In this document: in pieces, positions 1 through 64,000 of the stretch | Layout of the letters: the number at the start of each line of letters is the position of its first letter | Numbering within the stretch: the stretch's first letter is position 1 | NCBI GenBank assembly: GCA_027460525.1 | Contig: JAPZAS010000009.1 | Span: forward strand, 1 to 64,000 | Length of the DNA stretch: 64,000 nucleotides | Origin: Candidatus Methanoperedens sp. | GTDB taxonomy: Archaea > Halobacteriota > Methanosarcinia > Methanosarcinales > Methanoperedenaceae | Reading direction: 5' to 3' | Program-made: the position numbers and the translations under genes | Notes under the pieces: generated by a model | Databases searched by the model: none | Seen by the model: the letters and a program-made list of their open reading frames with translations, nothing else | Told to the model about the DNA's origin: nothing

Positions 1-89
1 ACATGAACTACTTTGTCTCCTTTCCTCACACTTCTTCTTAGATATTTATACTGTTTGCCTTTGATTGTTTTTATTTCTATGAAAGCCAT
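1..89 (-). CDS. Partial unknown protein, N-terminus only
   Basis: Reading leftwards from an ATG at 87-89, the frame stays open to the window edge and gives 29 residues beginning MAFIEIKTIKGKQYKYLRR. The fragment is rich in Lys, Arg and Tyr. No domain can be named from so little. The basic opening loosely resembles the start of some transposases, which is an impression and not a match. The AT-rich surroundings suit accessory DNA. Confidence 0.4.
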   Translation of the reverse strand, partial: MAFIEIKTIKGKQYKYLRRSVRKGDKVVH

Positions 90-421
90 AATCCTCTTAA
101 TTTAGGGTACACATTATATATGGAAATTATTCTATTTATAACTATCTATAGACTGAATATGCGTGATAAAATATAAGTTAAAATAAAAATACTATTATCA
201 GTTAGATACCGTACTTAAGATTGGTTGAATGGCAAAACAAGCATTCAGAGATAACAATCGGTTCCAGTATGATATTTTTCTTAACCTGCTCCCTGATATT
301 ATAACTCAATTCCACAGCCCATATATGCTTTAATCATCTCCAATGTCTATTAGGCATCTAAAAGGTAATAAAGCTTTCGATACCTAAAAGCTTATATGTG
401 ATTAGTTACATAAGGAAAATT
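90..421. other. AT-rich spacer without a convincing gene
   Basis: No convincing gene is seen in these 332 bases. An ATG at 229 opens a 34-codon frame ending at 331-333, but it has no clear ribosome binding site and no recognisable motif, so it is probably chance. A TATA-like stretch (cttatatg, about 391-398) lies just upstream of the AbrB-like gene and is its likely promoter. The region also carries the upstream DNA of the truncated gene at the window edge. Confidence 0.5.
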
Positions 422-589
422 ATGCAATTACAAAAACAGGTATCAAGGAGATATAAGGGCGTTAATTATCCAAAGTATGTCATCGTAGTACCGCCTTCCG
501 AAATCGAAAAGTTAGGGTGGAAAGATGGGGAGGAATTAGAGCCTGAAATTGATGATAGCAGACTTATTATTAAATCTAAGAAAAAATAA
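422..589 (+). CDS. AbrB/SpoVT-like DNA-binding protein
   Basis: A 55-residue protein with the swapped-hairpin AbrB pattern: a basic N-terminus (MQLQKQVSRRYKG), then KYVIVVPPSEIEKLGWKDGE and a short strand ending LIIKSKKK. Such proteins are DNA-binding transition regulators or toxin antidotes. The ATG at 422 was chosen over an in-frame GTG at 398 because aaggaa lies 4 bases before it. Its stop overlaps the next start by one base (TAATG), so the two genes are probably cotranslated. No PIN or other toxin follows, so an antitoxin role is not supported by context. Confidence 0.7.
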   Translation: MQLQKQVSRRYKGVNYPKYVIVVPPSEIEKLGWKDGEELEPEIDDSRLIIKSKKK

Positions 590-1464
590 TGAATAGAAAA
601 GGGATTTTCAAGGGTATTGCAACTGTAATTCTCATCGCCATATTCATATTTATTATTGTAGTAGCCCTTCCAAATATTTTTAATTGGAAAATCGATTTTA
701 TGGGTATAAATCCATCAGAGCAAACACACGGAAAGCTCATACACCTTGAGTATCCGCCATCAAGAATACCACAGATAGAATTAAATTCATCTAATGAATA
801 TAATCTTTCGGGCTTACCGTTGCTTTCCATTGATATAGGTTTACAATATAATGGTATTTTGGTCGAAGACACGCCTGTCGAAATAGGAGCTACCGGTTTT
901 GTGTACCCAGATGGACAAAAGATAATAAAAAGAGCAATCTTAGGAGGCGGTCTTACTTATAACTATTCTGTAGGATTAAAGTTTGAAAGTGCATCAGTCT
1001 ATGATATAAATCATACAAATTTTCCTATTGAAATGCCAACTATCCCTGTTGACTTGCACAACGCTTCATATATTATACATTCACGCCCTCCAAATAATAT
1101 TTTACCTACTTTACTAACTATCAGTTGGGATACCCAAGGAGATTATTACCCTTCCATCACTATTTTTTATGTTAATGGAACTTATACGACTGTCACATAC
1201 CCAGATTTTAAAATACATGTTAGTTCGCCTGACGTGGTGCAACAAGAAAATTATGCCAGAATAAATACTTGGTTAACTATTGGGTTGTTTTTCTTTACAT
1301 TAATAGAAATTGTGCATTTATTAGGTCATTCGCTTCCAGAAAAATGGTTAAGATGGTTCGGACTCGATAACAACAGCAATTCCAACAATGAATCCCCCAA
1401 ACAAGAACAACATTCCGCCAATAACAAGCATCCAAATTCCAAGCCACACAGCAAATATAAGTAA
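589..1464 (+). CDS. Membrane-anchored protein of unknown function
   Basis: A 291-residue protein with an N-terminal membrane segment (about residues 10-30, IATVILIAIFIFIIVVALP), a 200-residue Asn/Thr/Ser-containing region that looks extracytoplasmic, and a second hydrophobic segment near residues 227-243 (LTIGLFFFTLIEIVHLL). The last 30 residues are low-complexity Asn/Ser/His/Lys. I do not recognise the family. It is coupled to the AbrB-like gene by a one-base overlap. Its final 117 bases overlap a convergent minus-strand membrane ORF, so the Asn-rich tail may be an extension past the conserved part of the protein. Confidence 0.65.
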   Translation: MNRKGIFKGIATVILIAIFIFIIVVALPNIFNWKIDFMGINPSEQTHGKLIHLEYPPSRIPQIELNSSNEYNLSGLPLLSIDIGLQYNGILVEDTPVEIGATGFVYPDGQKIIKRAILGGGLTYNYSVGLKFESASVYDINHTNFPIEMPTIPVDLHNASYIIHSRPPNNILPTLLTISWDTQGDYYPSITIFYVNGTYTTVTYPDFKIHVSSPDVVQQENYARINTWLTIGLFFFTLIEIVHLLGHSLPEKWLRWFGLDNNSNSNNESPKQEQHSANNKHPNSKPHSKYK

Positions 1465-1617
1465 AAGATATGAAAAAATAAAAAAAAGTACCGCAACGAA
1501 TATTATGTCGAAGCCAACACATGCGAGATGAAATGGAAATTCTTCATCGTTCTTTATTTCACGAATTTTTTCCCACAACTTTACTGCCTTAATAGTGTCC
1601 CTAAGCGGAAAATGCAT
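1348..1617 (-). CDS. Small two-helix membrane protein, convergent overlap
   Basis: From the ATG at 1617 (gggg about 10 bases upstream on the coding strand) this frame encodes 89 residues: a hydrophilic start (MHFPLRDTIKAVKLWEKIRE) followed by two long hydrophobic stretches that would form a membrane hairpin. The frame stays open far upstream through an antisense overlap with the DUF373 gene, which I regard as shadow. The non-overlapping half (1465-1617) reads like genuine protein. The remaining 117 bases are antisense to the preceding gene. Function unknown. Confidence 0.45.
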   Translation of the reverse strand: MHFPLRDTIKAVKLWEKIREIKNDEEFPFHLACVGFDIIFVAVLFFIFSYLLLIFAVWLGIWMLVIGGMLFLFGGFIVGIAVVIESEPS

Positions 1618-1783
1618 TATCGCATCCCCCGCAAGATAGCTCCCGATTTTTGACAGGGGTTCGAAAAGGTCTGAGCAACCGAAGACTTGACAGAACCCTG
1701 GCAAAGATAATCGCTGAAAAAGGAGTATGGACAGGATAAACAATATTGCAACTGGAAAGCAACGTGCATATAAGCCAAGCTTA

Positions 1784-1793
1784 TTTATATAAA
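1784..1793 (+). promoter_or_regulatory. TATA box for the DUF373 gene
   Basis: The sequence tttatataaa lies 20 bases before the ATG at 1814. At the usual archaeal spacing, transcription would start at about the ATG, implying a leaderless or nearly leaderless mRNA. No Shine-Dalgarno sequence is seen. Confidence 0.6.
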
Positions 1794-1813
1794 CATGAAG
1801 ATAAGAGATTACA

Positions 1814-2911
1814 ATGCATACACTTGTCATATGTATTGACCGGGATAATGACCTGGGGGAAAAGGCAGGCGTTCCAAGTCCCATAATAGGTCGCGCCGCA
1901 AACCTCGATGCCGCTGTTAAGCTTGCTACCAGCGACCCTGAAGATTCCGATACTAACACCATTTTCGGCGGGATTAACGTATACGATAAACTGAATGCCG
2001 AAAAAAACGATGCCGAGATAGTTTCAATAGCCGGGGACAAGAAAGTCGGGATTATTTCAGATAAGAAAATTTCAGAGCAGCTCGACAGGATACTCGCGCA
2101 GCTAAAACCTGAGAGGGCAATCCTGGTATCCGACGGCGCAGAGGACGAATCCGTGCTTCCGATCATCCAGTCCAGGATAAAAGTGGATGCGGTGCACAGG
2201 ATAATTGTAAAACAGCATGAGAATCTGGAAAGCACCTACTATATAATCAAAAAGGCTTTTAACGACCCGAAGATCTCGCATACTTTTTTCATGCCGCTTG
2301 GTTTTGTATTCCTGATATATGCAATTTCATTGTATTTTGACCAGCCCGGGATTGCGGTTATGGCAATAACGGCTGCGATAGGGGTTTACATGCTCTTTCG
2401 GGGCACAGGTCTTGATGATGCCGTTGATGATTTCGAGAAGTCTATGATGAACTCTCTCCATGGCGGAAAAATCACGTTTGTCATGTATCTTGCAGCCATA
2501 ATACTTTCCCTGATAGGAACAGTAGAGGGCGGAATAGAGGTGTGGAATTATTACAACCAGCAAATAATGGTAGGATACATCATACTCCTGATGGGATATG
2601 TCAATGCCTCCATATGGTGGTATGTAATTGCAGGAGTTTTAATTAATACAGGAAAAATAATCGACCTGCGTCTGGCAAAAGAAAAAATAGGGAGGAACTG
2701 GTCACATCCATTCTTCGTGATTGCAGGCGGCATTCTGTTCTGGGCAGGCAGCACCTATATACTTGTAATAAGCGAGACACTAAGTGAATTCCCTCTGCTG
2801 GGTAGCGGACGTGAGTTCTTGGTCGGTAGTGTGGCGGGCGCGGTTTTAATAGCGATTCTTGGGGCATGGATTTCCACAAAATCAAACCGAAAGAGAACTT
2901 CAAAAAACTAA
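1814..2911 (+). CDS. DUF373 family archaeal membrane protein
   Basis: A 365-residue protein. The cytoplasmic N-terminal 150 residues open with MHTLVICIDRDNDLGEKAG and include GRAANLDAA, SDPEDSDTNTIFGG and SDGAEDE, the hallmarks of DUF373. Six or seven hydrophobic segments follow from about residue 160 to the C-terminus. The family is conserved in Euryarchaeota but its biochemical role is not known. The gene stands alone behind a TATA box and ends by overlapping the convergent RNase H-fold gene by four bases. Confidence 0.85.
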   Translation: MHTLVICIDRDNDLGEKAGVPSPIIGRAANLDAAVKLATSDPEDSDTNTIFGGINVYDKLNAEKNDAEIVSIAGDKKVGIISDKKISEQLDRILAQLKPERAILVSDGAEDESVLPIIQSRIKVDAVHRIIVKQHENLESTYYIIKKAFNDPKISHTFFMPLGFVFLIYAISLYFDQPGIAVMAITAAIGVYMLFRGTGLDDAVDDFEKSMMNSLHGGKITFVMYLAAIILSLIGTVEGGIEVWNYYNQQIMVGYIILLMGYVNASIWWYVIAGVLINTGKIIDLRLAKEKIGRNWSHPFFVIAGGILFWAGSTYILVISETLSEFPLLGSGREFLVGSVAGAVLIAILGAWISTKSNRKRTSKN

Positions 2912-3654
2912 TAGCTATTGTGTCTTTCCACGGCTTCGTCCAGGGTCAATTCCCCTTTTGCAACAGCTCGCGCCAGCATGCGCGGAATTGTGGAGCGTCC
3001 GTTTGAGTATTCGCGGCTGTGTTCCTGTATCACCCTGACCTCGCCCTGTGAAGGCTCTATAAACTGTTTTCCCACATTTTTTCCCGGAATCTTTGCTATA
3101 TTTATTGCCGCGATTATATCGGATATTACCTGACCGTGCACGCCTTTACCAAGACGGGGTGTTGTCCCTGTCTCGTCAACCATTTCGACCGGGAGCCCCA
3201 GGTCAAGGATTCCGTTAATCAACTGTGAACGGATGAGTCTTGCACCGTGCCCGATTCTGACAGTGAGCTTTTTATCCTCATATTCCCGCATGATCCTTTT
3301 TATCAAAGGGCAGACCTCGCCCACAGATACGCGGTGGACCGAGATGGTTTTACTGTTCCCGAGCACTGCCATCCCCGGATATTTCCCCGGATCTATGCCG
3401 ATTATTATGTGCTCAAAATCCTCTCCGGACAATAAAGAAATGGCTTTATCGATTGCAGCCTGGGGTTTGTCCCCGATTACCATCCTGTCACGGCAAAAAT
3501 CGATGCTTCCGGATTCTTCTTCAGTAGTAATGATTGCGCCCACATTCGCCGGGATAGGCTGGGATGGGGCAAGAACAGGTATGTTCAGGCTTCGGGAACG
3601 CGCCTCCTCGATAATAGAATGATATAATGAGAAATCTTCGGTGACAAGGGCTAT
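2908..3654 (-). CDS. RuvC/RNase H-fold conserved archaeal protein, start codon missing
   Basis: The body carries IIIGIDPGKYPGMAVLG, an RNase H/RuvC-like first strand with the acidic residue, and a conserved downstream region (HGARLIRSQLINGIL, GKGVHGQVISDIIAA). The first valid start codon is a GTG at 3541-3543, giving 211 residues. In-frame coding continues upstream for 37 codons (KNIALVTEDFSLYHSIIEE and on) without ATG, GTG or TTG. A strong Shine-Dalgarno sequence (aaggaggg, 3673-3680) lies further upstream. Adding one G after tat at 3661-3663 would create ATG-AAG-AAC in frame, about ten bases from it. I place the coding start at the AUA codon 3652-3654, but the start is either lost, non-canonical or an assembly error. 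Confidence 0.7.
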   Translation of the reverse strand: MALVTEDFSLYHSIIEEARSRSLNIPVLAPSQPIPANVGAIITTEEESGSIDFCRDRMVIGDKPQAAIDKAISLLSGEDFEHIIIGIDPGKYPGMAVLGNSKTISVHRVSVGEVCPLIKRIMREYEDKKLTVRIGHGARLIRSQLINGILDLGLPVEMVDETGTTPRLGKGVHGQVISDIIAAINIAKIPGKNVGKQFIEPSQGEVRVIQEHSREYSNGRSTIPRMLARAVAKGELTLDEAVERHNSY

Positions 3655-3740
3655 GTTCTTATACCTTTAAAGCCCTCCTTGATGTGTTTTTCTGGGATTT
3701 CAATTATATTGTATAATGTGATTATGGTATATTACCCTTT

Positions 3741-5069
3741 TCAATCACTTTCAATAACCTTCCCCTTTCCAGGAATGAATCTCCCTCTCCCTCTTTTTGC
3801 GATAATCTCCCCGTCTTCTGAAATTATATCGCCTCTGGAAATGGTCATCCTCGGGAACATGCCGGTCATACCGTTATACGGCGTCCATCCTGCTTTGCTG
3901 TGCAGTTTTTCTTTCCGGATTTCCTTCGCTTCTCCCGCAATTACCATGTCTGCGTCAAAGCCCGGGGCAATAACACCCTTATTAATTCCGAATATCCTTG
4001 CAGGGTTCTGGCTTGTGACCTCTATTAATCGCCGCAGGGTGATAAGATTCCGTTTAACAGCATTCAGCATAAGCGGCATCATGGTTTCGACGCCAGGCAC
4101 GCCGGCAGGTGCGCTCCAGATATCCGTCATTTTTTCAGATTCAAGGTGCGGCGCATGGTCTGAGGCAACAACATCTATGATGCCTTCGTTCAAACCTTTC
4201 CAGAGGCTTTGCTGTGAGTAGAAATCGCGCAGCGGCGGGTTCATTTTTCCAAGCGTTCCAAGGCGCTTCCAGTCCTTTATAGTAAGAAAAAGATGATGAG
4301 GCGCAACCTCACATGTGATATTCGTATTTTCAGCTTTTGCCCTTCTTATGGTTTCCAGGCTTTCACTGGCGCTGATGTGGCAGAAATGGAGCTTCGTGTT
4401 TGCCGCAAGCTTGAGGGCTTTTTCCACTGCAATTTTTTCAGATAGGGGAGGTCGGGATTTTGAGTAAGATTCCGGCGCAAGATTTCCTTTCAGGAGATGG
4501 ACGTATCTAATTCTTGTCTCCTCATCCTCTGCATGGATGCAGGCGACGGCATTAAGCTCTCCTATGACTTCCAGCGCTTCTTTGAGTGTTATATAATTCA
4601 CATTCAGCGAGGCTGTGGATTCTGCCATGAATATCTCCCCGAAGGCTGTGGCGCCGAGTTCCCAGAGTTCTTTTAAGTATCCGGGATTCCGGGTTACTCC
4701 GGCGTTGATTCCATAATCGATTATGGATTTCTTTGCCTCTTTTTGCTTTTTTTTGAAAGATGCTGGGTCTATCGTTGGGGGGATGGTGTTGGGCTGGTCG
4801 ATCACAGTGGTGACGCCTCCTGCTGCCGCCGCGCATGAGCCGGTGTACCAGTCCTCTTTCTTTTTCATCCCCGGGTCGCGGAAGTGGACGTGTACGTCTA
4901 TTGCCCCGGGCAGCACGAGCGCGCCTCTTGCGTCTATTACCTGGTTTACTTCCCCAGTCCCTACTATTTTCCCGACTTTTGTGATTTTGCCGTTATCCAC
5001 GGCTATTTCCGCAGGCTGGAGGGCATCATTGATGAAAATCCTGGCATTCTTGATCACGAGGTCGGGCAT
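3741..5069 (-). CDS. pyrC: Dihydroorotase
   Basis: A 442-residue cyclic amidohydrolase that interconverts N-carbamoyl-aspartate and dihydroorotate in pyrimidine synthesis. The metal-binding HxH lies in DVHVHFRDPG, with further ligand motifs CIHAEDEE and CHISASES and the catalytic Asp in ASDHAPH. GTLGKMNPPLRD fits the substrate loop. Allantoinase is the close alternative, but the HFRDPG loop and the archaeal context favour dihydroorotase. The length is typical. The gene lies between the RuvC-fold gene and alba on the same strand, with purC nearby on the other strand. Confidence 0.93.
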   Translation of the reverse strand: MPDLVIKNARIFINDALQPAEIAVDNGKITKVGKIVGTGEVNQVIDARGALVLPGAIDVHVHFRDPGMKKKEDWYTGSCAAAAGGVTTVIDQPNTIPPTIDPASFKKKQKEAKKSIIDYGINAGVTRNPGYLKELWELGATAFGEIFMAESTASLNVNYITLKEALEVIGELNAVACIHAEDEETRIRYVHLLKGNLAPESYSKSRPPLSEKIAVEKALKLAANTKLHFCHISASESLETIRRAKAENTNITCEVAPHHLFLTIKDWKRLGTLGKMNPPLRDFYSQQSLWKGLNEGIIDVVASDHAPHLESEKMTDIWSAPAGVPGVETMMPLMLNAVKRNLITLRRLIEVTSQNPARIFGINKGVIAPGFDADMVIAGEAKEIRKEKLHSKAGWTPYNGMTGMFPRMTISRGDIISEDGEIIAKRGRGRFIPGKGKVIESD

Positions 5070-5138
5070 AATTTTTTATTAATAAAGAGTGTCATGCTCG
5101 TAAGGCGATGGAATCCAGACGCATTTTCAAAAAAATAA

Positions 5139-5408
5139 CTATTTAGTCATCACAATTTCTATTATGGAAACGTTCGATTCCCCTCTATCCGTGGCAATTT
5201 TTTCCGTCCCGATCTTTATATCCTTTACTTTAGAACCCTCCAAAAACCTATTCTTTGCAACTTCTACTGTATCCACTGCCCTTGATATTGCCCTTCCTCT
5301 CGCTTTGACTGCAACCTCCGATGCTCCATTGTTGAATTGCGTGACTACTGCAAGCACATAGTTCATCACTGGTTTGTTCCCGATATACACTACGTTATCA
5401 TCTGTCAT
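5139..5408 (-). CDS. albA: Alba chromatin protein
   Basis: An 89-residue Alba-family nucleic-acid-binding protein that coats DNA and RNA in many archaea. The sequence shows [17 protein letters not shown] followed by [31 protein letters not shown], the classic Alba core with the DNA-binding Lys/Arg loop, then a C-terminal strand ([12 protein letters not shown]). The length matches the family. It starts at 5408 with ggagac just upstream and is transcribed away from purC. Confidence 0.95.
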
Positions 5409-5513
5409 TTTTTGTCTCCCTGCAATTTAAGACAATCAATTACTATGCCCCTACATATATTTAACGAAATTTTTGCAATCATTTATATCCAAAAAGATAC
5501 CACTAAAGAGACC

Positions 5514-6233
5514 ATGATCAGGCTCTTGGAAATCTATTCCGGCAAGGCAAAAACGGTCTTCAAAACAGACGCTCCGAATAAGCTTATAATGGAATTCAGG
5601 GACAGCCTCACAGCCTTTGACGGCAAGAAGAAAAGCAGCGCGCCGAAAAAGGGTTATTACAATGCACAGATAGCCGCAAAGCTTTTTTTACTGCTCGAGG
5701 AGGAGGGCGTTAAAACTCATTTTGACAGCATGCTTTCAGGGACTGAGATGGTAGTGGATGCTGTGGATATAATAAAAATCGAGGTAATTGTGAGGAATAT
5801 CGCAGCAGGTTCCCTTACCAAAAAATACCCCTTCAAGACAGGGCAGAAGCTTGACCCGCCGATTTTGACTTTTGATTACAAGAGCGATGAATACGGCGAT
5901 CCCATGATTAATGACGATATAGCGATTGCTCTGGGGCTTGCCACGAAGGATGAACTTTACAGGATCCGAAGACTTGCACTCTGGGTCAATTCGATACTTG
6001 TTGAGTATCTGGATGAAAGAAATCTTCTGCTCCCGGATTTCAAGCTTGAGTTCGGAAGGCGAAGTGGTGAGATAGTGCTTGCAGATGAGATCTCCTGCGA
6101 TACCTGCAGGTTCTGGGACAAGACCACGGGCGAATCACTGGATAAGGATGTGTTCAGGTTTGATAAAGGCGACCTTGTGGCTGCCTACCGCGAGGTTGCA
6201 AGAAGAGTTGTGCCTGAGATATTTGCCGATTAA
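5514..6233 (+). CDS. purC: Phosphoribosylaminoimidazole-succinocarboxamide synthase
   Basis: The 239-residue SAICAR synthetase of purine synthesis ligates aspartate to CAIR using [15 protein letters not shown] at the N-terminus is the nucleotide-binding strand-loop-strand. [31 protein letters not shown] and [14 protein letters not shown] are family signatures. The ATG at 5514 was chosen because it gives the normal length and N-terminus; the frame stays open upstream but is not conserved-looking. The neighbouring 3' end belongs to the convergent TPR gene, two bases away. Confidence 0.96.
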
Positions 6234-6235
6234 AA

Positions 6236-7615
6236 CTACCTTCCCTTCAGCCTTGAAACCCCCTGTCTTACTTTGAGCATTAACTTTTCAGGCACACATC
6301 CAAGGATTTCAGGATCGAGATAGACTGCCCTTATCAATGCCTGGGCAGCCCTCTCATAGCTGCCCAAGTTATAATAGACCGACCCGATGCCCTGGTAAGC
6401 TTCCGGGGATTCGGGGTCAAGCCTCAGAGCTTCCTGAAACTCCTTGAGCGCCTCATCATACATGCCTGTTTCAGCGAAGATGCTGCCAAGATTGATATGG
6501 GCAGGGGCATAATCAGGGTCGAGCCAGAGCGCCTCCCTGAACTCCATAATCGCCTCCTGATTTTTGTTTTGCAGTGCATGGATATGCCCAAGATTGTTGT
6601 GTGCAACTGCATACCGAGGATTAAGCCTGAGCGCATCCCTGAGCTCTTCTGTCGCCTCCTCGTATCTGCCTCTTCTTGCATAGAGGCTGCCGAGGTTGTT
6701 GTGCGCTTCAGTATAATCTGGATTGAGCCTGAGCGCCTCCTGCAGTTCCCTCTCTGCCTCGTCATACTTTCCCATCCTGTCATAGGCTACCGCAAGATTA
6801 TTGCGGACTTCGATATAACATGGGTTGAGCCTCAGAGCGGTATTTAACTCTTCCAATGCTTCCTCGTATCTGCCTATCCTGTCATAAGTAATGCCGAGAT
6901 TGTTATGGATATTGTGGCTCAAACCTATGCCTGTTGTTAGCTGGAAAAAAGAGTAATACCGGGTGAGCAGCGTGGAAGTCTCGTCATCCAATCCTCCGGT
7001 ATTCTTCAGGCAGTAATAATTTTCTTTCCGCTTATATCGGCTGGCATCTACCTCAATGATAGAATCTATGCTAAAATCTACGAAAATCATCGAATCAGGA
7101 GAGAACCCGTCTATTGAAATAAAGACATGCGGTCCTGCGCTTGCAGCCCTTACCTCAGGTACCAGGCAGCGCAGGAGAATATAGCCAAGCTGGGTGATTG
7201 CGGCGCAGGAGGCAAGGAACTCCTGCTCTTTCTTTTTGTCTTTTTCAGGGATGCCGGATTTTTCGAGGAGTAAAAAGATATCTTCGTTCCTGTGATTTAA
7301 ACCATTGACAAGAAGCCTGATAAGTTTGGTGGGAAAGTCTGGACGGTAGTAGCCTTTGTTTTCCAATTGAAGCATCAGTTCTTTCAGCGAATTGATTAGT
7401 CCAGCCGTATCTTTTGCCCCCTGCGCTGAGTATACAGCCTGTCTCAGCTTTTCGAAGTCTATCTCTTTGAATAAAATATCGAGTTCGTACAGTATATCCG
7501 GTATGCTTGTCTCATGATAGCCCAGGCGCGCGAGCAGGTCTCGGAGGTCGGGAGGAGAATTTGGAAGAGTCATTTTTTTTATCGGGAGTTTATCTACTAT
7601 CTGATTTAAACCCAT
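6236..7615 (-). CDS. TPR-repeat protein
   Basis: A 459-residue protein. The N-terminal 230 residues are helical-looking and unrecognised, with a short predicted beta segment (PHVFISIDGFSPDSMIFVDF). At least six consecutive 34-residue TPR units follow (NNLGxxYxxxGxYEEAxxExxxALRLNP) from about residue 237 to 440. TPR arrays are protein-interaction scaffolds. No signal peptide is visible, so a cytoplasmic location is likely. It diverges from the heat-shock operon, which begins about 100 bases away. Partner and function cannot be deduced. Confidence 0.85.
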   Translation of the reverse strand: MGLNQIVDKLPIKKMTLPNSPPDLRDLLARLGYHETSIPDILYELDILFKEIDFEKLRQAVYSAQGAKDTAGLINSLKELMLQLENKGYYRPDFPTKLIRLLVNGLNHRNEDIFLLLEKSGIPEKDKKKEQEFLASCAAITQLGYILLRCLVPEVRAASAGPHVFISIDGFSPDSMIFVDFSIDSIIEVDASRYKRKENYYCLKNTGGLDDETSTLLTRYYSFFQLTTGIGLSHNIHNNLGITYDRIGRYEEALEELNTALRLNPCYIEVRNNLAVAYDRMGKYDEAERELQEALRLNPDYTEAHNNLGSLYARRGRYEEATEELRDALRLNPRYAVAHNNLGHIHALQNKNQEAIMEFREALWLDPDYAPAHINLGSIFAETGMYDEALKEFQEALRLDPESPEAYQGIGSVYYNLGSYERAAQALIRAVYLDPEILGCVPEKLMLKVRQGVSRLKGR

Positions 7616-7656
7616 CTGACAAACTATATGTATAATTTTTTAAAGTTCCCGTTACC

Positions 7657-7706
7657 TTTATATACCATCATCACTAACCCAAGGTTAGTAACCTCAAGTC
7701 ACTAAC
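7657..7706 (+). promoter_or_regulatory. Heat-shock promoter and HSR1 operator
   Basis: A TATA box (tttatata, 7657-7664) is followed by the palindrome ACTAACCcaaGGTTAGT (7673-7689). It contains CTAAC-N5-GTTAG, the site reported for the heat-shock repressor HSR1 of Archaeoglobus fulgidus. A further half-site ACTAAC lies at 7701-7706. The palindrome sits between the TATA box and the expected transcription start, so bound repressor should block initiation. Repression by the first gene of the operon is inferred. Confidence 0.85.
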
Positions 7707-7724
7707 TCGGGGTGAAGCAAAGAC

Positions 7725-8354
7725 ATGGAATCAGCACAACTGTTGGACATACTCGGGAACGGAAACCGCAGGAAAATCCTGCAGCTTCTGGCAAGCCGCC
7801 CCTGCTACATGAGCGAGATAGCAGAGCGGCTGGATGTAGGAGCGAAGGCGATACTGGGGCATCTTCTGCTTCTTGAGCAAGCAGGTCTGATTGAAGCCAA
7901 CGTTGATGAGCAGCGGCGCAAATACTTCCATATAACAGACAACCTCCGTCTTGAGGTATTTGTGTCGCCCTACTCCTTCGAAGTGGAAACCACGACCATT
8001 GCCATCAGCGTTCCAAAGCACTATGTAAAAGCCCGCCAGGCAATCACGGGGTTAAAAGCCCTTTATGGCGAGATCCAGGGGCTTCTGGAACAACGGCGCC
8101 AGGTGATGCAGGAATACCAGCAGGTCCAGTCAGATATCACAGAGGCTATGGGACATAGCATGGATGCCATCGAGGAGGTGGCGGCGGACGATGTGGAGGC
8201 TGAAATACTCTATGCCCTGCTGAAAGGTCCGATGAACCAGCGTGCATTATCCATGCAGCTTGGAATACTCGAATACATGCTTGAGGGATATCTGGAAAGA
8301 ATGCTAGAAAAAGAAATAATAAAAGAAGATACAAATAACTATAGTATAGGCTAA
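7725..8354 (+). CDS. hsr1: HSR1-like winged-helix heat-shock repressor
   Basis: A 209-residue ArsR-type winged-helix protein: residues 1-70 (LLDILGNGNRRKILQLLASRP, MSEIAERLDVGAKAILGHLLLLEQAGLIE, then the wing DEQRRKYFHI), a central region of probable coiled coil (residues 110-145) and a C-terminal second helical domain. It heads an operon with hsp20 and cdc48, as in Archaeoglobus fulgidus (AF1298-AF1296), and its own promoter holds the matching operator. ggtga lies nine bases before the ATG. The assignment as autoregulatory heat-shock repressor rests on this context plus the operator match. Confidence 0.87.
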   Translation: MESAQLLDILGNGNRRKILQLLASRPCYMSEIAERLDVGAKAILGHLLLLEQAGLIEANVDEQRRKYFHITDNLRLEVFVSPYSFEVETTTIAISVPKHYVKARQAITGLKALYGEIQGLLEQRRQVMQEYQQVQSDITEAMGHSMDAIEEVAADDVEAEILYALLKGPMNQRALSMQLGILEYMLEGYLERMLEKEIIKEDTNNYSIG

Positions 8355-8386
8355 AAACAAAATATAGTATACAGAGGTTAAAAACA

Positions 8387-8902
8387 ATGTTCAGAGGATG
8401 GAGAAAACCCGAAAAGGGATTTTTTGACGAATTTGAGAGAGAAATCGAAGAAATGAACCAGCTCATCGACAGCATGATGCGTTCAACAGGCAGCGAGCCT
8501 TTAGTTTATGGGTTCAGCATGCATGTAGGACGTGACGGAGTGCCTCATACGGAGCATTTCGGGAATGTAAGACCGGCTCATAACGAGTTAAATGTGAGGG
8601 AAGAGGAGCACAATGTCAGGGAACCCTTTACCAGCTCGATGATCGATGAAAAGAATAATGAACTCAATATAACAGCAGAAATGCCGGGAATTAAGAAAGA
8701 GGACATCGAACTCAATGCGGCAGAGAACGAAGTTGTGATAAAAGCTGATAGCGAAGGCAGGAAATACTACAAGAGCATAAACACTCCCTGCCCTGTTGAA
8801 CCAGACAGCGCAAAAGCGAAGTATAACAACGGGGTTCTGGAAGTAACACTCAAGCTCAAAGAAACCCTTAAACCAAAAGGAAAAGCAGTAAGAATCGAGT
8901 AA
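8387..8902 (+). CDS. hsp20: Small heat-shock protein Hsp20
   Basis: A 171-residue small heat-shock protein that holds unfolding proteins for later refolding. The N-terminal 70 residues are variable and charged ([21 protein letters not shown]). The alpha-crystallin domain spans about residues 85-160, with [20 protein letters not shown] and the closing [14 protein letters not shown]. It ends with a short basic tail (GKAVRIE); no clear I-x-I tail is seen apart from that. It lies 32 bases after hsr1 and should be co-induced with cdc48. Confidence 0.95.
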
Positions 8903-8905
8903 AAA

Positions 8906-8925
8906 CCCCGTATTTAAATACCGGG
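8906..8925. repeat. 20-bp palindromic intergenic repeat, copy A
   Basis: CCCCGTATTTAAATACCGGG lies between hsp20 and cdc48. It is an imperfect palindrome (one mismatched arm pair). Closely related copies lie at 27297-27316 and 50804-50823, and the similarity continues a few bases beyond each copy (gattA on the right). Here it is internal to an operon, so it may form an RNA hairpin between two cistrons. Confidence 0.8.
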
Positions 8926-8948
8926 ATTACTACCAAAACAAGGTATAT

Positions 8949-11132
8949 ATGGATAAAAAAGATAAAACCGTGTCATTGAAAGTGGTTGAAGCAAAACCCT
9001 ACGATGCAGGCAGGGGTATTGCCCGAATAGATCCTGAAGTGGCTTACGACCTCGGACTGCAGACAGGCGATGTCGTAGGTATTGAAGGCACGAAAAGGAC
9101 GGCAGCAATAATATGGCCGGGTTATCCGGAGGACAGCAACTCCGGAGCGATTCGCATTGACGGAACAGTGAGGCGAAATGCCGGCGTAAGCATTGATGAC
9201 AGGGTGCAGATACGGAAGATACAGACCGCGCCAGCCCAAAAAATCCTTTTCTCACCCACCCAGCCTTTAAAAATCCAGGGTGGAGAGGCGTATTTAACGC
9301 ACAACCTGGAAGGGCGTGTAATCACGCGAGGGGATGTGGTGGAATTGAATATCATGGGAAGGCGGGTTGACCTTGTGGTTGTTTCCATAAAGCCTGTTGC
9401 CGACTCTGTCATAATAGGCGCGGCTACAGCGATAGACATCAGCGATAAACCCGCAAAGGAGATGCCCTCCATTCCCAGAGTTTCGTATGAGGATATAGGC
9501 GGGCTCGGGGATGAGGTCAGGAAGGTAAGGGAAATGATAGAGCTTCCGCTTCGCCACCCTGAGATTTTCGAGCGCCTCGGCGTGGAAGCGCCCAAGGGTG
9601 TTCTGCTTCACGGTCCTCCGGGAACGGGGAAAACACTTCTTGCAAAAGCCCTCGCCTCCGAGACCAATGCGAACTTCCTTCCTCTCAGCGGTCCTGAGAT
9701 CATGAGCAAATTCTACGGCGAATCAGAGGAGCGGCTGCGTGAGATATTCCAGCAGGCAGAGGAGAATGCGCCCAGTATTATTCTGATCGACGAGATAGAC
9801 AGCATTGCCCCGAAAAGAGAGGAGGTCACGGGTGAGGTGGAGCGGCGCGTTGTGGCGCAGCTTCTTGCTGTGATGGATGGTCTTAAGACTCGCGGCAAAG
9901 TCGTGGTAATAGGAGCCACGAACAGGCCGAATGCCATTGACCCCGCGCTTCGCCGCCCCGGAAGATTTGACCGTGAGATCGAGATTGGAGTTCCAGACAG
10001 AAAAGCACGCCTTGAGATTCTGCAGATTCATACTAGAGGGATGCCGCTGGCTGAGGATGTGAAACTTGAAAAATTTGCAGACCTTACACACGGTTTTGTA
10101 GGGGCTGACCTCGCCGCACTTACGCGGGAGGCTGCCATGAATTCAATCCGGAGGGTGCTGCCCGAGCTTGACCTCGAAATCCAGAGCATACCAGCTGAGA
10201 TCCTGAATAAAATGACTGTAACGGGCGATGACTTTAATAGTGCATTGCGTGAAATGACTCCGTCGGCGCTGCGCGAGGTTTTCATCGAATCCCCCAATAT
10301 CCACTGGAGCGACATCGGCGGGCTTGAAGATGCAAAGCAGGAGTTAAAAGAGGCAGTGGAGTGGCCCATGAAATATCCCATGCTGTTCAAAGAAACAGGC
10401 GCTCACCCTCCGAAGGGAATCCTGATATACGGGCCTCCGGGAACGGGCAAGACCATGCTCGCAAAGGCAGTGGCAACCGAAAGCGAAGCAAATTTCATAA
10501 GCGTTAAAGGTCCCGAGTTCCTGAGCAAATGGGTGGGCGAGAGCGAGAAAGCGGTTCGCGAGACCTTCAGGAAAGCAAAACAGGCAGCACCGTGCATCAT
10601 CTTCTTTGATGAGATTGATTCCATAACGCCTACGAGAGGTACAGGCTCGGATTCCCATGTTACAGAGAGGGTTATAAGCCAGCTTTTATCTGAAATCGAT
10701 GGGCTTGAGGAATTGCATAACATTACTGTAATTGCCGCCACCAACAGACCTGACATTATAGACCCTGCACTTCTTCGACCTGGAAGGATTGACCGCCTGA
10801 TCTACGTCACGCCGCCGGATAGGGACGCAAGGTACGAGATATTCAAAGTCTATACCTCAAAGACACCTCTTGACAGCGATGTTGACCTTGACAGGCTTGC
10901 CGAGGATACCGATGGTTTCACAGGCGCAGATATCGCTTCGGTGTGCAATGAAGCCACGATACTTGCCATAAGGGAGTATGTGAATTCAGGGAGGGCTACG
11001 GACGATAAATCTGTAAAAGAACTGAAAGTGGGTTATCACAATTTCAGGGATGCGATGGCAAAAGTAAAGCCGTATTCCAAGAAGGAACTGGAGAAATACA
11101 CCAAGATATCTGAGAACTTTATATATCAGTAA
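8949..11132 (+). CDS. cdc48: CDC48/VCP-type AAA+ ATPase
   Basis: A 727-residue double AAA+ unfoldase (archaeal VAT/p97) that extracts and unfolds proteins for the proteasome. The N-domain spans residues 1-180 ([21 protein letters not shown]). D1 has GPPGTGKT near residue 222, Walker [15 protein letters not shown] and the arginine finger region [11 protein letters not shown]2 has GPPGTGKT near residue 495, then [14 protein letters not shown] and [10 protein letters not shown]. The C-terminus lacks the Tyr-rich HbYX tail of some homologues and ends ISENFIYQ. It is the third gene of the heat-shock operon, 46 bases after hsp20. Confidence 0.96.
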
Positions 11133-11150
11133 GGATTATAAAAGCTAATT

Positions 11151-11408
11151 ATGGCTGAGGATTTGCTTACAACCATTTTAGCTTTTATATACACCATAGG
11201 GCACTGGTTAGGCGAAAAGATAGTAGGTTTGATTCACTCCATTTCAGGCGTGATCATCCCCTCGACAATAGTTGACGCCATCGGGATGCTTGTGATACTC
11301 ACAATATTCCTGGCAATAGCAGAAGTGGCAAAAAAGGCGATATGGATTGTTGTGGCTATCGGCTGGGTGCTTATAATTGTACGGATTTTGATGTTGATGA
11401 TAGGATAG
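11151..11408 (+). CDS. Small membrane protein
   Basis: An 85-residue very hydrophobic protein with three likely membrane segments: residues 5-28, a central stretch around 40-60 (VDAIGMLVILTIFLAIAEVA) and a last one at 65-84 (IWIVVAIGWVLIIVRILML). It has no recognisable motif. It starts 18 bases after cdc48 on the same strand and may be the last gene of the heat-shock operon, so a membrane-stress role is conceivable but unproven. Confidence 0.7.
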   Translation: MAEDLLTTILAFIYTIGHWLGEKIVGLIHSISGVIIPSTIVDAIGMLVILTIFLAIAEVAKKAIWIVVAIGWVLIIVRILMLMIG

Positions 11409-11713
11409 TTTCGGTCTTCAGATTTACTTTCTCTACTTAATATTTAATTCTGATTTCCAAAGCGCAACTGTCATATGGTTTTACCCCTTTCGTTTTTTTT
11501 GCTCGCTTCAAAATCGGACTAACGGCATATCCAAATAATTTTTTTCTATCGAAAGTTTTATACATGATTATCATGTATTATAAATATTACAGTGCGGCGT
11601 TTCAAAGCGATATAAAGGGAACAGGCGCTTGCCTGAAAATGCCGGAGGTATGGAAGTGGGAATGATGAAATTAAAATCTGGGTATCAAAGGTTTTGAATT
11701 GGGAGGGATATCT
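11409..11713 (+). other. Intergenic region upstream of the protease
   Basis: These 305 bases hold no gene that I can support. The left half is T-rich (poly-T runs near 11496-11503 and 11540-11545) and may terminate the heat-shock operon. The right half contains the palindromic operator candidate and TATA box described separately, then about 120 bases of leader before the protease start. Confidence 0.6.
11560..11586 (+). promoter_or_regulatory. 19-bp palindrome overlapping a TATA box
   Basis: ATACATGATTATCATGTAT (11560-11578) is a perfect 9+1+9 palindrome. Its right arm runs into ttataaata (11578-11586), a good TATA element. A dimeric repressor bound here would exclude TBP. The downstream gene is the subtilisin-like protease at 11714, which would then have a leader of about 100 bases. 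The regulator is not identified; no adjacent regulator gene is present apart from hsr1, whose site is different. Confidence 0.65.
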
Positions 11714-13012
11714 ATGGTTAAAAAAAAGGTTATTGTAGAGATGCGAGTACCGAAGGTACCCGAATCAAGATTCGCAGCGGCAGCAAGTGAAATTACATCT
11801 CAGCTTGACATACCCGGTTTTAAATTGGATCCGGATTACAAGCCTGTGTCGGCAAGCCCGCCCGATCATCTTGCGGCGAGCTTTGCAGCTTCCAATGAGG
11901 CAGTTATGCTGGTGCGGGGTGAAATAGAGGAAGGTAAAGAAAAGGAGCTTGAGTCCAAACCGAATGTCATAAAAGTCTGGACGGATGCAAGAATAGAGCC
12001 TTCCTACGATTGCGACACCGATACTTCGAAAGGGGACATAGACAGCGTCGCCAGCTATCTGGGAGTGGATAAAATATGGGCAAAAGGCGTGCGGGGAAAA
12101 GGTATTGTTATTGGTATATGCGATGATGGTGTCAATGCAATATCGTCGGATATAGTGGTTGACGGATGGTCGCCGCCAAATTGTTCCCGATATGGAGCCG
12201 AAGGCGGGCACGGCAACATGACAGCTACAGATGCTGCAGGGATGTGCCCGGAGGCGAAAATCTATGATATCGGTGTGCTTAAGAACCCGCCGGGAAGCCT
12301 TCCCGATATCGGGGGAGCAATTTCCAACGCCATAGCCGGGTTCCAGTGGGCTATCGAACGACACAGGAAAGATGGTACTCCGCACATTCTTTCCAATAGC
12401 TGGAACTGTTACCAGGAGGCATGGGCTCCCGATTATGCAAGGGATTCGAACCATCCTTTTACAAGAAAAGCCGTCGAGGCGATAAGGGAGGGGATAATAG
12501 TTTGCTTCAGCGCCGGGAACTGCGGCGACAAATGCAAGGATAAGGACCCTCGGTGCGGTTCGGATGAAGGTTCGGGGCGCAGCATCTGGGGCGCAAACGG
12601 GCATCCGGAGGTGATAACGGTAGGCGCAGTAAATGTGAAGGGAGAGCTTGCCGGTTATTCAAGCCAGGGGCCGGCAGCCCTTTCAAGTGAAAAACCCGAC
12701 TTCTGCGGGATAACCCATTTTAAAGGATACAATGACCCGGATACAGGGACGTCGGCAGCGACACCGGTAGTGGCGGGTGTTATCGGTCTGTTAAAATGTG
12801 CAAAGCCCACGCTCACTCATGCAGAGGCAAAAGCCGTATTGAGAAAAACAGCCAGAGATATCGCCGGAGCGGGTTTTGATACCGAGTCGGGATACGGGAT
12901 AATCCAGGCGCGAGCGGCTTTCGAACTCATAAAAGGGCAACCCAAACCTGAGCCCAAACCAAAACCCAAGCCTAAACCAAAGCCGAAAAAAGAACTAACT
13001 ATAAAGGGATGA
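11714..13012 (+). CDS. Subtilisin-like serine protease (S8), apparently cytoplasmic
   Basis: A 432-residue S8 peptidase. Catalytic triad: Asp137 in VIGICDDGV, His166 in GGHGNMTA and Ser347 in DTGTSAATP. The oxyanion Asn269 lies in FSAGNCG. About 110 N-terminal residues precede the catalytic domain and could be a short prodomain, but no signal peptide is present. The C-terminus is a Lys-Pro repeat (about residues 405-425). It carries an unusual number of cysteines. The ATG at 11714 was preferred over an in-frame TTG at 11699 because gggaggg lies six bases before it. Substrate unknown. Confidence 0.9.
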   Translation: MVKKKVIVEMRVPKVPESRFAAAASEITSQLDIPGFKLDPDYKPVSASPPDHLAASFAASNEAVMLVRGEIEEGKEKELESKPNVIKVWTDARIEPSYDCDTDTSKGDIDSVASYLGVDKIWAKGVRGKGIVIGICDDGVNAISSDIVVDGWSPPNCSRYGAEGGHGNMTATDAAGMCPEAKIYDIGVLKNPPGSLPDIGGAISNAIAGFQWAIERHRKDGTPHILSNSWNCYQEAWAPDYARDSNHPFTRKAVEAIREGIIVCFSAGNCGDKCKDKDPRCGSDEGSGRSIWGANGHPEVITVGAVNVKGELAGYSSQGPAALSSEKPDFCGITHFKGYNDPDTGTSAATPVVAGVIGLLKCAKPTLTHAEAKAVLRKTARDIAGAGFDTESGYGIIQARAAFELIKGQPKPEPKPKPKPKPKPKKELTIKG

Positions 13013-13128
13013 TTGAAGGCTTAATTTTAATTACAGATAGTTATGTGAAATGCAGGTTTACGCTTCTCTGAAGAACTCCAGCCGCTGCTTCAATCCCTGA
13101 TGAAGTACGCGAAGAAGTAATCATTAAT

Positions 13129-14025
13129 TCAATCAGACCTTCCCAGCAGCCTGCACGTCTTGCACAGTGCTTCACTGCTGGGCTCGCCGCATATCTTGCA
13201 CCGGACGATCTGTGTACCGGGCGGCTGCAGCCCCTCTGATATGGCGTCAAACCCGCCGAGCAGCGAGTACTTTGTTCCCGGGTGATTTACCTCATAGTTA
13301 TTGATCATCTCGCGTATCTCGTTCCGCAGCGCCTCACCTGCGTAAGGGCATTCATCCAGGCTTACCGGAAGGAAGTTCAGGAAATCGTAGAGCGCCACCT
13401 CTTTTTCTGGTACGCTGCGAAGCGGTTTTATTCTCGGCACAAGTCCTGGCTGGACCGTGCCGGGAAGCGTCCTTTTCATTCTGTCTACATCCCCGCGCAG
13501 GTAATTCATCAGTATGGTCTGGGCTTCATCGTCAAGGTTGTGGCCGGTTGCGAGCTTATCAGCGCCAAGTTCTCTTGCAGCTTTATTAAGGAGATTTTTT
13601 CGAAGCACACCGCACAATGTGCATGAAGCGGCTTCATTTTTCTCGATAAGCTTATCAAGTGTTGTTCCAAACTCATCCTCAAAAGACCTGATCGTATGAT
13701 GGATTCCAAGTTCACCCGTCAATTTTACAGCATGAGGGAGAGTTTTTTTCCGGTATCCACGAATGCCTTCATCGATTGTGATGGCTGAAAGTTCAACGTC
13801 GGGTCTTTTCTGAAAAATCTTATGCAGTATATAGAGCAGCGCAATGCTGTCCTTCCCTCCGCTGAGCGCCACTGCTATCCTGTCGCCTTTTTCCACCATT
13901 TTGAATTTCCGGATGTCGCGTTTTATCTTCCGCTCCACGTCCTCGATAAAATGAGGTTTGCAGAGGTGAGCATTGGAATATTTCTGGTATGCGACAGCGG
14001 TTTTGCTGCATCTCTGGCATTTCAT
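13129..14025 (-). CDS. ncsA: tRNA 2-thiolation protein NcsA/Ctu1 family
   Basis: A 298-residue PP-loop ATPase that adenylates and thiolates wobble uridine in tRNA. N-terminal zinc motif MKCQRC with CKPHF; PP-loop VALSGGKDSIALL near residue 55; CTLCG in the middle and a later Cys (DECPYAGEALR) matching the three iron-sulfur ligands of this family; C-terminal zinc ribbon CKICGEPSSEALCKTC. The length is normal. It begins three bases after the stop of the PIN-ATPase-KH gene and is probably cotranscribed with it. Confidence 0.93.
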   Translation of the reverse strand: MKCQRCSKTAVAYQKYSNAHLCKPHFIEDVERKIKRDIRKFKMVEKGDRIAVALSGGKDSIALLYILHKIFQKRPDVELSAITIDEGIRGYRKKTLPHAVKLTGELGIHHTIRSFEDEFGTTLDKLIEKNEAASCTLCGVLRKNLLNKAARELGADKLATGHNLDDEAQTILMNYLRGDVDRMKRTLPGTVQPGLVPRIKPLRSVPEKEVALYDFLNFLPVSLDECPYAGEALRNEIREMINNYEVNHPGTKYSLLGGFDAISEGLQPPGTQIVRCKICGEPSSEALCKTCRLLGRSD

Positions 14026-14028
14026 GTA

Positions 14029-15867
14029 TCATGTTCCAAGGCTTATCCGCAGTGTTACAATGGAAGGATTTTCCATTATCCGATACGCAGCATCCGTTTC
14101 CTTTCCTATTTTGACATCACCTTTTCGTCCCACGGTCGCGGTGAAAAGATAGTCTTCGCCGCTATACACATCCACGGTTTCGCCTGATAATCCTCTGACC
14201 GAAAGAACCACATGCTTCTTCCCGCGCTCAACCATGGGTACAAAACTTGTAATCTCGGGTTTGCTTTTCTTTCCTGCCCATTTTCCTTCCTTTTCACGAA
14301 TATCAAGGTGAATCCCAAGCTTTCTTTCTATCCTGTCTATATTCCTGCCGCCTTTCCCTATGACAGCCGGGATATCTTCCTTGGAAACATACACCATTGC
14401 GCTTGAATCCGACACCACCTCAACCTCAACCGCGCTGCGCGCATATTTCTGAACTTCCTTCTCTATCTCCCCGACCGCCAGAGCCCATGTGCCTGGACGT
14501 TCCAGTTCCTCACCCACAGGCATCACCACGACCTGCTCCCCGTATGTGTATATCTCGTATTCTATTTTCCCGGTTTCAAAATCTGCCACCGTAATTACCG
14601 GTCGTGCCAGATCCTGCTCCACCATGCCGTGCGGCACTTTTACCGTGAACTTGATGTCATAAACCTTGGAAACCTCGCCTTTATCTATGAAAATCACGGT
14701 ATCCACCACCTGGGGTATTATCCCGAGTTCGACCCGCCCGATGAGCCGCTGGATTGCGTCAACAGCTCTTGTGGCATGAACAACGCCGATCATACCAACG
14801 CCTGCCATCCTCATGTCCGCAAACACATGGAAATCCCGGGTTTTCCTGACCTCGTCGTAAACAGTGTAGTCGGGTCTCACAAGCAGCAGGATATCCGCGG
14901 TTTTTTCCATATCGCCTTTTATAGGCGCATACTGGGTTATGGCATCGGGCACCATTAAATCCCTCGGCGATTCCATTGTTTTCACGATATAACCCTGCTC
15001 GTACAGCACCTCAGCAACACTGGCTGCAAATGTGGATTTACCGGCTCCCGGAGGACCTGCAACAAGTATGCCCCGCTGCCTTTCGATAATCCTTTTTTTA
15101 AGCTCCTTGTTCAGCCTGTAATCATCAAGATGAACGACAGCAACGGGTCTAACAGCCGTAATCTCTAAGCCATCAGAAAACGGGGGTTGCGCGACTGCGA
15201 TGCGCATCGAGCCTATCTGGAAGACCATGACGCCTTCGTATTCTATTTCCAGGTGCGAATCAGGGTCGCGTTTTGCCCTTTCGATGAGTTCTTTTATGAT
15301 GGAATGAAGCTCGGCATCGGTGGAGGCTTTGTCCCTGATTTTTACAAGCTTTTGCTTGCCCACGCTGCCCTTTTTAGCCACTGGCGGGACATTTTCTTTG
15401 AGGTGGATTGAAAGGGTATCGTGAGTGAAAAATTCCTCAATGCGAAGGGGTTTTAACTCCTCCATGATCGGAGTAAGGTATTCTACATTCAATCCTTTTG
15501 CGCGTGCCACCTCTGCCTGCACCCTGTCGCTTGTTATAAAAATCGCATTGTTCTCGACCGCAACCGCGCGTATCATGGAATCTATCTCTCCTGCGGAGGC
15601 AAGTTTTATCTGCTCAAGCGAGGGGCGTTTACCTGTGAATTCAAGCCTGATCTCCCCTCTCTTTGCCATGTCGCTTAGTTCTTTTAATTCTTCAAGCCCT
15701 TTGAAACCTGTTTCCCTTCCTCTGTTTGCCTGCGCTTCAAGTTCAGACACGAGTGCTTCAGGGATGATGACTGCGGCTTCCTTAAATTCCCCGGCTTTTA
15801 ATTTCGCTGTTATGCGCCCGTCGATGATAACACTGGTGTCAGGGACTATGCAAAACGTGTCGTTCAT
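14029..15867 (-). CDS. PIN-ATPase-KH protein (PilT-like archaeal ATPase)
   Basis: A 612-residue fusion: PIN nuclease domain (residues 1-120, CIVPDTSVIIDGRIT with acidic residues repeated in FITSDRVQAEVA), a PilT/VirB11-like secretion-type ATPase (GILVAGPPGAGKSTFAASV, ending GEVSKVYDIKFTV), a KH RNA-binding domain (DIPAVIGKGGRNIDRIERK) and a small C-terminal beta domain. The family is widespread in Euryarchaeota and is suspected to act in RNA metabolism. The start at 15867 fits the family N-terminus; the frame runs 45 codons further upstream and would overlap the neighbouring nucleotidyltransferase gene. Confidence 0.92.
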   Translation of the reverse strand: MNDTFCIVPDTSVIIDGRITAKLKAGEFKEAAVIIPEALVSELEAQANRGRETGFKGLEELKELSDMAKRGEIRLEFTGKRPSLEQIKLASAGEIDSMIRAVAVENNAIFITSDRVQAEVARAKGLNVEYLTPIMEELKPLRIEEFFTHDTLSIHLKENVPPVAKKGSVGKQKLVKIRDKASTDAELHSIIKELIERAKRDPDSHLEIEYEGVMVFQIGSMRIAVAQPPFSDGLEITAVRPVAVVHLDDYRLNKELKKRIIERQRGILVAGPPGAGKSTFAASVAEVLYEQGYIVKTMESPRDLMVPDAITQYAPIKGDMEKTADILLLVRPDYTVYDEVRKTRDFHVFADMRMAGVGMIGVVHATRAVDAIQRLIGRVELGIIPQVVDTVIFIDKGEVSKVYDIKFTVKVPHGMVEQDLARPVITVADFETGKIEYEIYTYGEQVVVMPVGEELERPGTWALAVGEIEKEVQKYARSAVEVEVVSDSSAMVYVSKEDIPAVIGKGGRNIDRIERKLGIHLDIREKEGKWAGKKSKPEITSFVPMVERGKKHVVLSVRGLSGETVDVYSGEDYLFTATVGRKGDVKIGKETDAAYRIMENPSIVTLRISLGT

Positions 15868-15943
15868 AATGGTTAGATGCTCACGAGAAGCTAAAAATGT
15901 TCTGATGTGGTCTCTTGCAGATGCACGCATGAGGGCTGTAACA

Positions 15944-16351
15944 TTATATTCGATCTTTGTCGTCTCTGAGATCAGACAATTCGGTTTTGGACATGGGGCC
16001 AAAGAGACTTTTTTCCTTAGCCGCGACTATCTTTTCCAATGAAACAGCCTCGGCTGAATTTAAAATAGCATTCCTGCGAATGTAATTCCTACTGGATTCT
16101 ATACCTCTGCGGCTGACTATGTCCACATCGCGCCCTAATATCTGTTTGAGTTCGTCTTCCATATGGACTAGATCAAACATTGTATGTTTTGCATCTTCGC
16201 TGAAGGTGACGAGGACATCAACATCGCTGTCGGGACGAAAATCTTCTCGAAGCACCGAGCCGAACAGGGAGAACTCTCGTATTTTCCATTTTTTGCAAAA
16301 CTCAACAATCATGTCTCTTGGGATATCGATGCGTGGTTTTGTATTTGACAT
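15944..16351 (-). CDS. Minimal nucleotidyltransferase (MNT/MntA-like)
   Basis: A 135-residue protein with the nucleotidyltransferase motif FSLFGSVLREDFRPDSDVDVLV, i.e. GS followed by the DxD catalytic pair. A conserved C-terminal stretch follows (RDVDIVSRRGIESSRNYIRRNAI). MntA proteins normally neutralise a HEPN ribonuclease by adding AMP. No HEPN gene is adjacent here: upstream lies spacer DNA and downstream the ATPase gene. It may be an orphan antitoxin or serve another substrate. It marks the left edge of an accessory island. Confidence 0.85.
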   Translation of the reverse strand: MSNTKPRIDIPRDMIVEFCKKWKIREFSLFGSVLREDFRPDSDVDVLVTFSEDAKHTMFDLVHMEDELKQILGRDVDIVSRRGIESSRNYIRRNAILNSAEAVSLEKIVAAKEKSLFGPMSKTELSDLRDDKDRI

Positions 16352-16575
16352 TCTTCCATGTCTATTATTGTGATTGTTCTTTTAAATCTCTTTTCATGGG
16401 TGCAAGTGATATAATGTAACAAAATAGAAATTCGCGCCGCGCACTGCTTGCAGGGTGTGTCGGTGAGTGTCCTAAAATGGCAAAAGAAGGTTATTATTGG
16501 TGTGTTGATGAACTGCATCTCGACAAAACTGGCACAAAGAAAATTTATTTACCCAATAAATGCATGTACGTATCT

Positions 16576-16791
16576 ATGGAAAAAACAATTACAGTTTCAG
16601 ACGATATTTATAAAGGACTCCCAAAATTTAAGAGCCACAGGAGCTTTTCGGAAATTTTAGCTGGAATGATAAAGAAGAAAGGGAATCTGGAAACACTGGA
16701 AATCGGGTTCGGAAGTAGGAATATCAGGGAAAAAGAGACGCTGAAAGCAGAACTTAAAAAAGTTGAAGAGGATTTCCAGAAATGGATTTAA
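16576..16791 (+). CDS. vapB: VapB antitoxin (UPF0330/DUF217 family)
   Basis: A 71-residue antitoxin from the ATG at 16576: MEKTITVSDDIYKGL, then KFKSHRSFSEILAGMIKKKG, the ribbon-helix-helix pattern of archaeal VapB, followed by a charged helix that should wrap the toxin. The frame is open from an ATG at 16477, which would add 33 residues lacking family resemblance. tttattta about 30 bases before 16576 could be the TATA box of a leaderless mRNA. Its end overlaps vapC by ten bases, as usual for such pairs. Confidence 0.82.
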   Translation: MEKTITVSDDIYKGLPKFKSHRSFSEILAGMIKKKGNLETLEIGFGSRNIREKETLKAELKKVEEDFQKWI

Positions 16792-17153
16792 TTCTGGACA
16801 CGAGTATAATTATAGAAATTTTCGGCGGTAATCAAAGGATTCTCGAACTTTTGAGAAAATATGGAAACAAAGTGTTTGGGATAGCCTCTATAACGGAATT
16901 TGAGCTGTTTTGCGTTGATTTAAAAGAGAGAGAAATAACAATGCTTGATAGCCTTCCAGCATGTGATTTTGATAAAAAAGCAGGAAGAATTGGGGGAAAT
17001 ATTTTTAAGGATATGAAGAAAGCCGGAAAGATGCCTAAGATAAAGGATTTACTGATTGCTGCAACCTGCATAGCTAACAATAAGCGACTGATAACAGGCG
17101 ATGGAGATTTTGAGTCTTTCAAGAAATATGGGCTGGATGTGGAGGTAATCTGA
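16782..17153 (+). CDS. vapC: VapC PIN-domain ribonuclease toxin
   Basis: A 123-residue PIN-domain toxin. The first acidic residue is in LILDTSIIIEIF, the conserved Glu in SITEFELFC, and the C-terminal acidic pair in PKIKDLLIAATCIANNKRLITGDGDFE. VapC toxins cut RNA, usually tRNA or rRNA, when VapB is degraded. It is translationally coupled to vapB by a ten-base overlap. The location next to a nucleotidyltransferase and a large PHP-ATPase suggests an accessory or defence island. Confidence 0.92.
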   Translation: MDLILDTSIIIEIFGGNQRILELLRKYGNKVFGIASITEFELFCVDLKEREITMLDSLPACDFDKKAGRIGGNIFKDMKKAGKMPKIKDLLIAATCIANNKRLITGDGDFESFKKYGLDVEVI

Positions 17154-17180
17154 AAAGTTGTGGCAAAGAGAGATAATATT

Positions 17181-17348
17181 ATGAAAGCGAAGAGATACGA
17201 AGCAAAAGATGAGGATGAGCTTCTCAGGTTTATCGACGAAGACCCGGACAAATTAAAAGGCTGGGAAGGTCCAATCGAGGCGCATTTGAGGTCTGTTCGC
17301 TATCCTCCGAAGAAGTCTAAAGGTAAAGTCTGCGCGGTAAATCAGTGA
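17181..17348 (+). CDS. Small hypothetical protein
   Basis: A 55-residue, highly charged protein from the ATG at 17181 (KAKRYEAKDEDELLRFIDED). A GTG at 17160 could extend it by seven residues. It has agagag before the start. No family is recognised. It sits 27 bases after vapC in the same direction and may be part of that unit. The proline/lysine-rich tail (RYPPKKSKGKV) looks unstructured. Confidence 0.5.
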   Translation: MKAKRYEAKDEDELLRFIDEDPDKLKGWEGPIEAHLRSVRYPPKKSKGKVCAVNQ

Positions 17349-17519
17349 GCCTTTTTTTTGTTATAATTTAAACCACAGCATCAGATCCGTTAGCCTTTGC
17401 GCGCCGTGCACTTCAGCACTTCCAGCAGGCGCATCAAAAAAACAGTTTATTCATAAGTTATTATTGGAAATACCATATTCTTTATTATCGTCAAAGACAT
17501 TACTTTGGGTTGGTGTATA

Positions 17520-20117
17520 ATGTCTCTATTGGAAGATATTGAAACGCTGGATAATGGTGCAAAGTTTTACAAATGCGATTTACATATTCATACACCGGCA
17601 TCTTACGATTTTACTGAGAAAACGATCACTCCCAAAGATATTATTGAAACTGCTATTAAAAAAGGATTAAAAGTAATCGCAATTACAGACCATAATACGA
17701 GTAAATGGTGCAAGGACTTGATTGAAGCAGCAAAAGGAACTGAATTATGCATATTACCCGGAGTAGAGATAACATGTTCAGACGGTATAAAAAATATTCA
17801 CTTGATTGCTCTTTTTCCCAAAGATAAAAGTAAACGAATTCAGGATTTATTATCTAAAATTAAAATTAATGTAGAAGAGCAAGAAAATCCGACTGGAGAG
17901 ACGCATAGCGAATACAATGTCGTCAATGTTCTTAATGTAATTAAAGAGTTAGGTGGTTTTGCAATTGCACCACATGCGGATAGCGTGAATGGTATTGCAT
18001 CTGGAAAAGAGGGAATTCCCAGAGTCGACATTATAAAACACCCCGCTTTAATGAGTGTGGAAACAAAAAATGAGAAGACAAAGAAGTGTTTAGATGGTAG
18101 CGATTCTGTATATAATAGAAAATTGGCTTGTATCAGAAGTTCTGATAATCATTCACTGGATGGAATTGGCTCAGAATCGACCTTCATAAAATTAGATATG
18201 TTGGATTTTGAAGGGTTGCGTCAAGCATTCTTAGACCCCGATTCGCGTATTAGAGAAGTAGAAGAATCCATCGAATACCCATTAATTATCGGAATGATCT
18301 TCGAAGGTGGATTTTTAGACGGGCATGTGCTTCATTTTAATAAAAATTTGAATTGCTTAATTGGAAGTAGAGGAACGGGAAAATCTACGATTATAGAGCT
18401 TTTGAGGTATGCATTAAATGATTCACCAGATGAGATGCTTCAAAAGGTAGAAACCCAACGGCAAGGTTTAATAAAGTATACCCTTGGTGATGGGGGAAAG
18501 GTAACTGTATTTATAAAAACTAGTGCTGGTCAGGTATACCAAATTGAAAGGGCATTTGATGATGAAACCAAGATACTTGATGATAAAGGCAATCAAATTC
18601 AAGTTTCAGTGAACGACTTATTTAAAATTGAAGCCTATAGTCAGGAAGAAGTCGTGGAGATTGCTAAAAAACCTTCGATTCAGCTTGACATGATTGATAG
18701 CCATGCTGATATTAAAGATTTGGTGACCGAAAAAGAGACCATTAAAAAGAAATTAAAGAAAAATGCAAAAGAACTCGGTGAAGAAATTGCACAGGTAGAC
18801 GAGTGGTCGACGGAAGTCGCTCAGCTAGGTATAATAAATCACCAACTTATGGTGCTGGATGAGCATGGGTTGAAAGATCGATTAAAAATTCAACGAATTT
18901 GGGAAAATGACAAAAGAATTATACAAAAAATTCGTGAAGAAATTGAAAAGGAGATTAAAAGATGCGATGATTGGTGTAGTATAGATTCAGTTGAAGTACC
19001 AGTTGCGAGTGATGAATTTGCCAATCCAAAGGTTATCGAACTTTGCCGTAATGCTCTAATAGAGGCAAAACAAAAACAAATGGCTTTAAAGAAAGAAGAA
19101 TTAAAAATCTGGCAAACAACAAAAATTAATTTTGAAAAGTTTTTAATGGAATGGAATAAGAATTATACAAACCAGAAGGAAGCATATCGGGAATTGCTCA
19201 AACAATTGCAAAAAGAAGGAATTCAAGAACCTAGTAATTACTTGAAATTAGAGGATCGCAAAAAAGATTTAGAATTACTGGCAAATAGAGTTGAAGAAAA
19301 AAGAAAAAGTATAAAAAAATACGAAAGAGAAAGAAATAAACTATTAGAAGAGCTCTCTCGTAACAGTAAAAATATTTTTGGAAAAAGGCAAGAAATTGCC
19401 GAAGAAATTACTGAAAAAACTAATAATTTTGTTCAAGTTAAAATCGAACATGAAAAAGATAGAGAATTATATGAGAATTTTGTAATGGAAATGCTTAATG
19501 GATCGGGTATACGCGATACAAAAAGTAATCCTAATAAACAAAGAATAGCTTTAATTCATCCAATTGATTTAGTGAAATTTGTAAGAAATGGACAAATTGA
19601 AGAATTAGCAAAACAAGCTAGTGTAGCTAAAAATATTGCCGAGAAAGCCATATACCACTTTAAAAACAAAGAGATATTTGATTTGGAACTCCAAGATTTA
19701 AATGATAGACCAGAAATAAAATTAAAATTAGAAGATGGAACATACAAACCTATAACAAAATTATCTCCTGGTCAAAAATGTACCGCTATATTATCCATTG
19801 CAATGTTAAAGAAAGACAAACCATTAATTGTAGATCAACCAGAAGATGCAATAGATAATTCATTCATTAGGCAGCAGATTGTAGAAGGGCTTAGAGCAAT
19901 AAAAAATAAACGGCAGATAATACTTGCAACGCATAATGCAAATATTCCAGTTTTGGGCGATGCAGAATTAATCATGGTTATGAAAGCTGAAGAGAATAAA
20001 GGTGAAATTGTTTGTTGTGGTGCAATTGATAGACAAGCAATAAAAGATTATGTAACATCTTTACTTGAAGGTGGAAAAGAAGCATTCACGATGAGATTAG
20101 AAAAATACGGGTTTTGA
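17520..20117 (+). CDS. PHP phosphoesterase - SMC/ABC ATPase fusion (TrlF-like)
   Basis: An 865-residue protein. Residues 15-240 form a PHP phosphoesterase domain with metal ligands in CDLHIHTPAS, AITDHNTS, PGVEIT, APHADS and SSDNHSLDG. An SMC/Rad50-type ATPase follows: Walker A IGSRGTGKSTII near residue 283, about 350 residues of charged coiled coil, signature LSPGQK near 747, Walker B LIVDQPEDAID near 770 and switch His in ILATHNAN near 804. This matches the TrlF-like AAA family found in defence islands. Base composition is visibly AT-richer than the flanking housekeeping genes, and proA starts three bases downstream. Nuclease activity is inferred. Confidence 0.85.
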   Translation: MSLLEDIETLDNGAKFYKCDLHIHTPASYDFTEKTITPKDIIETAIKKGLKVIAITDHNTSKWCKDLIEAAKGTELCILPGVEITCSDGIKNIHLIALFPKDKSKRIQDLLSKIKINVEEQENPTGETHSEYNVVNVLNVIKELGGFAIAPHADSVNGIASGKEGIPRVDIIKHPALMSVETKNEKTKKCLDGSDSVYNRKLACIRSSDNHSLDGIGSESTFIKLDMLDFEGLRQAFLDPDSRIREVEESIEYPLIIGMIFEGGFLDGHVLHFNKNLNCLIGSRGTGKSTIIELLRYALNDSPDEMLQKVETQRQGLIKYTLGDGGKVTVFIKTSAGQVYQIERAFDDETKILDDKGNQIQVSVNDLFKIEAYSQEEVVEIAKKPSIQLDMIDSHADIKDLVTEKETIKKKLKKNAKELGEEIAQVDEWSTEVAQLGIINHQLMVLDEHGLKDRLKIQRIWENDKRIIQKIREEIEKEIKRCDDWCSIDSVEVPVASDEFANPKVIELCRNALIEAKQKQMALKKEELKIWQTTKINFEKFLMEWNKNYTNQKEAYRELLKQLQKEGIQEPSNYLKLEDRKKDLELLANRVEEKRKSIKKYERERNKLLEELSRNSKNIFGKRQEIAEEITEKTNNFVQVKIEHEKDRELYENFVMEMLNGSGIRDTKSNPNKQRIALIHPIDLVKFVRNGQIEELAKQASVAKNIAEKAIYHFKNKEIFDLELQDLNDRPEIKLKLEDGTYKPITKLSPGQKCTAILSIAMLKKDKPLIVDQPEDAIDNSFIRQQIVEGLRAIKNKRQIILATHNANIPVLGDAELIMVMKAEENKGEIVCCGAIDRQAIKDYVTSLLEGGKEAFTMRLEKYGF

Positions 20118-20120
20118 ATC

Positions 20121-21476
20121 ATGTCCACACCCCTCCTCACCAAAGTAACCCTCGCAAGCTCCGCCTCCATCCCCTTAGCCAGTGTGCCCGGCGCTGTAAA
20201 GAACAAAGCCCTCACGGCAATGGCGCAGGCTTTGGACTCAAACAGGGACAAAATAATCTCTGCCAACAAAAAAGACATTGCAGCGGCAGAGAAACTCGTC
20301 GAGGCAGGCAAGCTCTCAAAGGCTCTCATTAAAAGGCTGAAAGTTGATGATACCAAGATAGACGAGATGATAGCAGGCATCAGGGATGTCATCAAATTCG
20401 AAGACCCGGTTGGGAAAACGCTCTCGGCACTTGAATTAGACACCGGTCTTGAACTTTTCCAGGTAAGCTGCCCGATTGGACTAATCGGTGTAATATTCGA
20501 ATCCCGTCCCGACGTTGTGCCGCAGATAATGTCCTTATGCCTCAAAAGCGGCAATGCCACCATCTTCAAAGGAGGAAGCGAGGCGGCTTATTCCAACAGG
20601 GCGCTCTTTGATGTGCTCGTAAACGCCATCGAGGGCATGGAAGGCATGCCAAAAGGCGCATTTGCGCTCATGGAAACGAGGGAAGAGGTTAACGAGATGC
20701 TGAAACTCGATGAGTACATAAACCTCATCATTCCAAGAGGCTCGAACGAGTTCGTGAAATACATACAGGATAATACGCGGATTCCTGTGCTGGGACACTC
20801 CTCTGGGATTTGCCATGTGTATGTGGACAGCGAGGCAGACCTGAAGAAAGCCCTCGATGTATGCTATGATGCCAAAGTCCAGTACCCTGCAGTGTGCAAT
20901 GCCATGGAAACAATGCTCGTGCATAAGGATATTGCAGAAAGGTTTCTCCCTGAGATTGGGAAAAAATACCACGAGGCAGGCGTCGAGCTTCGGTGCGATG
21001 AGCGCTCATTCAAGCTTTTAAAAGATCTGGGATTCTTAAAAGCCCTACTTCATGCCACTGAAGAGGACTGGAGGACGGAGTATAACGACCTGATACTTTC
21101 CATAAAAATTGTGGATTCGCTGGATGAGGGTATAGACCATGTCAACAAATACGGCTCCCACCATACGGATGCCATTGTGACAGAGGACAAAAGTAATGCT
21201 TCAAGGTTCATCGAGCTTGTGGACTCATCCAGCGTGATGTGGAACGCTTCAACGAGATTTTCGGACGGTTACAGGTACGGGAAAGGCGCGGAGGTGGGTA
21301 TCAGCACGAACAAGATACATGCCCGCGGACCCGTGGGGATGGAAGGGCTTCTGATATACAAGTACGCACTTCTGGGAAAGGGGCATAAAGTTGCGGATTA
21401 TGTTGGAAAGAGTGCAAGGAAATATACACACAAAAAGCTGAATGCAAGCCTTGCAGATAAAATGGGTCAAGGATGA
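20121..21476 (+). CDS. proA: Gamma-glutamyl phosphate reductase
   Basis: A 451-residue aldehyde-dehydrogenase-fold enzyme of proline synthesis that reduces gamma-glutamyl phosphate to glutamate semialdehyde with NADPH. Signatures: FQVSCPIGLIGVIFESRPDVVPQ, the catalytic Cys in QYPAVCNAMETMLVH and TEDKSNASRFIELVDSSSVMWNASTRFSDG. It is slightly longer than bacterial ProA. It overlaps proB by four bases (ATGA), so the two are coupled. Its start lies only three bases after the AT-rich PHP-ATPase gene, so its native promoter may have been displaced. Confidence 0.96.
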   Translation: MSTPLLTKVTLASSASIPLASVPGAVKNKALTAMAQALDSNRDKIISANKKDIAAAEKLVEAGKLSKALIKRLKVDDTKIDEMIAGIRDVIKFEDPVGKTLSALELDTGLELFQVSCPIGLIGVIFESRPDVVPQIMSLCLKSGNATIFKGGSEAAYSNRALFDVLVNAIEGMEGMPKGAFALMETREEVNEMLKLDEYINLIIPRGSNEFVKYIQDNTRIPVLGHSSGICHVYVDSEADLKKALDVCYDAKVQYPAVCNAMETMLVHKDIAERFLPEIGKKYHEAGVELRCDERSFKLLKDLGFLKALLHATEEDWRTEYNDLILSIKIVDSLDEGIDHVNKYGSHHTDAIVTEDKSNASRFIELVDSSSVMWNASTRFSDGYRYGKGAEVGISTNKIHARGPVGMEGLLIYKYALLGKGHKVADYVGKSARKYTHKKLNASLADKMGQG

Positions 21477-22615
21477 TAATGGAGCCTCACGCTGTTGACA
21501 GGAAGGAGCTTTTCAGGGATACCAAAAGAATTGTCCTGAAGATAGGGACTTCATCCCTGACAAGGGAGGACGGAGGTTTTAACCGAAGGTTGACCGAAGA
21601 CATAGCAACGCAGGTCGCGCAGCTTGGAAAGCTTGGGAAAACGGTGATTATCGTAAGCTCAGGCGCCATCGGGATCGGGGTCGAGGAGCTGAAATTGAAA
21701 GAGCGACCAAGGGAAATCCCGCTCCGGCAGGCGGCGGCAGCCGTGGGTCAGAATATCCTGATGCAGGAATGGATGGCTGCGTTCAACAAACACAACCTCA
21801 AGGTGGCGCAGATATTGTTGACCTACGAAGCCTTCTCAAACAGGATGACGTATCTCAATCTTCGAAACAGCATCTCGGCGCTGTTAGAGGCTGGAGCGAT
21901 ACCCATAATCAATGAGAACGACCCGATCTGCGTGCATGAGATAGAAGCCACCTTCGGGGATAATGACAGGCTCTCTGCCATGGTGGCAAGCAAGGTTGAG
22001 GCTGAGCTTCTGATTCTTTTATCCGACATCGACGGCTTATACGACAAAAACCCCAAGAAAAACGAAAATGCAAAGCTCATAAGCATTATCGAAAAAATCA
22101 CGCCTGAAATAGAGAGCTATGGAGGAAGCCCGACAAGCATGAAAGGCGTTGGAGGTATGAGGACAAAGATAGAGGCGGCGAAGATAACCTCCCTGGCAGG
22201 ATGCCACATGGTGATTGCAAACAGCGAGATTGATGATGTGGTTATAAGGATCATGAACGGCGAGAACATAGGGACGCTTTTCCTTGCGAAGGATGGAAAA
22301 CACAAAAACAGGACGCGCTGGATAATCCTTTCAAAGGCGTCTGGAAAGCTCATCGTGGATAAAGGCGCTGAAAGAGCCATAAAAAAGAGCATGGGGCTTT
22401 TGCCTTCAGGGATTATCGAGGTAGCAGGGATGTTTGACAGGGGCGATATTATCGAGATCGAAAGCGATGGATGCGTTTTCGCAAAAGGTATCACGGATTA
22501 TGCGTCTTCAGAGTTGAACAAAATCAAGGGGAAACATTCGAATATGATTGAAGGGATACTCGGATACAAGAATTACGATGAAGTTATGAGGAAGGGTAAC
22601 ATAGGGCTGCTGTAA
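21473..22615 (+). CDS. proB: Glutamate 5-kinase
   Basis: A 380-residue enzyme that phosphorylates the side chain of glutamate, the first step of proline synthesis. The amino-acid kinase domain has VLKIGTSSLT, VSSGAIGIG, NENDPICVHEIEATFGDNDRLSAMVA and SDIDGLYDKNP. A C-terminal PUA domain begins near residue 285 (GKLIVDKGAERAI, AGMFDRGDIIEI). The length is normal for the PUA-containing form. The start at 21473 overlaps the stop of proA; an ATG two codons in is an alternative. Confidence 0.96.
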   Translation: MIMEPHAVDRKELFRDTKRIVLKIGTSSLTREDGGFNRRLTEDIATQVAQLGKLGKTVIIVSSGAIGIGVEELKLKERPREIPLRQAAAAVGQNILMQEWMAAFNKHNLKVAQILLTYEAFSNRMTYLNLRNSISALLEAGAIPIINENDPICVHEIEATFGDNDRLSAMVASKVEAELLILLSDIDGLYDKNPKKNENAKLISIIEKITPEIESYGGSPTSMKGVGGMRTKIEAAKITSLAGCHMVIANSEIDDVVIRIMNGENIGTLFLAKDGKHKNRTRWIILSKASGKLIVDKGAERAIKKSMGLLPSGIIEVAGMFDRGDIIEIESDGCVFAKGITDYASSELNKIKGKHSNMIEGILGYKNYDEVMRKGNIGLL

Positions 22616-22671
22616 AACCATTCCTTCCATTAGCAGAAAGCTTTTAAGATTCCTTGACGATACATGCAACT

Positions 22672-23154
22672 ATGAAACACATGTATTATCAATTCCCAAA
22701 AGAACCTGAATTCGAGCGAAAATTCAATTTTAAAGCAGACCTTCCTTATGTAGTCAAAGTCATGGCAGGAATGGACGGGCAGTTCGGGAATTTCATAACA
22801 GACGGTCCGGATCGTAAGGCTACGCCAGTAAAAGCCAAAAGAAGCATAAATATTGAAATCACGGATAAAAGCATCGATTTTTATCCGCTTAATAAAAGCA
22901 ACCTGAATTCCGTACTCAAGGACGTAGCTGCGGAGGGCATAATCGATTTCAAGGTTCACCTCAAATATTCTTTCCTGGATGAAAAATTTGACCGCGTCCC
23001 CTTCAAGGGAGATTCTTTTCTTGTAAGGACAGACCTTGAAAACGGCGTACTTACGATGAAGGTGCACCATATCGAAGGCATGGGAAGGACTGAATGCGAA
23101 AGAGTAGCAGATACTATTGTTGAAGAGATAGCAAGAAACGCACCCAATGTTTGA
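22672..23154 (+). CDS. Conserved protein of unknown function
   Basis: A soluble-looking protein of 160 residues from the ATG at 22672 (MKHMYYQFPKEPEFERKF). TTG at 22654 and ATG at 22681 are alternative starts. Alternating strands (SINIEITDKSIDFYPL, DFKVHLKYSFLDEKF, GVLTMKVHHIEGMGRTE) suggest a mainly beta fold with a final helix. No motif names a function. It lies in a forward gene run after proB and its stop overlaps the region just before the DUF2240 gene, suggesting cotranscription. Confidence 0.7.
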   Translation: MKHMYYQFPKEPEFERKFNFKADLPYVVKVMAGMDGQFGNFITDGPDRKATPVKAKRSINIEITDKSIDFYPLNKSNLNSVLKDVAAEGIIDFKVHLKYSFLDEKFDRVPFKGDSFLVRTDLENGVLTMKVHHIEGMGRTECERVADTIVEEIARNAPNV

Positions 23155-23171
23155 GGAACCGTTCTAAAAAG

Positions 23172-23663
23172 ATGTTATCAGCAATGGGTTCATCAAAGTC
23201 TGACCTTATTTATACAGTTTCAATGCCTTTTCTAAGAAAAGGAAAAGAGGCGCTGAAAGAGAGTGAGCTCGTGCTTGCGCTCTCCATTGATTTGAACTGG
23301 TTCACCCCGGAGCAGGCCAAGAATGTGTTGATTCAAGCCGAGAAATCAGGAATTTTAAAAAGAGAAGGGGAGATGATATCCCCGGCATTTGATTTATCCG
23401 GGGTGGAGATACCTTCGGGATTCAAGCCTGAACCTGGCGTTTTTGAGAAAAAAACCGTGTTTGACAGGATTATCGAGCGCATTATATCGGGCACAGGCAT
23501 GGAAAAGCGAAAAGTGATAGCCCTGATCAATAAAAAACAGGAAGAGCTTGCAAAGATGGTTTTAATCGAGGTCAGCGCCATTCTGGTTGCGCTGGAGAAT
23601 GGAGTATTGGTGGATGACCTCATCGAAGAGGAATACGAGGCTTTGATGAATTCCTCATCTTAA
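23172..23663 (+). CDS. DUF2240 family protein
   Basis: A 163-residue protein with the archaeal DUF2240 layout: a winged-helix-like N-terminus (VSMPFLRKGKEALKESELVLALSIDLNWF then EQAKNVLIQAEKSGILKREG), a short linker (SPAFDLSGVEIPSGFKP) and a helical C-terminus (KRKVIALINKKQEELAKM). The molecular role of the family is unknown; a nucleic-acid-binding role is plausible from the helix-turn-helix-like part. The start is uncertain between 23172 and 23184; gagga lies before both. Confidence 0.82.
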   Translation: MLSAMGSSKSDLIYTVSMPFLRKGKEALKESELVLALSIDLNWFTPEQAKNVLIQAEKSGILKREGEMISPAFDLSGVEIPSGFKPEPGVFEKKTVFDRIIERIISGTGMEKRKVIALINKKQEELAKMVLIEVSAILVALENGVLVDDLIEEEYEALMNSSS

Positions 23664-23867
23664 ACAACTTATTGGTGTTTGCTGAGGAAAATCAAAAATT
23701 AATACGTAATAATCTTAGAAAATTCATGACTTTCATAGATTTTAATATTCTATTTTAAACTACTTTATAGGTCAATTCATCTTATATCAAATTAGTTTTA
23801 CCTAATTTATAAACTATTTTCTCTATTGACGATATTTTTAAATACATAGTTGAAATATGAGTTATCG
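23664..23867. other. AT-rich spacer with promoter
   Basis: No gene is seen. The segment is strongly AT-rich. A TATA-like element (tttaaata, 23837-23844) points forward and would start a transcript near 23868, which contains the structured leader of the secreted repeat protein. Confidence 0.6.
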
Positions 23868-24087
23868 GATAGGTGAACAAATCCTGTACGTAAAAATGGG
23901 TGGTAAAGTTGGCTGGTTAAGGAGATAAAACTCTAACAACTGGATTTTACTGACCATGAAAAACGTAGGGCTCAGCCGTTCCGCAGGAGCAACCCTGCCC
24001 GAAGGCACTGCAAAGTTGGCTTTAAAGATATACTTAGAGCTTGCTTGGTTTGCCTCCGGGATAAGGAAAAATTAAAGGAGAAATAAA
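23868..24087 (+). ncRNA. Candidate structured leader RNA
   Basis: About 220 bases of 5' leader with features of a cis-regulatory RNA. A stem GTTA-a-GGAG/CTC-TAAC lies at about 23915-23936. Two mutually exclusive hairpins overlap: GCAGG/CCTGC (23983-23998) and TGCC-CGAA-GGCA (23996-24007). The decamer aaagttggct occurs twice (23905-23914 and 24012-24021). CCTCC (24053-24057) could pair with the Shine-Dalgarno sequence aaggag (24075-24080) or with ggag at 23986-23989. It matches no class I can name with confidence, so a riboswitch is a hypothesis. Confidence 0.45.
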
Positions 24088-25842
24088 ATGAAAATAAATA
24101 AAGCCATAAAATTAGCTTTGTCCTGTGCCGTATTATTGCTTTTTATCGGGGGCAGTATTGCAGCAGCAGGGCAAACCGACATTACAGCGCAGAACAAACA
24201 CACACAGCCAGGCAAGGTTATGTCCCCGGATCGTCGTTACATATATAATGAAACGGATTTTGATAACGCAGTAATTTCCAGTGGGACTATAACTGTGCCT
24301 TACACAGAGGACATCAATGAGCGGCATAAAATATCGAAAAATGCGATAAATAATTTATACAAACAATTTAAAGTGCCGCCCAATGAGATTGTGAGCCTTG
24401 AGTGTGATTTCAAAAAAGGAAACTGTACTTATGAAATCAGTAAACCGGTCGAAGGAACTGCCATAGCGTCAGGGGAGGTGCCCTCAGCGCCATCGACGCC
24501 ATTTAAAGGTTGGGCAGAGAGTGCCACATATTATGATGCTGCAGGTACCACATCGTTCAATGGTCATTGGAACGTTCCAAGGGTTCCAAATAGTCAGATT
24601 GGTCAGGCAATAGCCTACTTCATAGCATTAGAACATTTTACTCCGCAGTATGGTGAGATTATTCAGCCAGTGCTTGAGTGGAACAATGGTTTTGGTCCCC
24701 AATGGGATATTGCTTCTTGGTACTGCATGAACGGTAAACAATGCCAGCGAGACGCCCACCCCAAATTAGTTAGTGTAAATGATAATATAGCTGGCTACTT
24801 AGAATATGAAGTATATCAAGGAAAGCCAATCCAGTGGTGGATATTCACGGAGGATATCACACAGGGAACCGAATCGACTTTGAATATAGAATCGTCGGGA
24901 GTATGGAACTTGAACTACATTGCACTGGAATTCACTAAATTAGAAGTAGGTGTAAATTCCTGTTCGAATTTCCCCGGCGGAGCAGATTTCACAGGTTTAT
25001 CAATAAATAATGCCATACCAAGTTGGACACCTTGGATAAATTCAAGTGCAGCAGCTGTATGTCCGTCGATGGGAGTCAATATAGTATCGCCAAATGAAGT
25101 CCAACTTAAAGCCTTTCCCAATGACACCGTCGGCGTCTATCGCAGCAGCACCGGTACTTTCTATCTCAAGAACAGCAACAATGCAGGTAATACTGACATA
25201 ACAGTACCGTTCGGTCCGGTCAACCCCACCAACATAATACCTCTGGCTGGAGATTGGAACGGTGACGGAATTGACACCATAGGAATTTACCAGAAAAGCA
25301 CAGGAACATTCTTCCTGAAGAACAGTTTCAGTGGAGGATCAGCTGACATAACAGTACCGTTCGGTCCGGTCAACCCCACCGACATAATACCTCTGGTTGG
25401 AGATTGGAATGGTGACGGAACTACTACCATCGGTGTTTATCAGAAGAGCACAGGAACGTTCTACCTGCAGAACAGTTTCAGTGGAGGAAACGCGGACATA
25501 ACCGTACCCTATGGTCCGGTGAGCCCCGCCGACATAATACCTCTGGTTGGAGATTGGAATGGTGACGGAACCACTACCATCGGTGTTTATCAGAAGAGCA
25601 CCAGCACGTTCTTCCTGAAGAACAGTTTCAGTGGAGGAAACGCAGACATAACCTTCGTTTATGGCTTACCAGGTGATATACCTGTAACCGGTGACTGGAA
25701 CGGACAGGGCATAACAACAGTAGGCGTCTATCGCAGTGGTGTGTTCTATCTCAGGAACAGCAACAATGCTAATGCTGACATAACCTTTGGTTATGGTGTG
25801 CCAAGTGATACACCTGTAACCGGCAACTGGGACGGAAAGTAA
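24088..25842 (+). CDS. Secreted protein with FG-GAP/VCBS-like repeats
   Basis: A 584-residue exported protein. Signal peptide at residues 1-28 (AIKLALSCAVLLLFIGGSIAAA). Residues 140-330 form a beta-rich domain with FKGWAESATYYDAAGTT and FNGHWNVPRVP, reminiscent of a concanavalin-like or G1-peptidase fold, though I cannot confirm catalytic residues. From residue 347 come about five 50-residue repeats, each with a calcium-type loop (GDWNGDGxTTIGVY) and a strand pair (TGTFFLKNSFSGG), probably beta-propeller blades. aaggag lies seven bases before the ATG. Likely an envelope or extracellular protein, paired with the cytochrome downstream. Confidence 0.85.
   Translation: MKINKAIKLALSCAVLLLFIGGSIAAAGQTDITAQNKHTQPGKVMSPDRRYIYNETDFDNAVISSGTITVPYTEDINERHKISKNAINNLYKQFKVPPNEIVSLECDFKKGNCTYEISKPVEGTAIASGEVPSAPSTPFKGWAESATYYDAAGTTSFNGHWNVPRVPNSQIGQAIAYFIALEHFTPQYGEIIQPVLEWNNGFGPQWDIASWYCMNGKQCQRDAHPKLVSVNDNIAGYLEYEVYQGKPIQWWIFTEDITQGTESTLNIESSGVWNLNYIALEFTKLEVGVNSCSNFPGGADFTGLSINNAIPSWTPWINSSAAAVCPSMGVNIVSPNEVQLKAFPNDTVGVYRSSTGTFYLKNSNNAGNTDITVPFGPVNPTNIIPLAGDWNGDGIDTIGIYQKSTGTFFLKNSFSGGSADITVPFGPVNPTDIIPLVGDWNGDGTTTIGVYQKSTGTFYLQNSFSGGNADITVPYGPVSPADIIPLVGDWNGDGTTTIGVYQKSTSTFFLKNSFSGGNADITFVYGLPGDIPVTGDWNGQGITTVGVYRSGVFYLRNSNNANADITFGYGVPSDTPVTGNWDGK
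25128..25839 (+). repeat. 150-bp tandem coding repeats
   Basis: The propeller part of the secreted protein is built from near-identical DNA units with a period of exactly 150 bases: the phrase ctctgg(t/c)tggagattggaa recurs at 25241, 25391 and 25541. The flanking units are shorter and more diverged. The high DNA identity of the central units suggests recent duplication or gene conversion. Confidence 0.85.
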
Positions 25843-25873
25843 CAGCAGCAACTATAAAACAGGAAATTAAAAA

Positions 25874-26953
25874 ATGAAATACCAGACCGTTGCGGGACTT
25901 GTGGTAATATGGCTCGTATTAGCTACAGGTCTCGCAGAGGCTGGAACATTGACGGTCAGTCTGTCACCAAGCCTTGACGGCAATGGAACTATCAAAGCAG
26001 CGTCCATCACGAAGGCTGTACTTTCCTCAATCGATGGCGCGTTACCAGATGGCTCGTTTGTCGTCAGCAGTGGTGGATATGGTATAAAGTTTAATACTTC
26101 ATATAAAAATGCAACTATTATTAATGGCACAGCAAAGTTTAATCTTAGTACAGGAGATGTCAGCAGTGGGTATTATAGTGGCTCACAATTGGAGGGGGCA
26201 TCTGTGATGCGGATAAATGACCTCAACGATGATCTCATTCCAACACGCATTGATGACCCGACGAAGGATATCCACCAGTATGTGGGAGAGAAGTTGCGGG
26301 TATCTGTTATAGGCAACCTTTCAGACCCAACCTATCGAATCGAAACGTTCTCCAAAGGGCAGGGTAAGAATCCAGTAGTTAAGTGTACTGATGGCACTGG
26401 AGTGATATTTGATAGTATCTATATCATAATATCTCTGAAAACCAACCCGCAGGAACTCGAAATTAAAGCTATTCGCGACGGACTCGAAATGTCTCAGCCT
26501 GGTAACTTTTCGGGAAATATATTAATCATTAGTGCGGAGAGAATAACCAACTTTACACCAACCGCACCAACTCATCCGAGCACTTCGACCGCGATCAATC
26601 CACTCTTCTCCAAATGGGTATTCGGCCACGGCGATGATTATGGTGGAAATGACAGCAAATGCAGTAACTGCCACGGAAATCTTGACACGAAACCAGCAAG
26701 CTTCTCTGAGATCACTGTCAACAACGGTTTTTGCTTCAGGTGCCACAACGGAAAAGGCGGTGCTGACGCAGGGTTCGCAGGACAAGTCGGCTGCATGCAT
26801 CCATACCCGCCACCCCCCGAATTGATGATAACACCAACCCCAACAGTCACACCGACGGCAATACCAACGACTGCAACACCAAAAACATCTGCGTTCGAAG
26901 CACTTTCGGCAATTGCGGCTTTGCTGTCAGTGCTATTAATCAAAAGAAAGTAA
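25874..26953 (+). CDS. Exported dihaem c-type cytochrome
   Basis: A 359-residue exported protein. Signal peptide (VAGLVVIWLVLATGLAEAG), about 240 residues of beta-rich domain, then two haem-binding CxxCH motifs: CSNCH near residue 262 and CFRCH near 287. Other His residues (FGHGDDYGG, GCMHPYPP) could be axial ligands. A Thr/Pro-rich spacer leads to a C-terminal hydrophobic segment and basic end (FEALSAIAALLSVLLIKRK), like archaeosortase-processed anchors. It starts 31 bases after the repeat protein and probably forms a surface redox module with it. Confidence 0.88.
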   Translation: MKYQTVAGLVVIWLVLATGLAEAGTLTVSLSPSLDGNGTIKAASITKAVLSSIDGALPDGSFVVSSGGYGIKFNTSYKNATIINGTAKFNLSTGDVSSGYYSGSQLEGASVMRINDLNDDLIPTRIDDPTKDIHQYVGEKLRVSVIGNLSDPTYRIETFSKGQGKNPVVKCTDGTGVIFDSIYIIISLKTNPQELEIKAIRDGLEMSQPGNFSGNILIISAERITNFTPTAPTHPSTSTAINPLFSKWVFGHGDDYGGNDSKCSNCHGNLDTKPASFSEITVNNGFCFRCHNGKGGADAGFAGQVGCMHPYPPPPELMITPTPTVTPTAIPTTATPKTSAFEALSAIAALLSVLLIKRK

Positions 26954-27009
26954 AATCGTTCCTTTTGGAGCTTGGGTATGCGGAGCATCCCCTGCATTGA
27001 AAAACTTTC

Positions 27010-27282
27010 CTATATTTTTTTCTTGAAAAGCTTAATAAACTCGTCGCACTCCTTGGTAATTTCCTTGGATGCTTTTGTTATCACTTCTATGGGGTCAGCG
27101 CCGTCCGTCCTCACAAAAAGCACAGGTTCGCTGATTGTGGGATGTTTTATGTCATACGTTGCTATTTCAACATGTTTGTTGTTCAGCAAAGCAGTCTTGA
27201 GCACATTAAGCAGGGTATGCGTCTCCCCAGCCACTCTTATATTTATTTCATTTTCTGTCTTGTTGAGTATTGTAAGTTCCAT
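27010..27282 (-). CDS. rpoL: RNA polymerase subunit Rpo11 (RpoL)
   Basis: A 90-residue small assembly subunit of archaeal RNA polymerase, partner of Rpo3. It opens MELTILNKTENEINIRVAGE and carries the dimerisation core HTLLNVLKTALLNNKHVEIATYD and VLFVRTDGADPIEVITKA. The length is typical. It is the last gene of a minus-strand run with csl4 and two methyltransferase-fold genes, and a palindromic repeat lies between it and csl4. Confidence 0.96.
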   Translation of the reverse strand: MELTILNKTENEINIRVAGETHTLLNVLKTALLNNKHVEIATYDIKHPTISEPVLFVRTDGADPIEVITKASKEITKECDEFIKLFKKKI

Positions 27283-27296
27283 AAAATCACCTAAGA

Positions 27297-27316
27297 CCCC
27301 ATATTTAAATACGGGG
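27297..27316. repeat. 20-bp palindromic intergenic repeat, copy B
   Basis: CCCCATATTTAAATACGGGG lies between the stop of csl4 (27318-27320) and the start of rpoL (27282). It has one mismatched pair (CAT versus ACG in the arms). The extended context agaCCCC...GGGGacta matches copies A and C. Here it sits inside a minus-strand operon. Confidence 0.8.
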
Positions 27317-27317
27317 A

Positions 27318-28076
27318 CTAAATAACTCCTGTCCCGTAATCAGAGGATATTTTTCTTGTCTCCGTTCTTTCACATTTAGGACATTTAAGCCTGCCGTCAT
27401 CTTTTTTCAATACAGCCCTGCAATTGCCGCAGTAAGCCTTCATGACCCCGAGTTCCTTATTTACTGTGGTGAGGCGCATGTTCCTCATGTCTATCACCCT
27501 CGCTTTTACGATGTCAAAAGGCGCAAATTCGTTGTATAATTCCTTGACATACGCATCCTTTACGTTTGAGACATGGATTGCAGCCTGCTCTGCGTTTACA
27601 ATCTCCCGTTCTCCTTTTCCTTTTATCCCTGCAATCTCTACCAGGGCAACAGAATCTTTTACATCGGTAACCTGACCGATAACGATATCCCCGACCTGGA
27701 GATGGGGAGGTGTATTGGTAACAGGAGCGACTGAAATGGAACGCTCTTTGGTATTTATCCTTACGATCCCGCTGATAGATGCGTATATGTTCCCCTTATC
27801 CACGTAAGTTCCGATTTTTGGGGTGAATTCTTCTGAAGTTCCAATGAGGTCTCCGGGCAAGACTGTTGTGCCTTTTTCTTCCGGTTCTCTTGCTATTTCT
27901 TCGGGTTTCTCTAACTCTTGCGCAGTTTCCTGTATCTCTTCTTCAACTTCTTCCTCTAACTCAAGCTCGTTTTCTTCCTTTTCCTTTTTTTCTCCAATAT
28001 CGCCTTTTCCGAGCTTTCTCCTCGTTGCTATTTTCTTTCTTTTAATTCTAATAACTATCCCTCTATATTTTCTCAA
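27318..28076 (-). CDS. csl4: Exosome RNA-binding subunit Csl4
   Basis: A 252-residue cap subunit of the archaeal RNA exosome. N-terminal domain VLPGDLIGTSEEFTPKIGTYVDKGNIYASISG, central S1 domain (LQVGDIVIGQVTDVKDSVALVEI ... AAIHVSNVKDAYV), C-terminal zinc ribbon (AYCGNCRAVLKKDDGRLKCPKCE). The usual protein begins near the VLPGD segment. Here about 70 extra residues precede it, including a highly acidic/basic stretch. Either the extension is real or translation starts at an internal TTG in VLPGD. The start at 28076 overlaps the upstream methyltransferase gene by 14 bases. Confidence 0.93.
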   Translation of the reverse strand: MRKYRGIVIRIKRKKIATRRKLGKGDIGEKKEKEENELELEEEVEEEIQETAQELEKPEEIAREPEEKGTTVLPGDLIGTSEEFTPKIGTYVDKGNIYASISGIVRINTKERSISVAPVTNTPPHLQVGDIVIGQVTDVKDSVALVEIAGIKGKGEREIVNAEQAAIHVSNVKDAYVKELYNEFAPFDIVKARVIDMRNMRLTTVNKELGVMKAYCGNCRAVLKKDDGRLKCPKCERTETRKISSDYGTGVI

Positions 28077-28653
28077 TCCTGTATATCTCGACTTTTATGA
28101 CCTGTATTTCCTTCGTATGAAACCTGAATGTTCTTTTAATAGGAAAATCGATTAATTTATGTTCTGTTATGACCGAAGGGCTAATGAATTTTTTTATGAA
28201 TTCCATGCTCCCGAGGTTATGTATGGAGTAAACCACGCCGCTTACTTCGAGGGCTTTCCTCAAAAAAGGGCGGTCGCTTCCTTTCACCTGGGCGCCAAAC
28301 GGTGGATTCATCACTACTGTATGCGCTTTCCCGCAGACTTTTTCTATACGGCTGCATACGAACTCGACATCCGCGCCGAGTCTCCTAGCATTTGCCCGTG
28401 CAGTCTCAAGAACATCAATATCATCATCAAAACCTATAACCTTTTCTGCTCCCAGAAGTTTTGCCCCGATCGCAAGTACTCCTGTCCCGCAGCCGAGGTC
28501 ATAGACCGTATCTACAATATCGCCCCGCATAAAAGCAAAATGCAATAGTTCTGACGCTATTATTGCAGGCGTGGAGTACTGTTCCCGTTCAGGTTTCGGA
28601 GATATGAATCCTTCCACCTGTTCAAGCAGCATCTCCAGATGTTTCTTTCTCAT
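28063..28653 (-). CDS. METTL5-like RNA N6-adenine methyltransferase
   Basis: A 196-residue class I methyltransferase. SAM-binding motif VYDLGCGTGVLAIGA, acidic loop GFDDDIDVLETA and catalytic NPPFGAQ, the N6-adenine signature. YSTPAIIASELLHFA at the start is typical of the METTL5 group, which modifies small-subunit rRNA in eukaryotes. Archaeal homologues occur next to exosome genes as here. The target is inferred to be rRNA. It overlaps both neighbours by a few bases, so the run is an operon. Confidence 0.9.
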   Translation of the reverse strand: MRKKHLEMLLEQVEGFISPKPEREQYSTPAIIASELLHFAFMRGDIVDTVYDLGCGTGVLAIGAKLLGAEKVIGFDDDIDVLETARANARRLGADVEFVCSRIEKVCGKAHTVVMNPPFGAQVKGSDRPFLRKALEVSGVVYSIHNLGSMEFIKKFISPSVITEHKLIDFPIKRTFRFHTKEIQVIKVEIYRIEKI

Positions 28654-29300
28654 AGTTTCTTCGCCGTGAAATGGAGCGCGGGCAGCATTGCCTCTCCGTG
28701 GACTTTCACATGGTTAAAATATTGCCTGGCTAGCATTCTAATCCCTGTCCCTCCCTGTGCTTTCTCTTTTTTTATGAGGTTCCCGAGCATTACAAGATGC
28801 GCCCTGACATACTCCTCGGGTACTCGTATGTCTCTTTTTACGATTTCAACGGTTATTTCACTGAAACCTGATGCAGAGAGCTGCCTGCTGACATCTTCGA
28901 ATTCGTGCCGGAAGAGCGCGCCGGTACTTTTTAGGAGTTCATTAAAAAGAAGGCTTGATTTCTGTGCATCGTTCTGCGCTGACCATTGGAGCAACACAAA
29001 GGAAAAGCCTGAATCTTTAGCCAGTACCCTTGCAGCTTCATCGAACGCGAAGCCGAGCATCTCGGATGAGACCAGGTCAAAGTAATGATACGAAATAACT
29101 GCAGCAAAGGCAGAATTTTTAAATGGCAGAAGCGTGGGTTTTATAAGGATAGCATTTGTTAGCGGTCTTGGGGTCGTTATCCCGGAAACCGCAGAAGGTA
29201 GTTCCTCAGAAAGCATTCCTCCGAAATCAAGGACTCGCTTGTTATACTCAAGGTTTGAGCGTTTGATGAATTCCTGTCTGTCTTGTGCTGCGTAGGGCAT
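28650..29300 (-). CDS. Methyltransferase-fold protein of unknown target
   Basis: A 216-residue protein resembling SAM-dependent methyltransferases: NKRVLDFGGMLSEEL may be a degenerate motif I and PFKNSAFAAVISYHYFDLVSSEMLG resembles the segment before motif IV, with DEAARVLAKDSGFSFVLLQW after it. The glycine-rich loop is weak, so activity is uncertain. It is first in the minus-strand unit with the METTL5-like gene, csl4 and rpoL, overlapping the next gene by four bases, so a role in RNA metabolism is likely. Confidence 0.65.
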   Translation of the reverse strand: MPYAAQDRQEFIKRSNLEYNKRVLDFGGMLSEELPSAVSGITTPRPLTNAILIKPTLLPFKNSAFAAVISYHYFDLVSSEMLGFAFDEAARVLAKDSGFSFVLLQWSAQNDAQKSSLLFNELLKSTGALFRHEFEDVSRQLSASGFSEITVEIVKRDIRVPEEYVRAHLVMLGNLIKKEKAQGGTGIRMLARQYFNHVKVHGEAMLPALHFTAKKL

Positions 29301-29363
29301 ATTTTATTGGACCAATATAAATTAGCAACATACTTATGTGAATGTAAGTATAAATAACATCTA

Positions 29364-29654
29364 ATGTCAATTCAAAAACAAGTAATCAAACACCCCTACA
29401 TCACAACCGATACAAGAATATGTAAAGGCAGCCCGATAATCGCAGGGACAAGGGTACGCGTACTTGATATAATCATTGAATACGAGTATCTTGGCTATGC
29501 TCCGGATGAAATTGTCAATGAACATACACACCTGATTCTTCCCCACGTACATGACGCCCTTTCTTTTTATTATGAGCACAGGGAAGAGTTAGATCAGGAA
29601 ATCAGACTGAGAAAACAGAAAATAGAAAAATTACGTAAAAAGTTTAGTTCTTGA
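29364..29654 (+). CDS. DUF433 family antitoxin-like protein
   Basis: A 96-residue DUF433 protein: HPYITTDTRICKGSPIIAGTRVRVLDIIIEYEYLG, APDEIVNEHTHLILPHVHDALSFYYEH, then a charged helix. DUF433 proteins are HTH-type antitoxins, usually followed by a DUF5615 PIN-like toxin. Here no toxin follows; the next gene on the right is rtcB on the other strand. A TATA-like tataaata lies only eight bases before the ATG, so the true start or promoter is uncertain. Confidence 0.85.
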   Translation: MSIQKQVIKHPYITTDTRICKGSPIIAGTRVRVLDIIIEYEYLGYAPDEIVNEHTHLILPHVHDALSFYYEHREELDQEIRLRKQKIEKLRKKFSS

Positions 29655-29678
29655 AGGCTTGAACGGGAAAATTCATTT

Positions 29679-31142
29679 CTACCCCTTCGCCACCCCGAGC
29701 GGCATTACCTTGACAACCTTACGCGCTATACCAAGCTGGTGCACTACTTCCACGACCTCGTCGCTCGGCTTGTAAACCAAGGGCGCTTCCTCTGCTATCA
29801 CAGAGGGATGCGTGGCTCTTACAGATATGCCTCTGGCAGCCAATTCCTTTTGTATTGTCTCGCCGCGGAACTCCCTCAGTGCCTGTCCACGGCTTGATAC
29901 CCTGCCGGCGCCGTGGCATGCGCTCCCGAACGTGAGTTCCATGGCTTTCTCTGTTCCATGCAGTACGAACGATGGCGTTCCCATGCTGCCTGGGATCAAT
30001 ACCGGCTGACCGACTTTCCTGTAAGCCTGTGGAATATCTGGATGCTCAGGCGGAAAAGCTCTCGTTGCTCCTTTCCTGTGCACATACACCATCTTTTTTT
30101 CCCCGTCAATGGTATGTTCTTCAAGCTTCGCAACATTATGCGCCACATCGTAGATGAGCGACATATCCAGGTCATCTATATCGCGCCTGAAAAACCGTGC
30201 AAACGCTTCCCTTACCCAGTGTGTGATGACCTGCCTGTTTGCCCAGGCATAATTGGCAGCAGCAGCCATGGCTTTAAAGTAGTTCTGTCCTTCGGTGGAT
30301 TCCGCAGGCGCACATGCAAGCTGCCTGTCAGGTAGCCAAATACCGTATTTGCGGGTGGCTTGCTCAAGAATCCTGAGATGGTCTGTGCATATCTGGTGAC
30401 CTGCGCCGCGCGAGCCGCAGTGGATCATGACAGTTACCTGCCCTTTATGAAGCCCGAATACCTTCGCAACATCTTCGTCGTACACATCATCCACATACTG
30501 CACCTCGAGGAAATGGTTGCCTGAGCCAAGCGTCCCGAACTGCGGTTTGCCGCGGCTTCGCGCCTTCTCGCTCACTTTCGAAGGATCAGCGCTTTTCATG
30601 TACCCGTTCTCCTCGCAGTGCTCGATATCCTCTTTTACCCCGTACCCGCTGTCCACAGCCCATTTAGCCCCGTGAAGGAATGCATCGGTAAGTTCCTTAT
30701 CCGAAGCTCGAAGCTTGCTTTTTGAGCCCACTCCCGAGGGAATCTCATGGAAAAGAAGCTCTATGAGTTCTTTCATCCCGGGTCGCACCTCATCAACTGT
30801 TAGATTAGTCCTGATTATCCGTACTCCGCAGTTGATGTCGTATCCCACGCCGCCGGGGCTGATTATTCCTGTGCTCCTGTCAAAAGCCGCCACTCCCCCG
30901 ATTGGAAATCCGTAGCCTGAATGTGCATCCGGCATTGCCATGGCATATTTCTGGATTCCCGGCAGGGTTGCGACATTGGCGGTCTGTTCCAGTGTTTCAT
31001 GCTCGAGGCTCTGGAGTAGTTTTTGTGAAACGAAAATGCGCCCAGGTACTCGCATGCCCTGTTTATAGCTCATGGGTATGTCCCATGTGTAATCATTCAC
31101 TTTTGTGAGGAGGGCTTCAACACCTTTTCTTTGTTCGGACAT
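29679..31142 (-). CDS. rtcB: RtcB RNA ligase
   Basis: A 487-residue RNA ligase that joins 2',3'-cyclic phosphate and 5'-OH ends using GTP and Mn, acting in tRNA splicing. Metal and guanylate motifs: [48 protein letters not shown] and the GMP-attachment region [14 protein letters not shown]. The length is that of an intein-free enzyme. It stands alone, followed convergently by the DUF433 gene. Confidence 0.97.
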
Positions 31143-31221
31143 GGTTGTCTTTCACTTATGCTGTGTGGATTTATTAAGCTTGGCGCAATCTCTTTCAGGT
31201 ATCCACAATCATCCGCACTAT

Positions 31222-31524
31222 TTATCCAGCACCAATACGCTTGATATCTTCTGTCATCTCCCTGATATTTTCAAGCTCGGATTTGAGCTCAGAATATGCC
31301 TCTCCTGCCGACTTTGTGGCAAGAGCTCCCTGCGTTGAAGGGGCAATCAACCCCTGCTGTTCGAGAATGCGGAGAGAATATCTCACAAGATGGTCTGGTA
31401 TACCGGTTTCCAGTGATAGTTTCATTATTCCGATTGGTCCTGAATCTATTACTTTTTTGAGTACGATGATGTGCCTTTTTAATAATTCAAGTTCATGCCG
31501 GACTCTTCGGGTTAGCATAATCAC
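31222..31524 (-). CDS. Small winged-helix transcriptional regulator
   Basis: A 100-residue protein: MLTRRVRHELELLKRHIIVLKKVIDSGPIGIMKLS, then GIPDHLVRYSLRILEQQGLIAPSTQGALAT, a winged helix whose recognition helix is the HLVRYSLRILEQ segment, and a C-terminal charged helix. Such small regulators are common in Methanosarcinales; the target is unknown. An ATG two codons downstream (MLTRRV) is an equally good start. It lies between rtcB and the S27ae terminator. Confidence 0.75.
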   Translation of the reverse strand: MIMLTRRVRHELELLKRHIIVLKKVIDSGPIGIMKLSLETGIPDHLVRYSLRILEQQGLIAPSTQGALATKSAGEAYSELKSELENIREMTEDIKRIGAG

Positions 31525-31580
31525 CAGATTAGAGTTGTAACTATGAGCATATCTAATTTAGCATGGTGAAGTAAAAGAGC

Positions 31581-31626
31581 AAAAAAATCTTGCGTCTCTT
31601 GGGGAATATTCACACCCCGAGAGCGC
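31581..31626 (-). terminator. Hairpin plus T-tract terminator after S27ae
   Basis: On the minus strand, downstream of the S27ae stop, the sequence forms a stem between gcgctctcgggg and ccccaagagacgc with a short AT-rich loop (31592-31626). A run of seven T follows (complement of 31581-31587). It looks like an intrinsic terminator for the long minus-strand operon running from the aIF2-gamma side to S27ae. Confidence 0.65.
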
Positions 31627-31653
31627 GGAATACAGTATTAATAGATGAAAAAA

Positions 31654-31803
31654 TTACTTCTTGAACTCTGTATAGCCGCACTTGCCGCATGCGAGGCGGT
31701 TCTTGTGCTCACCGAGGAACACTCCAGGTCCGCATCGTGGACACGAGGGCTTTATCCTTTTAGCCTTACCCCCGCTTATTTCATAAAATTTATTTACTGC
31801 CAT
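31654..31803 (-). CDS. rps27ae: Ribosomal protein S27ae
   Basis: A 49-residue zinc-binding small-subunit protein, shorter than many gene-finding cut-offs. It has [19 protein letters not shown] and [12 protein letters not shown], giving four zinc ligands Cys21, Cys24, Cys39 and Cys42. The length agrees with archaeal S27ae. It starts five bases after the S24e stop and is the last gene of the operon, followed by a terminator-like hairpin. Confidence 0.96.
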
Positions 31804-31808
31804 TAGAA

Positions 31809-32252
31809 TCACTTCTCTTCAGATTTCTTTTTTCCCTCAGCTTTAGGCTCTGCTTTGGGTTTGGCTTCGTGCTTAGCTTCAGATTTAGCCTCGGGTTTTG
31901 TTTCCGCTTTAACTTCAGGTTCTTTTGCGGCTGGCTGGGCAGCCTGTGCAGGTGCTGCTTCTGCCTCGCCTTCTTTAGCCTTGGGCGCATCCCTTGCAAC
32001 AAGATGCTGATGAGCCAACTGTTTCAAACGTTCTTCGCTCTGATAGATACATGCTGTTCCCGTCAATTCTTGTTTTCCATAGATTGTGTCAAGGTGTTCT
32101 ATCACAATCAATTCAGGTTTGGAATTGAGGAGTGCTGCCAGTTTACCCTTCACCTCTATTCTTGAAGGGGTTGCCCTTTCCTTTATTTTCAGCGAAATCT
32201 CTCGTCTGTTCAATATCGGGTTTGTTTTGTCCTTGATAATCTGGATTTCCAT
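31809..32252 (-). CDS. rps24e: Ribosomal protein S24e with charged tail
   Basis: A 147-residue small-subunit protein. The S24e fold covers residues 1-98 ([58 protein letters not shown]). The remaining 50 residues are an Ala/Lys/Glu/Pro-rich tail with KPEAKxEAK repeats, longer than in most archaea. Similar tails occur on S3 and Rpo7 in this genome. It lies four bases downstream of the dephospho-CoA kinase gene. Confidence 0.95.
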
Positions 32253-32256
32253 TATT

Positions 32257-32787
32257 TTACTCCTTACATTTCATTCTTTCAAGCAATGATTGTATTTCTT
32301 TCTTCTTGCTTTCGGTCACTCGAACAAGTACCGCCCCTTTGTCAGGCAATCCATATATAATTACTGATGAAAGAGGCGCCATGGCTATTGCGGGAAGGGC
32401 TGCCAGATCCTCCTCGCCTTTTATAAATATCTGGGTAGGCTTGTCTGAATCCATCGCGCGGGAGATTTCCTGCAACAGCGCTTCTGTTATTATTCCGGCT
32501 GGATTTTCAACAGTCAGTTGCTTAAAAAGGGCATGCCTTGTGCCACGCATTATTTTATCCGAAGCTGGACCACGTTTTGTCCTGTCATCCACAAAGGATA
32601 TGTCTGGAACCAATCCCGCGCTTAGAAGATTGAATGTCACAATATCCCCCACGGAAATTAGTTTAGTATAGTTTTTTAAATCCCTAATCATTTGTTTTGC
32701 GGTCTCGACACCATTTCCGGGGTAAAGCTCGCCATGGAGTTTTCGAAGCTCATCTCTTAACTCGTTAGGGAGGCAGTATCGTTTCAA
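32257..32787 (-). CDS. GTP-dependent dephospho-CoA kinase (DUF359)
   Basis: A 176-residue enzyme of the archaeal DUF359 family that makes coenzyme A from dephospho-CoA using GTP. Recognisable parts: ISVGDIVTFNLLSAGLVPDISFVDDRTKRGP with the conserved Asp/Lys/Arg residues, VENPAGIITEALLQEI, and IFIKGEEDLAALPAI. It is unrelated to bacterial CoaE. It sits between spt4 and rps24e, a neighbourhood conserved in Euryarchaeota. Confidence 0.93.
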   Translation of the reverse strand: MKRYCLPNELRDELRKLHGELYPGNGVETAKQMIRDLKNYTKLISVGDIVTFNLLSAGLVPDISFVDDRTKRGPASDKIMRGTRHALFKQLTVENPAGIITEALLQEISRAMDSDKPTQIFIKGEEDLAALPAIAMAPLSSVIIYGLPDKGAVLVRVTESKKKEIQSLLERMKCKE

Positions 32788-32788
32788 G

Positions 32789-32974
32789 TTACCGTACCTT
32801 CAATGCGTACGCCCCTGGTAATTTGACACCGAGCCTTTTAGCAATCTGTGATTTTCCGGGGTCGACTATTATCACATAACCACTCCAATCAGAAGTAAGG
32901 GCGGTTGAATTGCAGACAGGGCAGACCTGTCCCTTGACGACAACATGACATTCCCTGCAAACATTCTCTGCCAT
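32789..32974 (-). CDS. spt4: Transcription elongation factor Spt4
   Basis: A 61-residue zinc protein formerly called RNA polymerase subunit E''. CRECHVVVKGQVCPVC supplies the four zinc ligands (Cys6, Cys9, Cys18, Cys21) and SDWSGYVIIVDPGKSQIAKRLG is the conserved C-terminal part. It partners Spt5 on elongating RNA polymerase. It shares a one-base boundary with rpo7 upstream and lies a single base from the dephospho-CoA kinase gene downstream. Confidence 0.96.
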   Translation of the reverse strand: MAENVCRECHVVVKGQVCPVCNSTALTSDWSGYVIIVDPGKSQIAKRLGVKLPGAYALKVR

Positions 32975-33615
32975 TATGTCCCCTCAGGTTTAGATTCTGA
33001 TTGTTCTGCTCTCGGGGCTTCTTCTTTCCTTTTCTTCTTAGGCTTCGCTTTTTCCTCGACGACTTCTTTGGGTTTGCGCGCTTCTTCGATCCATTCCAGT
33101 TTGCCCAGAGCGTGCTGGCGCATTGTAAGACCGATTTTACTGTCCCTGGGTTCGCGCTCGTTAAGGCTTACGGCTATGATTCTTGCACGTACTTTGTCCC
33201 CGTCTGTCACTGAACGCCCTGATTCCTTGGTTATAAGGCGTGAATTTTTCTCATCATAGCTCACGAATTCATCGGTAAGCTGGCTTACATGCACAAGACC
33301 GTCAAGGGGACCTATGCCTACAAAGATTCCGAATTCTACAACTTCTACAACGCTGCCCTCGATAATTTCCTGCATCTCTGGCATGAAGGTCAATGCATCA
33401 AAAACCGCATCATAATACACTCCGCCATCCCCTGCAAGTATATGTCCTTCGCCAACCTCTATAACATCCTTTACCGCGACCATTGCACCGATTTTTTTAT
33501 CCACGAGTCCTTCGAGCTTATCCCTTAAAGCGAGTTTGACAGCTTCGTGAACAGGTTCGCCGAGCAATTCAGGTGCGATTCTCACCGTATCTGCTAATCT
33601 CATTTTTCTATACAT
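32974..33615 (-). CDS. rpo7: RNA polymerase subunit Rpo7 (RpoE')
   Basis: A 213-residue stalk subunit of RNA polymerase, partner of Rpo4. N-terminal RNP-like domain (MYRKMRLADTVRIAPELLG, KIGAMVAVKDV) and S1 domain (IIEGSVVEVVEFGIFVGIGPLDGLVHVSQL). The usual protein ends near residue 188; here a Lys/Glu-rich tail of about 25 residues follows. The start at 33615 gives the canonical N-terminus. It is cotranslated with spt4. Confidence 0.96.
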   Translation of the reverse strand: MYRKMRLADTVRIAPELLGEPVHEAVKLALRDKLEGLVDKKIGAMVAVKDVIEVGEGHILAGDGGVYYDAVFDALTFMPEMQEIIEGSVVEVVEFGIFVGIGPLDGLVHVSQLTDEFVSYDEKNSRLITKESGRSVTDGDKVRARIIAVSLNEREPRDSKIGLTMRQHALGKLEWIEEARKPKEVVEEKAKPKKKRKEEAPRAEQSESKPEGT

Positions 33616-33638
33616 CTAAATCCTCTTAGTAAAAGCTA

Positions 33639-34007
33639 TTAAATACTTAAACGAGTCTTATCTTGAAGATACACAATAGTAACTCCCTTACTACATAATC
33701 TTTTCTTTAATTCGATATCATTTGTTAACACCGCTGCATCCATCTCAACAGCCATATCGGTTATTATATCATCCGCAAATCCATTCTTTTCGATTATGGT
33801 ACATCGGTCAAGTAACGATAGTGCGATTTTTGCCGCTGTCCTTTCCTTACCTCTTCCCTGTGAATAAATTTTATCTAACTCTTTAACAGAAGCCCTGGGA
33901 ACAAGATAGGAATCAAAGCCCAACCGCCCAAGCTCAGAAAAAATATCAAGACCAAACTGTCCCGGGATCATCAACCCATTGGTATCAATTATTACTTTGG
34001 ATTTCAT
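33639..34007 (-). CDS. PIN-domain protein, Fcf1/Utp24-like archaeal type
   Basis: A 122-residue PIN nuclease: [23 protein letters not shown] supplies the first Asp, [11 protein letters not shown] the Glu, and [26 protein letters not shown] the C-terminal acidic residues. This archaeal group sits next to aIF2-gamma in many Euryarchaeota and is related to ribosomal RNA-processing PIN proteins, so ribosome biogenesis is more likely than a VapC toxin role; no antitoxin is present. It overlaps the aIF2-gamma gene by four bases. Confidence 0.88.
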
Positions 34008-35233
34008 TTAAATTCTTTCAGTACGCCTGAGCCGATAAGCCTCCAGCGCGCACCGACCCTGCGAGAAATAGCAATATGCGCGCCTTTATCTGCGCAGATC
34101 GGTCTTTTAAGTTTTACCTCGGCGTCCTGCAACCGTGCGCTTGTGACCACGCCGATGGTGGTTGCAGTTCCGATATTAAGCATCAGGGGTTCATTTGAAT
34201 GTATTGGTTCGACAGCGGATTCATCGCTTATTCCAACAACCCGCGGAAGGAGTTTTGTTTCCATCACGAAACCCGAAAGTGCAGGGGGGAGTGACCCCGG
34301 GATACCTGCAACCTGCCCAACAAGGGCATCGCTCTTGGTGAGAGAAGGATCGAGCTTGGTACCTACGCCGATAAGACCGCCTGGCGCTGCCTCGTCTACC
34401 TCTTCATTGCCTGCGCGTATCGTTGTGATTACAGTTCTTATAGGGATCCATTTAACAGTGCCGCCAGCTTCAACTTTTCTGCCCGGGCGCATCTCTATCT
34501 CATCACCAGGATGAAAAACCCCAAAATTTAAAGAGCCGCCGATTGCACCCCCTACCAGCTTATCCGGATCTGTCCCGGGTTTGTTTATATCGAACGACCT
34601 TGCCACGAACATCAGTGGCTGTTTTTTCAGGTCATGTTTTGGGGTCGGGATATATTTTTCAATCGCTTCGATGATAAGATCGATGTTTGCATTCTGTTGC
34701 GCCGAGACAGGAATAATCGGCGCATCCTCTGCTACTGTTCCTTTTACGAAATTTTTAATCTGGTTGTAATTTTCAAGAACCTTCTCGCGCGGAACAATGT
34801 CGATCTTATTCTGGATTATTATGATATTCTTTATGCCCAGGATATTCAAAGCCATTAGATGCTCTTTTGTCTGCGGCTGCGGACATTGTTCATTTGCAGC
34901 AATGACAAGAAGCGCGCCGTCCATAAGTGCAGCCCCGGATAACATGGTTGCCATCAGCGTCTCATGACCCGGAGAATCCACAAATGAGATTGGACGCAGA
35001 ACTTCTGTTTTAGCCCCACATTTCTCGCATATTTCCCTGGTTGTATAGCAATCAGGTTCCGGGCAATCAGGACATTTCCTGAGCACCACATCCGCATAGC
35101 CAAGCCTGATCGAGATTCCCCTTTTTATTTCCTCGCTGTGCCTGTCAGTCCAGACGCCTGAAAGTGCTTTTACGAGGGTGGTTTTGCCGTGGTCAACATG
35201 TCCTACTATGCCTATATTTACAACAGATTGCAA
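34004..35233 (-). CDS. aif2g: Translation initiation factor aIF2 gamma subunit
   Basis: A 409-residue GTPase that delivers initiator t[24 protein letters not shown] (P-loop), [11 protein letters not shown] (switch 1), a zinc knuckle with CPDCPEPDC and [17 protein letters not shown] (switch 2) and IIQNKIDIV (G4). The TTG at 35231-35233 was chosen: it is preceded by ggagg at five bases and gives the family N-terminus ([12 protein letters not shown]). An in-frame GTG at 35309-35311 would add 26 residues without family resemblance or a good ribosome site. Confidence 0.95.
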
Positions 35234-35329
35234 TGAAGCCTCCAATGGAAAATAATGCCTTACATTGGGGTCTTTGTATTTAACAGCTTTTGCATAAAAG
35301 GTTTGTACCACACAAAAATATGGCTGTAA

Positions 35330-35434
35330 TCACTTCTTCTTTTCCCCGTATTCTTTGAATTCTTTTTCAGCCGCAAGAATCTCATTAATTCTTCTTGCTT
35401 TATCCTGTTCGATATAAACTACCTTTACCTTCAT
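35330..35434 (-). CDS. 34-residue charged small protein
   Basis: An ATG at 35432-35434 with the strong ribosome site gaggtga opens a 34-codon frame: it begins MKVKVVYIEQDKARRINEIL, then a charged Lys/Glu-rich helix. A TATA-like tttataaa lies upstream at about 35505-35512. It is directly upstream of aif2g. The good initiation signals and helical composition argue that it is translated. Function unknown. Confidence 0.6.
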   Translation of the reverse strand: MKVKVVYIEQDKARRINEILAAEKEFKEYGEKKK

Positions 35435-35607
35435 TTCAATCACCTCAATACTCCAAATGAGCCTAAGCTACCCGGATTAATTCAAATCGTCCCTGTTTCC
35501 CCGTTTTATAAATCTCGAATCTTGATTTTTTGCTGTTTTAAAATATCATATATGCAGGCATAGGCTTTTTGGTCACAAAGCGGATAAACAATATTTAATC
35601 ATTAAAA

Positions 35608-36039
35608 TTAAAATGTTGTCACGCGCTTCATCAATGTTTGCCTGCAGATATCATACTTATCGCATTGCCTGCACTCATTCCATATAACTTTTTTTTCCTC
35701 GTTCGGAAGCCTCTGGAACCCTTTTTTCTCAAAAAAACCAGGCGATGTGGTGCGAAGATAAACAGCATCTGAAAGCCCGGCTGAACGGCTTACAACGGCA
35801 TCCGCCAGTCTTGAACCTATGCCCTTATTGCGAAGACCTGGAAGTACTGCAATGGAACGCAACTCCACAACCTCGTCAATGTCAAGACAGGCGCACCCCA
35901 CGGTTTTGTTATCCAGAACAGCTACTATGAACTCGGGAAGGTTTTTCTCCACTTTTTCAGTGTCAAGATAATAAAAAGAGAGAATGATTTTTATATCCTT
36001 AATATCGGCCTTTGTGGCTTTCCTGATTTCAATATTCAT
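35608..36039 (-). CDS. GNAT family N-acetyltransferase with C-terminal Cys cluster
   Basis: A 143-residue acetyltransferase: MNIEIRKATKADIKDIKII at the start, VVELRSIAVLPGLRNKGIGSRLADAVV as the acetyl-CoA pyrophosphate loop and FFEKKGFQRLP near the end. The last 30 residues hold CRQCDKYDICRQ, a possible metal site. The frame continues upstream to 36162 but the family N-terminus starts at 36039. It resembles ArgA-type and other small-molecule acetyltransferases; the substrate cannot be assigned. Confidence 0.88.
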   Translation of the reverse strand: MNIEIRKATKADIKDIKIILSFYYLDTEKVEKNLPEFIVAVLDNKTVGCACLDIDEVVELRSIAVLPGLRNKGIGSRLADAVVSRSAGLSDAVYLRTTSPGFFEKKGFQRLPNEEKKVIWNECRQCDKYDICRQTLMKRVTTF

Positions 36040-36188
36040 CTTTGGTGATATTTTTGGTTTCCACATGCGATCCAACGATATATTCCATAATGTTTTACGT
36101 AATTCTTCTTTATACCATATCTTGTTATAAAAATATAAGTACGATAACATACTAATTATCATCTTATCGGGATACTAATAGGAGAGAG

Positions 36189-36347
36189 ATGCTGGAAGAA
36201 AATGATATAGAGAAAGAGTTTAGAAAGAAGGTCAGCAATATGAAAAAACAGGAAAAAATTGCGCAAGAGACTTTAAACTTGCTTGAGCATGGTTTTAAAT
36301 TCGGCAAAAGGTTGTATAAAAACAGAAGCGAGCTTTATGAGCGATGA
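36189..36347 (+). CDS. 52-residue charged small protein
   Basis: An ATG at 36189 preceded by ggagagag opens 52 codons: MLEENDIEKEFRKKVSNMKK and then a helical, Lys-rich remainder ending YKNRSELYER. It lies 50 bases before the HD-domain gene in the same direction and may be cotranscribed. No family is recognised. Confidence 0.55.
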   Translation: MLEENDIEKEFRKKVSNMKKQEKIAQETLNLLEHGFKFGKRLYKNRSELYER

Positions 36348-36397
36348 ACTATCGTTGATTGACACAGATTTTTTGGCTTCTTTGATGAGAGCGAAGT

Positions 36398-37582
36398 ATG
36401 AAAGTTATACGCGACCCTATACATGATTATATTGAACTGGACGAACTTGCCCTTGCTTTGCTTGAAACCCCGCAGGTTCAGAGGCTGCGGAGGATAAGAC
36501 AACTGGGGTTTTCCAATCTTGTTTATCCGGGGGCAAATCACACGCGGTTTGAGCATTCTCTGGGTGTGTACCACCTTGCAAAGCATATGGTTAAACAGGT
36601 GGATGAACTCCAGAAGGAGGAATTACTTGCGGCAGCGCTGCTCCACGACATCGGGCACGGACCTTTTTCCCATGCAACCGAGGGAATAGTAAAACAGTAT
36701 TCCAGAAAAAACCATGTTGATGTGGAGGAATTATTAAGAAAAGGAGAAATTTCTGAAAAACTTTCGGACTTTTCCATATCGCCGACAGCCGTTGCAAGTC
36801 ATATAAAGGGCGAGACCTATCCAGGTCAGATCATCAACAGCGAAATAGATGTGGACAGGATGGATTACCTTGTGCGCGATGCCCATTATACAGGCGTAGC
36901 CTTTGGTCTTATCGACCATGTGAGGTTAATCCATGAACTCAAGTTCAATGAGAATAAACTTGTCCTGAATCCCGGTGGACTGCAGGCTGCGGAGTCACTG
37001 CTTGTTTCAAGATTCCTTATGCATCCAACGGTTTATTTCCATCATGTCAGCAGGATTGCGGAGTCAATGTGCCAGCATGCGGCTGGATATATGATAGAAA
37101 ATGGTCTTTCTCCAAAAAAACTCAGGAGAATGGACGATGTCGAGTTCATGAATACAATGAAAGCTGCCGAAGGCTACGCATCCGAGATTGCCAAAAGGCT
37201 TGATGAAAGGCGGTTATTTAAGCGGGCGCTTTATACAGGTTTTGATTCTCTGGGCATGGACGTGATAAAGCCGAGGTACAACATAAAAAGGATTGAAAAT
37301 GAAATAGCAGAGAGCGCTGGCGTCGAAGCGGAATATGTTCTCGTGGACATACCCGAAAAACCCGAGATTGTTGAAATGAAAGCAGAGGTTCTGGTAAACG
37401 GTAAAATGATACCCATTGATAAAGCCTCAAGCCTGGTTTCTGCCCTTGGGAAAGCGCAGCTTGATAACTGGCGCCTCGGGGTTTTCACGTTACCTGAACA
37501 CAGGGAAAAGGTAGGCAATGCTGCAAGGGAATTCTTTGAGGTGAAAAAAGATACAAAACAATTCAAGCTGACCGAGATTTAA
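36398..37582 (+). CDS. HD-domain phosphohydrolase (SAMHD1/dGTPase-like)
   Basis: A 394-residue HD-superfamily protein of the COG1078 type. It has MKVIRDPIHDYIELDE at the start, RLRRIRQLGFSNLVYPGANHTRFEHSLGVYHLA with the first His, AALLHDIGHGPFSHATE with the HD pair and SEIDVDRMDYLVRDAHYTGV with the last Asp. Relatives include SAMHD1-type dNTP triphosphohydrolases, so a nucleotide-cleaning role is likely but not certain. The gene ends about 250 bases before the ribosomal superoperon. Confidence 0.92.
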   Translation: MKVIRDPIHDYIELDELALALLETPQVQRLRRIRQLGFSNLVYPGANHTRFEHSLGVYHLAKHMVKQVDELQKEELLAAALLHDIGHGPFSHATEGIVKQYSRKNHVDVEELLRKGEISEKLSDFSISPTAVASHIKGETYPGQIINSEIDVDRMDYLVRDAHYTGVAFGLIDHVRLIHELKFNENKLVLNPGGLQAAESLLVSRFLMHPTVYFHHVSRIAESMCQHAAGYMIENGLSPKKLRRMDDVEFMNTMKAAEGYASEIAKRLDERRLFKRALYTGFDSLGMDVIKPRYNIKRIENEIAESAGVEAEYVLVDIPEKPEIVEMKAEVLVNGKMIPIDKASSLVSALGKAQLDNWRLGVFTLPEHREKVGNAAREFFEVKKDTKQFKLTEI

Positions 37583-37625
37583 TATTCTGAACAATTTATG
37601 CGCAAGGCTAAAAACGTCCAAAGCT

Positions 37626-37838
37626 TTTATATATTCCTTCCTCGTTTAAAGCGGAAAGCACGCTGCGTATAATTACGCACGTTGAAGTCGATCAAAGTCG
37701 GATTTGATGAATTGCATGGGCCTATGCGGTTATCGCATGCCCGGAGATGCATGTAAGTCAAAATCTATTTTGTGAAGGCATATTTGCAAAGTTTGCAACT
37801 TGCAACTCCAACGTATTACATATTATCAAGGAGGAACA
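37626..37838 (+). promoter_or_regulatory. Promoter and structured leader of the ribosomal superoperon
   Basis: A TATA box (tttatata, 37626-37633) predicts a transcript start near 37657 and a leader of about 180 bases. It contains a hairpin TGCGTA-taat-TACGCA (37664-37679) and a longer one, GGGC-ct-ATGCG-gttat-CGCAT-GCCC (37718-37742). caaggagg (37828-37835) is the ribosome site of L3. A leader this long, with hairpins, is consistent with feedback control by a ribosomal protein such as L4, but no known binding motif is identified. Confidence 0.6.
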
Positions 37839-38849
37839 ATGTCACACCCCCACAGACCAAGGCGCGGGTCAATTGCATACAGCCCGCGGATAAGAGCAAG
37901 AAGCGAAATCCCCCGTGTGAGAGCGTGGCCTCTCTCAAAAGAGCCCAGGCTATTAGGATTTGCAGGTTATAAAGCCGGCATGACGCATCTCATTGTAAGA
38001 GATGAAGCCCCAAACAGCTTGACAACCGGGATGGAAATTTCAGTACCAGTAACCATTATGGAAGTTCCTGCAATGAAGGTTGCAGCAATACGGGTTTACA
38101 AAAACACCACTTATGGAGCCGTTGCTATAGCTGAAGCATGGACAACCGAGCTTGATAAAGAACTCAACCGTGCAATCACGGTTCCAAAGAAACACGACCT
38201 GCCTGCAGCACTTTTGAAAATCGAGCAGCTAATCAAGGACGGCATGGCAAAGGATTTGAGGGTTATAATGTACACACTGCCTGAAAAGGTAACAGGCATC
38301 CCCAGGAAAAAACCTGAAATCATGGAAAACAATATTGGAGGCACTGATTTAAAAGCACGTTTTGAGTACGCCAAGAACCTTCTTGGCAAAAACGTCAACA
38401 TAAGCGACGTATTCAAAAACGGCGATATCATAGATGTTCTTGCCATAACCACAGGAAAAGGATTGCAGGGACCGGTAAAGCGCTGGGGAATACAGCTTCA
38501 GAAAGCAAAGCACTCAAGAGCGGGCAGCGTGAGGGAGATCGGCACACTCGGAGCCTGGCATCCCTCGCACGTAAGCTGGAGAGTGCCGCAGTTGGGGCAG
38601 ACAGGCTATCATCAGAGGACTGAATTCAATAAGCGAATCGTGCAGATCGGTAAGGACAGCAAGACTGTGACACCCGAAGGCGGGTTTTTGAACTACGGTA
38701 TTATCAGGAATGATTATATTATTGTCAAGGGAAGCGTTCCGGGTCCAGCTAAAAGACTGGTACGCATGCGACCTGCTATCAGACCAAATAAAGCACAGGC
38801 GCTCACCCCGGAGATAACGTATATAAGCCTTGAGTCAAAACAAGGGTGA
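37839..38849 (+). CDS. rpl3: Ribosomal protein L3
   Basis: A 336-residue large-subunit protein. The ATG at 37839 follows aaggaggaac and gives the archaeal N-terminus [16 protein letters not shown]. Later conserved parts include [28 protein letters not shown] and [20 protein letters not shown], which reaches the peptidyl-transferase centre. The length is normal for archaeal L3. It is the first gene of the superoperon; the frame is open 13 codons further upstream but without a ribosome site. Confidence 0.97.
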
Positions 38850-38853
38850 TTCC

Positions 38854-39606
38854 ATGGACTTAAACATAATCGATTTATCAGGAAATACTGCAAAGAAAAT
38901 CACTACGAATCTGTTCGATGAGCCTTACCGTCCGGATCTCATAAAGAAAGCTGTGCTTGCTGCTCAGGCAAACCGGCAGCAGCCCTATGGTCCGCACATG
39001 TATGCGGGCTTACGGACCTCAGCCGAAGGATGGGGACCTGGAAGAGGCGTTTCAAGAGTGGCAAGACTTAAGAACAGCAGCAAGTCTGCCAGAATACCCC
39101 AGGCAGTCAAAGGAAGAGAAGCCCATCCCCCGAAACCTGAGAAGGACAGGACAGAAAAGATCAACGACAAAGAGCGAAAAAAAGCCATTAAATCTGCCAT
39201 TGCTGCGACAGGGAATTTAGAATTGGTCAAGAAAAGAGGGCATATGTTCTCAGCGCAATTGCCTTTGATTGCAGTGGATGAACTTTCTGGCCTTACAAAG
39301 ACAAAGGATGTAAAGTCGTTTATGGAGGCAGCTCATGTATGGGATGATATCGAGAGGGCAAAAGATACAACGATAAGAGCAGGAAAAGGCAAGCTCAGGG
39401 GCAGGAGATACAAGAATACAAAGAGCATTCTGATCGTCGCTGCCGAGGATAAGGGACTGATTAAGGCTGCGCGCAATCTTGCAGGTGTGGATATTGTTAT
39501 CTTAGACCAGCTCAACGCTGAATTATTAGCCCCTGGAACGCATGCGGGCCGTTTAACGATTTTTACCGAATCTGCAATAGCAAAACTCGAGGTGGCAATG
39601 CAATGA
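38854..39606 (+). CDS. rpl4: Ribosomal protein L4
   Basis: A 250-residue protein lining the exit tunnel. The start ATG at 38854 follows ggtgattcc, overlapping the L3 stop region, and gives [10 protein letters not shown]. Landmarks are the tunnel loop [23 protein letters not shown] and [15 protein letters not shown]. It overlaps L23 by four bases. L4 is the classical autogenous repressor of this operon in bacteria; here that is only a possibility. Confidence 0.97.
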
Positions 39607-39848
39607 TCCAGCATCCATACGTCACAGAAAAAGCCACGCTCATGGCTGAAAAAAATAATGTTCTCCAGTTCATAATTGATGTCAGCGATACTAAAGATAA
39701 AGTGAAAAAGGAAATTGAGGCACTCTATAAAGTGAAGGTGTTGAAGGTTAATACGATGCTTACGTCGAAAGGAAAAAAGAAAGCCACCGTAACATTTGAG
39801 GAACCCAACACAGCAACTGAATTAGCCTCGAGGTTAGGAATATTTTAA
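39603..39848 (+). CDS. rpl23: Ribosomal protein L23
   Basis: An 81-residue protein at the tunnel exit where signal recognition particle and SecY dock. [24 protein letters not shown] and [24 protein letters not shown] are diagnostic. Archaeal length. Its ATG overlaps the L4 stop (ATGA). Confidence 0.97.
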
Positions 39849-39857
39849 GGTGAGAAA

Positions 39858-40568
39858 ATGGGACATAGAATTATTTCTCAAAGCAGGGGAAAAGGTTCTC
39901 CTACATATAAGGCACCTTCTCATAAATTCAAGGCAAACCTTGAGCACCTGAAGGTAGAGGAAGGAATTGTCACAGGAAAAGTACTTGAAATCATCCATGA
40001 TACTGCGCGCTCAGCTCCTATTGCACGAATATCCTTCAGCAATGGAGAGGAACGTTTGATGCTTATTCCAGAAGGCGTGGAAGTCAACCAGATCATACAA
40101 TGTGGCATTTCCGCGCCTGTAGAGCCAGGCAATACCCTGGTGCTTGCAGAAATCCCTGAGGGTGTACCGATATGCAATATCGAGTCGCAGCCCGGTGATG
40201 GCGGAAAATTTGCACGGGCTTCAGGGATGTACGGGATTCTCGTGGCTCATGATGTGGGTAAGACGATTGTGCAATTACCGAGCGGCGAGATGAAATGGCT
40301 CAATCCGAAATGCAGGGCTATAATAGGCGTAGTAACAGGGGGCGGGCGTACAGAGAAACCTTTTGTGAAAGCGGGCAAGAAATTCCACAGGATGAAAGTG
40401 AGAGCCACCAAATGGCCAAGGTCAAGAGGAGTGGCGATGAACGTGGTTGACCATCCCTTCGGTGGTGGCGGACGCCAGCATCCGGGCAGACCCAAGACCG
40501 TGGCAAGAGGCACGCCGCCGGGGCGGAAAGTGGGCTCTATTGCCGCAAGAAGGACAGGAAAGAAGTGA
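39858..40568 (+). CDS. rpl2: Ribosomal protein L2
   Basis: A 236-residue protein needed for subunit joining and peptidyl-transferase activity. MGHRIISQSRGKGSPTYKAPSHKFK at the start, IPEGVPICNIESQPGDGGKFARASG in the middle, and VAMNVVDHPFGGGGRQHPGRPKT with the conserved functional His near the end. Start after aaggtgagaa. Confidence 0.97.
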   Translation: MGHRIISQSRGKGSPTYKAPSHKFKANLEHLKVEEGIVTGKVLEIIHDTARSAPIARISFSNGEERLMLIPEGVEVNQIIQCGISAPVEPGNTLVLAEIPEGVPICNIESQPGDGGKFARASGMYGILVAHDVGKTIVQLPSGEMKWLNPKCRAIIGVVTGGGRTEKPFVKAGKKFHRMKVRATKWPRSRGVAMNVVDHPFGGGGRQHPGRPKTVARGTPPGRKVGSIAARRTGKK

Positions 40569-40574
40569 TAATAC

Positions 40575-40988
40575 ATGGCAAGAAAAGAATCATCAAAAAT
40601 ACCTAAAAGGAAGGGAGAATTCACATTCAGAGGTAAGTCATTAGAGGAACTCAGGAAGTTAACCCTCGATGAGTTCGCACTGCTTGTCCCAGCAAGACAG
40701 CGCCGCACCATGCAGCGCGGGTTATCAGAGGACCATAAGAAGTTGCTGCACAAAGTCAAGATCAAAGACCAAGGTATCAGGACGCATCTTCGTGATATGA
40801 TAGTACTTCCTGAAATGGTAGGCTTGAAAATCGCAATCCACAGCGGCAAGGAGTTTACACCCGTTGAGATAATACCCGAAATGCTGGGTCATTATTTCGG
40901 TGAGTTCGTTCTTACGCGCAAGAAGGTTTCACACGGCGCAGCAGGGATAGGAGCTACACGATCGAGCAAATTCATTCCATTGAAGTGA
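40575..40988 (+). CDS. rps19: Ribosomal protein S19
   Basis: A 137-residue head protein of the small subunit. [21 protein letters not shown] is the archaeal N-terminal extension; [32 protein letters not shown] and [31 protein letters not shown] form the core. Six bases after L2. Confidence 0.97.
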
Positions 40989-40992
40989 TACC

Positions 40993-41439
40993 ATGAAATT
41001 AAATTATTCAATCGAACCCGATGCTGAAAAAACTTCAAAGGCTATGGGCAAGGAACTTCATATTTCAAAAAAGCATGCGTATGAGATAGCAAGAGCAATA
41101 AACGGCATGAAACTCAAGACTGCAAGAGGATTCCTTGAGGATGTGGCAGCGCTGAAGCAGGCTGTGCCTTATAAGAGATACACAAGAAACGTTCCTCACA
41201 GAAAAGGGATGTGCACAGGGCGGTACCCGCAGAAGGCAGCAAAGGAGTTCCTCAAGGTATTGAAAAATGCCGAGAGCAACGCCACATACAAAGGGCTTGA
41301 TTCTGAAAACCTCAGGATTACTCAAATCGGGACAAAGAAAGGTCATTCTTTCAGGGGGTCATTTCCCAGGGCGCAGGGAAGGGCAACGCCAAAGATGCAT
41401 GAAACGGTCAGCGTCGAAATGGTAGTGGAGGCGCAATAA
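40993..41439 (+). CDS. rpl22: Ribosomal protein L22
   Basis: A 148-residue tunnel protein. MGKELHISKKHAYEIARAINGM, then PYKRYTRNVPHRKG, typical of the archaeal/eukaryotic form, and the hairpin and terminal strand RAQGRATPKMHETVSVEMVVE. Its stop overlaps the S3 start by one base (TAATG). Confidence 0.97.
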   Translation: MKLNYSIEPDAEKTSKAMGKELHISKKHAYEIARAINGMKLKTARGFLEDVAALKQAVPYKRYTRNVPHRKGMCTGRYPQKAAKEFLKVLKNAESNATYKGLDSENLRITQIGTKKGHSFRGSFPRAQGRATPKMHETVSVEMVVEAQ

Positions 41440-42290
41440 TGGGAGTAGAAAGAAAATTCGTTAAGAACGGTCTTGATAAGGCTCAGATGGAGGAATACTT
41501 TTCCAAACAACTGGAAAGGGCTGGTTACGGTGGCATGAACATCAATAGAACCCCCATGGGCACCCAGGTCACTATAGTCGCCGAAAAACCGGGCATGATA
41601 ATCGGAAAAGGCGGCAAGACCATACACAAGCTTACCCATGACCTTGAAACCATCTTCCGCGTGGACAATCCCCAGATAGATGTTCAGGAAGAAAAAGTTC
41701 CTGAACTGAATGCGCAGATGATGGCGTCCCGCCTTGCAGGAGCCATAGAACGAGGGCTATACTTCCGCAAAGCCGGTCATAACATGCTTCGAAGGATACT
41801 GGAATCCGGGGCACTTGGATGCGAGATTGATATCGCAGGCAAGCTCACGGGTCCCAGAAAAAAGACCGAGAAGTTCGTGGGAGGTAATATGCTCCATGCC
41901 GGCAACCCTGCCATGGAACTGGTAGATAACGGATTTGCCATCGCGATTAAAAAACTGGGAGTTATCGGTTGCCGTGTGCGGCTGATCAGACCCACTGTTA
42001 AACTTCCGGGAAGATTCAAAACCATCCAGATAGCAGCTGCGCAGGTTCCGCAGGGCGCTGCAGAAAAGAAACCAGCCGGCATTCCCGAAATTGTGAAGGC
42101 TGCTCCAGCTCCAAAAGAAGTAAAACCAGAAGCTATACCTGTGCCTGAGGCTCCGAAAGAAACTTTACCAGAGGAAACTCGTGCTGCCAACGTCGAAGAG
42201 CGGATGCACGGCGATGTCATGGAACACAAGCATCCGGAATACGATTACTGGCATCCTGCTTCACGCCTTCATAAAAAGGAGGAGAAGTAA
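41439..42290 (+). CDS. rps3: Ribosomal protein S3 with extended tail
   Basis: A 283-residue small-subunit protein at the mRNA entry site. The KH domain is marked by [22 protein letters not shown], and the C-terminal domain by [32 protein letters not shown]. After about residue 200 comes an Ala/Pro/Glu/Lys-rich linker and a His-rich end ([20 protein letters not shown]). Such tails are seen in Methanosarcinales. One-base overlaps link it to L22 and L29. Confidence 0.96.
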
Positions 42291-42487
42291 TGGCAATACT
42301 TCGGGCGGATGAAATAAGAAAGATGAATCCTAATGAGCGGCTGGAAGAACTGGACAAGCTCAAACTTGAGTTAATCCGCGAGCGAGCCATTGCTTCGGCT
42401 GGCGGCGCCCCTGAAAACCCGGGGCGTATTAAGGAAATAAGGAAAACTGTCGCCAGGATAAAAACTATCCAAAAGGAGCCGAAATGA
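42290..42487 (+). CDS. rpl29: Ribosomal protein L29
   Basis: A 65-residue two-helix protein near the tunnel exit: [33 protein letters not shown] and the closing [16 protein letters not shown]. Normal length. It overlaps S3 by one base and rnp1 by four. Confidence 0.96.
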
Positions 42488-42795
42488 AGCTGACGCCACA
42501 TAATATCATACACCATGAACTCATAGGTCTTGATACAAAGGTAGTGGACAGCACAAATAGCTCTCTCGTGGGAATAGAGGGAAGGATAGTGGATGAAACG
42601 AAAAATATGCTGGTAATAGAAAATGCCGGGGAGAAAAAAGTCCCGAAATCCAGTTCATCGTTTATGTTTACAATTCCATATTTTAACGGTAAACGTTACT
42701 TGCCGTTAAGAATCAAAGTCGATGGAAGATTATTGCTCTCGCAACCCGAAAACAGAATCCAGACAAAATTCAAGAAAAAATTCAGGAAGGTATAA
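42484..42795 (+). CDS. rnp1: RNase P protein component 1 (Rpp29/Pop4)
   Basis: A 103-residue subunit of archaeal RNase P, which removes tRNA 5' leaders. [41 protein letters not shown] and the Sm-like barrel ending [11 protein letters not shown] are diagnostic. Its place between L29 and S17 is standard in archaea. An aIF1/SUI1 gene that sometimes precedes it elsewhere is absent here. Confidence 0.96.
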
Positions 42796-42797
42796 TA

Positions 42798-43121
42798 ATG
42801 ACACGTGATATCGGGCTGGATGTTCAACCTCCAGCGAAAGAATGCACCGATCCCAATTGTCCATTTCATGGCATACTCCCGGTACGAGGACAGGTTCTCA
42901 GCGGAGTCGTGGTGAGCGATAAGATGGATAAGACTGTTGTGGTGCAGAGAACATTTGTGAAAAAGATTGCAAAATATGAGCGATACGAGAAGAGAAAAAC
43001 CAAGGTGCATGCCCATAACCCTCCATGCCTGAGCGCAAAACAGGGCGATAACGTAACGATCGCTGAATGCCGCCCCTTGAGCAAGACAAAATCGTATGTA
43101 ATTATAGAGGTGAGAAAATGA
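42798..43121 (+). CDS. rps17: Ribosomal protein S17
   Basis: A 107-residue small-subunit OB-fold protein. The archaeal N-terminus [21 protein letters not shown] is followed by [23 protein letters not shown] and [27 protein letters not shown]. It overlaps the L14 start by four bases. Confidence 0.97.
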
Positions 43122-43516
43122 GGGGATTGAAAGCAAAAATCCCGCGCGCCATTAACACAGCTACGAGAATGGAATGCGCAGACAACACAGGCGCAAGAGT
43201 GGTTGAAGTGATTTCGGTATTGAATTATCGCGGGGTCAGGAACAGGTACCCCAGAGCAGGTATCGGGGATACTCTTATAGTGAGTGTAAAGAGAGGAACT
43301 CCGGAAATGAGAAAACAGATGTTCAAAGCGGTTATAATACGCCAGAAAAAGGAATTCAGGCGACCCGATGGGATGAGAGTTTCATTCGAGGATAACGCAT
43401 GTGTGATAGTGGATGACGAAGGGGTGCCGAAGGGCACGGAAATAAAAGGACCGGTTGCCAGGGAAGCCGCTGAGCGGTATTCAAAGATATCCTCCGCAGC
43501 CTCGATTATAGTGTAG
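43118..43516 (+). CDS. rpl14: Ribosomal protein L14
   Basis: A 132-residue protein at the subunit interface. Start ATG at 43118 follows gaggtgagaaa. Diagnostic: [42 protein letters not shown] and [29 protein letters not shown]. An upstream in-frame ATG at 43067 lies inside S17 and is rejected. Confidence 0.97.
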
Positions 43517-43523
43517 GTGGAGC

Positions 43524-43865
43524 ATGACATCAACGCAGCCAAGAAAACAGAGAAAATCCAGATACCAGGCGCCGCTCCACATGAGACATAAACTCATGGG
43601 CGCAATGCTGAGCCCTGAACTTCGTGAAAAACATGGGGTGAAAAGCATACCCCTGCGTACGGGCGATACCGTTAAAGTATTACGCGGAGACCATAAAGGC
43701 AAGGATGGCAAGGTAGCAGGTATTAATCTTAAAAAGATGACCATCACGGTTGATGGCGTGAGTGTTACAAAAGCGGATGGCACAGAAGTTCCAAGACCGA
43801 TACAACCCTCAAACGTAATGATAACCAAATTAGAACTCAAAGATGAAAAGCGCTTAGGTGATTAA
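43524..43865 (+). CDS. rpl24: Ribosomal protein L24
   Basis: A 113-residue assembly-initiating protein. Archaeal N-terminus [21 protein letters not shown], then the KOW motif [21 protein letters not shown] and [16 protein letters not shown]. Its stop abuts the S4e start directly. Confidence 0.97.
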
Positions 43866-44555
43866 ATGGGAAGACATCAGAAAAGAGTGGCAGCACCAAC
43901 ATCATGGCCGATTACGAGAAAGACGCATCACTGGGTGGTTGGAGCCAATGCGGGACCTCATTCGAAGGAAACCGGGATTCCACTGCTTGTGGTTGTCCGT
44001 GACATGCTCAAACTCGCGAACAACAGCAGGGAAGCCAGACGAATAATTAACGAAGGGACTATTTTCGTTGACGGCAAAGCAAGAACTGATTATAAATACA
44101 TTATCGGTCTTTTCGATATAGTATCAATTCCTGCAACCAACGAATATTATCGCGTCCTTCTGGATAAACAGAACAGGTTCAAACTGTATAAAGAAGATGC
44201 TGGCGCCATGAAGCTGTGCAGAATCAACAACAAAACTATTGTGAAAAAAGGAACGGTGCAGCTCAACCTGCATGACGGAAGCAATATCCTGGCGTCCAAT
44301 GATTACAAGACTTTTGATACCGTCCTTCTGGGAGAAAACCGCGAGATTGCGAAACACATAGCATATAAGCCAGGAAATCTTGCAATGGTTGTGGGAGGAG
44401 AACATTCAGGTGAGATTGGAAAGATAAAACAAATCCGCAAAGTCAGGGGTTCTGGGACAAACATGGTAGCAATATCCAATGAAGGGGAATTTGAGACCAT
44501 TGAAAATTATGTGTTTGTTATAGGCGAATCCGCCCCTGAAATCAAGGTGATATGA
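43866..44555 (+). CDS. rps4e: Ribosomal protein S4e
   Basis: A 229-residue small-subunit protein found only in archaea and eukaryotes. S4-like RNA-binding region ([26 protein letters not shown]) followed by the central S4e domain and a KOW motif ([20 protein letters not shown]). It has an N-terminal [21 protein letters not shown], with conserved basic residues. Starts immediately after L24. Confidence 0.97.
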
Positions 44556-44556
44556 A

Positions 44557-45063
44557 ATGGACAAAATGAGAACGCCTTCTGTAGCTAAAGTCACGGTTCA
44601 CATAGGGACAGGAGAAAGCGGCGAGCGCTTGACAACTGCGGAAAAATTGCTCGAGGCTATTGCCAGGCAAAAGCCCGTAAGAGCGATTGCAAAGAAAACA
44701 TTGCCAACATTCTCGATAAAGAAAAAAGAACCTATTGGATGCAAGGTGACGCTCAGGGGAAATAAAGCCGGCGAGTTCCTTAAAACTACATTGAAAATCA
44801 TAGATAACAAACTGAATGCGTCCCAGTTCGATGAAAACGGGAATTTTTCATTCGGGATCGAGGAACACACGGATTTCCCAGGGATGAAATACGATCCCTC
44901 TATAGGCATCTATGGAATGGATATTAATGTGGCATTGAAACGTCCGGGATACAGGATAGGCGCCCGGAAAATCGAGAGACATAAAATACCGCAAAACCAC
45001 AGATTGAAAAAAGAAGAGGCGATTTCTTTTTTAAAAGAGAAGTACGGCGTGGAGGTAATTTAA
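44557..45063 (+). CDS. rpl5: Ribosomal protein L5
   Basis: A 168-residue protein that contacts 5S rRNA and the P-site t[59 protein letters not shown] and the later [18 protein letters not shown] are diagnostic of the archaeal form. One base separates it from S4e and none from S14. Confidence 0.97.
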
Positions 45064-45216
45064 ATGGAACGGAGTAAGAAAAAATTCGGAAGAGGTGCCA
45101 ATACCTGCAAACGCTGTGGAAGGAAACAGGGACTTGTCCGGAAGTACGGCATATACCTCTGCAGGCAGTGCTTCCGTGAAATTGCCTATGACATGGGCTT
45201 TGAGAAATATACGTAG
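45064..45216 (+). CDS. rps14: Ribosomal protein S14
   Basis: A 50-residue zinc-containing form of S14: [20 protein letters not shown] and later [15 protein letters not shown] supply Cys15, Cys18, Cys33 and Cys36. The gene is short and easily missed, but fills exactly the gap between L5 and S8, where it is expected. Confidence 0.97.
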
Positions 45217-45225
45217 GTGACTATA

Positions 45226-45615
45226 ATGTTATTGGATCCACTCGCAGATGCATTGTCAATAATAAAAAATGCAGAAAGTATAGGCAAACCAGAATGTACT
45301 ATCAAGCCCGCTTCAAAACTCACAGGAAGCGTGCTCAAGGTTATGAAGGATAAAGGATATATCGGCGAATTCGAATTTGTCGACGATGGAAAATCCGGTT
45401 TGTTCAAGGTAAAGCTTAAAGGAAAAATCAACAAATGCGGAATAATAAGACCCCGTCACGCTGTCAAGAATACCGAATTTGAGAAATGGGAAAAGCGCTT
45501 CCTGCCCGCAAGGGGCTTTGGCTCCATTATCCTGACCACGCCGGACGGCGTTATGACCCATAATGAAGCCAGAGAGAACGGACTGGGCGGGCAGTTGCTT
45601 GCTTATGTTTATTAG
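45226..45615 (+). CDS. rps8: Ribosomal protein S8
   Basis: A 129-residue small-subunit assembly protein. [20 protein letters not shown] at the start, [22 protein letters not shown] in the middle, and [23 protein letters not shown] near the end. ATG at 45226 follows aggtga at the S14 stop; the in-frame GTG at 45217 is part of that ribosome site. Confidence 0.97.
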
Positions 45616-45624
45616 GTGAATGTT

Positions 45625-46164
45625 ATGGAAACCAAGAGAACTATTGCAATTCCGGAAGGAGTGAACGTTACTATCGATAAGATGAATGTTTCAATCTCTG
45701 GTCCGCAGGGAGAGCTTAAAAGAGATCTCTGGTACCCTGGAATCGCAATCAAGAAAGTTGATTCGGAAATTGTTGTGGAAACAAATGTCCCAAGAAGGGA
45801 ACAGCTTGCAATGCTGGGCACGTTTGAATCCCACTTAAAAAATATGATTACAGGTGTAACCAACGGATACGAGTATAAAATGAAAGTAGTTTATTCGCAC
45901 TTTCCGATACAATTAAAAGCAGAAGGAAACCATGTCCTGGTAAGCAATTTCCTTGGTGAAAAGAAGGCAAGGAAAGCCAGTATCCTGGGTAATACCAATG
46001 TGGCAATAAAAGGTGACCAGGTTATTATTTCCGGCATGAATAAGGAAGATGTCGGACAGACCGCAGCCAATATCAGGACGGCTACTAAAATCCGGCGATT
46101 TGACCCAAGGGTATTCCAGGATGGAGTTTACCTTGTGGAACGAGGTGAACAACATGGAAGATGA
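45625..46164 (+). CDS. rpl6: Ribosomal protein L6
   Basis: A 179-residue protein near the factor-binding centre. IAIPEGVNVTIDKMNVSISGPQGELKRDLW, LGTFESHLKNMITGVTNGYEYKMK and MNKEDVGQTAANIRTATKIRRFDPRVFQDGVYLVE are diagnostic. ATG at 45625 follows aggtgaatgtt. The last 11 bases overlap the L32e start. Confidence 0.97.
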   Translation: METKRTIAIPEGVNVTIDKMNVSISGPQGELKRDLWYPGIAIKKVDSEIVVETNVPRREQLAMLGTFESHLKNMITGVTNGYEYKMKVVYSHFPIQLKAEGNHVLVSNFLGEKKARKASILGNTNVAIKGDQVIISGMNKEDVGQTAANIRTATKIRRFDPRVFQDGVYLVERGEQHGR

Positions 46165-46789
46165 AGCCATCGAACAGCTCACGACCCTGGATGGTGTCGG
46201 CAAGGCAAAGGCGAAGTTGCTCTATGATGCTGGATTTAAAGATATAAATTCGGTAAAAAAGGCAAGCATGGATGAAATTGCAAGTATCAAAGGAATAGGT
46301 AAGAAACTTGCAAACAAGATTAAAACCTCTGCTGGCGAAATGGTTGTTGAGGAAGAAAAGCCGATTGAAAAAGAAACACCAGAGATTACTATTACCATAG
46401 ATGCCGAGACTAAGAGGCTTCTTGAGATAAGGAAAAAACAGAAAAGCAAGAAGCCGCACTTCAGGCAGACAGATTCACACAAGAAAAAGAAGCTTGCAGA
46501 TTACTGGAGAAGACCCGACGGCATCCATAACAAGACGCGGTATTCGCTTCACGGAAAAACTCCGCTTGTAGAGGCAGGTTACGGCAGTCCCTCGCTTGTG
46601 AAAGGACTTCATCCTTCCGGGTTCGAGGAGGTTGTGGTGAATAATATTAAAGAGCTTGAAGCTCTCAAAGCTGGAAGACAGGCTGCCCGGATTGCCCATA
46701 CCGTGGGGTCAAGAAAACGCGGCCTGATAGAAACGAGAGCCTCTGAATTAGGATTGAAAGTTTTAAACCCCACAAGGAGGGAAGAATAA
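46154..46789 (+). CDS. rpl32e: Ribosomal protein L32e with helix-hairpin-helix extension
   Basis: A 211-residue protein. About 80 N-terminal residues form a helix-hairpin-helix module ([35 protein letters not shown]) with an acidic linker; the L32e core follows ([48 protein letters not shown]). The start at 46154 follows gaggtgaacaac and lies inside L6; a further upstream start inside L6 is rejected. The extension is known in several Euryarchaeota. Confidence 0.95.
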
Positions 46790-46791
46790 TT

Positions 46792-47244
46792 ATGACAGAC
46801 CTGGCAAATCAGAAGCGACTCGCTGCTGAAGTTATGGACATAGGGGTGCATCGCGTATGGCTTGACCCTGAAGCCTCCAAGGATATAGCCGGTGCCTTAA
46901 CACGCGAGGATATCCGTAAATTGATCGAGGAAGGAAAGGTGGAGAAAAAGGAGATCCAAGGAATCAGCCGCGGAAGAGCACGCAAGTTCCATGAGGCGCG
47001 CGCTTATGGACACAGGAAGGGGCACGGGTCAAGAAGCGGGGCAAAAGGTGCAAGGAGACCCAAAAAGGAGATGTGGATGAAAAGAATCCGGGCGCTGCGA
47101 AAAAGGCTCAAGGAAATGAAAGGTAATAATACCATTGATAAATCCACATACAGAAAATTGTACCGGAAAGCAAAAGGCGGGGAATACAGAAGCAGGGCGC
47201 ATTTAGACGCACATGTCGAGCAGCAAAAAGGTAAGGTGGCTTAA
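46792..47244 (+). CDS. rpl19e: Ribosomal protein L19e
   Basis: A 150-residue helical, very basic protein. [57 protein letters not shown] and the C-terminal [20 protein letters not shown] are diagnostic. Two bases from each neighbour. Confidence 0.97.
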
Positions 47245-47246
47245 AA

Positions 47247-47765
47247 ATGGCAACAGGACCAAGATACAGGGTTAAATTCAGAAGGGTGAGAAGCGGTAAG
47301 ACCGACTACAGGGCAAGAAAACAACTGCTCATTTCCAAAAAGCCCAGGCTTGTAATCAGAAAGAGTTTAAAAAACACAATGGTACAGATAATAGTTCTCG
47401 CAGACGCAGGCGATAAAACCCTTGTTTCTGCAAATACTCAGGATTTAAAGAAATACGGGTATACGGGTGGGACGGGAAATATAACATCCGCGTACCTTGC
47501 AGGATTATTGCTTGGATACCGTGCAAGGAAAACCGGACAGAAAGAGGCAATACTTGATGTCGGGTTATATCATACAACACGCGGCGGAAGGTTATTTGCG
47601 GCTTTAAAAGGAGCTGTGGATGCCGGTCTTGACGTGCCCCACGAACCCGAGATATTCCCTTCGGAAGACAGGATTACGGGCAAGCATATAGACAAATACA
47701 GGAAAACCAACGTATCAGAGCAATTCGAGGGAGTTGTGCAGAAGATCCAGGGCGAGTTCAGGTGA
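47247..47765 (+). CDS. rpl18: Ribosomal protein L18
   Basis: A 172-residue 5S rRNA-binding protein. [50 protein letters not shown] and [25 protein letters not shown] match the archaeal L18/L5e type. Followed four bases later by S5. Confidence 0.97.
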
Positions 47766-47769
47766 TAGC

Positions 47770-48390
47770 ATGAGAGAAACAGGATTCAAAGAAGAAGCAG
47801 GGGAATGGGTTCCCCAGACAAGACTGGGTAAACTGGTCAGGGAAGGACAGGTAACTACCATGGGTGAAGCCCTTGCATCAGGACTGCCGATCAGAGAGTA
47901 CCAGATCGTGGACGCATTACTTCCTGAGATACGTGATGAAGTTCTGGATATCAATATGGTTCAGAGAATGACTGACTCAGGAAGAAGGGTAAAATTCAGG
48001 GCCACGGTAATAGTAGGCAACGGCGATGGTTTTATCGGCATCGGAGAGGGCAAGGACGTTCAGGTTGGCGTGGCTATTAGAAAGGCGATTGATGCTGCCA
48101 AGATGAATATAATAGCTGTCAAACGAGGTTGCGGGTCATGGGAATGCGGCTGCGGTCTTGGGCATACGGTGCCCTTTGAGGTGAAAGGTAAAGCAGGGAG
48201 CGTGGTGATAGAACTCAGACCTGCGCCCCGCGGGTTGGGGCTGGCTTCCGGCGGAACCGCGAAAAAAGTACTGGAAATTGCCGGCATAAAGGATGTCTGG
48301 ACAAAAGTATACGGTGAGACGAGGACGACCATCAATTTTGCGAAGGCGACTTTTGATGCACTTATGAAAACCACTACGATGAAGGTGTGA
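47770..48390 (+). CDS. rps5: Ribosomal protein S5
   Basis: A 206-residue protein of the decoding region. [67 protein letters not shown] and [29 protein letters not shown] are diagnostic. ATG at 47770 chosen after ggtgatagc; an earlier ATG within L18 is rejected. Confidence 0.97.
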
Positions 48391-48393
48391 AAA

Positions 48394-48855
48394 ATGTACG
48401 CAGCAGTCAGGCTACGCGGAGGCGTGAAGACACGGCAGGACATCAGGGATACACTGAGCATGATGCACCTTGACAGGATAAACCACTGTACGATTTTGCC
48501 GGAAACTCCAAATTACAAGGGTATGATTCATAAAGCAAAAGATTACATTGCATGGGGCATAATTAATCCCCAAACCCTTGCGCAGATGCTGGAAAATAGA
48601 GGGAAGCTTGAAGGCGGGAAAACATTGACCGAGGAATACCTGAGCAAAAACACCAAATTCAAATCGTTTGAAGAACTTGCAAAAGCGGTTTGCGAAGGGA
48701 AACTTTCTCTGAGCGAGGTTCCTAAACTGAAGCCTATTTTCAGGCTGCACCCTGCAAGGAAGGGTCTTAAAGGCACCAAAAGATCTTTCCAGGAAGGAGG
48801 GGACCTCGGAGACCACGGCACTGAAATAAATACCCTGCTAATAAAGATGAGGTAA
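48394..48855 (+). CDS. rpl30: Ribosomal protein L30
   Basis: A 153-residue protein of the long archaeal type. [35 protein letters not shown] is the shared core; [27 protein letters not shown] is the archaeal/eukaryotic C-terminal extension. Three bases after S5 and two before L15. Confidence 0.97.
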
Positions 48856-48857
48856 TT

Positions 48858-49307
48858 ATGGCAAAAGAGAAGACTAAGAAATTCAGGGGTTCGAGAACGT
48901 GCGGCGGAGGAACGCATAAGAATAGAAGAGGCGGAGGAAGCCGCGGAGGCAGAGGGAATGCCGGAACATGCAAGCATCACTTCGTCAGGGCAATGCAGCG
49001 GGGTTTGAGCTTTGGAAAGCATGGATTCAAGAGACCATTATCCACAATGGCAGATAAGGTCATAGTCAACGTAGGAGAGCTCGATGAAGCCATAGAACAA
49101 TTAGTAATAGATGGCTTTGCGGAAAAGAAGAACGATGCTTTCCACATCGAACTTGAAAATATCGGTATCGAAAAAGTGCTGGGCAGCGGAAAAGTGACTA
49201 AATCCCTCTATATCACAGCAAATGAGTTTTCCTCGTCAGCCAAGAAGAAAATCGAGGATGCCAAAGGGAAGGCAATAGCCCGGATAGAGACGCCTGAACC
49301 TGAGTAA
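48858..49307 (+). CDS. rpl15: Ribosomal protein L15
   Basis: A 149-residue protein. The Gly/Arg-rich N-terminus [30 protein letters not shown] threads into r[27 protein letters not shown] and [30 protein letters not shown] complete the archaeal form. SecY follows after five bases. Confidence 0.96.
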
Positions 49308-49312
49308 TCAAT

Positions 49313-50800
49313 ATGGCTTTTGAAAGTCTTGCACCACTGCTGAACCGCCTGCCTGCAGTCTCGCGACCTGAAGGACATGTACATTTCAAGAAAAAGCTGG
49401 GATGGACGCTTGGAATATTGGTTCTTTATTTCGCTCTGGCGAATGTCCCTCTATTCGGGCTGGATAAAAGCTCGATAGACCTTTTTGCACTCTACCGTGC
49501 TTTCTTCGCCGGTGCTTCGGGTTCGATCATGGTTCTTGGAATAGGACCGATAGTAACGGCTTCGATTGTGCTGCAGTTACTTGTGGGTGCGAATGTCATT
49601 AAAATGGATCTCTCCAACCCCCACCAGCAGGCTATTTTCCAGGGTTTGCAGAAGCTTCTTGTCTTTGTGATGGTAGCACTTGAGGCGCTGCCGCAGATTC
49701 TTGGCGGCTATATGCGCCCCGACGCTGGATTGGCTGCGCAGCTTGGCGTGTCTGTGAGCGTGATAACCCTGTTCTTGTTCATACAGATCTGTATCGGGGG
49801 CATTCTGATTCTCTATATGGATGAGATTGTCTCCAAGTGGGGCATAGGCTCAGGTGTGGGTCTGTTCATTATTGCCGGGGTGTCGCAGCAGATTGTCACA
49901 GGCATATTCAACTGGAAAAGTGATCAGACAGGGTTGCCGATAGGGCTTATCCCAAAATGGATTTATCTGGCTGGTCCTTCCTCACCTATACCAGGGCTGG
50001 ACTATATCCTGAGCAGTAATGGAATACTATTTTTGCTGATACAGGGCGGTATTCTAGCATTGTTCAGCACTGTGATCATATACCTGATGGTGGTTTATGC
50101 TGAGAGTACACGGATCGAAATACCGCTGGCTCATGCCGCTGTCAGGGGAGCTCGCGGGCGCTTTCCTGTCAAGCTTATCTATGCCAGTGTTTTGCCCATG
50201 ATTCTGGTAAGAGCCCTGCAGGCAAATATCCAGATGATAGGGCTTCTTCTTTCAAGCAGAGGCGTTATGATATTGGGAGAGTTCAAGCAGAATACGCCTG
50301 TGTCGGGTCTTATGTATTATCTCTCTCCTATCCAGGGCCCCAGCAACTGGATACCCTCACTCGTCTCATCCCAGTTCACAAGCCTGGGGGTTCCAGCTCC
50401 TGCTTTCTGGCAGATCGTGCTTCATGTTGCAACCGATGCTTTCCTGCTCATAATAGGCGGCATTATATTTGCTCTCTTCTGGATTGAGACAACCGGCATG
50501 GGGGCAAAGAGCGTGGCTGAAAAAATCCAAAAATCCGGGATGCAGATACCAGGATATCGCAGAAGCAGCGGGACTCTGGAGAGGGTGATGCAGCGGTATA
50601 TCCCAAAGGTAACGGTAATTGGCGGCGCATTCATAGGTCTGCTCACGCTCATAGCCAGCCTTCTTGGCACTCTTGGAGGGGCGGGCGGCACGGGCTTGTT
50701 GCTTACGGTGAGCATCATGTACAGGCTGTATGAGGACATAGCAAGCCAGCAGATGATGGAGATGCATCCCATGATGAGAAGCTTCTTCGGGAAGGAATAA
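49313..50800 (+). CDS. secY: Protein translocase subunit SecY
   Basis: A 495-residue channel protein with ten hydrophobic segments. VHFKKKLGWTLGILVLYFALANVPLFG is helix 1, ASGSIMVLGIGPIVTASIVLQLL helix 2, and the cytoplasmic loop AHAAVRGARGRFPVKLIYASVLPMILVRALQ carries the ribosome-binding region. The C-terminal YRRSSGTLERVMQRYIPKVT loop is also typical. It closes the superoperon and is followed by a perfect palindrome that may terminate it; adenylate kinase, often next in archaea, is not here. Confidence 0.97.
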   Translation: MAFESLAPLLNRLPAVSRPEGHVHFKKKLGWTLGILVLYFALANVPLFGLDKSSIDLFALYRAFFAGASGSIMVLGIGPIVTASIVLQLLVGANVIKMDLSNPHQQAIFQGLQKLLVFVMVALEALPQILGGYMRPDAGLAAQLGVSVSVITLFLFIQICIGGILILYMDEIVSKWGIGSGVGLFIIAGVSQQIVTGIFNWKSDQTGLPIGLIPKWIYLAGPSSPIPGLDYILSSNGILFLLIQGGILALFSTVIIYLMVVYAESTRIEIPLAHAAVRGARGRFPVKLIYASVLPMILVRALQANIQMIGLLLSSRGVMILGEFKQNTPVSGLMYYLSPIQGPSNWIPSLVSSQFTSLGVPAPAFWQIVLHVATDAFLLIIGGIIFALFWIETTGMGAKSVAEKIQKSGMQIPGYRRSSGTLERVMQRYIPKVTVIGGAFIGLLTLIASLLGTLGGAGGTGLLLTVSIMYRLYEDIASQQMMEMHPMMRSFFGKE

Positions 50801-50803
50801 AGA

Positions 50804-50823
50804 CCCCGCATTTAAATGCGGGG
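50804..50823. repeat. 20-bp palindromic repeat, copy C (perfect)
   Basis: CCCCGCATTTAAATGCGGGG is a perfect palindrome between secY and the convergent geranylgeranyl reductase gene. Relative to copy A, T-A pairs are replaced by C-G on both arms (GTAT versus GCAT), i.e. a paired compensatory change. The stop codon and the last codons (Asn-Pro-Arg-Ile) of the reductase lie in it. It could serve as a bidirectional terminator. Confidence 0.85.
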
Positions 50824-51999
50824 ATTAAACAACGTCCTGAGTTCCCACAGCAGCTTTGGATTTTTCTTGAATAAAACAAGCAGTAACGAGGATAGTTCCA
50901 TCCCGCTGACATCTATACCATTGAGCGAATGTGCAAGCTGATTTAACTGCTCATCCGTGAGTTTAATAAGCAGGTTTTTAACAAGCAGGGATTTACTTAG
51001 CTCCCTTCCAATGGAAGCGCGCCATTTGTCCTCATATTCCTTTAAGGTCCTAACAGAATAATCCCCGTTTTCCTTTGCCCTGATGCAAACTTCACCCGCC
51101 ATCTTCCCTGCGTCCATGGCATTGGTAATGCCTCCGCCAGTCAGGGGGTCGGACTGCCTGGCAGCATCGCCCACAAGCATCAGCCCATCTGTTATAGTCT
51201 GCTTTATCGGCCCGCTGACAGGAACTCCGCCAACTACTATTTCCAGGATTTTAGCATGCGGCATATAGTTATCTATGAATCTTTGAAGGAGTGAAATCGC
51301 CCTGACATTTCCGGATTTGCTTCCAAGTATTCCCAATCCCACATTCGCCGTGTTTTCGCCTTTGGGGAAAATCCATACATATCCTCCCGGCGTATATTTC
51401 TCACCCAGAAAGAACTTACTGTATTCGCCGGCGTCGATATTAGAAACCAAAAACTGTGCGCAGGTTTCGATATCACCAGGTTTTAATGATGTGTCTATGC
51501 CGCCCCATCTTCCAACTTTGGATTCAACACCGTCTGCGCCGATCACTATATCAGCTTTTATCTCCTGCGTTTCTCCCATGTACATGGCATTGATCCCTGT
51601 AACTTTTCCGTTATTCCGTAATAACCCTGTTGCCCTTGTCTTTACCATCACTTCGGCTCCGGCCATAGCGGCTTTTTGGGCAAGCGCCCTGTCAAAAACT
51701 TTTCTTTCGAGAACGTAACCGATCTTCTTACTGGACGCATCCTCAGACATTTTAATCTCAGTTCCGTCAGGTGCAAGTATCATGGAACCTTTCACTTCGG
51801 CTGCTATCCATTTTTTGTCAGGTTCTATATGCTTTATCAAAGCGTCTTTGCCTACCCCTTCAGCGCATCTCACAGGATCCCCAATCTCCTGCCTTTTTTC
51901 GATAAGCAATACCGAAAGTCCGCCCGAAGCAGCGGTTTTTGCGGTTATCGAACCTGCAGGTCCTGCTCCCACGACAATTACATCATACCTATTCTTCAT
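50812..51999 (-). CDS. Geranylgeranyl reductase family flavoprotein
   Basis: A 395-residue FAD enzyme that saturates isoprenoid chains of archaeal membrane lipids. FAD motifs: [19 protein letters not shown], the family mark RCAEGVG near residue 45 and [45 protein letters not shown] is also typical. In Methanosarcina acetivorans the homologue needs a neighbouring ferredoxin, and here a ferredoxin gene lies just upstream on the same strand. A hairpin-rich element separates the two and runs into this ATG. Confidence 0.93.
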
Positions 52000-52102
52000 A
52001 AAGCGACACCTCGCTTTATGAATCCACGTATGGCGAAGCCATACGTGTGTGCGGTGTAAACTGACGCAACAGTTTTTGATAAAACTTTCCTAAAGTTTTT
52101 CA
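51998..52102 (-). repeat. Hairpin-rich intercistronic element, copy 1
   Basis: On the coding (minus) strand it reads from the ferredoxin stop to the reductase ATG. Hairpins in order: AAAACTTT-agg-AAAGTTTT (52081-52099), AAACTG-ttgcgt-CAGTTT (52058-52075), CACGTATGGC-ttc-GCCATACGTG (52025-52047), ATAAAGCG-aggtgt-CGCTTTAT (51998-52019). The last loop holds the Shine-Dalgarno aggtg, seven bases before the ATG, whose first two bases belong to the stem. A second copy lies at 60998-61080. Confidence 0.88.
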
Positions 52103-52273
52103 TTTAACAACCACCAGCGCGCCCACAGGGCATATTTTCGCACAAACGCCACAACTGGTGCATGTATTGTCCACTTCAATCCAGGTCTCCACAAGTTCAA
52201 GCGCGCCCACAGGGCATACCCCCACGCATGCTCCGCAGTATCCGCACTTATAACGATTTACATCGACGCTCAT
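52100..52273 (-). CDS. 2[4Fe-4S] ferredoxin
   Basis: A 57-residue ferredoxin with two clusters: CGYCGACVGVCP (Cys10, 13, 16 and 20) and CTSCGVCAKICP (Cys38, 41, 44 and 48). Start ATG at 52273 gives a typical N-terminus (MSVDVNRYKC); a GTG at 52300 would add nine residues, overlapping a palindrome. It probably gives electrons to the adjacent geranylgeranyl reductase, by analogy with Methanosarcina. The stop overlaps the start of the hairpin element. Confidence 0.92.
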   Translation of the reverse strand: MSVDVNRYKCGYCGACVGVCPVGALELVETWIEVDNTCTSCGVCAKICPVGALVVVK

Positions 52274-52282
52274 AGGCTTGTC

Positions 52283-52299
52283 TGCTAACGCAGTTAGCA
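52283..52299. promoter_or_regulatory. Palindrome TGCTAAC-gca-GTTAGCA before the ferredoxin gene
   Basis: A 7-3-7 perfect inverted repeat lies just upstream of the ferredoxin ATG. A TATA-like tttatat follows on its upstream side (about 52305-52312, minus strand). The arms contain CTAAC/GTTAG, the same half-sites as the HSR1 operator but with a spacer of three bases, not five. Operator function is inferred. Confidence 0.55.
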
Positions 52300-52322
52300 C
52301 ATATAAATTTTATTAAGCCCCG

Positions 52323-52517
52323 CTATACTACCGCATACCCGGCAGATGCTTCACGGCATGAAGTGGAGTTATTATTTATATCAATTTCAACAAGCTCAAT
52401 ACGCAAAGGAGTTCGCACTATTTTGAAGTTATTATACATTACATAAAGCTTTTCTATAGTTTCACCTGTGATGCCTGCCTTCAATAACTCTACCCTCTCT
52501 CCAGGAGTTTCTAACAT
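52323..52517 (-). CDS. Small conserved-looking hypothetical protein
   Basis: A 64-residue soluble protein: MLETPGERVELLKAGITGETIEKLYVMYNNF then KIVRTPLRIELVEIDINNN. The first half looks helical, the second like two strands. It precedes the ferredoxin and reductase genes on the same strand and may belong to the same unit. The family is not recognised. Confidence 0.65.
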   Translation of the reverse strand: MLETPGERVELLKAGITGETIEKLYVMYNNFKIVRTPLRIELVEIDINNNSTSCREASAGYAVV

Positions 52518-52666
52518 CTGTTAACCTTCATTTTATCATATTTTTTCTATCGATCCAACCCGTTTTTCCATAGAGGTATGTATGTGAATCGGGTTCATAA
52601 GCATTGCGATTACTCTCCAACAAAATCGATAATGGTATAAATATCTGCAACTAAATAAGACAAGGA

Positions 52667-53716
52667 ATGATAATCTTGAATGAAATTATATTCAAAGATG
52701 CAAAAATCACAAAGCCTGAGGATAACCAGCCCGAGCAGATAAAGAGGATTTTTCCTCACATTTCACCTGTAAGGGATGGTGATATCGTAGCAATAAAAAT
52801 ACATCCAGGCGAGTACGGGAACACTACCCATGTAAGACCGGTGGTTGTGAGAACCGTGGTTGACCTTGTCATAAAGGCAGGAGGTATACCTTTTGTGACA
52901 GACACAACCACATTGTACAGGGGTATGAAACTCAACGCCGCAGACCTCATAAAAGGTGCTGCCATGAATGGTTTTACCCATGCAAGCATGAATGCCCCGT
53001 TTATTGTGGCAGATGGATTAAGGGGCGGCGATGGAAAAGAGATACAGCTCAACGGCGAGGCGCTTGACAGCATTACAGTTGCCTCAGCCATAGCAGAGGC
53101 GGATTCGATGATAGTCATATCGCATGGAAAAGGGCATCCAGGCTCGGGATTCGGAGGGGCTGTGAAGCATCTTGGAATGGGCTGTCTTGACCGCAAAGGT
53201 AAGATAAAGGTTCATGAGGTAGGCAGGCCTTCCATCGACCCTGAAAAATGCATTCTTTGCAACGAATGCGTGGAAGTATGCCCGTGGGGTGCCATAACTC
53301 CGCCCGATATCGACCAGTCAAAATGCTGCGGTGAGCTATCCTGTGCCGATGCCTGCGAGCAGGAGGCCATCATTCCTCCACCCGATGCCACCGATAAAAT
53401 GCAAAAAAGGCTGGGCGAAGCTGCGCTCGGGCCAATAAAATTCCTTAAGGGAAGGATTGGATACATCAACTGGGTTTATGACCTCACACCAGGATGCGAC
53501 TGCTTTAATTTTTCAGGAGAGCGCTTCGTGGAAGACATAGGGATACTTGCAGGAAGAGACCCTGTGGCGATTGATGCTGCGACAATAGATCTGATTAACG
53601 AGAGGATGAAGATAAACGGCAGGTCGATAAACAGCGTTTGGGGTGTAAATCCATGGATACATATCGAGGCAGCTCGGAAAATAGGATGCGGTAGCAGGGA
53701 ATATAAGTTAATATAA
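52667..53716 (+). CDS. DUF362 protein with ferredoxin domain
   Basis: A 349-residue DUF362 protein. The DUF362 part has GDIVAIKIHPGEYGNTTHVRPVVVRTVVD, GGIPFVTDTTTLYRGM and FGGAVKHLGMGCLDRKGK. A [4Fe-4S] ferredoxin insert follows (CILCNECVEVCPWGAI, then CCGELSCADACEQEAI with more Cys). The end ILAGRDPVAIDAATIDLIN is typical. The role is unknown; the cysteine clusters suggest redox or iron-sulfur handling. A TATA box (tataaata, about 52635-52642) precedes the ATG at 52667, with aagga before it. Confidence 0.88.
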   Translation: MIILNEIIFKDAKITKPEDNQPEQIKRIFPHISPVRDGDIVAIKIHPGEYGNTTHVRPVVVRTVVDLVIKAGGIPFVTDTTTLYRGMKLNAADLIKGAAMNGFTHASMNAPFIVADGLRGGDGKEIQLNGEALDSITVASAIAEADSMIVISHGKGHPGSGFGGAVKHLGMGCLDRKGKIKVHEVGRPSIDPEKCILCNECVEVCPWGAITPPDIDQSKCCGELSCADACEQEAIIPPPDATDKMQKRLGEAALGPIKFLKGRIGYINWVYDLTPGCDCFNFSGERFVEDIGILAGRDPVAIDAATIDLINERMKINGRSINSVWGVNPWIHIEAARKIGCGSREYKLI

Positions 53717-53745
53717 TCCAGTCCTTATAATTTTGCCAATAAAGC

Positions 53746-53866
53746 CTTATATATTCATAAATTCAACTTTGTATTATGCCCCTTGAGGGGTAAGGATGGG
53801 GCTCGTTAGGGCTCGCTGGGACAAACGTCCAAAAAAGTATGTAGTTGAAAAGAGGAGGTAAACTAT
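53746..53866 (+). promoter_or_regulatory. Promoter and hairpin leader of the monohaem cytochrome gene
   Basis: TATA box cttatata (53746-53753) predicts a start near 53778. The leader then forms CCCC-ttga-GGGG (53779-53790) and GGAC-aaac-GTCC (53819-53830), with a repeated ggctcg motif between. gaggagg (53852-53858) is a strong ribosome site before the ATG. This may stabilise or regulate the message. Confidence 0.55.
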
Positions 53867-54400
53867 ATGGAAAGTAAAACCATCGTTCCGATTGTGATTT
53901 CAATCGTAGCCATAATAATAGCTGGCGCAGCTTTAAGTGCAAGCTACAAGGTTGCACCCGCTCCGCAAGTAACGCCAACGCCAGGCGGTTTTGATAATAA
54001 GACACCGATACCGACCACTCACAACAGTCTTACGCTTGACCAGATTGCTGAAATCCAGCCCGGTCTTGGCACTGTGATGATTGAATATGGCAACAGGTTC
54101 TACACAATGTATTATGCCGCTATGAATGGCAACTGGGAGCTTGCCGCATACCAACTGAAAGAGGCAAGAGAGATACAGGAAGTTGGAGAGACCACGAGAT
54201 CTGCAAGGGCTGCTATGCTTAAAAACTTCGAAGCAACTTGGCTTGAACCGCTGAATAATACCATCAACGCGAAGGACTGGAAGGCATTCCAGACAGCATA
54301 CAATAATACTATAAACGGCTGCAATGGCTGTCATGTTGCCAACGGGTTCCCCTACATAAAATATACCACTCTGTCCTCAAGCCCGCCAAACATACCCTAA
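53867..54400 (+). CDS. Exported monohaem c-type cytochrome
   Basis: A 177-residue exported protein with an N-terminal membrane segment (IVPIVISIVAIIIAGAALSASY), a Pro/Thr-rich linker, a helical domain (IAEIQPGLGTVMIEYGNRFYTMYYAAMNGNWELAAYQLKE) and a single haem motif CNGCH near residue 151. The four-helix look with a C-terminal CxxCH recalls class II cytochromes c. No Met ligand is obvious. It stands alone behind a strong promoter; probably an anchored electron carrier. Confidence 0.85.
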   Translation: MESKTIVPIVISIVAIIIAGAALSASYKVAPAPQVTPTPGGFDNKTPIPTTHNSLTLDQIAEIQPGLGTVMIEYGNRFYTMYYAAMNGNWELAAYQLKEAREIQEVGETTRSARAAMLKNFEATWLEPLNNTINAKDWKAFQTAYNNTINGCNGCHVANGFPYIKYTTLSSSPPNIP

Positions 54401-54600
54401 CTACTAACTCATTTTTTATTTTTTATCCTGATTTTTTTAATTTATTCAACAGGTGTAATTGCTGTGTGGGTTCTTGTCCGAATTCTGAACCCAAAACATT
54501 AATAAACACAGGAATCTTAGTAACACTACGCAACAGAGAAACCATTATTTTCGTACTGTTTGGTATTTAATTCGATAAAAATTGTAATTGTGAGGTAACA
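54401..54600. other. Spacer with T-rich terminator region
   Basis: Just after the cytochrome stop, 54413-54445 is T-rich and can end transcription. Further right, a TATA-like element (ggtatttaattc, about 54560) precedes the small-ORF/SAMP/moaA unit. No gene seen. Confidence 0.5.
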
Positions 54601-54738
54601 ATGTCAAAACTAAAAAAGCGGGAACTGGAGAGAAAAGGCGAGAAAAAACAGAAGATTCTGGAGAATAAACTGATAGAAGAGCATCTTGGGGACTTAACGA
54701 AAACAGAAGTGGAGTTGGAGAAGCTGCCCGAGGAATAA
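54601..54738 (+). CDS. 45-residue charged small protein
   Basis: ATG at 54601 with gaggt before it opens 45 codons: MSKLKKRELERKGEKKQKIL and then an acidic helix ending LEKLPEE. It is two bases before the SAMP-like gene, so cotranslation is likely. No family recognised; composition suggests one long helix. Confidence 0.6.
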   Translation: MSKLKKRELERKGEKKQKILENKLIEEHLGDLTKTEVELEKLPEE

Positions 54739-54740
54739 TA

Positions 54741-54947
54741 GTGAAGATAAAAGTAAGGCTCCTTTCAGGGGGTGTTAAAGAAGAAAACTTGGAGGTTTCA
54801 CCGGATTCTACATACGAAGAACTGCTTGATTCCCTTCACATTAATCCCGAAATAGTTCTTGTTTTCCGAAGCGGCGCTCCTGTACCTCTGGATGAGAAAG
54901 TGTCGCAGGAGGACGTTGAAGTACTGAGGGTTGTGACCGGAGGATAA
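54741..54947 (+). CDS. Ubiquitin-like small archaeal modifier / sulfur carrier
   Basis: A 68-residue beta-grasp protein starting at GTG 54741: MKIKVRLLSGGVKEENLEVS, YEELLDSLHINPEIVLVFRSG and a C-terminal VVTGG. The Gly-Gly end is needed for activation by an E1-like enzyme, for protein modification (SAMP) or sulfur transfer (MoaD/ThiS, tRNA thiolation). moaA follows after nine bases, so molybdopterin sulfur delivery is possible; the short form better fits a SAMP2/Urm1 type. Confidence 0.85.
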   Translation: MKIKVRLLSGGVKEENLEVSPDSTYEELLDSLHINPEIVLVFRSGAPVPLDEKVSQEDVEVLRVVTGG

Positions 54948-54956
54948 AGGGCACCC

Positions 54957-55841
54957 ATGCAGTTGACAGACGCCTATGGAAGGACAATAAACAGCCTGCG
55001 AATATCCATCACAAACCGCTGCAATCTGAATTGCATTTACTGTCATCGTGAAGGCGAGAGCCGGGATATTAAAACCGAGATGACAGCCGACACTATAACA
55101 AATATAGTCGAAGCTTCTAAGACTTTTGGCATAAGCAAGGTAAAATTCTCGGGAGGGGAACCTTTAATGAGGGATGACTTTGAAAATATAATCCAATCCC
55201 TTCCTGAGCTAAAGGACATCTCGGCTACGACCAACGGGATTTTTTTATCAAAAAGGGTGCAGAGCCTTGCAAAGAGCGGGCTTTCCCGTATCAATATAAG
55301 CCTTCCCTCTCTTTCGCCTGAAAAATACAGAAAAGTCACGGGAGGTGATGTCAGCAGCGTACTGGAAGGGATTGAAGCTGCGGTCGATTGTCTGGCGCCA
55401 GTCAAACTCAATATGGTGCTGCTCAAAGGTATAAATGATGACGAAATAGAAAAAATGATGGATTTTATACGCAGGTATGAAGGAAAGGTTATCCTGCAAT
55501 TGATAGAATTGATGGATTTTCGTAAAGCGGCAAACTACAAGCTCGACATCAATGAAATAGAAAAGTTCCTGGAATCAAAAGCCTCGGATATTAAAGAACG
55601 GGCGATGCACAGGAGAAAGAAATACTATATAGATGGGGTTGAGGTCGAACTTGTGCGCCCAATTGATAATTCGCATTTCTGTGCCAATTGCACCAGGCTT
55701 CGCGTCACTTCGGATGGGAGGCTGAAGCCCTGTCTTTTCAGGAATGATAATCTTGTGGACGTAAACAATAAAGAGCCTGAAGAGATAGTAGAATTGATGA
55801 AGCTGGCAATGGATATGCGGGAGCCGTTTTATAAGGGTTGA
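54957..55841 (+). CDS. moaA: GTP 3',8-cyclase (molybdenum cofactor synthesis)
   Basis: A 294-residue radical SAM enzyme, the first step of molybdopterin synthesis. RISITNRCNLNCIYCHREGE holds the SAM cluster (Cys22, 26 and 29), KVKFSGGEPLMRDDFE follows, and SHFCANCTRLRVTSDGRLKPCL carries the second cluster. The C-terminus ends FYKG, without the GG of bacterial MoaA. Thirteen bases overlap the convergent NMT1-like gene. The molybdoenzyme gene at 58.5 kb is a potential user. Confidence 0.93.
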   Translation: MQLTDAYGRTINSLRISITNRCNLNCIYCHREGESRDIKTEMTADTITNIVEASKTFGISKVKFSGGEPLMRDDFENIIQSLPELKDISATTNGIFLSKRVQSLAKSGLSRINISLPSLSPEKYRKVTGGDVSSVLEGIEAAVDCLAPVKLNMVLLKGINDDEIEKMMDFIRRYEGKVILQLIELMDFRKAANYKLDINEIEKFLESKASDIKERAMHRRKKYYIDGVEVELVRPIDNSHFCANCTRLRVTSDGRLKPCLFRNDNLVDVNNKEPEEIVELMKLAMDMREPFYKG

Positions 55842-56761
55842 TTATAATGCTGTTTTTCAGTGTGGACTTTATTGATAAAACTGTATTCAAATATTTCACT
55901 TTCGGGTATTTCCTTCAAGATGTATTTTAACCTGTGAAGCACAGGCACAAAAGCCATCGTGGAGGCAACGAACTCATGCGATAGCGCAGCGCAGTATTTT
56001 GGTGAGACACGGTACGCTTCAAGAACAAAATCCTCGTCCACGATTCCTGTGAGTTGAGAGACTATTCTTGCAGCATCCAGAGGTTTTTCCCTTATGAAAT
56101 TACTTGCCATTTCATGCATTTCGAGAAAGCTCAGAATCATATCAGGATACTGCATCAATTCTTTTCTGATAACTATGCCGTAGCTTGGGTTATTCCGCCA
56201 GAGAGCATGCGGCGGAATTATAATTTTTGCATTGCAGGCACGCGATGCTGCCACGGCAAGTGAGGGCGTCCCGACTGCTGCTTCTATCTCCCCATCCACC
56301 AGCGCCTCAAGCACAAAGTCTGTCCATGCAAAGTTCTTCACCTTGATATCGAGCTTCGCCTTCTCAAGAGCATTGTTAATGATGACATCATGGATAGAGC
56401 CTTTTGGAGGAGAGCCGATGATCTTTCCTTTAAACTGCGCCAGCGTGGAGTTGAAATCCCTCAGTTCTTCGAGTGTACTGTAATCCTCCTGAGCAACCAG
56501 CACAGTCCCCTCAACATGACCGCCTGCCACGCATATGATCGGAACTCCTCTATCAATGCCTATAATGGCAGGGGGAAGACCGATATAGCCAAGGTCGATT
56601 TCCTTATTTTCAAAAGCCTTTACAATATCGGGTCCTGAGGCAAAGAGCTTCCAGTTTGCATGGATGCCTGCTTTTTCAAGCCAGTCTGTGCCCATCAGGA
56701 TGAAGGAGGTGTGGTACACGGTGGAAAGATGACCGATTGTGACAGTTTTAGAGTTAGGCAT
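55829..56761 (-). CDS. Cytosolic NMT1/SsuA-like solute-binding protein
   Basis: A 310-residue type 2 periplasmic-binding fold: KTVTIGHLSTVYHTSFILMGTDWLEKAG, VKAFENKEIDLGYIGLPPAIIGIDRGVPIICVAGG and GKIIGSPPKGSIHDVIINNAL. The protein has no signal peptide, and no permease or ATPase gene is adjacent, so transport is doubtful. Related cytosolic proteins act as enzymes or sensors in cofactor metabolism. It overlaps moaA at the 3' end. Function left open. Confidence 0.8.
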   Translation of the reverse strand: MPNSKTVTIGHLSTVYHTSFILMGTDWLEKAGIHANWKLFASGPDIVKAFENKEIDLGYIGLPPAIIGIDRGVPIICVAGGHVEGTVLVAQEDYSTLEELRDFNSTLAQFKGKIIGSPPKGSIHDVIINNALEKAKLDIKVKNFAWTDFVLEALVDGEIEAAVGTPSLAVAASRACNAKIIIPPHALWRNNPSYGIVIRKELMQYPDMILSFLEMHEMASNFIREKPLDAARIVSQLTGIVDEDFVLEAYRVSPKYCAALSHEFVASTMAFVPVLHRLKYILKEIPESEIFEYSFINKVHTEKQHYNQPL

Positions 56762-56896
56762 GATATTTCATGTGGCAACAAGTCGTGATGCGAAGTTATT
56801 ATTCATATCTGCCCTCTTAATCTACAAATAATAATGTTAATTCCTCTAATACGCTATAAGCTTGCTCATGTGAACAAATCCTGAATTCCACACGAC

Positions 56897-57994
56897 TCAA
56901 TAATACCCCACATCCACCACATATTTCTCAGCCAGCGCAAGTATCCTTGCAAGCAATTCGCTCCACTCCATGCTGATTTCCTGTTCGCCTCCCATTAATA
57001 TCTCGAACACTTCTCTGCCCACGATATCATCAAATCCCGGCTTGACGCGAATTACAACCGAACCCATAGGAACCACCGCATTCCCGAGCACGCCATCCAT
57101 ATCCCCGTCCACAATCCCGATAACTGGAATGCCAAGGCGTGCTAATATGTCAGCCGCAATTGCGGTGGTGTCATCTCCAACTGTGATAACAAGCCCCGCA
57201 TCCTTTACAAGCTCAAATGTGGACTCTGCGCAGTGGTCGATGATGGCGATTCTGGAACATGGTGTCCTGCACAACATTTTTCGTATCCTGGGTTCGTGCA
57301 GGCTTCGCCTGATGTTTCCTGTCTTGACCCTTGCCGTGAAAAGATCAGTTCTCCTGTTTTTTAGTTTTTCAAGACCGTGCGGCTTTGCTTTTATGCCTCT
57401 AAGCTCAACAATCCTGCCGTCCCTGCAAACGATTTCAGGTTCATGATGTGTAATCTCCCCCACAACAATTCCATCGAGGCGTATGTTTTCACCCACAAAT
57501 GCGCCCGATATACGGCGGATAACAAGGTCGCCGTCTGTTCTGATATGCGAGGGTGCCGGGCAGCCTGACTCGATTGGGAGGTCGTATGTTTCACGCAGCA
57601 TGTGCCTGACATATTCTGCGCAGCGTTTTGCCTCCTGAGTGTAGTAAATTATCCTGCCGCCGCAGTCCGGGCGCTCGATATGGACAAGGGGAATCTGTGA
57701 GATTTTCGATGCCACTATTTGCCCGAAAGAGCGTCCGGTATCAAGGGTTTTTCCGTGGTTGAGAAGTACAGCAAGGTCTATGGCGTCCTTTATAGAAAGA
57801 ATGGTTTCGCTCGGAGTGAGCCCCTTTGATATGCCGATTATGTCTTCAAGACCTGCATCGAGCACTGCAGTCCGTCCCATGGTTCCCCCGAGCTTTGCCG
57901 TCACATCGTGCTTCCTCTTGAACATATCGATTATCCGCTTTGCTGACCCCGTATCGACAATCTCAGGACCGTGGAGTATTATTCCTATGCGCAT
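56897..57994 (-). CDS. DUF2117 domain protein
   Basis: A 365-residue archaeal protein. The DUF2117 N-terminus is MRIGIILHGPEIVDTGSAKRIIDMF with GTMGRTAVLDAGLEDI and IDLAVLLNHGKTLDTG. The second half has RIAIIDHCAESTFELVKDAGLVITVGDDTTAIAADILARLGIPVIGIVDGD, a Rossmann-like nucleotide-binding pattern with conserved Asp residues. The family is common in methanogens and relatives; its role is unknown. Confidence 0.88.
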   Translation of the reverse strand: MRIGIILHGPEIVDTGSAKRIIDMFKRKHDVTAKLGGTMGRTAVLDAGLEDIIGISKGLTPSETILSIKDAIDLAVLLNHGKTLDTGRSFGQIVASKISQIPLVHIERPDCGGRIIYYTQEAKRCAEYVRHMLRETYDLPIESGCPAPSHIRTDGDLVIRRISGAFVGENIRLDGIVVGEITHHEPEIVCRDGRIVELRGIKAKPHGLEKLKNRRTDLFTARVKTGNIRRSLHEPRIRKMLCRTPCSRIAIIDHCAESTFELVKDAGLVITVGDDTTAIAADILARLGIPVIGIVDGDMDGVLGNAVVPMGSVVIRVKPGFDDIVGREVFEILMGGEQEISMEWSELLARILALAEKYVVDVGYY

Positions 57995-58042
57995 GCTAAC
58001 TTGCAGGATAAAGATTTATGTATAGAAAATAATGATGTGTTT

Positions 58043-58198
58043 ATGAAACTCACAGATATTATTATTGCAGTCATTGCTTTAATTCTTGCTTATTTTATAA
58101 TTCGGATTTTATGGGTGATTACAGTATTTGTTATAGAAATAGTTGTAATTTTAATAGTTGCATATATAGTGTACTTTTTTTTGAAAAAAATATTATGA
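58043..58198 (+). CDS. Small two-helix membrane protein
   Basis: From the ATG at 58043 this encodes 51 very hydrophobic residues, MKLTDIIIAVIALILAYFII and then a second segment ending YFFLKKIL. No distinct ribosome site is seen; tttatgtatag upstream may be a TATA element for a short leader. It may be real because the neighbouring spacer otherwise lacks genes. Unknown function. Confidence 0.5.
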   Translation: MKLTDIIIAVIALILAYFIIRILWVITVFVIEIVVILIVAYIVYFFLKKIL

Positions 58199-58216
58199 TA
58201 AAACTCATATCGTTAA

Positions 58217-58402
58217 TTAGCCATATTGCCTGTTAAGGAAATAATGCACGAGGAAAATAACAATCCAGAAAACAACAGCGCCCAAGAAAGCACCCTGCCA
58301 ATCCACAACCCTGTTTTGCAGCAGGTATTTTAATATGATATATATGATAAAATATAGTACTGCAGCAGCGGAAGCAGTAAAAAATGGACTCTTTTTTTCC
58401 AT
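58217..58402 (-). CDS. Small two-helix membrane protein
   Basis: A 61-residue protein with two membrane segments: FFTASAAAVLYFIIYIILKYLL and AFLGAVVFWIVIFLVHYFL, with a short Asn-Arg loop. It lies antiparallel to the previous small membrane ORF, with 18 bases between their ends. No family recognised. Confidence 0.65.
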   Translation of the reverse strand: MEKKSPFFTASAAAVLYFIIYIILKYLLQNRVVDWQGAFLGAVVFWIVIFLVHYFLNRQYG

Positions 58403-58527
58403 GATTTCAAGTAGTGAGCTAATACCCCAAATATCTTTCCCTTTTTTCTTTCAAAGGCTGCGAATAATTATTTGAAATAGAAAGATAGGTATTTAACTAT
58501 CGCTGACCAAAAATTACAGGGAATATC

Positions 58528-59163
58528 TTGAATAAAGAAAAAGAATCAATATCGATTTTAAGCCGGCGAAGGTTTTTGCTCTATCTTGGCATCTTTCTTG
58601 GTATAATACTCGCAGGTTTAAGCCTACTTAAAAATATAGGGATAAATACCATAAACACATTCAGGATACGGAGCATAGAGGAGACACCTACGTTTGACCC
58701 TGATACGTGGAAGCTTACAATCGACGGGCTTGTAAGCAAAACACTCACCATCAGCTATGAGGAACTCTTAAAGCTTGAAAGTGAAGAACAGGTTACTGAA
58801 TTTCACTGCGTGGAAGGCTGGTCTGTGGAAAATGTGAAATGGAAAGGCGTGCGGTTAAAAGTGCTTTTTGAGATGGCAGGTCTTGCTCCAGATGCTGCAT
58901 TTGCAACATTCCACTCTGCAAGCGGCATATACAAAGACAGCCTCTCGATAAAAGAAGCTCTTGAACCTTATGTCATGCTGGCTTACATGCTGAACGATGA
59001 AGCATTGCCGCAGGAGCAGGGCAGGCCGTTGCGCCTTGTGATGCCCCGGATGTTCGGATATAAGAATGTGAAATGGGTCAACAGGATAACCCTGACAAAT
59101 ACACAGGAAATAGGCTACTGGGAAAGGTTTGGCTATAAGGTGGATGGAGTGTCTTATCCGTGA
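58528..59163 (+). CDS. YedY/sulfite-oxidase-fold molybdopterin protein
   Basis: A 211-residue exported oxidoreductase. The Tat-type N-terminus contains SRRRFLLYLGIFLGIILAG. The molybdopterin-binding fold shows WKLTIDGLVSKTLTISYEELLKLE, the ligand Cys94 in TEFHCVEGWSVENVKWKGV and LRLVMPRMFGYKNVKWVNRI. It resembles MsrP/YedY catalytic subunits. The start is TTG at 58528. It overlaps the cytochrome b gene by four bases (GTGA), so the two form a complex. Substrate unknown: sulfoxide repair is one possibility. Confidence 0.88.
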   Translation: MNKEKESISILSRRRFLLYLGIFLGIILAGLSLLKNIGINTINTFRIRSIEETPTFDPDTWKLTIDGLVSKTLTISYEELLKLESEEQVTEFHCVEGWSVENVKWKGVRLKVLFEMAGLAPDAAFATFHSASGIYKDSLSIKEALEPYVMLAYMLNDEALPQEQGRPLRLVMPRMFGYKNVKWVNRITLTNTQEIGYWERFGYKVDGVSYP

Positions 59164-59753
59164 GAATATTGAGGTTCGATACCAATACAAGAGTATTACA
59201 CTGGTCTCATGCCATAATTTTCATCTGGCTCCTTATAACAGGCATCGGTATATTTATCACGCCAAAATCGCTGCTTGGCGACCCTCTGGTAAAAATGGTT
59301 CACCTGTATGCTTCCCTTCCTTTTATTTTATTGCCTCCCATGATATATGCCCTCAGCAGCATATCAACCCGGAATGATATTCAAGAACTGATATCATGGA
59401 CTTATGACGATCTTAGATGGTTCATCGAATTCTTAAGAAAAAAGAAGACCCATGTCGCAGGCAAGTTCAACGGCGGTCAGAAAGTGAATTTACTTGTGAC
59501 CCTGCTCCTTATCACAGGGCTTTCTATATCGGGTTATGTGGTCTGGATGAAGTCGATGTTCAGCCGCAGTTTTGTGGAATTGAACTTCATTGTGCATGAT
59601 TTTTTTGCGATAATCTCCATATTGCTGTTGACAGGACATATTATTTTCACGCTGTATTACAGCGAATCGCTGCGCGGCATTATTTATGGTGAAGTGGATG
59701 TGAGGTGGGCAAAGGGGCATTACCCCGATTGGTTCTTACGGAAAAGTCCGTGA
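59160..59753 (+). CDS. Cytochrome b membrane subunit for the molybdoenzyme
   Basis: A 197-residue membrane protein of the formate-dehydrogenase-gamma/cytochrome b561 type. RVLHWSHAIIFIWLLITG supplies His14 and His17, MVHLYASLP another His and FIVHDFFAIISILLLTGHIIF the remaining ligands. Four membrane segments are visible. It replaces the unrelated YedZ of bacterial MsrPQ and probably passes electrons to the YedY-like partner. GTG start overlapping the previous stop. Confidence 0.85.
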   Translation: MRILRFDTNTRVLHWSHAIIFIWLLITGIGIFITPKSLLGDPLVKMVHLYASLPFILLPPMIYALSSISTRNDIQELISWTYDDLRWFIEFLRKKKTHVAGKFNGGQKVNLLVTLLLITGLSISGYVVWMKSMFSRSFVELNFIVHDFFAIISILLLTGHIIFTLYYSESLRGIIYGEVDVRWAKGHYPDWFLRKSP

Positions 59754-59794
59754 GGTGGAAAAAGGATATATTTACAGAGGGCATACTAACTTCG

Positions 59795-60226
59795 ATGAAA
59801 ATAGCAATCCTGATACTTTTTATGGTGTTAGTATCAATGCTCCCGCTTTCAGAGGGAAACCAAAGCCGCCCTTTTGACATCACGTCGCTTGTCATCAATT
59901 TCGACAAAAAGGATGCAGTTTTCACCGTGAATTACGACCTTGGCAGAATACCAAGAATGTATATCCTAATGTTCGGCAGTAAAAGCATAGAGCCAAGAAT
60001 AAAAGCTGTATTCTCGAATTTCGACTACGAGATAATAAAAATGGACCAGGATAAGGCAATTCTCAGGGTTAACAACGTTTCGAGGCTTGAAAAGGGTTTT
60101 TATTTACATGATTCGCGCAGGCTTGGAGCCAGCATTAACGCAATAATTGTATATACGCCTGACTCGCCCCGCACCAGCGAATATTCCAACCTGAATTCTA
60201 CACCCAATACATTCTACCGCTCATGA
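59795..60226 (+). CDS. Exported protein of unknown function
   Basis: A 143-residue protein from the ATG at 59795 with a signal peptide (IAILILFMVLVSMLPLSEG). The rest is beta-rich (FDITSLVINFDKKDAVFTVNYDLG, IPRMYILMFGSKSIEP) and ends in a Ser/Asn/Thr-rich tail. It follows the molybdoenzyme and cytochrome b genes by 41 bases and may be their third partner. Its end overlaps the convergent arvC gene by 13 bases. Confidence 0.7.
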   Translation: MKIAILILFMVLVSMLPLSEGNQSRPFDITSLVINFDKKDAVFTVNYDLGRIPRMYILMFGSKSIEPRIKAVFSNFDYEIIKMDQDKAILRVNNVSRLEKGFYLHDSRRLGASINAIIVYTPDSPRTSEYSNLNSTPNTFYRS

Positions 60227-60636
60227 TGCTTCTTTTTCTGGAAAACAGAGGGCAGATGAACGAGATACGTGCCGTCCTCTTTAAGCGCCATGACGATCTC
60301 GTCTCTTTCCAGCAATGATTCAAGATTCAATTCGTATGAACCCGGGGATAATATCCTCACAGATTCCACCCTCTCGCCAATTTCCTGCGGTTTCGCTTCG
60401 GATTTCGTTTTTGATTCGGGCTCCGTTTTATTGCCGAGAAGCTCATCCACCTCCTTGATAAATTTCGAGGCTGCGGACGGAATTGCTTCAGTCTGTGCTG
60501 TTTTTTCAGGCTGTGATTCTGGTGTTATATCCCGCACATAAAGGAACTTGTTCCAGCCGCATTTCGGGCAGCCGTTCAGTATTATGGCTGCGCCGTCCTT
60601 GAAAACGTTCTCACATCTGGTACATTTATGCGGCAT
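60214..60636 (-). CDS. arvC: ArvC/OapC-like zinc-ribbon protein (DUF2072)
   Basis: A 140-residue protein. Zinc ribbon MPHKCTRCENVF and NGCPKCGWNKF (Cys5, 8, 23 and 26), a charged disordered middle (EPESKTKSEAKPQE) and a C-terminal conserved block (VRILSPGSYELNLESLLERDEIVMALKEDGTYLVHLP). It is third in the arvA-arvB-arvC cluster. In Haloferax volcanii the ArvA GTPase drives extracellular vesicle formation and ArvB/ArvC are partners. Assignment here is by family and order. Confidence 0.85.
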   Translation of the reverse strand: MPHKCTRCENVFKDGAAIILNGCPKCGWNKFLYVRDITPESQPEKTAQTEAIPSAASKFIKEVDELLGNKTEPESKTKSEAKPQEIGERVESVRILSPGSYELNLESLLERDEIVMALKEDGTYLVHLPSVFQKKKHHER

Positions 60637-60639
60637 AAT

Positions 60640-60999
60640 TTAAGGGGCTGAAACAAGGGCGCTTATCAAATCCCTGTCCTTTTTTATGGTCTTTAACTGG
60701 GAAGCGAGACCAATGACTGTAAGCCTGGTCTTGAGAGAGGTTTTTCCCAGCAGTTTATTCAAAAAAGTATCGCTCTGCTTTACGGGATAGCTCTCGATCT
60801 CAATCCCTGAGAAATCATCCGGTGATATCTCGGTCATGGTCAGCTCTATGAGTTTTGTCTGCTCGTTCGGCGTGAGTCCTTTCTCAAGTATGAGAATTTT
60901 CCCGTTTCTTACCTCATCCAAGATCAACCGCACCTTCTCCATCGAGGTCATGCCATCGAGTTTATCCTCTGATATTAGATCCATTTGAATTCCGTTCAT
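60640..60999 (-). CDS. arvB: ArvB/OapB-like protein (DUF2073)
   Basis: A 119-residue protein of the DUF2073 family: DLISEDKLDGMTSMEKVRLILDEVRNGKILILEKGLTPNEQTKLIELTM and later GIEIESYPVKQSDTFLNKLLGK. It lies between arvA and arvC. The ATG at 60997-60999 is part of the final hairpin of element copy 2, whose loop supplies its ribosome binding site. Function: partner of the vesicle GTPase, inferred from haloarchaea. Confidence 0.87.
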   Translation of the reverse strand: MNGIQMDLISEDKLDGMTSMEKVRLILDEVRNGKILILEKGLTPNEQTKLIELTMTEISPDDFSGIEIESYPVKQSDTFLNKLLGKTSLKTRLTVIGLASQLKTIKKDRDLISALVSAP

Positions 61000-61080
61000 A
61001 AAGCGACACCTCGCTTTATCCGGTATAGGGTATGCTTCGCATACCCTTCTTTTGATAAAACTTTCTTAAAGTTTTTCATT
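60998..61080 (-). repeat. Hairpin-rich intercistronic element, copy 2
   Basis: Coding-strand order: AAAACTTT-aag-AAAGTTTT (61057-61075), GGGTATGC-gaa-GCATACCC (61028-61046) and ATAAAGCG-aggtgt-CGCTTTAT (60998-61019). The outer parts match copy 1 (52.0 kb) almost exactly; the middle hairpin has a different but fully paired sequence, and copy 1's extra hairpin is absent. It splits the arvA-arvB spacer and ends in the arvB ATG with aggtg in the loop. Confidence 0.88.
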
Positions 61081-61085
61081 ATTAA

Positions 61086-61718
61086 TCACCCGAAGTGTTC
61101 TGCAATCTGTTGATACAGCAGCTCTATGTTCTGTCCCTCAAGAGCGGATATGGGCACAAGGGGATGCTGCGGGAAGGCGCTGTGAATCCTTGCCGGGGAG
61201 GAGTTGGGGAGGTCAATCTTGTTGGCAGCTATCAAAAGCGGTAGTTTCCGCGCCTCCATGTTGCCTATTACGACCACATTCACCTGCGTGTACGGGTCTT
61301 CCGTAGCGTCCATCACGAGTATCACGCCATCGAGGTCATCGAGCCATTTGACGGCTTCAATCACCCCTTCGGTGGCTTCTTTAGCACGTCTTTTGGATTC
61401 CTCCTCGCTAAGACCGAACGCCATAAAATCGTGAAAATCAATCTTGGTAGCAAGCCCGGGGGTATCTATGATGTCAAGCGTCACAGACGAACCGTTGCAT
61501 TCAATGGTAACGCCTTCCCGCCTTCTTGCCCTTCTCGTTTCATGCGGGATATGTGATACCGAGCCCATGGCATCGCCAGTCCAGTCCCTCACAATCCTGT
61601 TTGCAAGCGTGGTTTTCCCGGCGTTGGGAGGACCGTATATTCCGATTCTCGCCTTCCTTTTCTTGAATAATTTTTTAAACCAGGTAAAATTCAGCCCCAG
61701 CCTTTTTATTATGCCCAT
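61086..61718 (-). CDS. arvA: ArvA-type Era-like GTPase (vesicle formation)
   Basis: A 210-residue Ras-superfamily GTPase. A basic amphipathic N-terminus (KRLGLNFTWFKKLFKKRK) may bind membrane. G1 GPPNAGKT at residues 29-36, G3 DTPGLATK, G4 NKID and G5-like SALEGQN are visible. In Haloferax volcanii the homologous GTPase is required for extracellular vesicles. It heads the arvABC cluster; the spacer to arvB carries the hairpin element. Confidence 0.9.
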   Translation of the reverse strand: MGIIKRLGLNFTWFKKLFKKRKARIGIYGPPNAGKTTLANRIVRDWTGDAMGSVSHIPHETRRARRREGVTIECNGSSVTLDIIDTPGLATKIDFHDFMAFGLSEEESKRRAKEATEGVIEAVKWLDDLDGVILVMDATEDPYTQVNVVVIGNMEARKLPLLIAANKIDLPNSSPARIHSAFPQHPLVPISALEGQNIELLYQQIAEHFG

Positions 61719-61868
61719 AGTTAGTATGCCTCATTATTTAATATCGGTTCTCTCTTTTTTAGTTTTCCCTCAGTTATTTCATCATAATATGTTTAATCTT
61801 AAATATTTTTCCATGAAAATAATGACGCTATTGCAGTCTTACTAACTCAATTTCAACATTGTTTTACA

Positions 61869-62324
61869 TCAGCCACTTTCTATCACAGCCAGACCTGGAA
61901 TTTTCCAGACACCCTTTTCTATTTTGGTAGCATGCAGGCTTTTGAGATTTTTTCCAAAACTGTTCAATAATTGCGTAAAGAAGTTATCTTTTTCGTAAAT
62001 TATCTCATTAGCTTCGTAAATTTCAAGCATTAATGGAGCAACTGAATCTATTGCATGTGAAATTTCATCCTTGCTTACAAGAGCCATATGAATTGAAGTA
62101 GCGTATTTTAATTCTATGTCTTCTGTAAGTTCCAGAGTCATTTTATCGTGCGCTCGCCAGTCTTTTATGAGAGTTTCGCAGACTACAAGGACATCTATGT
62201 CGGAGGTGTTTGTAAAGTTGCCTTTGACGATGGAGCCGAATAATACGACGGCTAAGAGGTCTTGGTTGAACTTTTGTTTTAGTACGTCTGTCAATACTGA
62301 GATGAGTTTAGCGCGCTTTTGCAT
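61869..62324 (-). CDS. Nucleotidyltransferase-domain protein, orphan
   Basis: A 151-residue MNT-like protein: AVVLFGSIVKGNFTNTSDIDVLVV carries the GS and DxD residues. A following region (KMTLELTEDIELKYATSIHMALVSKDEI) and a final helical part (NFFTQLLNSFGKNLKSLHATKIEKG) are present. No HEPN gene is adjacent. It is seven bases from purF on the same strand, downstream of it. It may be a retained half of a HEPN/MNT pair. Confidence 0.82.
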   Translation of the reverse strand: MQKRAKLISVLTDVLKQKFNQDLLAVVLFGSIVKGNFTNTSDIDVLVVCETLIKDWRAHDKMTLELTEDIELKYATSIHMALVSKDEISHAIDSVAPLMLEIYEANEIIYEKDNFFTQLLNSFGKNLKSLHATKIEKGVWKIPGLAVIESG

Positions 62325-62330
62325 GTTCCC

Positions 62331-63776
62331 TTAAATCTGATGAACCAAGGATATCTGTTCTTTTTTCACGGGTTCATCAAACTCCGACAGCTTCAACTGC
62401 CTCCTGGAGCAGCGCTCACCCGGAATTTCAACAGGATAAATACCGCTCAAACATCCCACGCATAGGTCATCCATGGGAATTCCTATTGATTTCACAAGAC
62501 CCTCGATACTTAAATATCCCAGGGAGTCGGCGTTAATTAGAGCCTCCACCCCTTTTACGGCTTTATGCGCAGCCACAAGTTCATCACGCGTAGCCATGTC
62601 GATTCCAAGATAGCACGGCGAGATAATGGGCGGGCTTGCTACCCTCATGTGCACTTCTCTTGTCCCGGCTTTTCGGATTAAATTTATTATTCTTCGAGAA
62701 GTTGTGCCGCGGACTATGCTGTCATCGACAAGCACAATGCTTTTCCCTTCGATATTTGGTTTTATGGTATTGAGCTTCAGCCGCACAGCAGTCTCTCTCA
62801 TATCCTGACCAGGCATGATGAAAGTCCTTCCGATGTAGCGGTTCTTCATCAGTCCTTCCATATAATCTATGCCTGACTTCTTTGAGAAACCAATTGCATA
62901 GGTGATTCCGGAGTCTGGCACCGGGGAAACGATGTCTGCCTTAACCGGATGTTCTTCAAAAAGCGCTTTGCCTATACGAAGCCTCACATCATACACAAGC
63001 TGCCCGTCGATGACAGAATCAGGCCGTGCAAAATAGATGTATTCGAAAACGCAGTGGGCGCAATTCTTTGATTTAACAAGCTCGTGGCTTTCGTATGTCC
63101 CGTTGGAGAAAATCAGCATCTCCCCTGGAACTACGTCGCGGATGAACTCGCCATTCAGGATATCGATTGCCACGCTCTCGGAAGCCACCACAAAACCATC
63201 ATCTATTTTTCCAAGGCACAGCGGCTTTACTCCAAGCGGGTCGCGTACGATGACAAGCCTGTTGTCCACCAGAATGGCGAGCGAATAAGACCCGACAAGT
63301 TTTTTCATCATATCCCTGACAGCATCGGGAAGCTCGTTGTGCATGAGTTCTTTAACCAGAAGATGCGCAATGACCTCGGTATCGGAATCCGAGAGGAATA
63401 TTCTTCCTTCCTTTTCAAGCTCATTCCTCAGTTCTTTTGAATTTACAAGATTACCGTTATGCGCAATTGCTATAGTGCCGCTTTTGAAACTCACGAGCAG
63501 TGGCTGGCAGTTCTCGATCTTCGAACCCCCGGTGGTGGAATAACGCACATGCCCTATACCCACATAGCCTTTTAGTTTCTGTATATCCGCCTTGTTAAAA
63601 ACATCAGGCACGAGCCCCATGCCTTTTAAAGTCTGTACATTGGTGCCGTCATGGACTGTTATGCCAGCGGATTCCTGTCCTCTGTGCTGGAGGGCATAAA
63701 GTGCATAATAGATTGACAGCGCGGCATGTGCTTCATCTTTAAAAGAGACGCCCACTATGCCGCATTCTTCATGCAT
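62331..63776 (-). CDS. purF: Amidophosphoribosyltransferase
   Basis: A 481-residue enzyme that makes phosphoribosylamine from PRPP and glutamine, the first step of purine synthesis. The glutaminase nucleophile is Cys5 in MHEECGIVGV, so a very short propeptide is removed. HRGQESAGI and GHVRYSTTG are glutaminase motifs; IVLVDDSIVRGTTS is the PRPP loop. Cys residues in NCAHCVFEYIYF, SPCYLGID and LCVGCLSG fit the iron-sulfur cluster type. It follows rpl37e by three bases. Confidence 0.97.
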   Translation of the reverse strand: MHEECGIVGVSFKDEAHAALSIYYALYALQHRGQESAGITVHDGTNVQTLKGMGLVPDVFNKADIQKLKGYVGIGHVRYSTTGGSKIENCQPLLVSFKSGTIAIAHNGNLVNSKELRNELEKEGRIFLSDSDTEVIAHLLVKELMHNELPDAVRDMMKKLVGSYSLAILVDNRLVIVRDPLGVKPLCLGKIDDGFVVASESVAIDILNGEFIRDVVPGEMLIFSNGTYESHELVKSKNCAHCVFEYIYFARPDSVIDGQLVYDVRLRIGKALFEEHPVKADIVSPVPDSGITYAIGFSKKSGIDYMEGLMKNRYIGRTFIMPGQDMRETAVRLKLNTIKPNIEGKSIVLVDDSIVRGTTSRRIINLIRKAGTREVHMRVASPPIISPCYLGIDMATRDELVAAHKAVKGVEALINADSLGYLSIEGLVKSIGIPMDDLCVGCLSGIYPVEIPGERCSRRQLKLSEFDEPVKKEQISLVHQI

Positions 63777-63779
63777 ATT

Positions 63780-63950
63780 TTAATAACCGCATTTTTCTTG
63801 CCATTTGTACGATCTCATGCGTGCTGTCTTACCGAATCCGCATGATGCGCACATTTTTGTATGGGTATTGAATGAAACGCTTCCGCATCTTCTGCATTTT
63901 ACATGGGTCTTATGCTGCCGCTTACCCATTGAAGGCGTACCTTTTGACAT
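63780..63950 (-). CDS. rpl37e: Ribosomal protein L37e
   Basis: A 56-residue zinc protein: [20 protein letters not shown], with Cys19, Cys22, Cys34 and Cys37 in KCRRCG and [19 protein letters not shown]. Start at 63950 after aaggtgataataa. It lies between the Lsm gene and purF, as in many Euryarchaeota. Confidence 0.97.
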
Positions 63951-63964
63951 TTATTATCACCTTT

Positions 63965-64000
63965 TTATGGAGAAATGAATACTATATTATCCCCTCGGAC
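63965..64000 (-). CDS. Lsm/Sm-like archaeal protein, 3' end only
   Basis: The last 11 codons of a gene entering from the right edge read VRGDNIVFISP then TAA (63965-63967). This is the Sm2-motif end of archaeal Lsm (SmAP) proteins. The order Lsm, L37e, purF is conserved in Euryarchaeota, which supports the call. Only the C-terminus is in the window. Confidence 0.85.
   Translation of the reverse strand, partial: VRGDNIVFISP

Follow-up and report, generated by a model that had tools for sequence, protein, structure and literature searches.

A solo TrlF-family PHP–ATPase gene directly before proA is a defence candidate in a probable ANME-2d archaeon

The window (the whole 64,000-nt stretch of DNA analysed here) contains, between a PIN-ATPase-KH gene and proA, a minimal nucleotidyltransferase (NTase) gene, a VapBC pair, a 55-residue protein and an 865-residue protein joining a PHP phosphoesterase to an SMC-like ATPase. 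All of these parts had been named in the original prediction, made from the sequence, and all were found at the locus, together with the remnant of a further toxin gene:

14029..15867, minus strand: flanking PIN-ATPase-KH gene, present in 27 of 31 congeners
15944..16351, minus strand: orphan MntA-type NTase, 135 aa (PF01909; PADLOC PDC-S09)
about 16576..16791, plus strand: VapB antitoxin (PF02697, over cut-off)
16782..17153, plus strand: VapC PIN-domain toxin (PF01850, over cut-off; NF047959)
17163..17180, plus strand: remnant of a BrnT-like toxin gene, reduced to a degenerate 3' end and lying before the small ORF (compare GATAACAAAGCGAAGTGAATATTATG in relatives)
17181..17348, plus strand: small ORF, 55-aa orphan partner of a BrnT-like toxin, 84% identical to a G028 ORF directly downstream of a BrnT-like gene
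17520..20117, plus strand: trlF, 865-aa PHP phosphoesterase with SMC/Rad50-type ATPase and internal coiled coil (NF045780 match)
17556..18269, plus strand: PHP domain of trlF, residues 13–250, ligands H22, H24, H58, E83, H152 and D209 (PF02811; same residues in E. coli Ppl)
18360..18386, plus strand: Walker A of trlF, IGSRGTGKS, residues 281–289
19761..19844, plus strand: ABC signature LSPGQ and Walker B VDQPE(D) of trlF, residues 748–775
19932..19934, plus strand: switch histidine H805 of trlF, invariant in the aligned sequences
20118..20120: gap of 3 nt between the trlF stop and the proA start, with the conserved proA promoter of relatives missing
20121..21476, plus strand: flanking proA, followed by proB

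The genome to which the window belongs (G000; 2.44 Mb in 37 contigs, 99.5% complete) was compared with 31 congeneric genomes, labelled G0xx, and 14 control genomes. Among solved structures, the closest relatives of its mcrA product were 9QQT (1224 bits) and 9QR1 (1190 bits), followed by 7NKG at 904 bits; 9QQT and 9QR1 represent the Mcr of 'Ca. Methanoperedens' (ANME-2d), from two species (PMC12413448). Judged from this one gene, whose product is closest to theirs, an ANME-2d archaeon is the most likely host.

We determined how base composition varies across the block. GC content was 34.7% over positions 16352–20117 relative to 45.0% for the whole window, making this the window's most AT-rich stretch; outside the block, every 3.77-kb stretch had at least 40% GC. 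The trlF gene itself had 33.2% GC and a GC3 of 0.25, the lowest among 25 sampled genes, with GC3 values of 0.44–0.60 in nearly all other sampled long genes. The AT-rich block described in the original prediction thus holds for VapBC and trlF; the NTase, at 42.9%, and the small ORF, at 46.4%, are close to normal in GC. Of the flanks, the PIN-ATPase gene and proA are each conserved, but their adjacency is not, both flanks occurring together in G028 only.

Scored against the TrlF model NF045780, the 865-aa protein reached 533.3 bits (cut-off 350) over the full profile (1–944 of 944), and against the Ppl model NF042955 it reached 253.4 bits, below the threshold of 1000. The control, E. coli Ppl, passed both models, at 1330 bits for Ppl and 477 for TrlF; Ppl therefore constitutes a subgroup inside the TrlF family, as scored there. 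The TrlF-like identity proposed earlier is now close to certain, and the window protein is a TrlF rather than Ppl itself. It shares with the family the full-length match and the combination of a PHP domain with an SMC-like ATPase and coiled coil, and no feature excludes its membership, although it sits in a deep branch common to one congener only (91% identity), with the next relatives at 28–33%. Pfam matches to PHP (PF02811) and AAA_21 were both over the gathering cut-off, and the metal ligands, Walker A, LSPGQ, Walker B and switch histidine said to be retained could all be located in the gene. H211, a further possible ligand, is Thr in the sister copy.

Structure prediction, proposed as a check on the original reading, agreed with a PHP domain joined to an SMC/Rad50 head. 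The AlphaFold2 model (65 sequences) had a pLDDT of 89.2 and a pTM of 0.79; in Foldseek searches its ATPase part matched heads of SMC, cohesin, condensin, Rad50, RecF and JetC, its PHP domain matched RNase AM (7ug9) and 3e0f, and no full-length solved homologue appeared within the top 50. The ABC head with coiled coil is common to Rad50/SbcC, SMC and Wadjet JetC; however, the window TrlF has its nuclease as an N-terminal PHP domain fused to the ATPase and a coiled coil of short length, and query-normalised TM-scores to these proteins were just 0.2–0.3. SMC-like matches in the TrlF genome scan repeatedly contained in-frame stops. For G000 recoding was considered and rejected, the in-frame stops arising there because the profile match extends upstream of the GTG start.

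Ppl of E. coli is a validated single-gene anti-phage protein, a nuclease with 3'–5' ssDNA exonuclease activity that is inhibited by NTPs. RNase AM is an exoribonuclease, and substrates differ among PHP nucleases. The window TrlF shares with Ppl its domain order, its solo gene, the PHP ligands HxH, DH, E, H and D, the Walker A, the signature Ser-x-Gly-Gln, the Walker B DQPED and the switch histidine, whereas the two proteins are 25% identical where their N-terminal parts align and 21% identical overall. By analogy, the SMC-like head would bind NTP and hold the PHP nuclease in check; infection, through a fall of the NTP pool, exposure of 3' ends on invader nucleic acid, or both, would free the PHP domain, which would then digest DNA or RNA from 3' ends and thereby stop the infection. 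The grounds for carrying the Ppl mechanism over are family membership and the conserved active-site residues. On these grounds nuclease action through the PHP site is quite probable, restraint by NTPs as in Ppl is close to an even proposition but somewhat doubtful, and sensing of foreign ends by the window TrlF, as originally suggested from its nuclease–SMC architecture, is conceivable by the same analogy.

We then considered the smaller genes of the block, which are independent toxin–antitoxin pieces passing through the proA-upstream site. The NTase scored 43 bits on NF047752 (cut-off 60), and its orthologues are 84–94% identical to it over residues 1–103, with residues 104–135 forming a replaced tail. 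In at least four relatives these orthologues have HepT (PF01934, 98 bits) next to them; G000 has lost the cognate HepT and keeps only paralogues of about 40% identity elsewhere in the genome, and the window lacks the adjacent HepT by which a type VII HEPN-MNT (MntA/HepT) system is recognised. The NTase is an MntA-type antitoxin orphaned of HepT and not a TrlF component. VapB overlaps the PIN-domain VapC by 10 nt, the arrangement of a type II system, and the pair looks intact; VapB orthologues lie near proA in G005, G007 and G012. The small ORF (55 aa from its ATG, 62 from an upstream GTG) matched no Pfam family, and its BrnT-like neighbour in G028 scored 33.1 bits on PF04365 (cut-off 34.5). 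Only the last codons of the BrnT-like toxin remain in the window, directly after VapC, and the same junction is found in G007; VapBC appears to have displaced this toxin. The idea that the small ORF might be an associated factor has to be given up, since it is an orphan of the BrnT-like toxin, its partner in G028, and occurs independently of TrlF.

These observations bear on whether the whole AT-rich block, consisting of NTase, VapBC, small ORF and TrlF, is one mobile multi-gene defence unit. The parts are contiguous, and low GC is common to VapBC and trlF; however, the NTase and the small ORF are each left over from a pair with another toxin, and in relatives the parts come and go independently of TrlF, with NTase-HepT and the small ORF present without TrlF in G016, G025 and G001, VapBC without TrlF in G005 and G012, and TrlF without VapBC, in a different gene order, in G028. 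A single unit of this kind is highly improbable, and the block cannot be kept together as one system.

Relatives differ greatly in the DNA that precedes proA: G005 carries a TIR protein and VapBC there, G012 carries VapBC, G007 has a VapBC in decay, and G016, G025 and G001 have NTase-HepT with the small ORF. Most of these relatives have a TATA-like promoter about 55–60 nt before proA; in G000 and G028, trlF occupies the promoter position. With the trlF stop 3 nt before proA and the promoter replaced, proA-proB should be transcribed from the trlF transcript. The letters upstream of trlF are no more than suggestive of the old proA promoter. Neither an integrase nor a tRNA, target repeat or phage gene was seen at the trlF/proA site, and comparing the flanks of the trlF insert by eye revealed neither a convincing target-site duplication nor convincing terminal repeats. 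A tRNA integration site or RNA element was also considered and set aside, with no Rfam match in 13–24 kb and no tRNA in the window.

We next examined how TrlF is distributed within the genus. Matches over the cut-off were found in 9 of the 31 congeners and in none of the 14 control genomes. The window's version occurs only in G028 (91% identity), likewise directly before proA; the other genus copies are 25–33% identical to it and located elsewhere. In a tree of 80 sequences (quick, with a midpoint root and some long branches, most markedly G022), the genus copies formed four deep lineages: window/G028; G007/G010, grouped with one Anaerolineales and one Gemmatimonadetes sequence; G022; and G011/G020/G023. 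Between G000 and G028, trlF had a dN/dS (omega) of 0.13 and a dS of 0.34, the low omega indicating purifying selection; the flanking PIN-ATPase gene had a dS of 0.68–0.84, above that of trlF, and the lower trlF value may reflect later transfer or composition only.

Within the genus, TrlF often stands alone between housekeeping genes (nrdD, engB, gltX) and not in large defence islands, a setting that would also suit a nuclease acting on host nucleic acid in stress or repair, on DNA or tRNA ends, and tied to nucleotide status. Repair enzymes likewise have a Rad50/SMC-like head and a PHP exonuclease fold, and the G007 and G010 copies lie about 40 nt downstream of the anaerobic ribonucleotide reductase gene nrdD. 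We nonetheless consider a host role of this type unlikely, TrlF being absent or below cut-off in most congeners and in all 14 controls, polyphyletic, and borne on plasmids and phages or situated beside BREX/Hma genes.

Evidence for this mobility came from relatives outside the genus. Near full-length family members were found on 78 plasmids. The best plasmid match, at 32.8% identity, was on a Halapricum plasmid, where the genes flanking trlF encode a DUF1156 methylase, a type IV restriction-like DUF262 protein, an HmaC-matching DUF499 ATPase and an SNF2 helicase; on a Klebsiella plasmid, brxL is directly followed by TrlF. Phage relatives included one in a Yersinia P2-like phage and another, split into two ORFs, in a Vibrio phage of 14 kb; a search of viral contigs with the single window protein as query found no relative, and among the papers searched none mentions TrlF together with phage. 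Distant TrlFs neighbour Hma genes, DUF1156 methylases, PLD-helicases and type I and II methylases, and at 1e-10 their neighbour set matched 281 PADLOC models compared with 54 in the control set, a result we regard as supportive only because the control is one archaeal genus with shorter proteins and the models are redundant. The claim that TrlF-like proteins occur in defence loci is thus borne out by relatives beside brxL, Hma-like and type IV restriction genes, and the pattern that would speak against it, vertical inheritance in housekeeping neighbourhoods and never near defence genes, is not the one seen. Because the distribution in the genus is patchy and spans four deep lineages, with relatives on plasmids, in phages and beside BREX/Hma-like genes, the most plausible reading is that a defence gene was gained horizontally more than once.

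The same plasmids and phages, together with the toxin–antitoxin remnants beside the site, could also point to selfish or exclusion cargo, serving plasmid or phage stabilisation or superinfection exclusion and left behind after loss of its element. However, none of the marks of such an element (integrase, tRNA, target repeat or phage gene) was seen at the site, and purifying selection has lasted long enough for a dS of 0.34 between species; we consider cargo of this sort improbable, and it overlaps with defence in any case, as exclusion is a form of defence. The explanation we favour, with reasonable though not high confidence, is that the core of the locus is a horizontally acquired solo TrlF-family defence protein of Ppl type, because of its family membership, intact PHP and ABC motifs, purifying selection, polyphyletic presence and association with plasmids, phages and defence genes. 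An antiviral or anti-plasmid function as such is probable. The PHP-SMC protein therefore keeps its standing as a defence candidate, its family including the validated anti-phage Ppl and being mobile and defence-associated; it looks functional and is a good but ordinary one, from a known family, and the multi-gene island reading is wrong.

Comparison across the family also revealed paired loci. A gene of about 407 aa encoding SLFN_AlbA_2 and HATPase_c_4 lies directly downstream of trlF in 34 of 74 loci (the open TrlF frames in the genome collection, from the 80 best matches to one query alignment, and so not a whole-family proportion), and the pair is also found in G011, G020 and G023. These loci have a TrlF gene of the same family, whereas the window trlF is followed by proA without a partner, and PF13749 had no match at all in the window genome. 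PHP motif I is HxH in the window copy and QxN in 36 of 83 aligned sequences, many paired copies among them; an AlbA_2 partner accompanied 23 of 34 evaluable QxN copies relative to 14 of 38 HxH copies (Fisher p = 0.011, or p = 8e-4 before four genus copies were counted as partnered; both nominal, ancestry ignored). The 29-row tree group holding the window TrlF has one partnered member, and the window copy is of the solo, HxH-intact type. We tentatively suggest, as a possibility we would not bet on, an undescribed split between a solo PHP-active form (the window, Ppl-like) and a paired form, in which the AlbA_2/HATPase protein would be the effector and TrlF, its PHP site decayed from HxH to QxN, the sensor ATPase, with the window trlF in addition having taken the place of the proA promoter and so coupled proline synthesis to its own transcription. 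Such a split could show how one scaffold changes effector. Under the favoured reading, a lineage of methane-metabolising archaea would carry a defence gene of Ppl type, from a family that would have been acquired at least four separate times within one genus.

Across many bacteria and archaea, TrlF is followed directly downstream by a gene encoding Schlafen-AlbA_2 and HATPase_c_4 domains, and the PHP metal-ligand motif HxH of TrlF is lost alongside this partner more often than not.

Schlafen-AlbA_2 + HATPase_c_4 gene 3' of TrlF (coordinates within each locus):
L071:4544-5713
L072:2919-4088
L073:7765-8928
L074:6859-7902
34 loci within L078-L157

The Polyangiaceae copy (L108:7406-12664) forms the end portion of a 1752-codon ORF whose extra N-terminal part (~865 aa) had no Pfam family match; this ORF may represent a gene fusion, or its start may have been called too far upstream. 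In the small, tectivirus-like Vibrio phage PE001 (L159:1343-3959), separate PHP and ATPase ORFs make up TrlF; the gene may be naturally split, or a frameshift may have divided it.

In the congeneric genomes G010 and G007, a TrlF of another lineage than the window's lies ~40 nt downstream of nrdD (anaerobic ribonucleotide reductase), a closeness that is notable because Ppl, the E. coli anti-phage member of the family, reportedly senses nucleotide pools.

L069:9187-11406, TrlF 3' of nrdD, G010
L070:11298-13691, TrlF 3' of nrdD, G007

By eye, a gene pair at L069:5569-6038, adjoining the G010 copy, resembles HicB/HicA.

The window holds a second AT-rich spot at 589-1464 (GC 0.35, GC3 0.29), containing a 291-aa ORF with no Pfam family match.

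At the proA-upstream site of congeneric genome G005, a TIR-domain protein (L048:1852-2760) adjoins VapBC; this site acquires varied defence-like genes.
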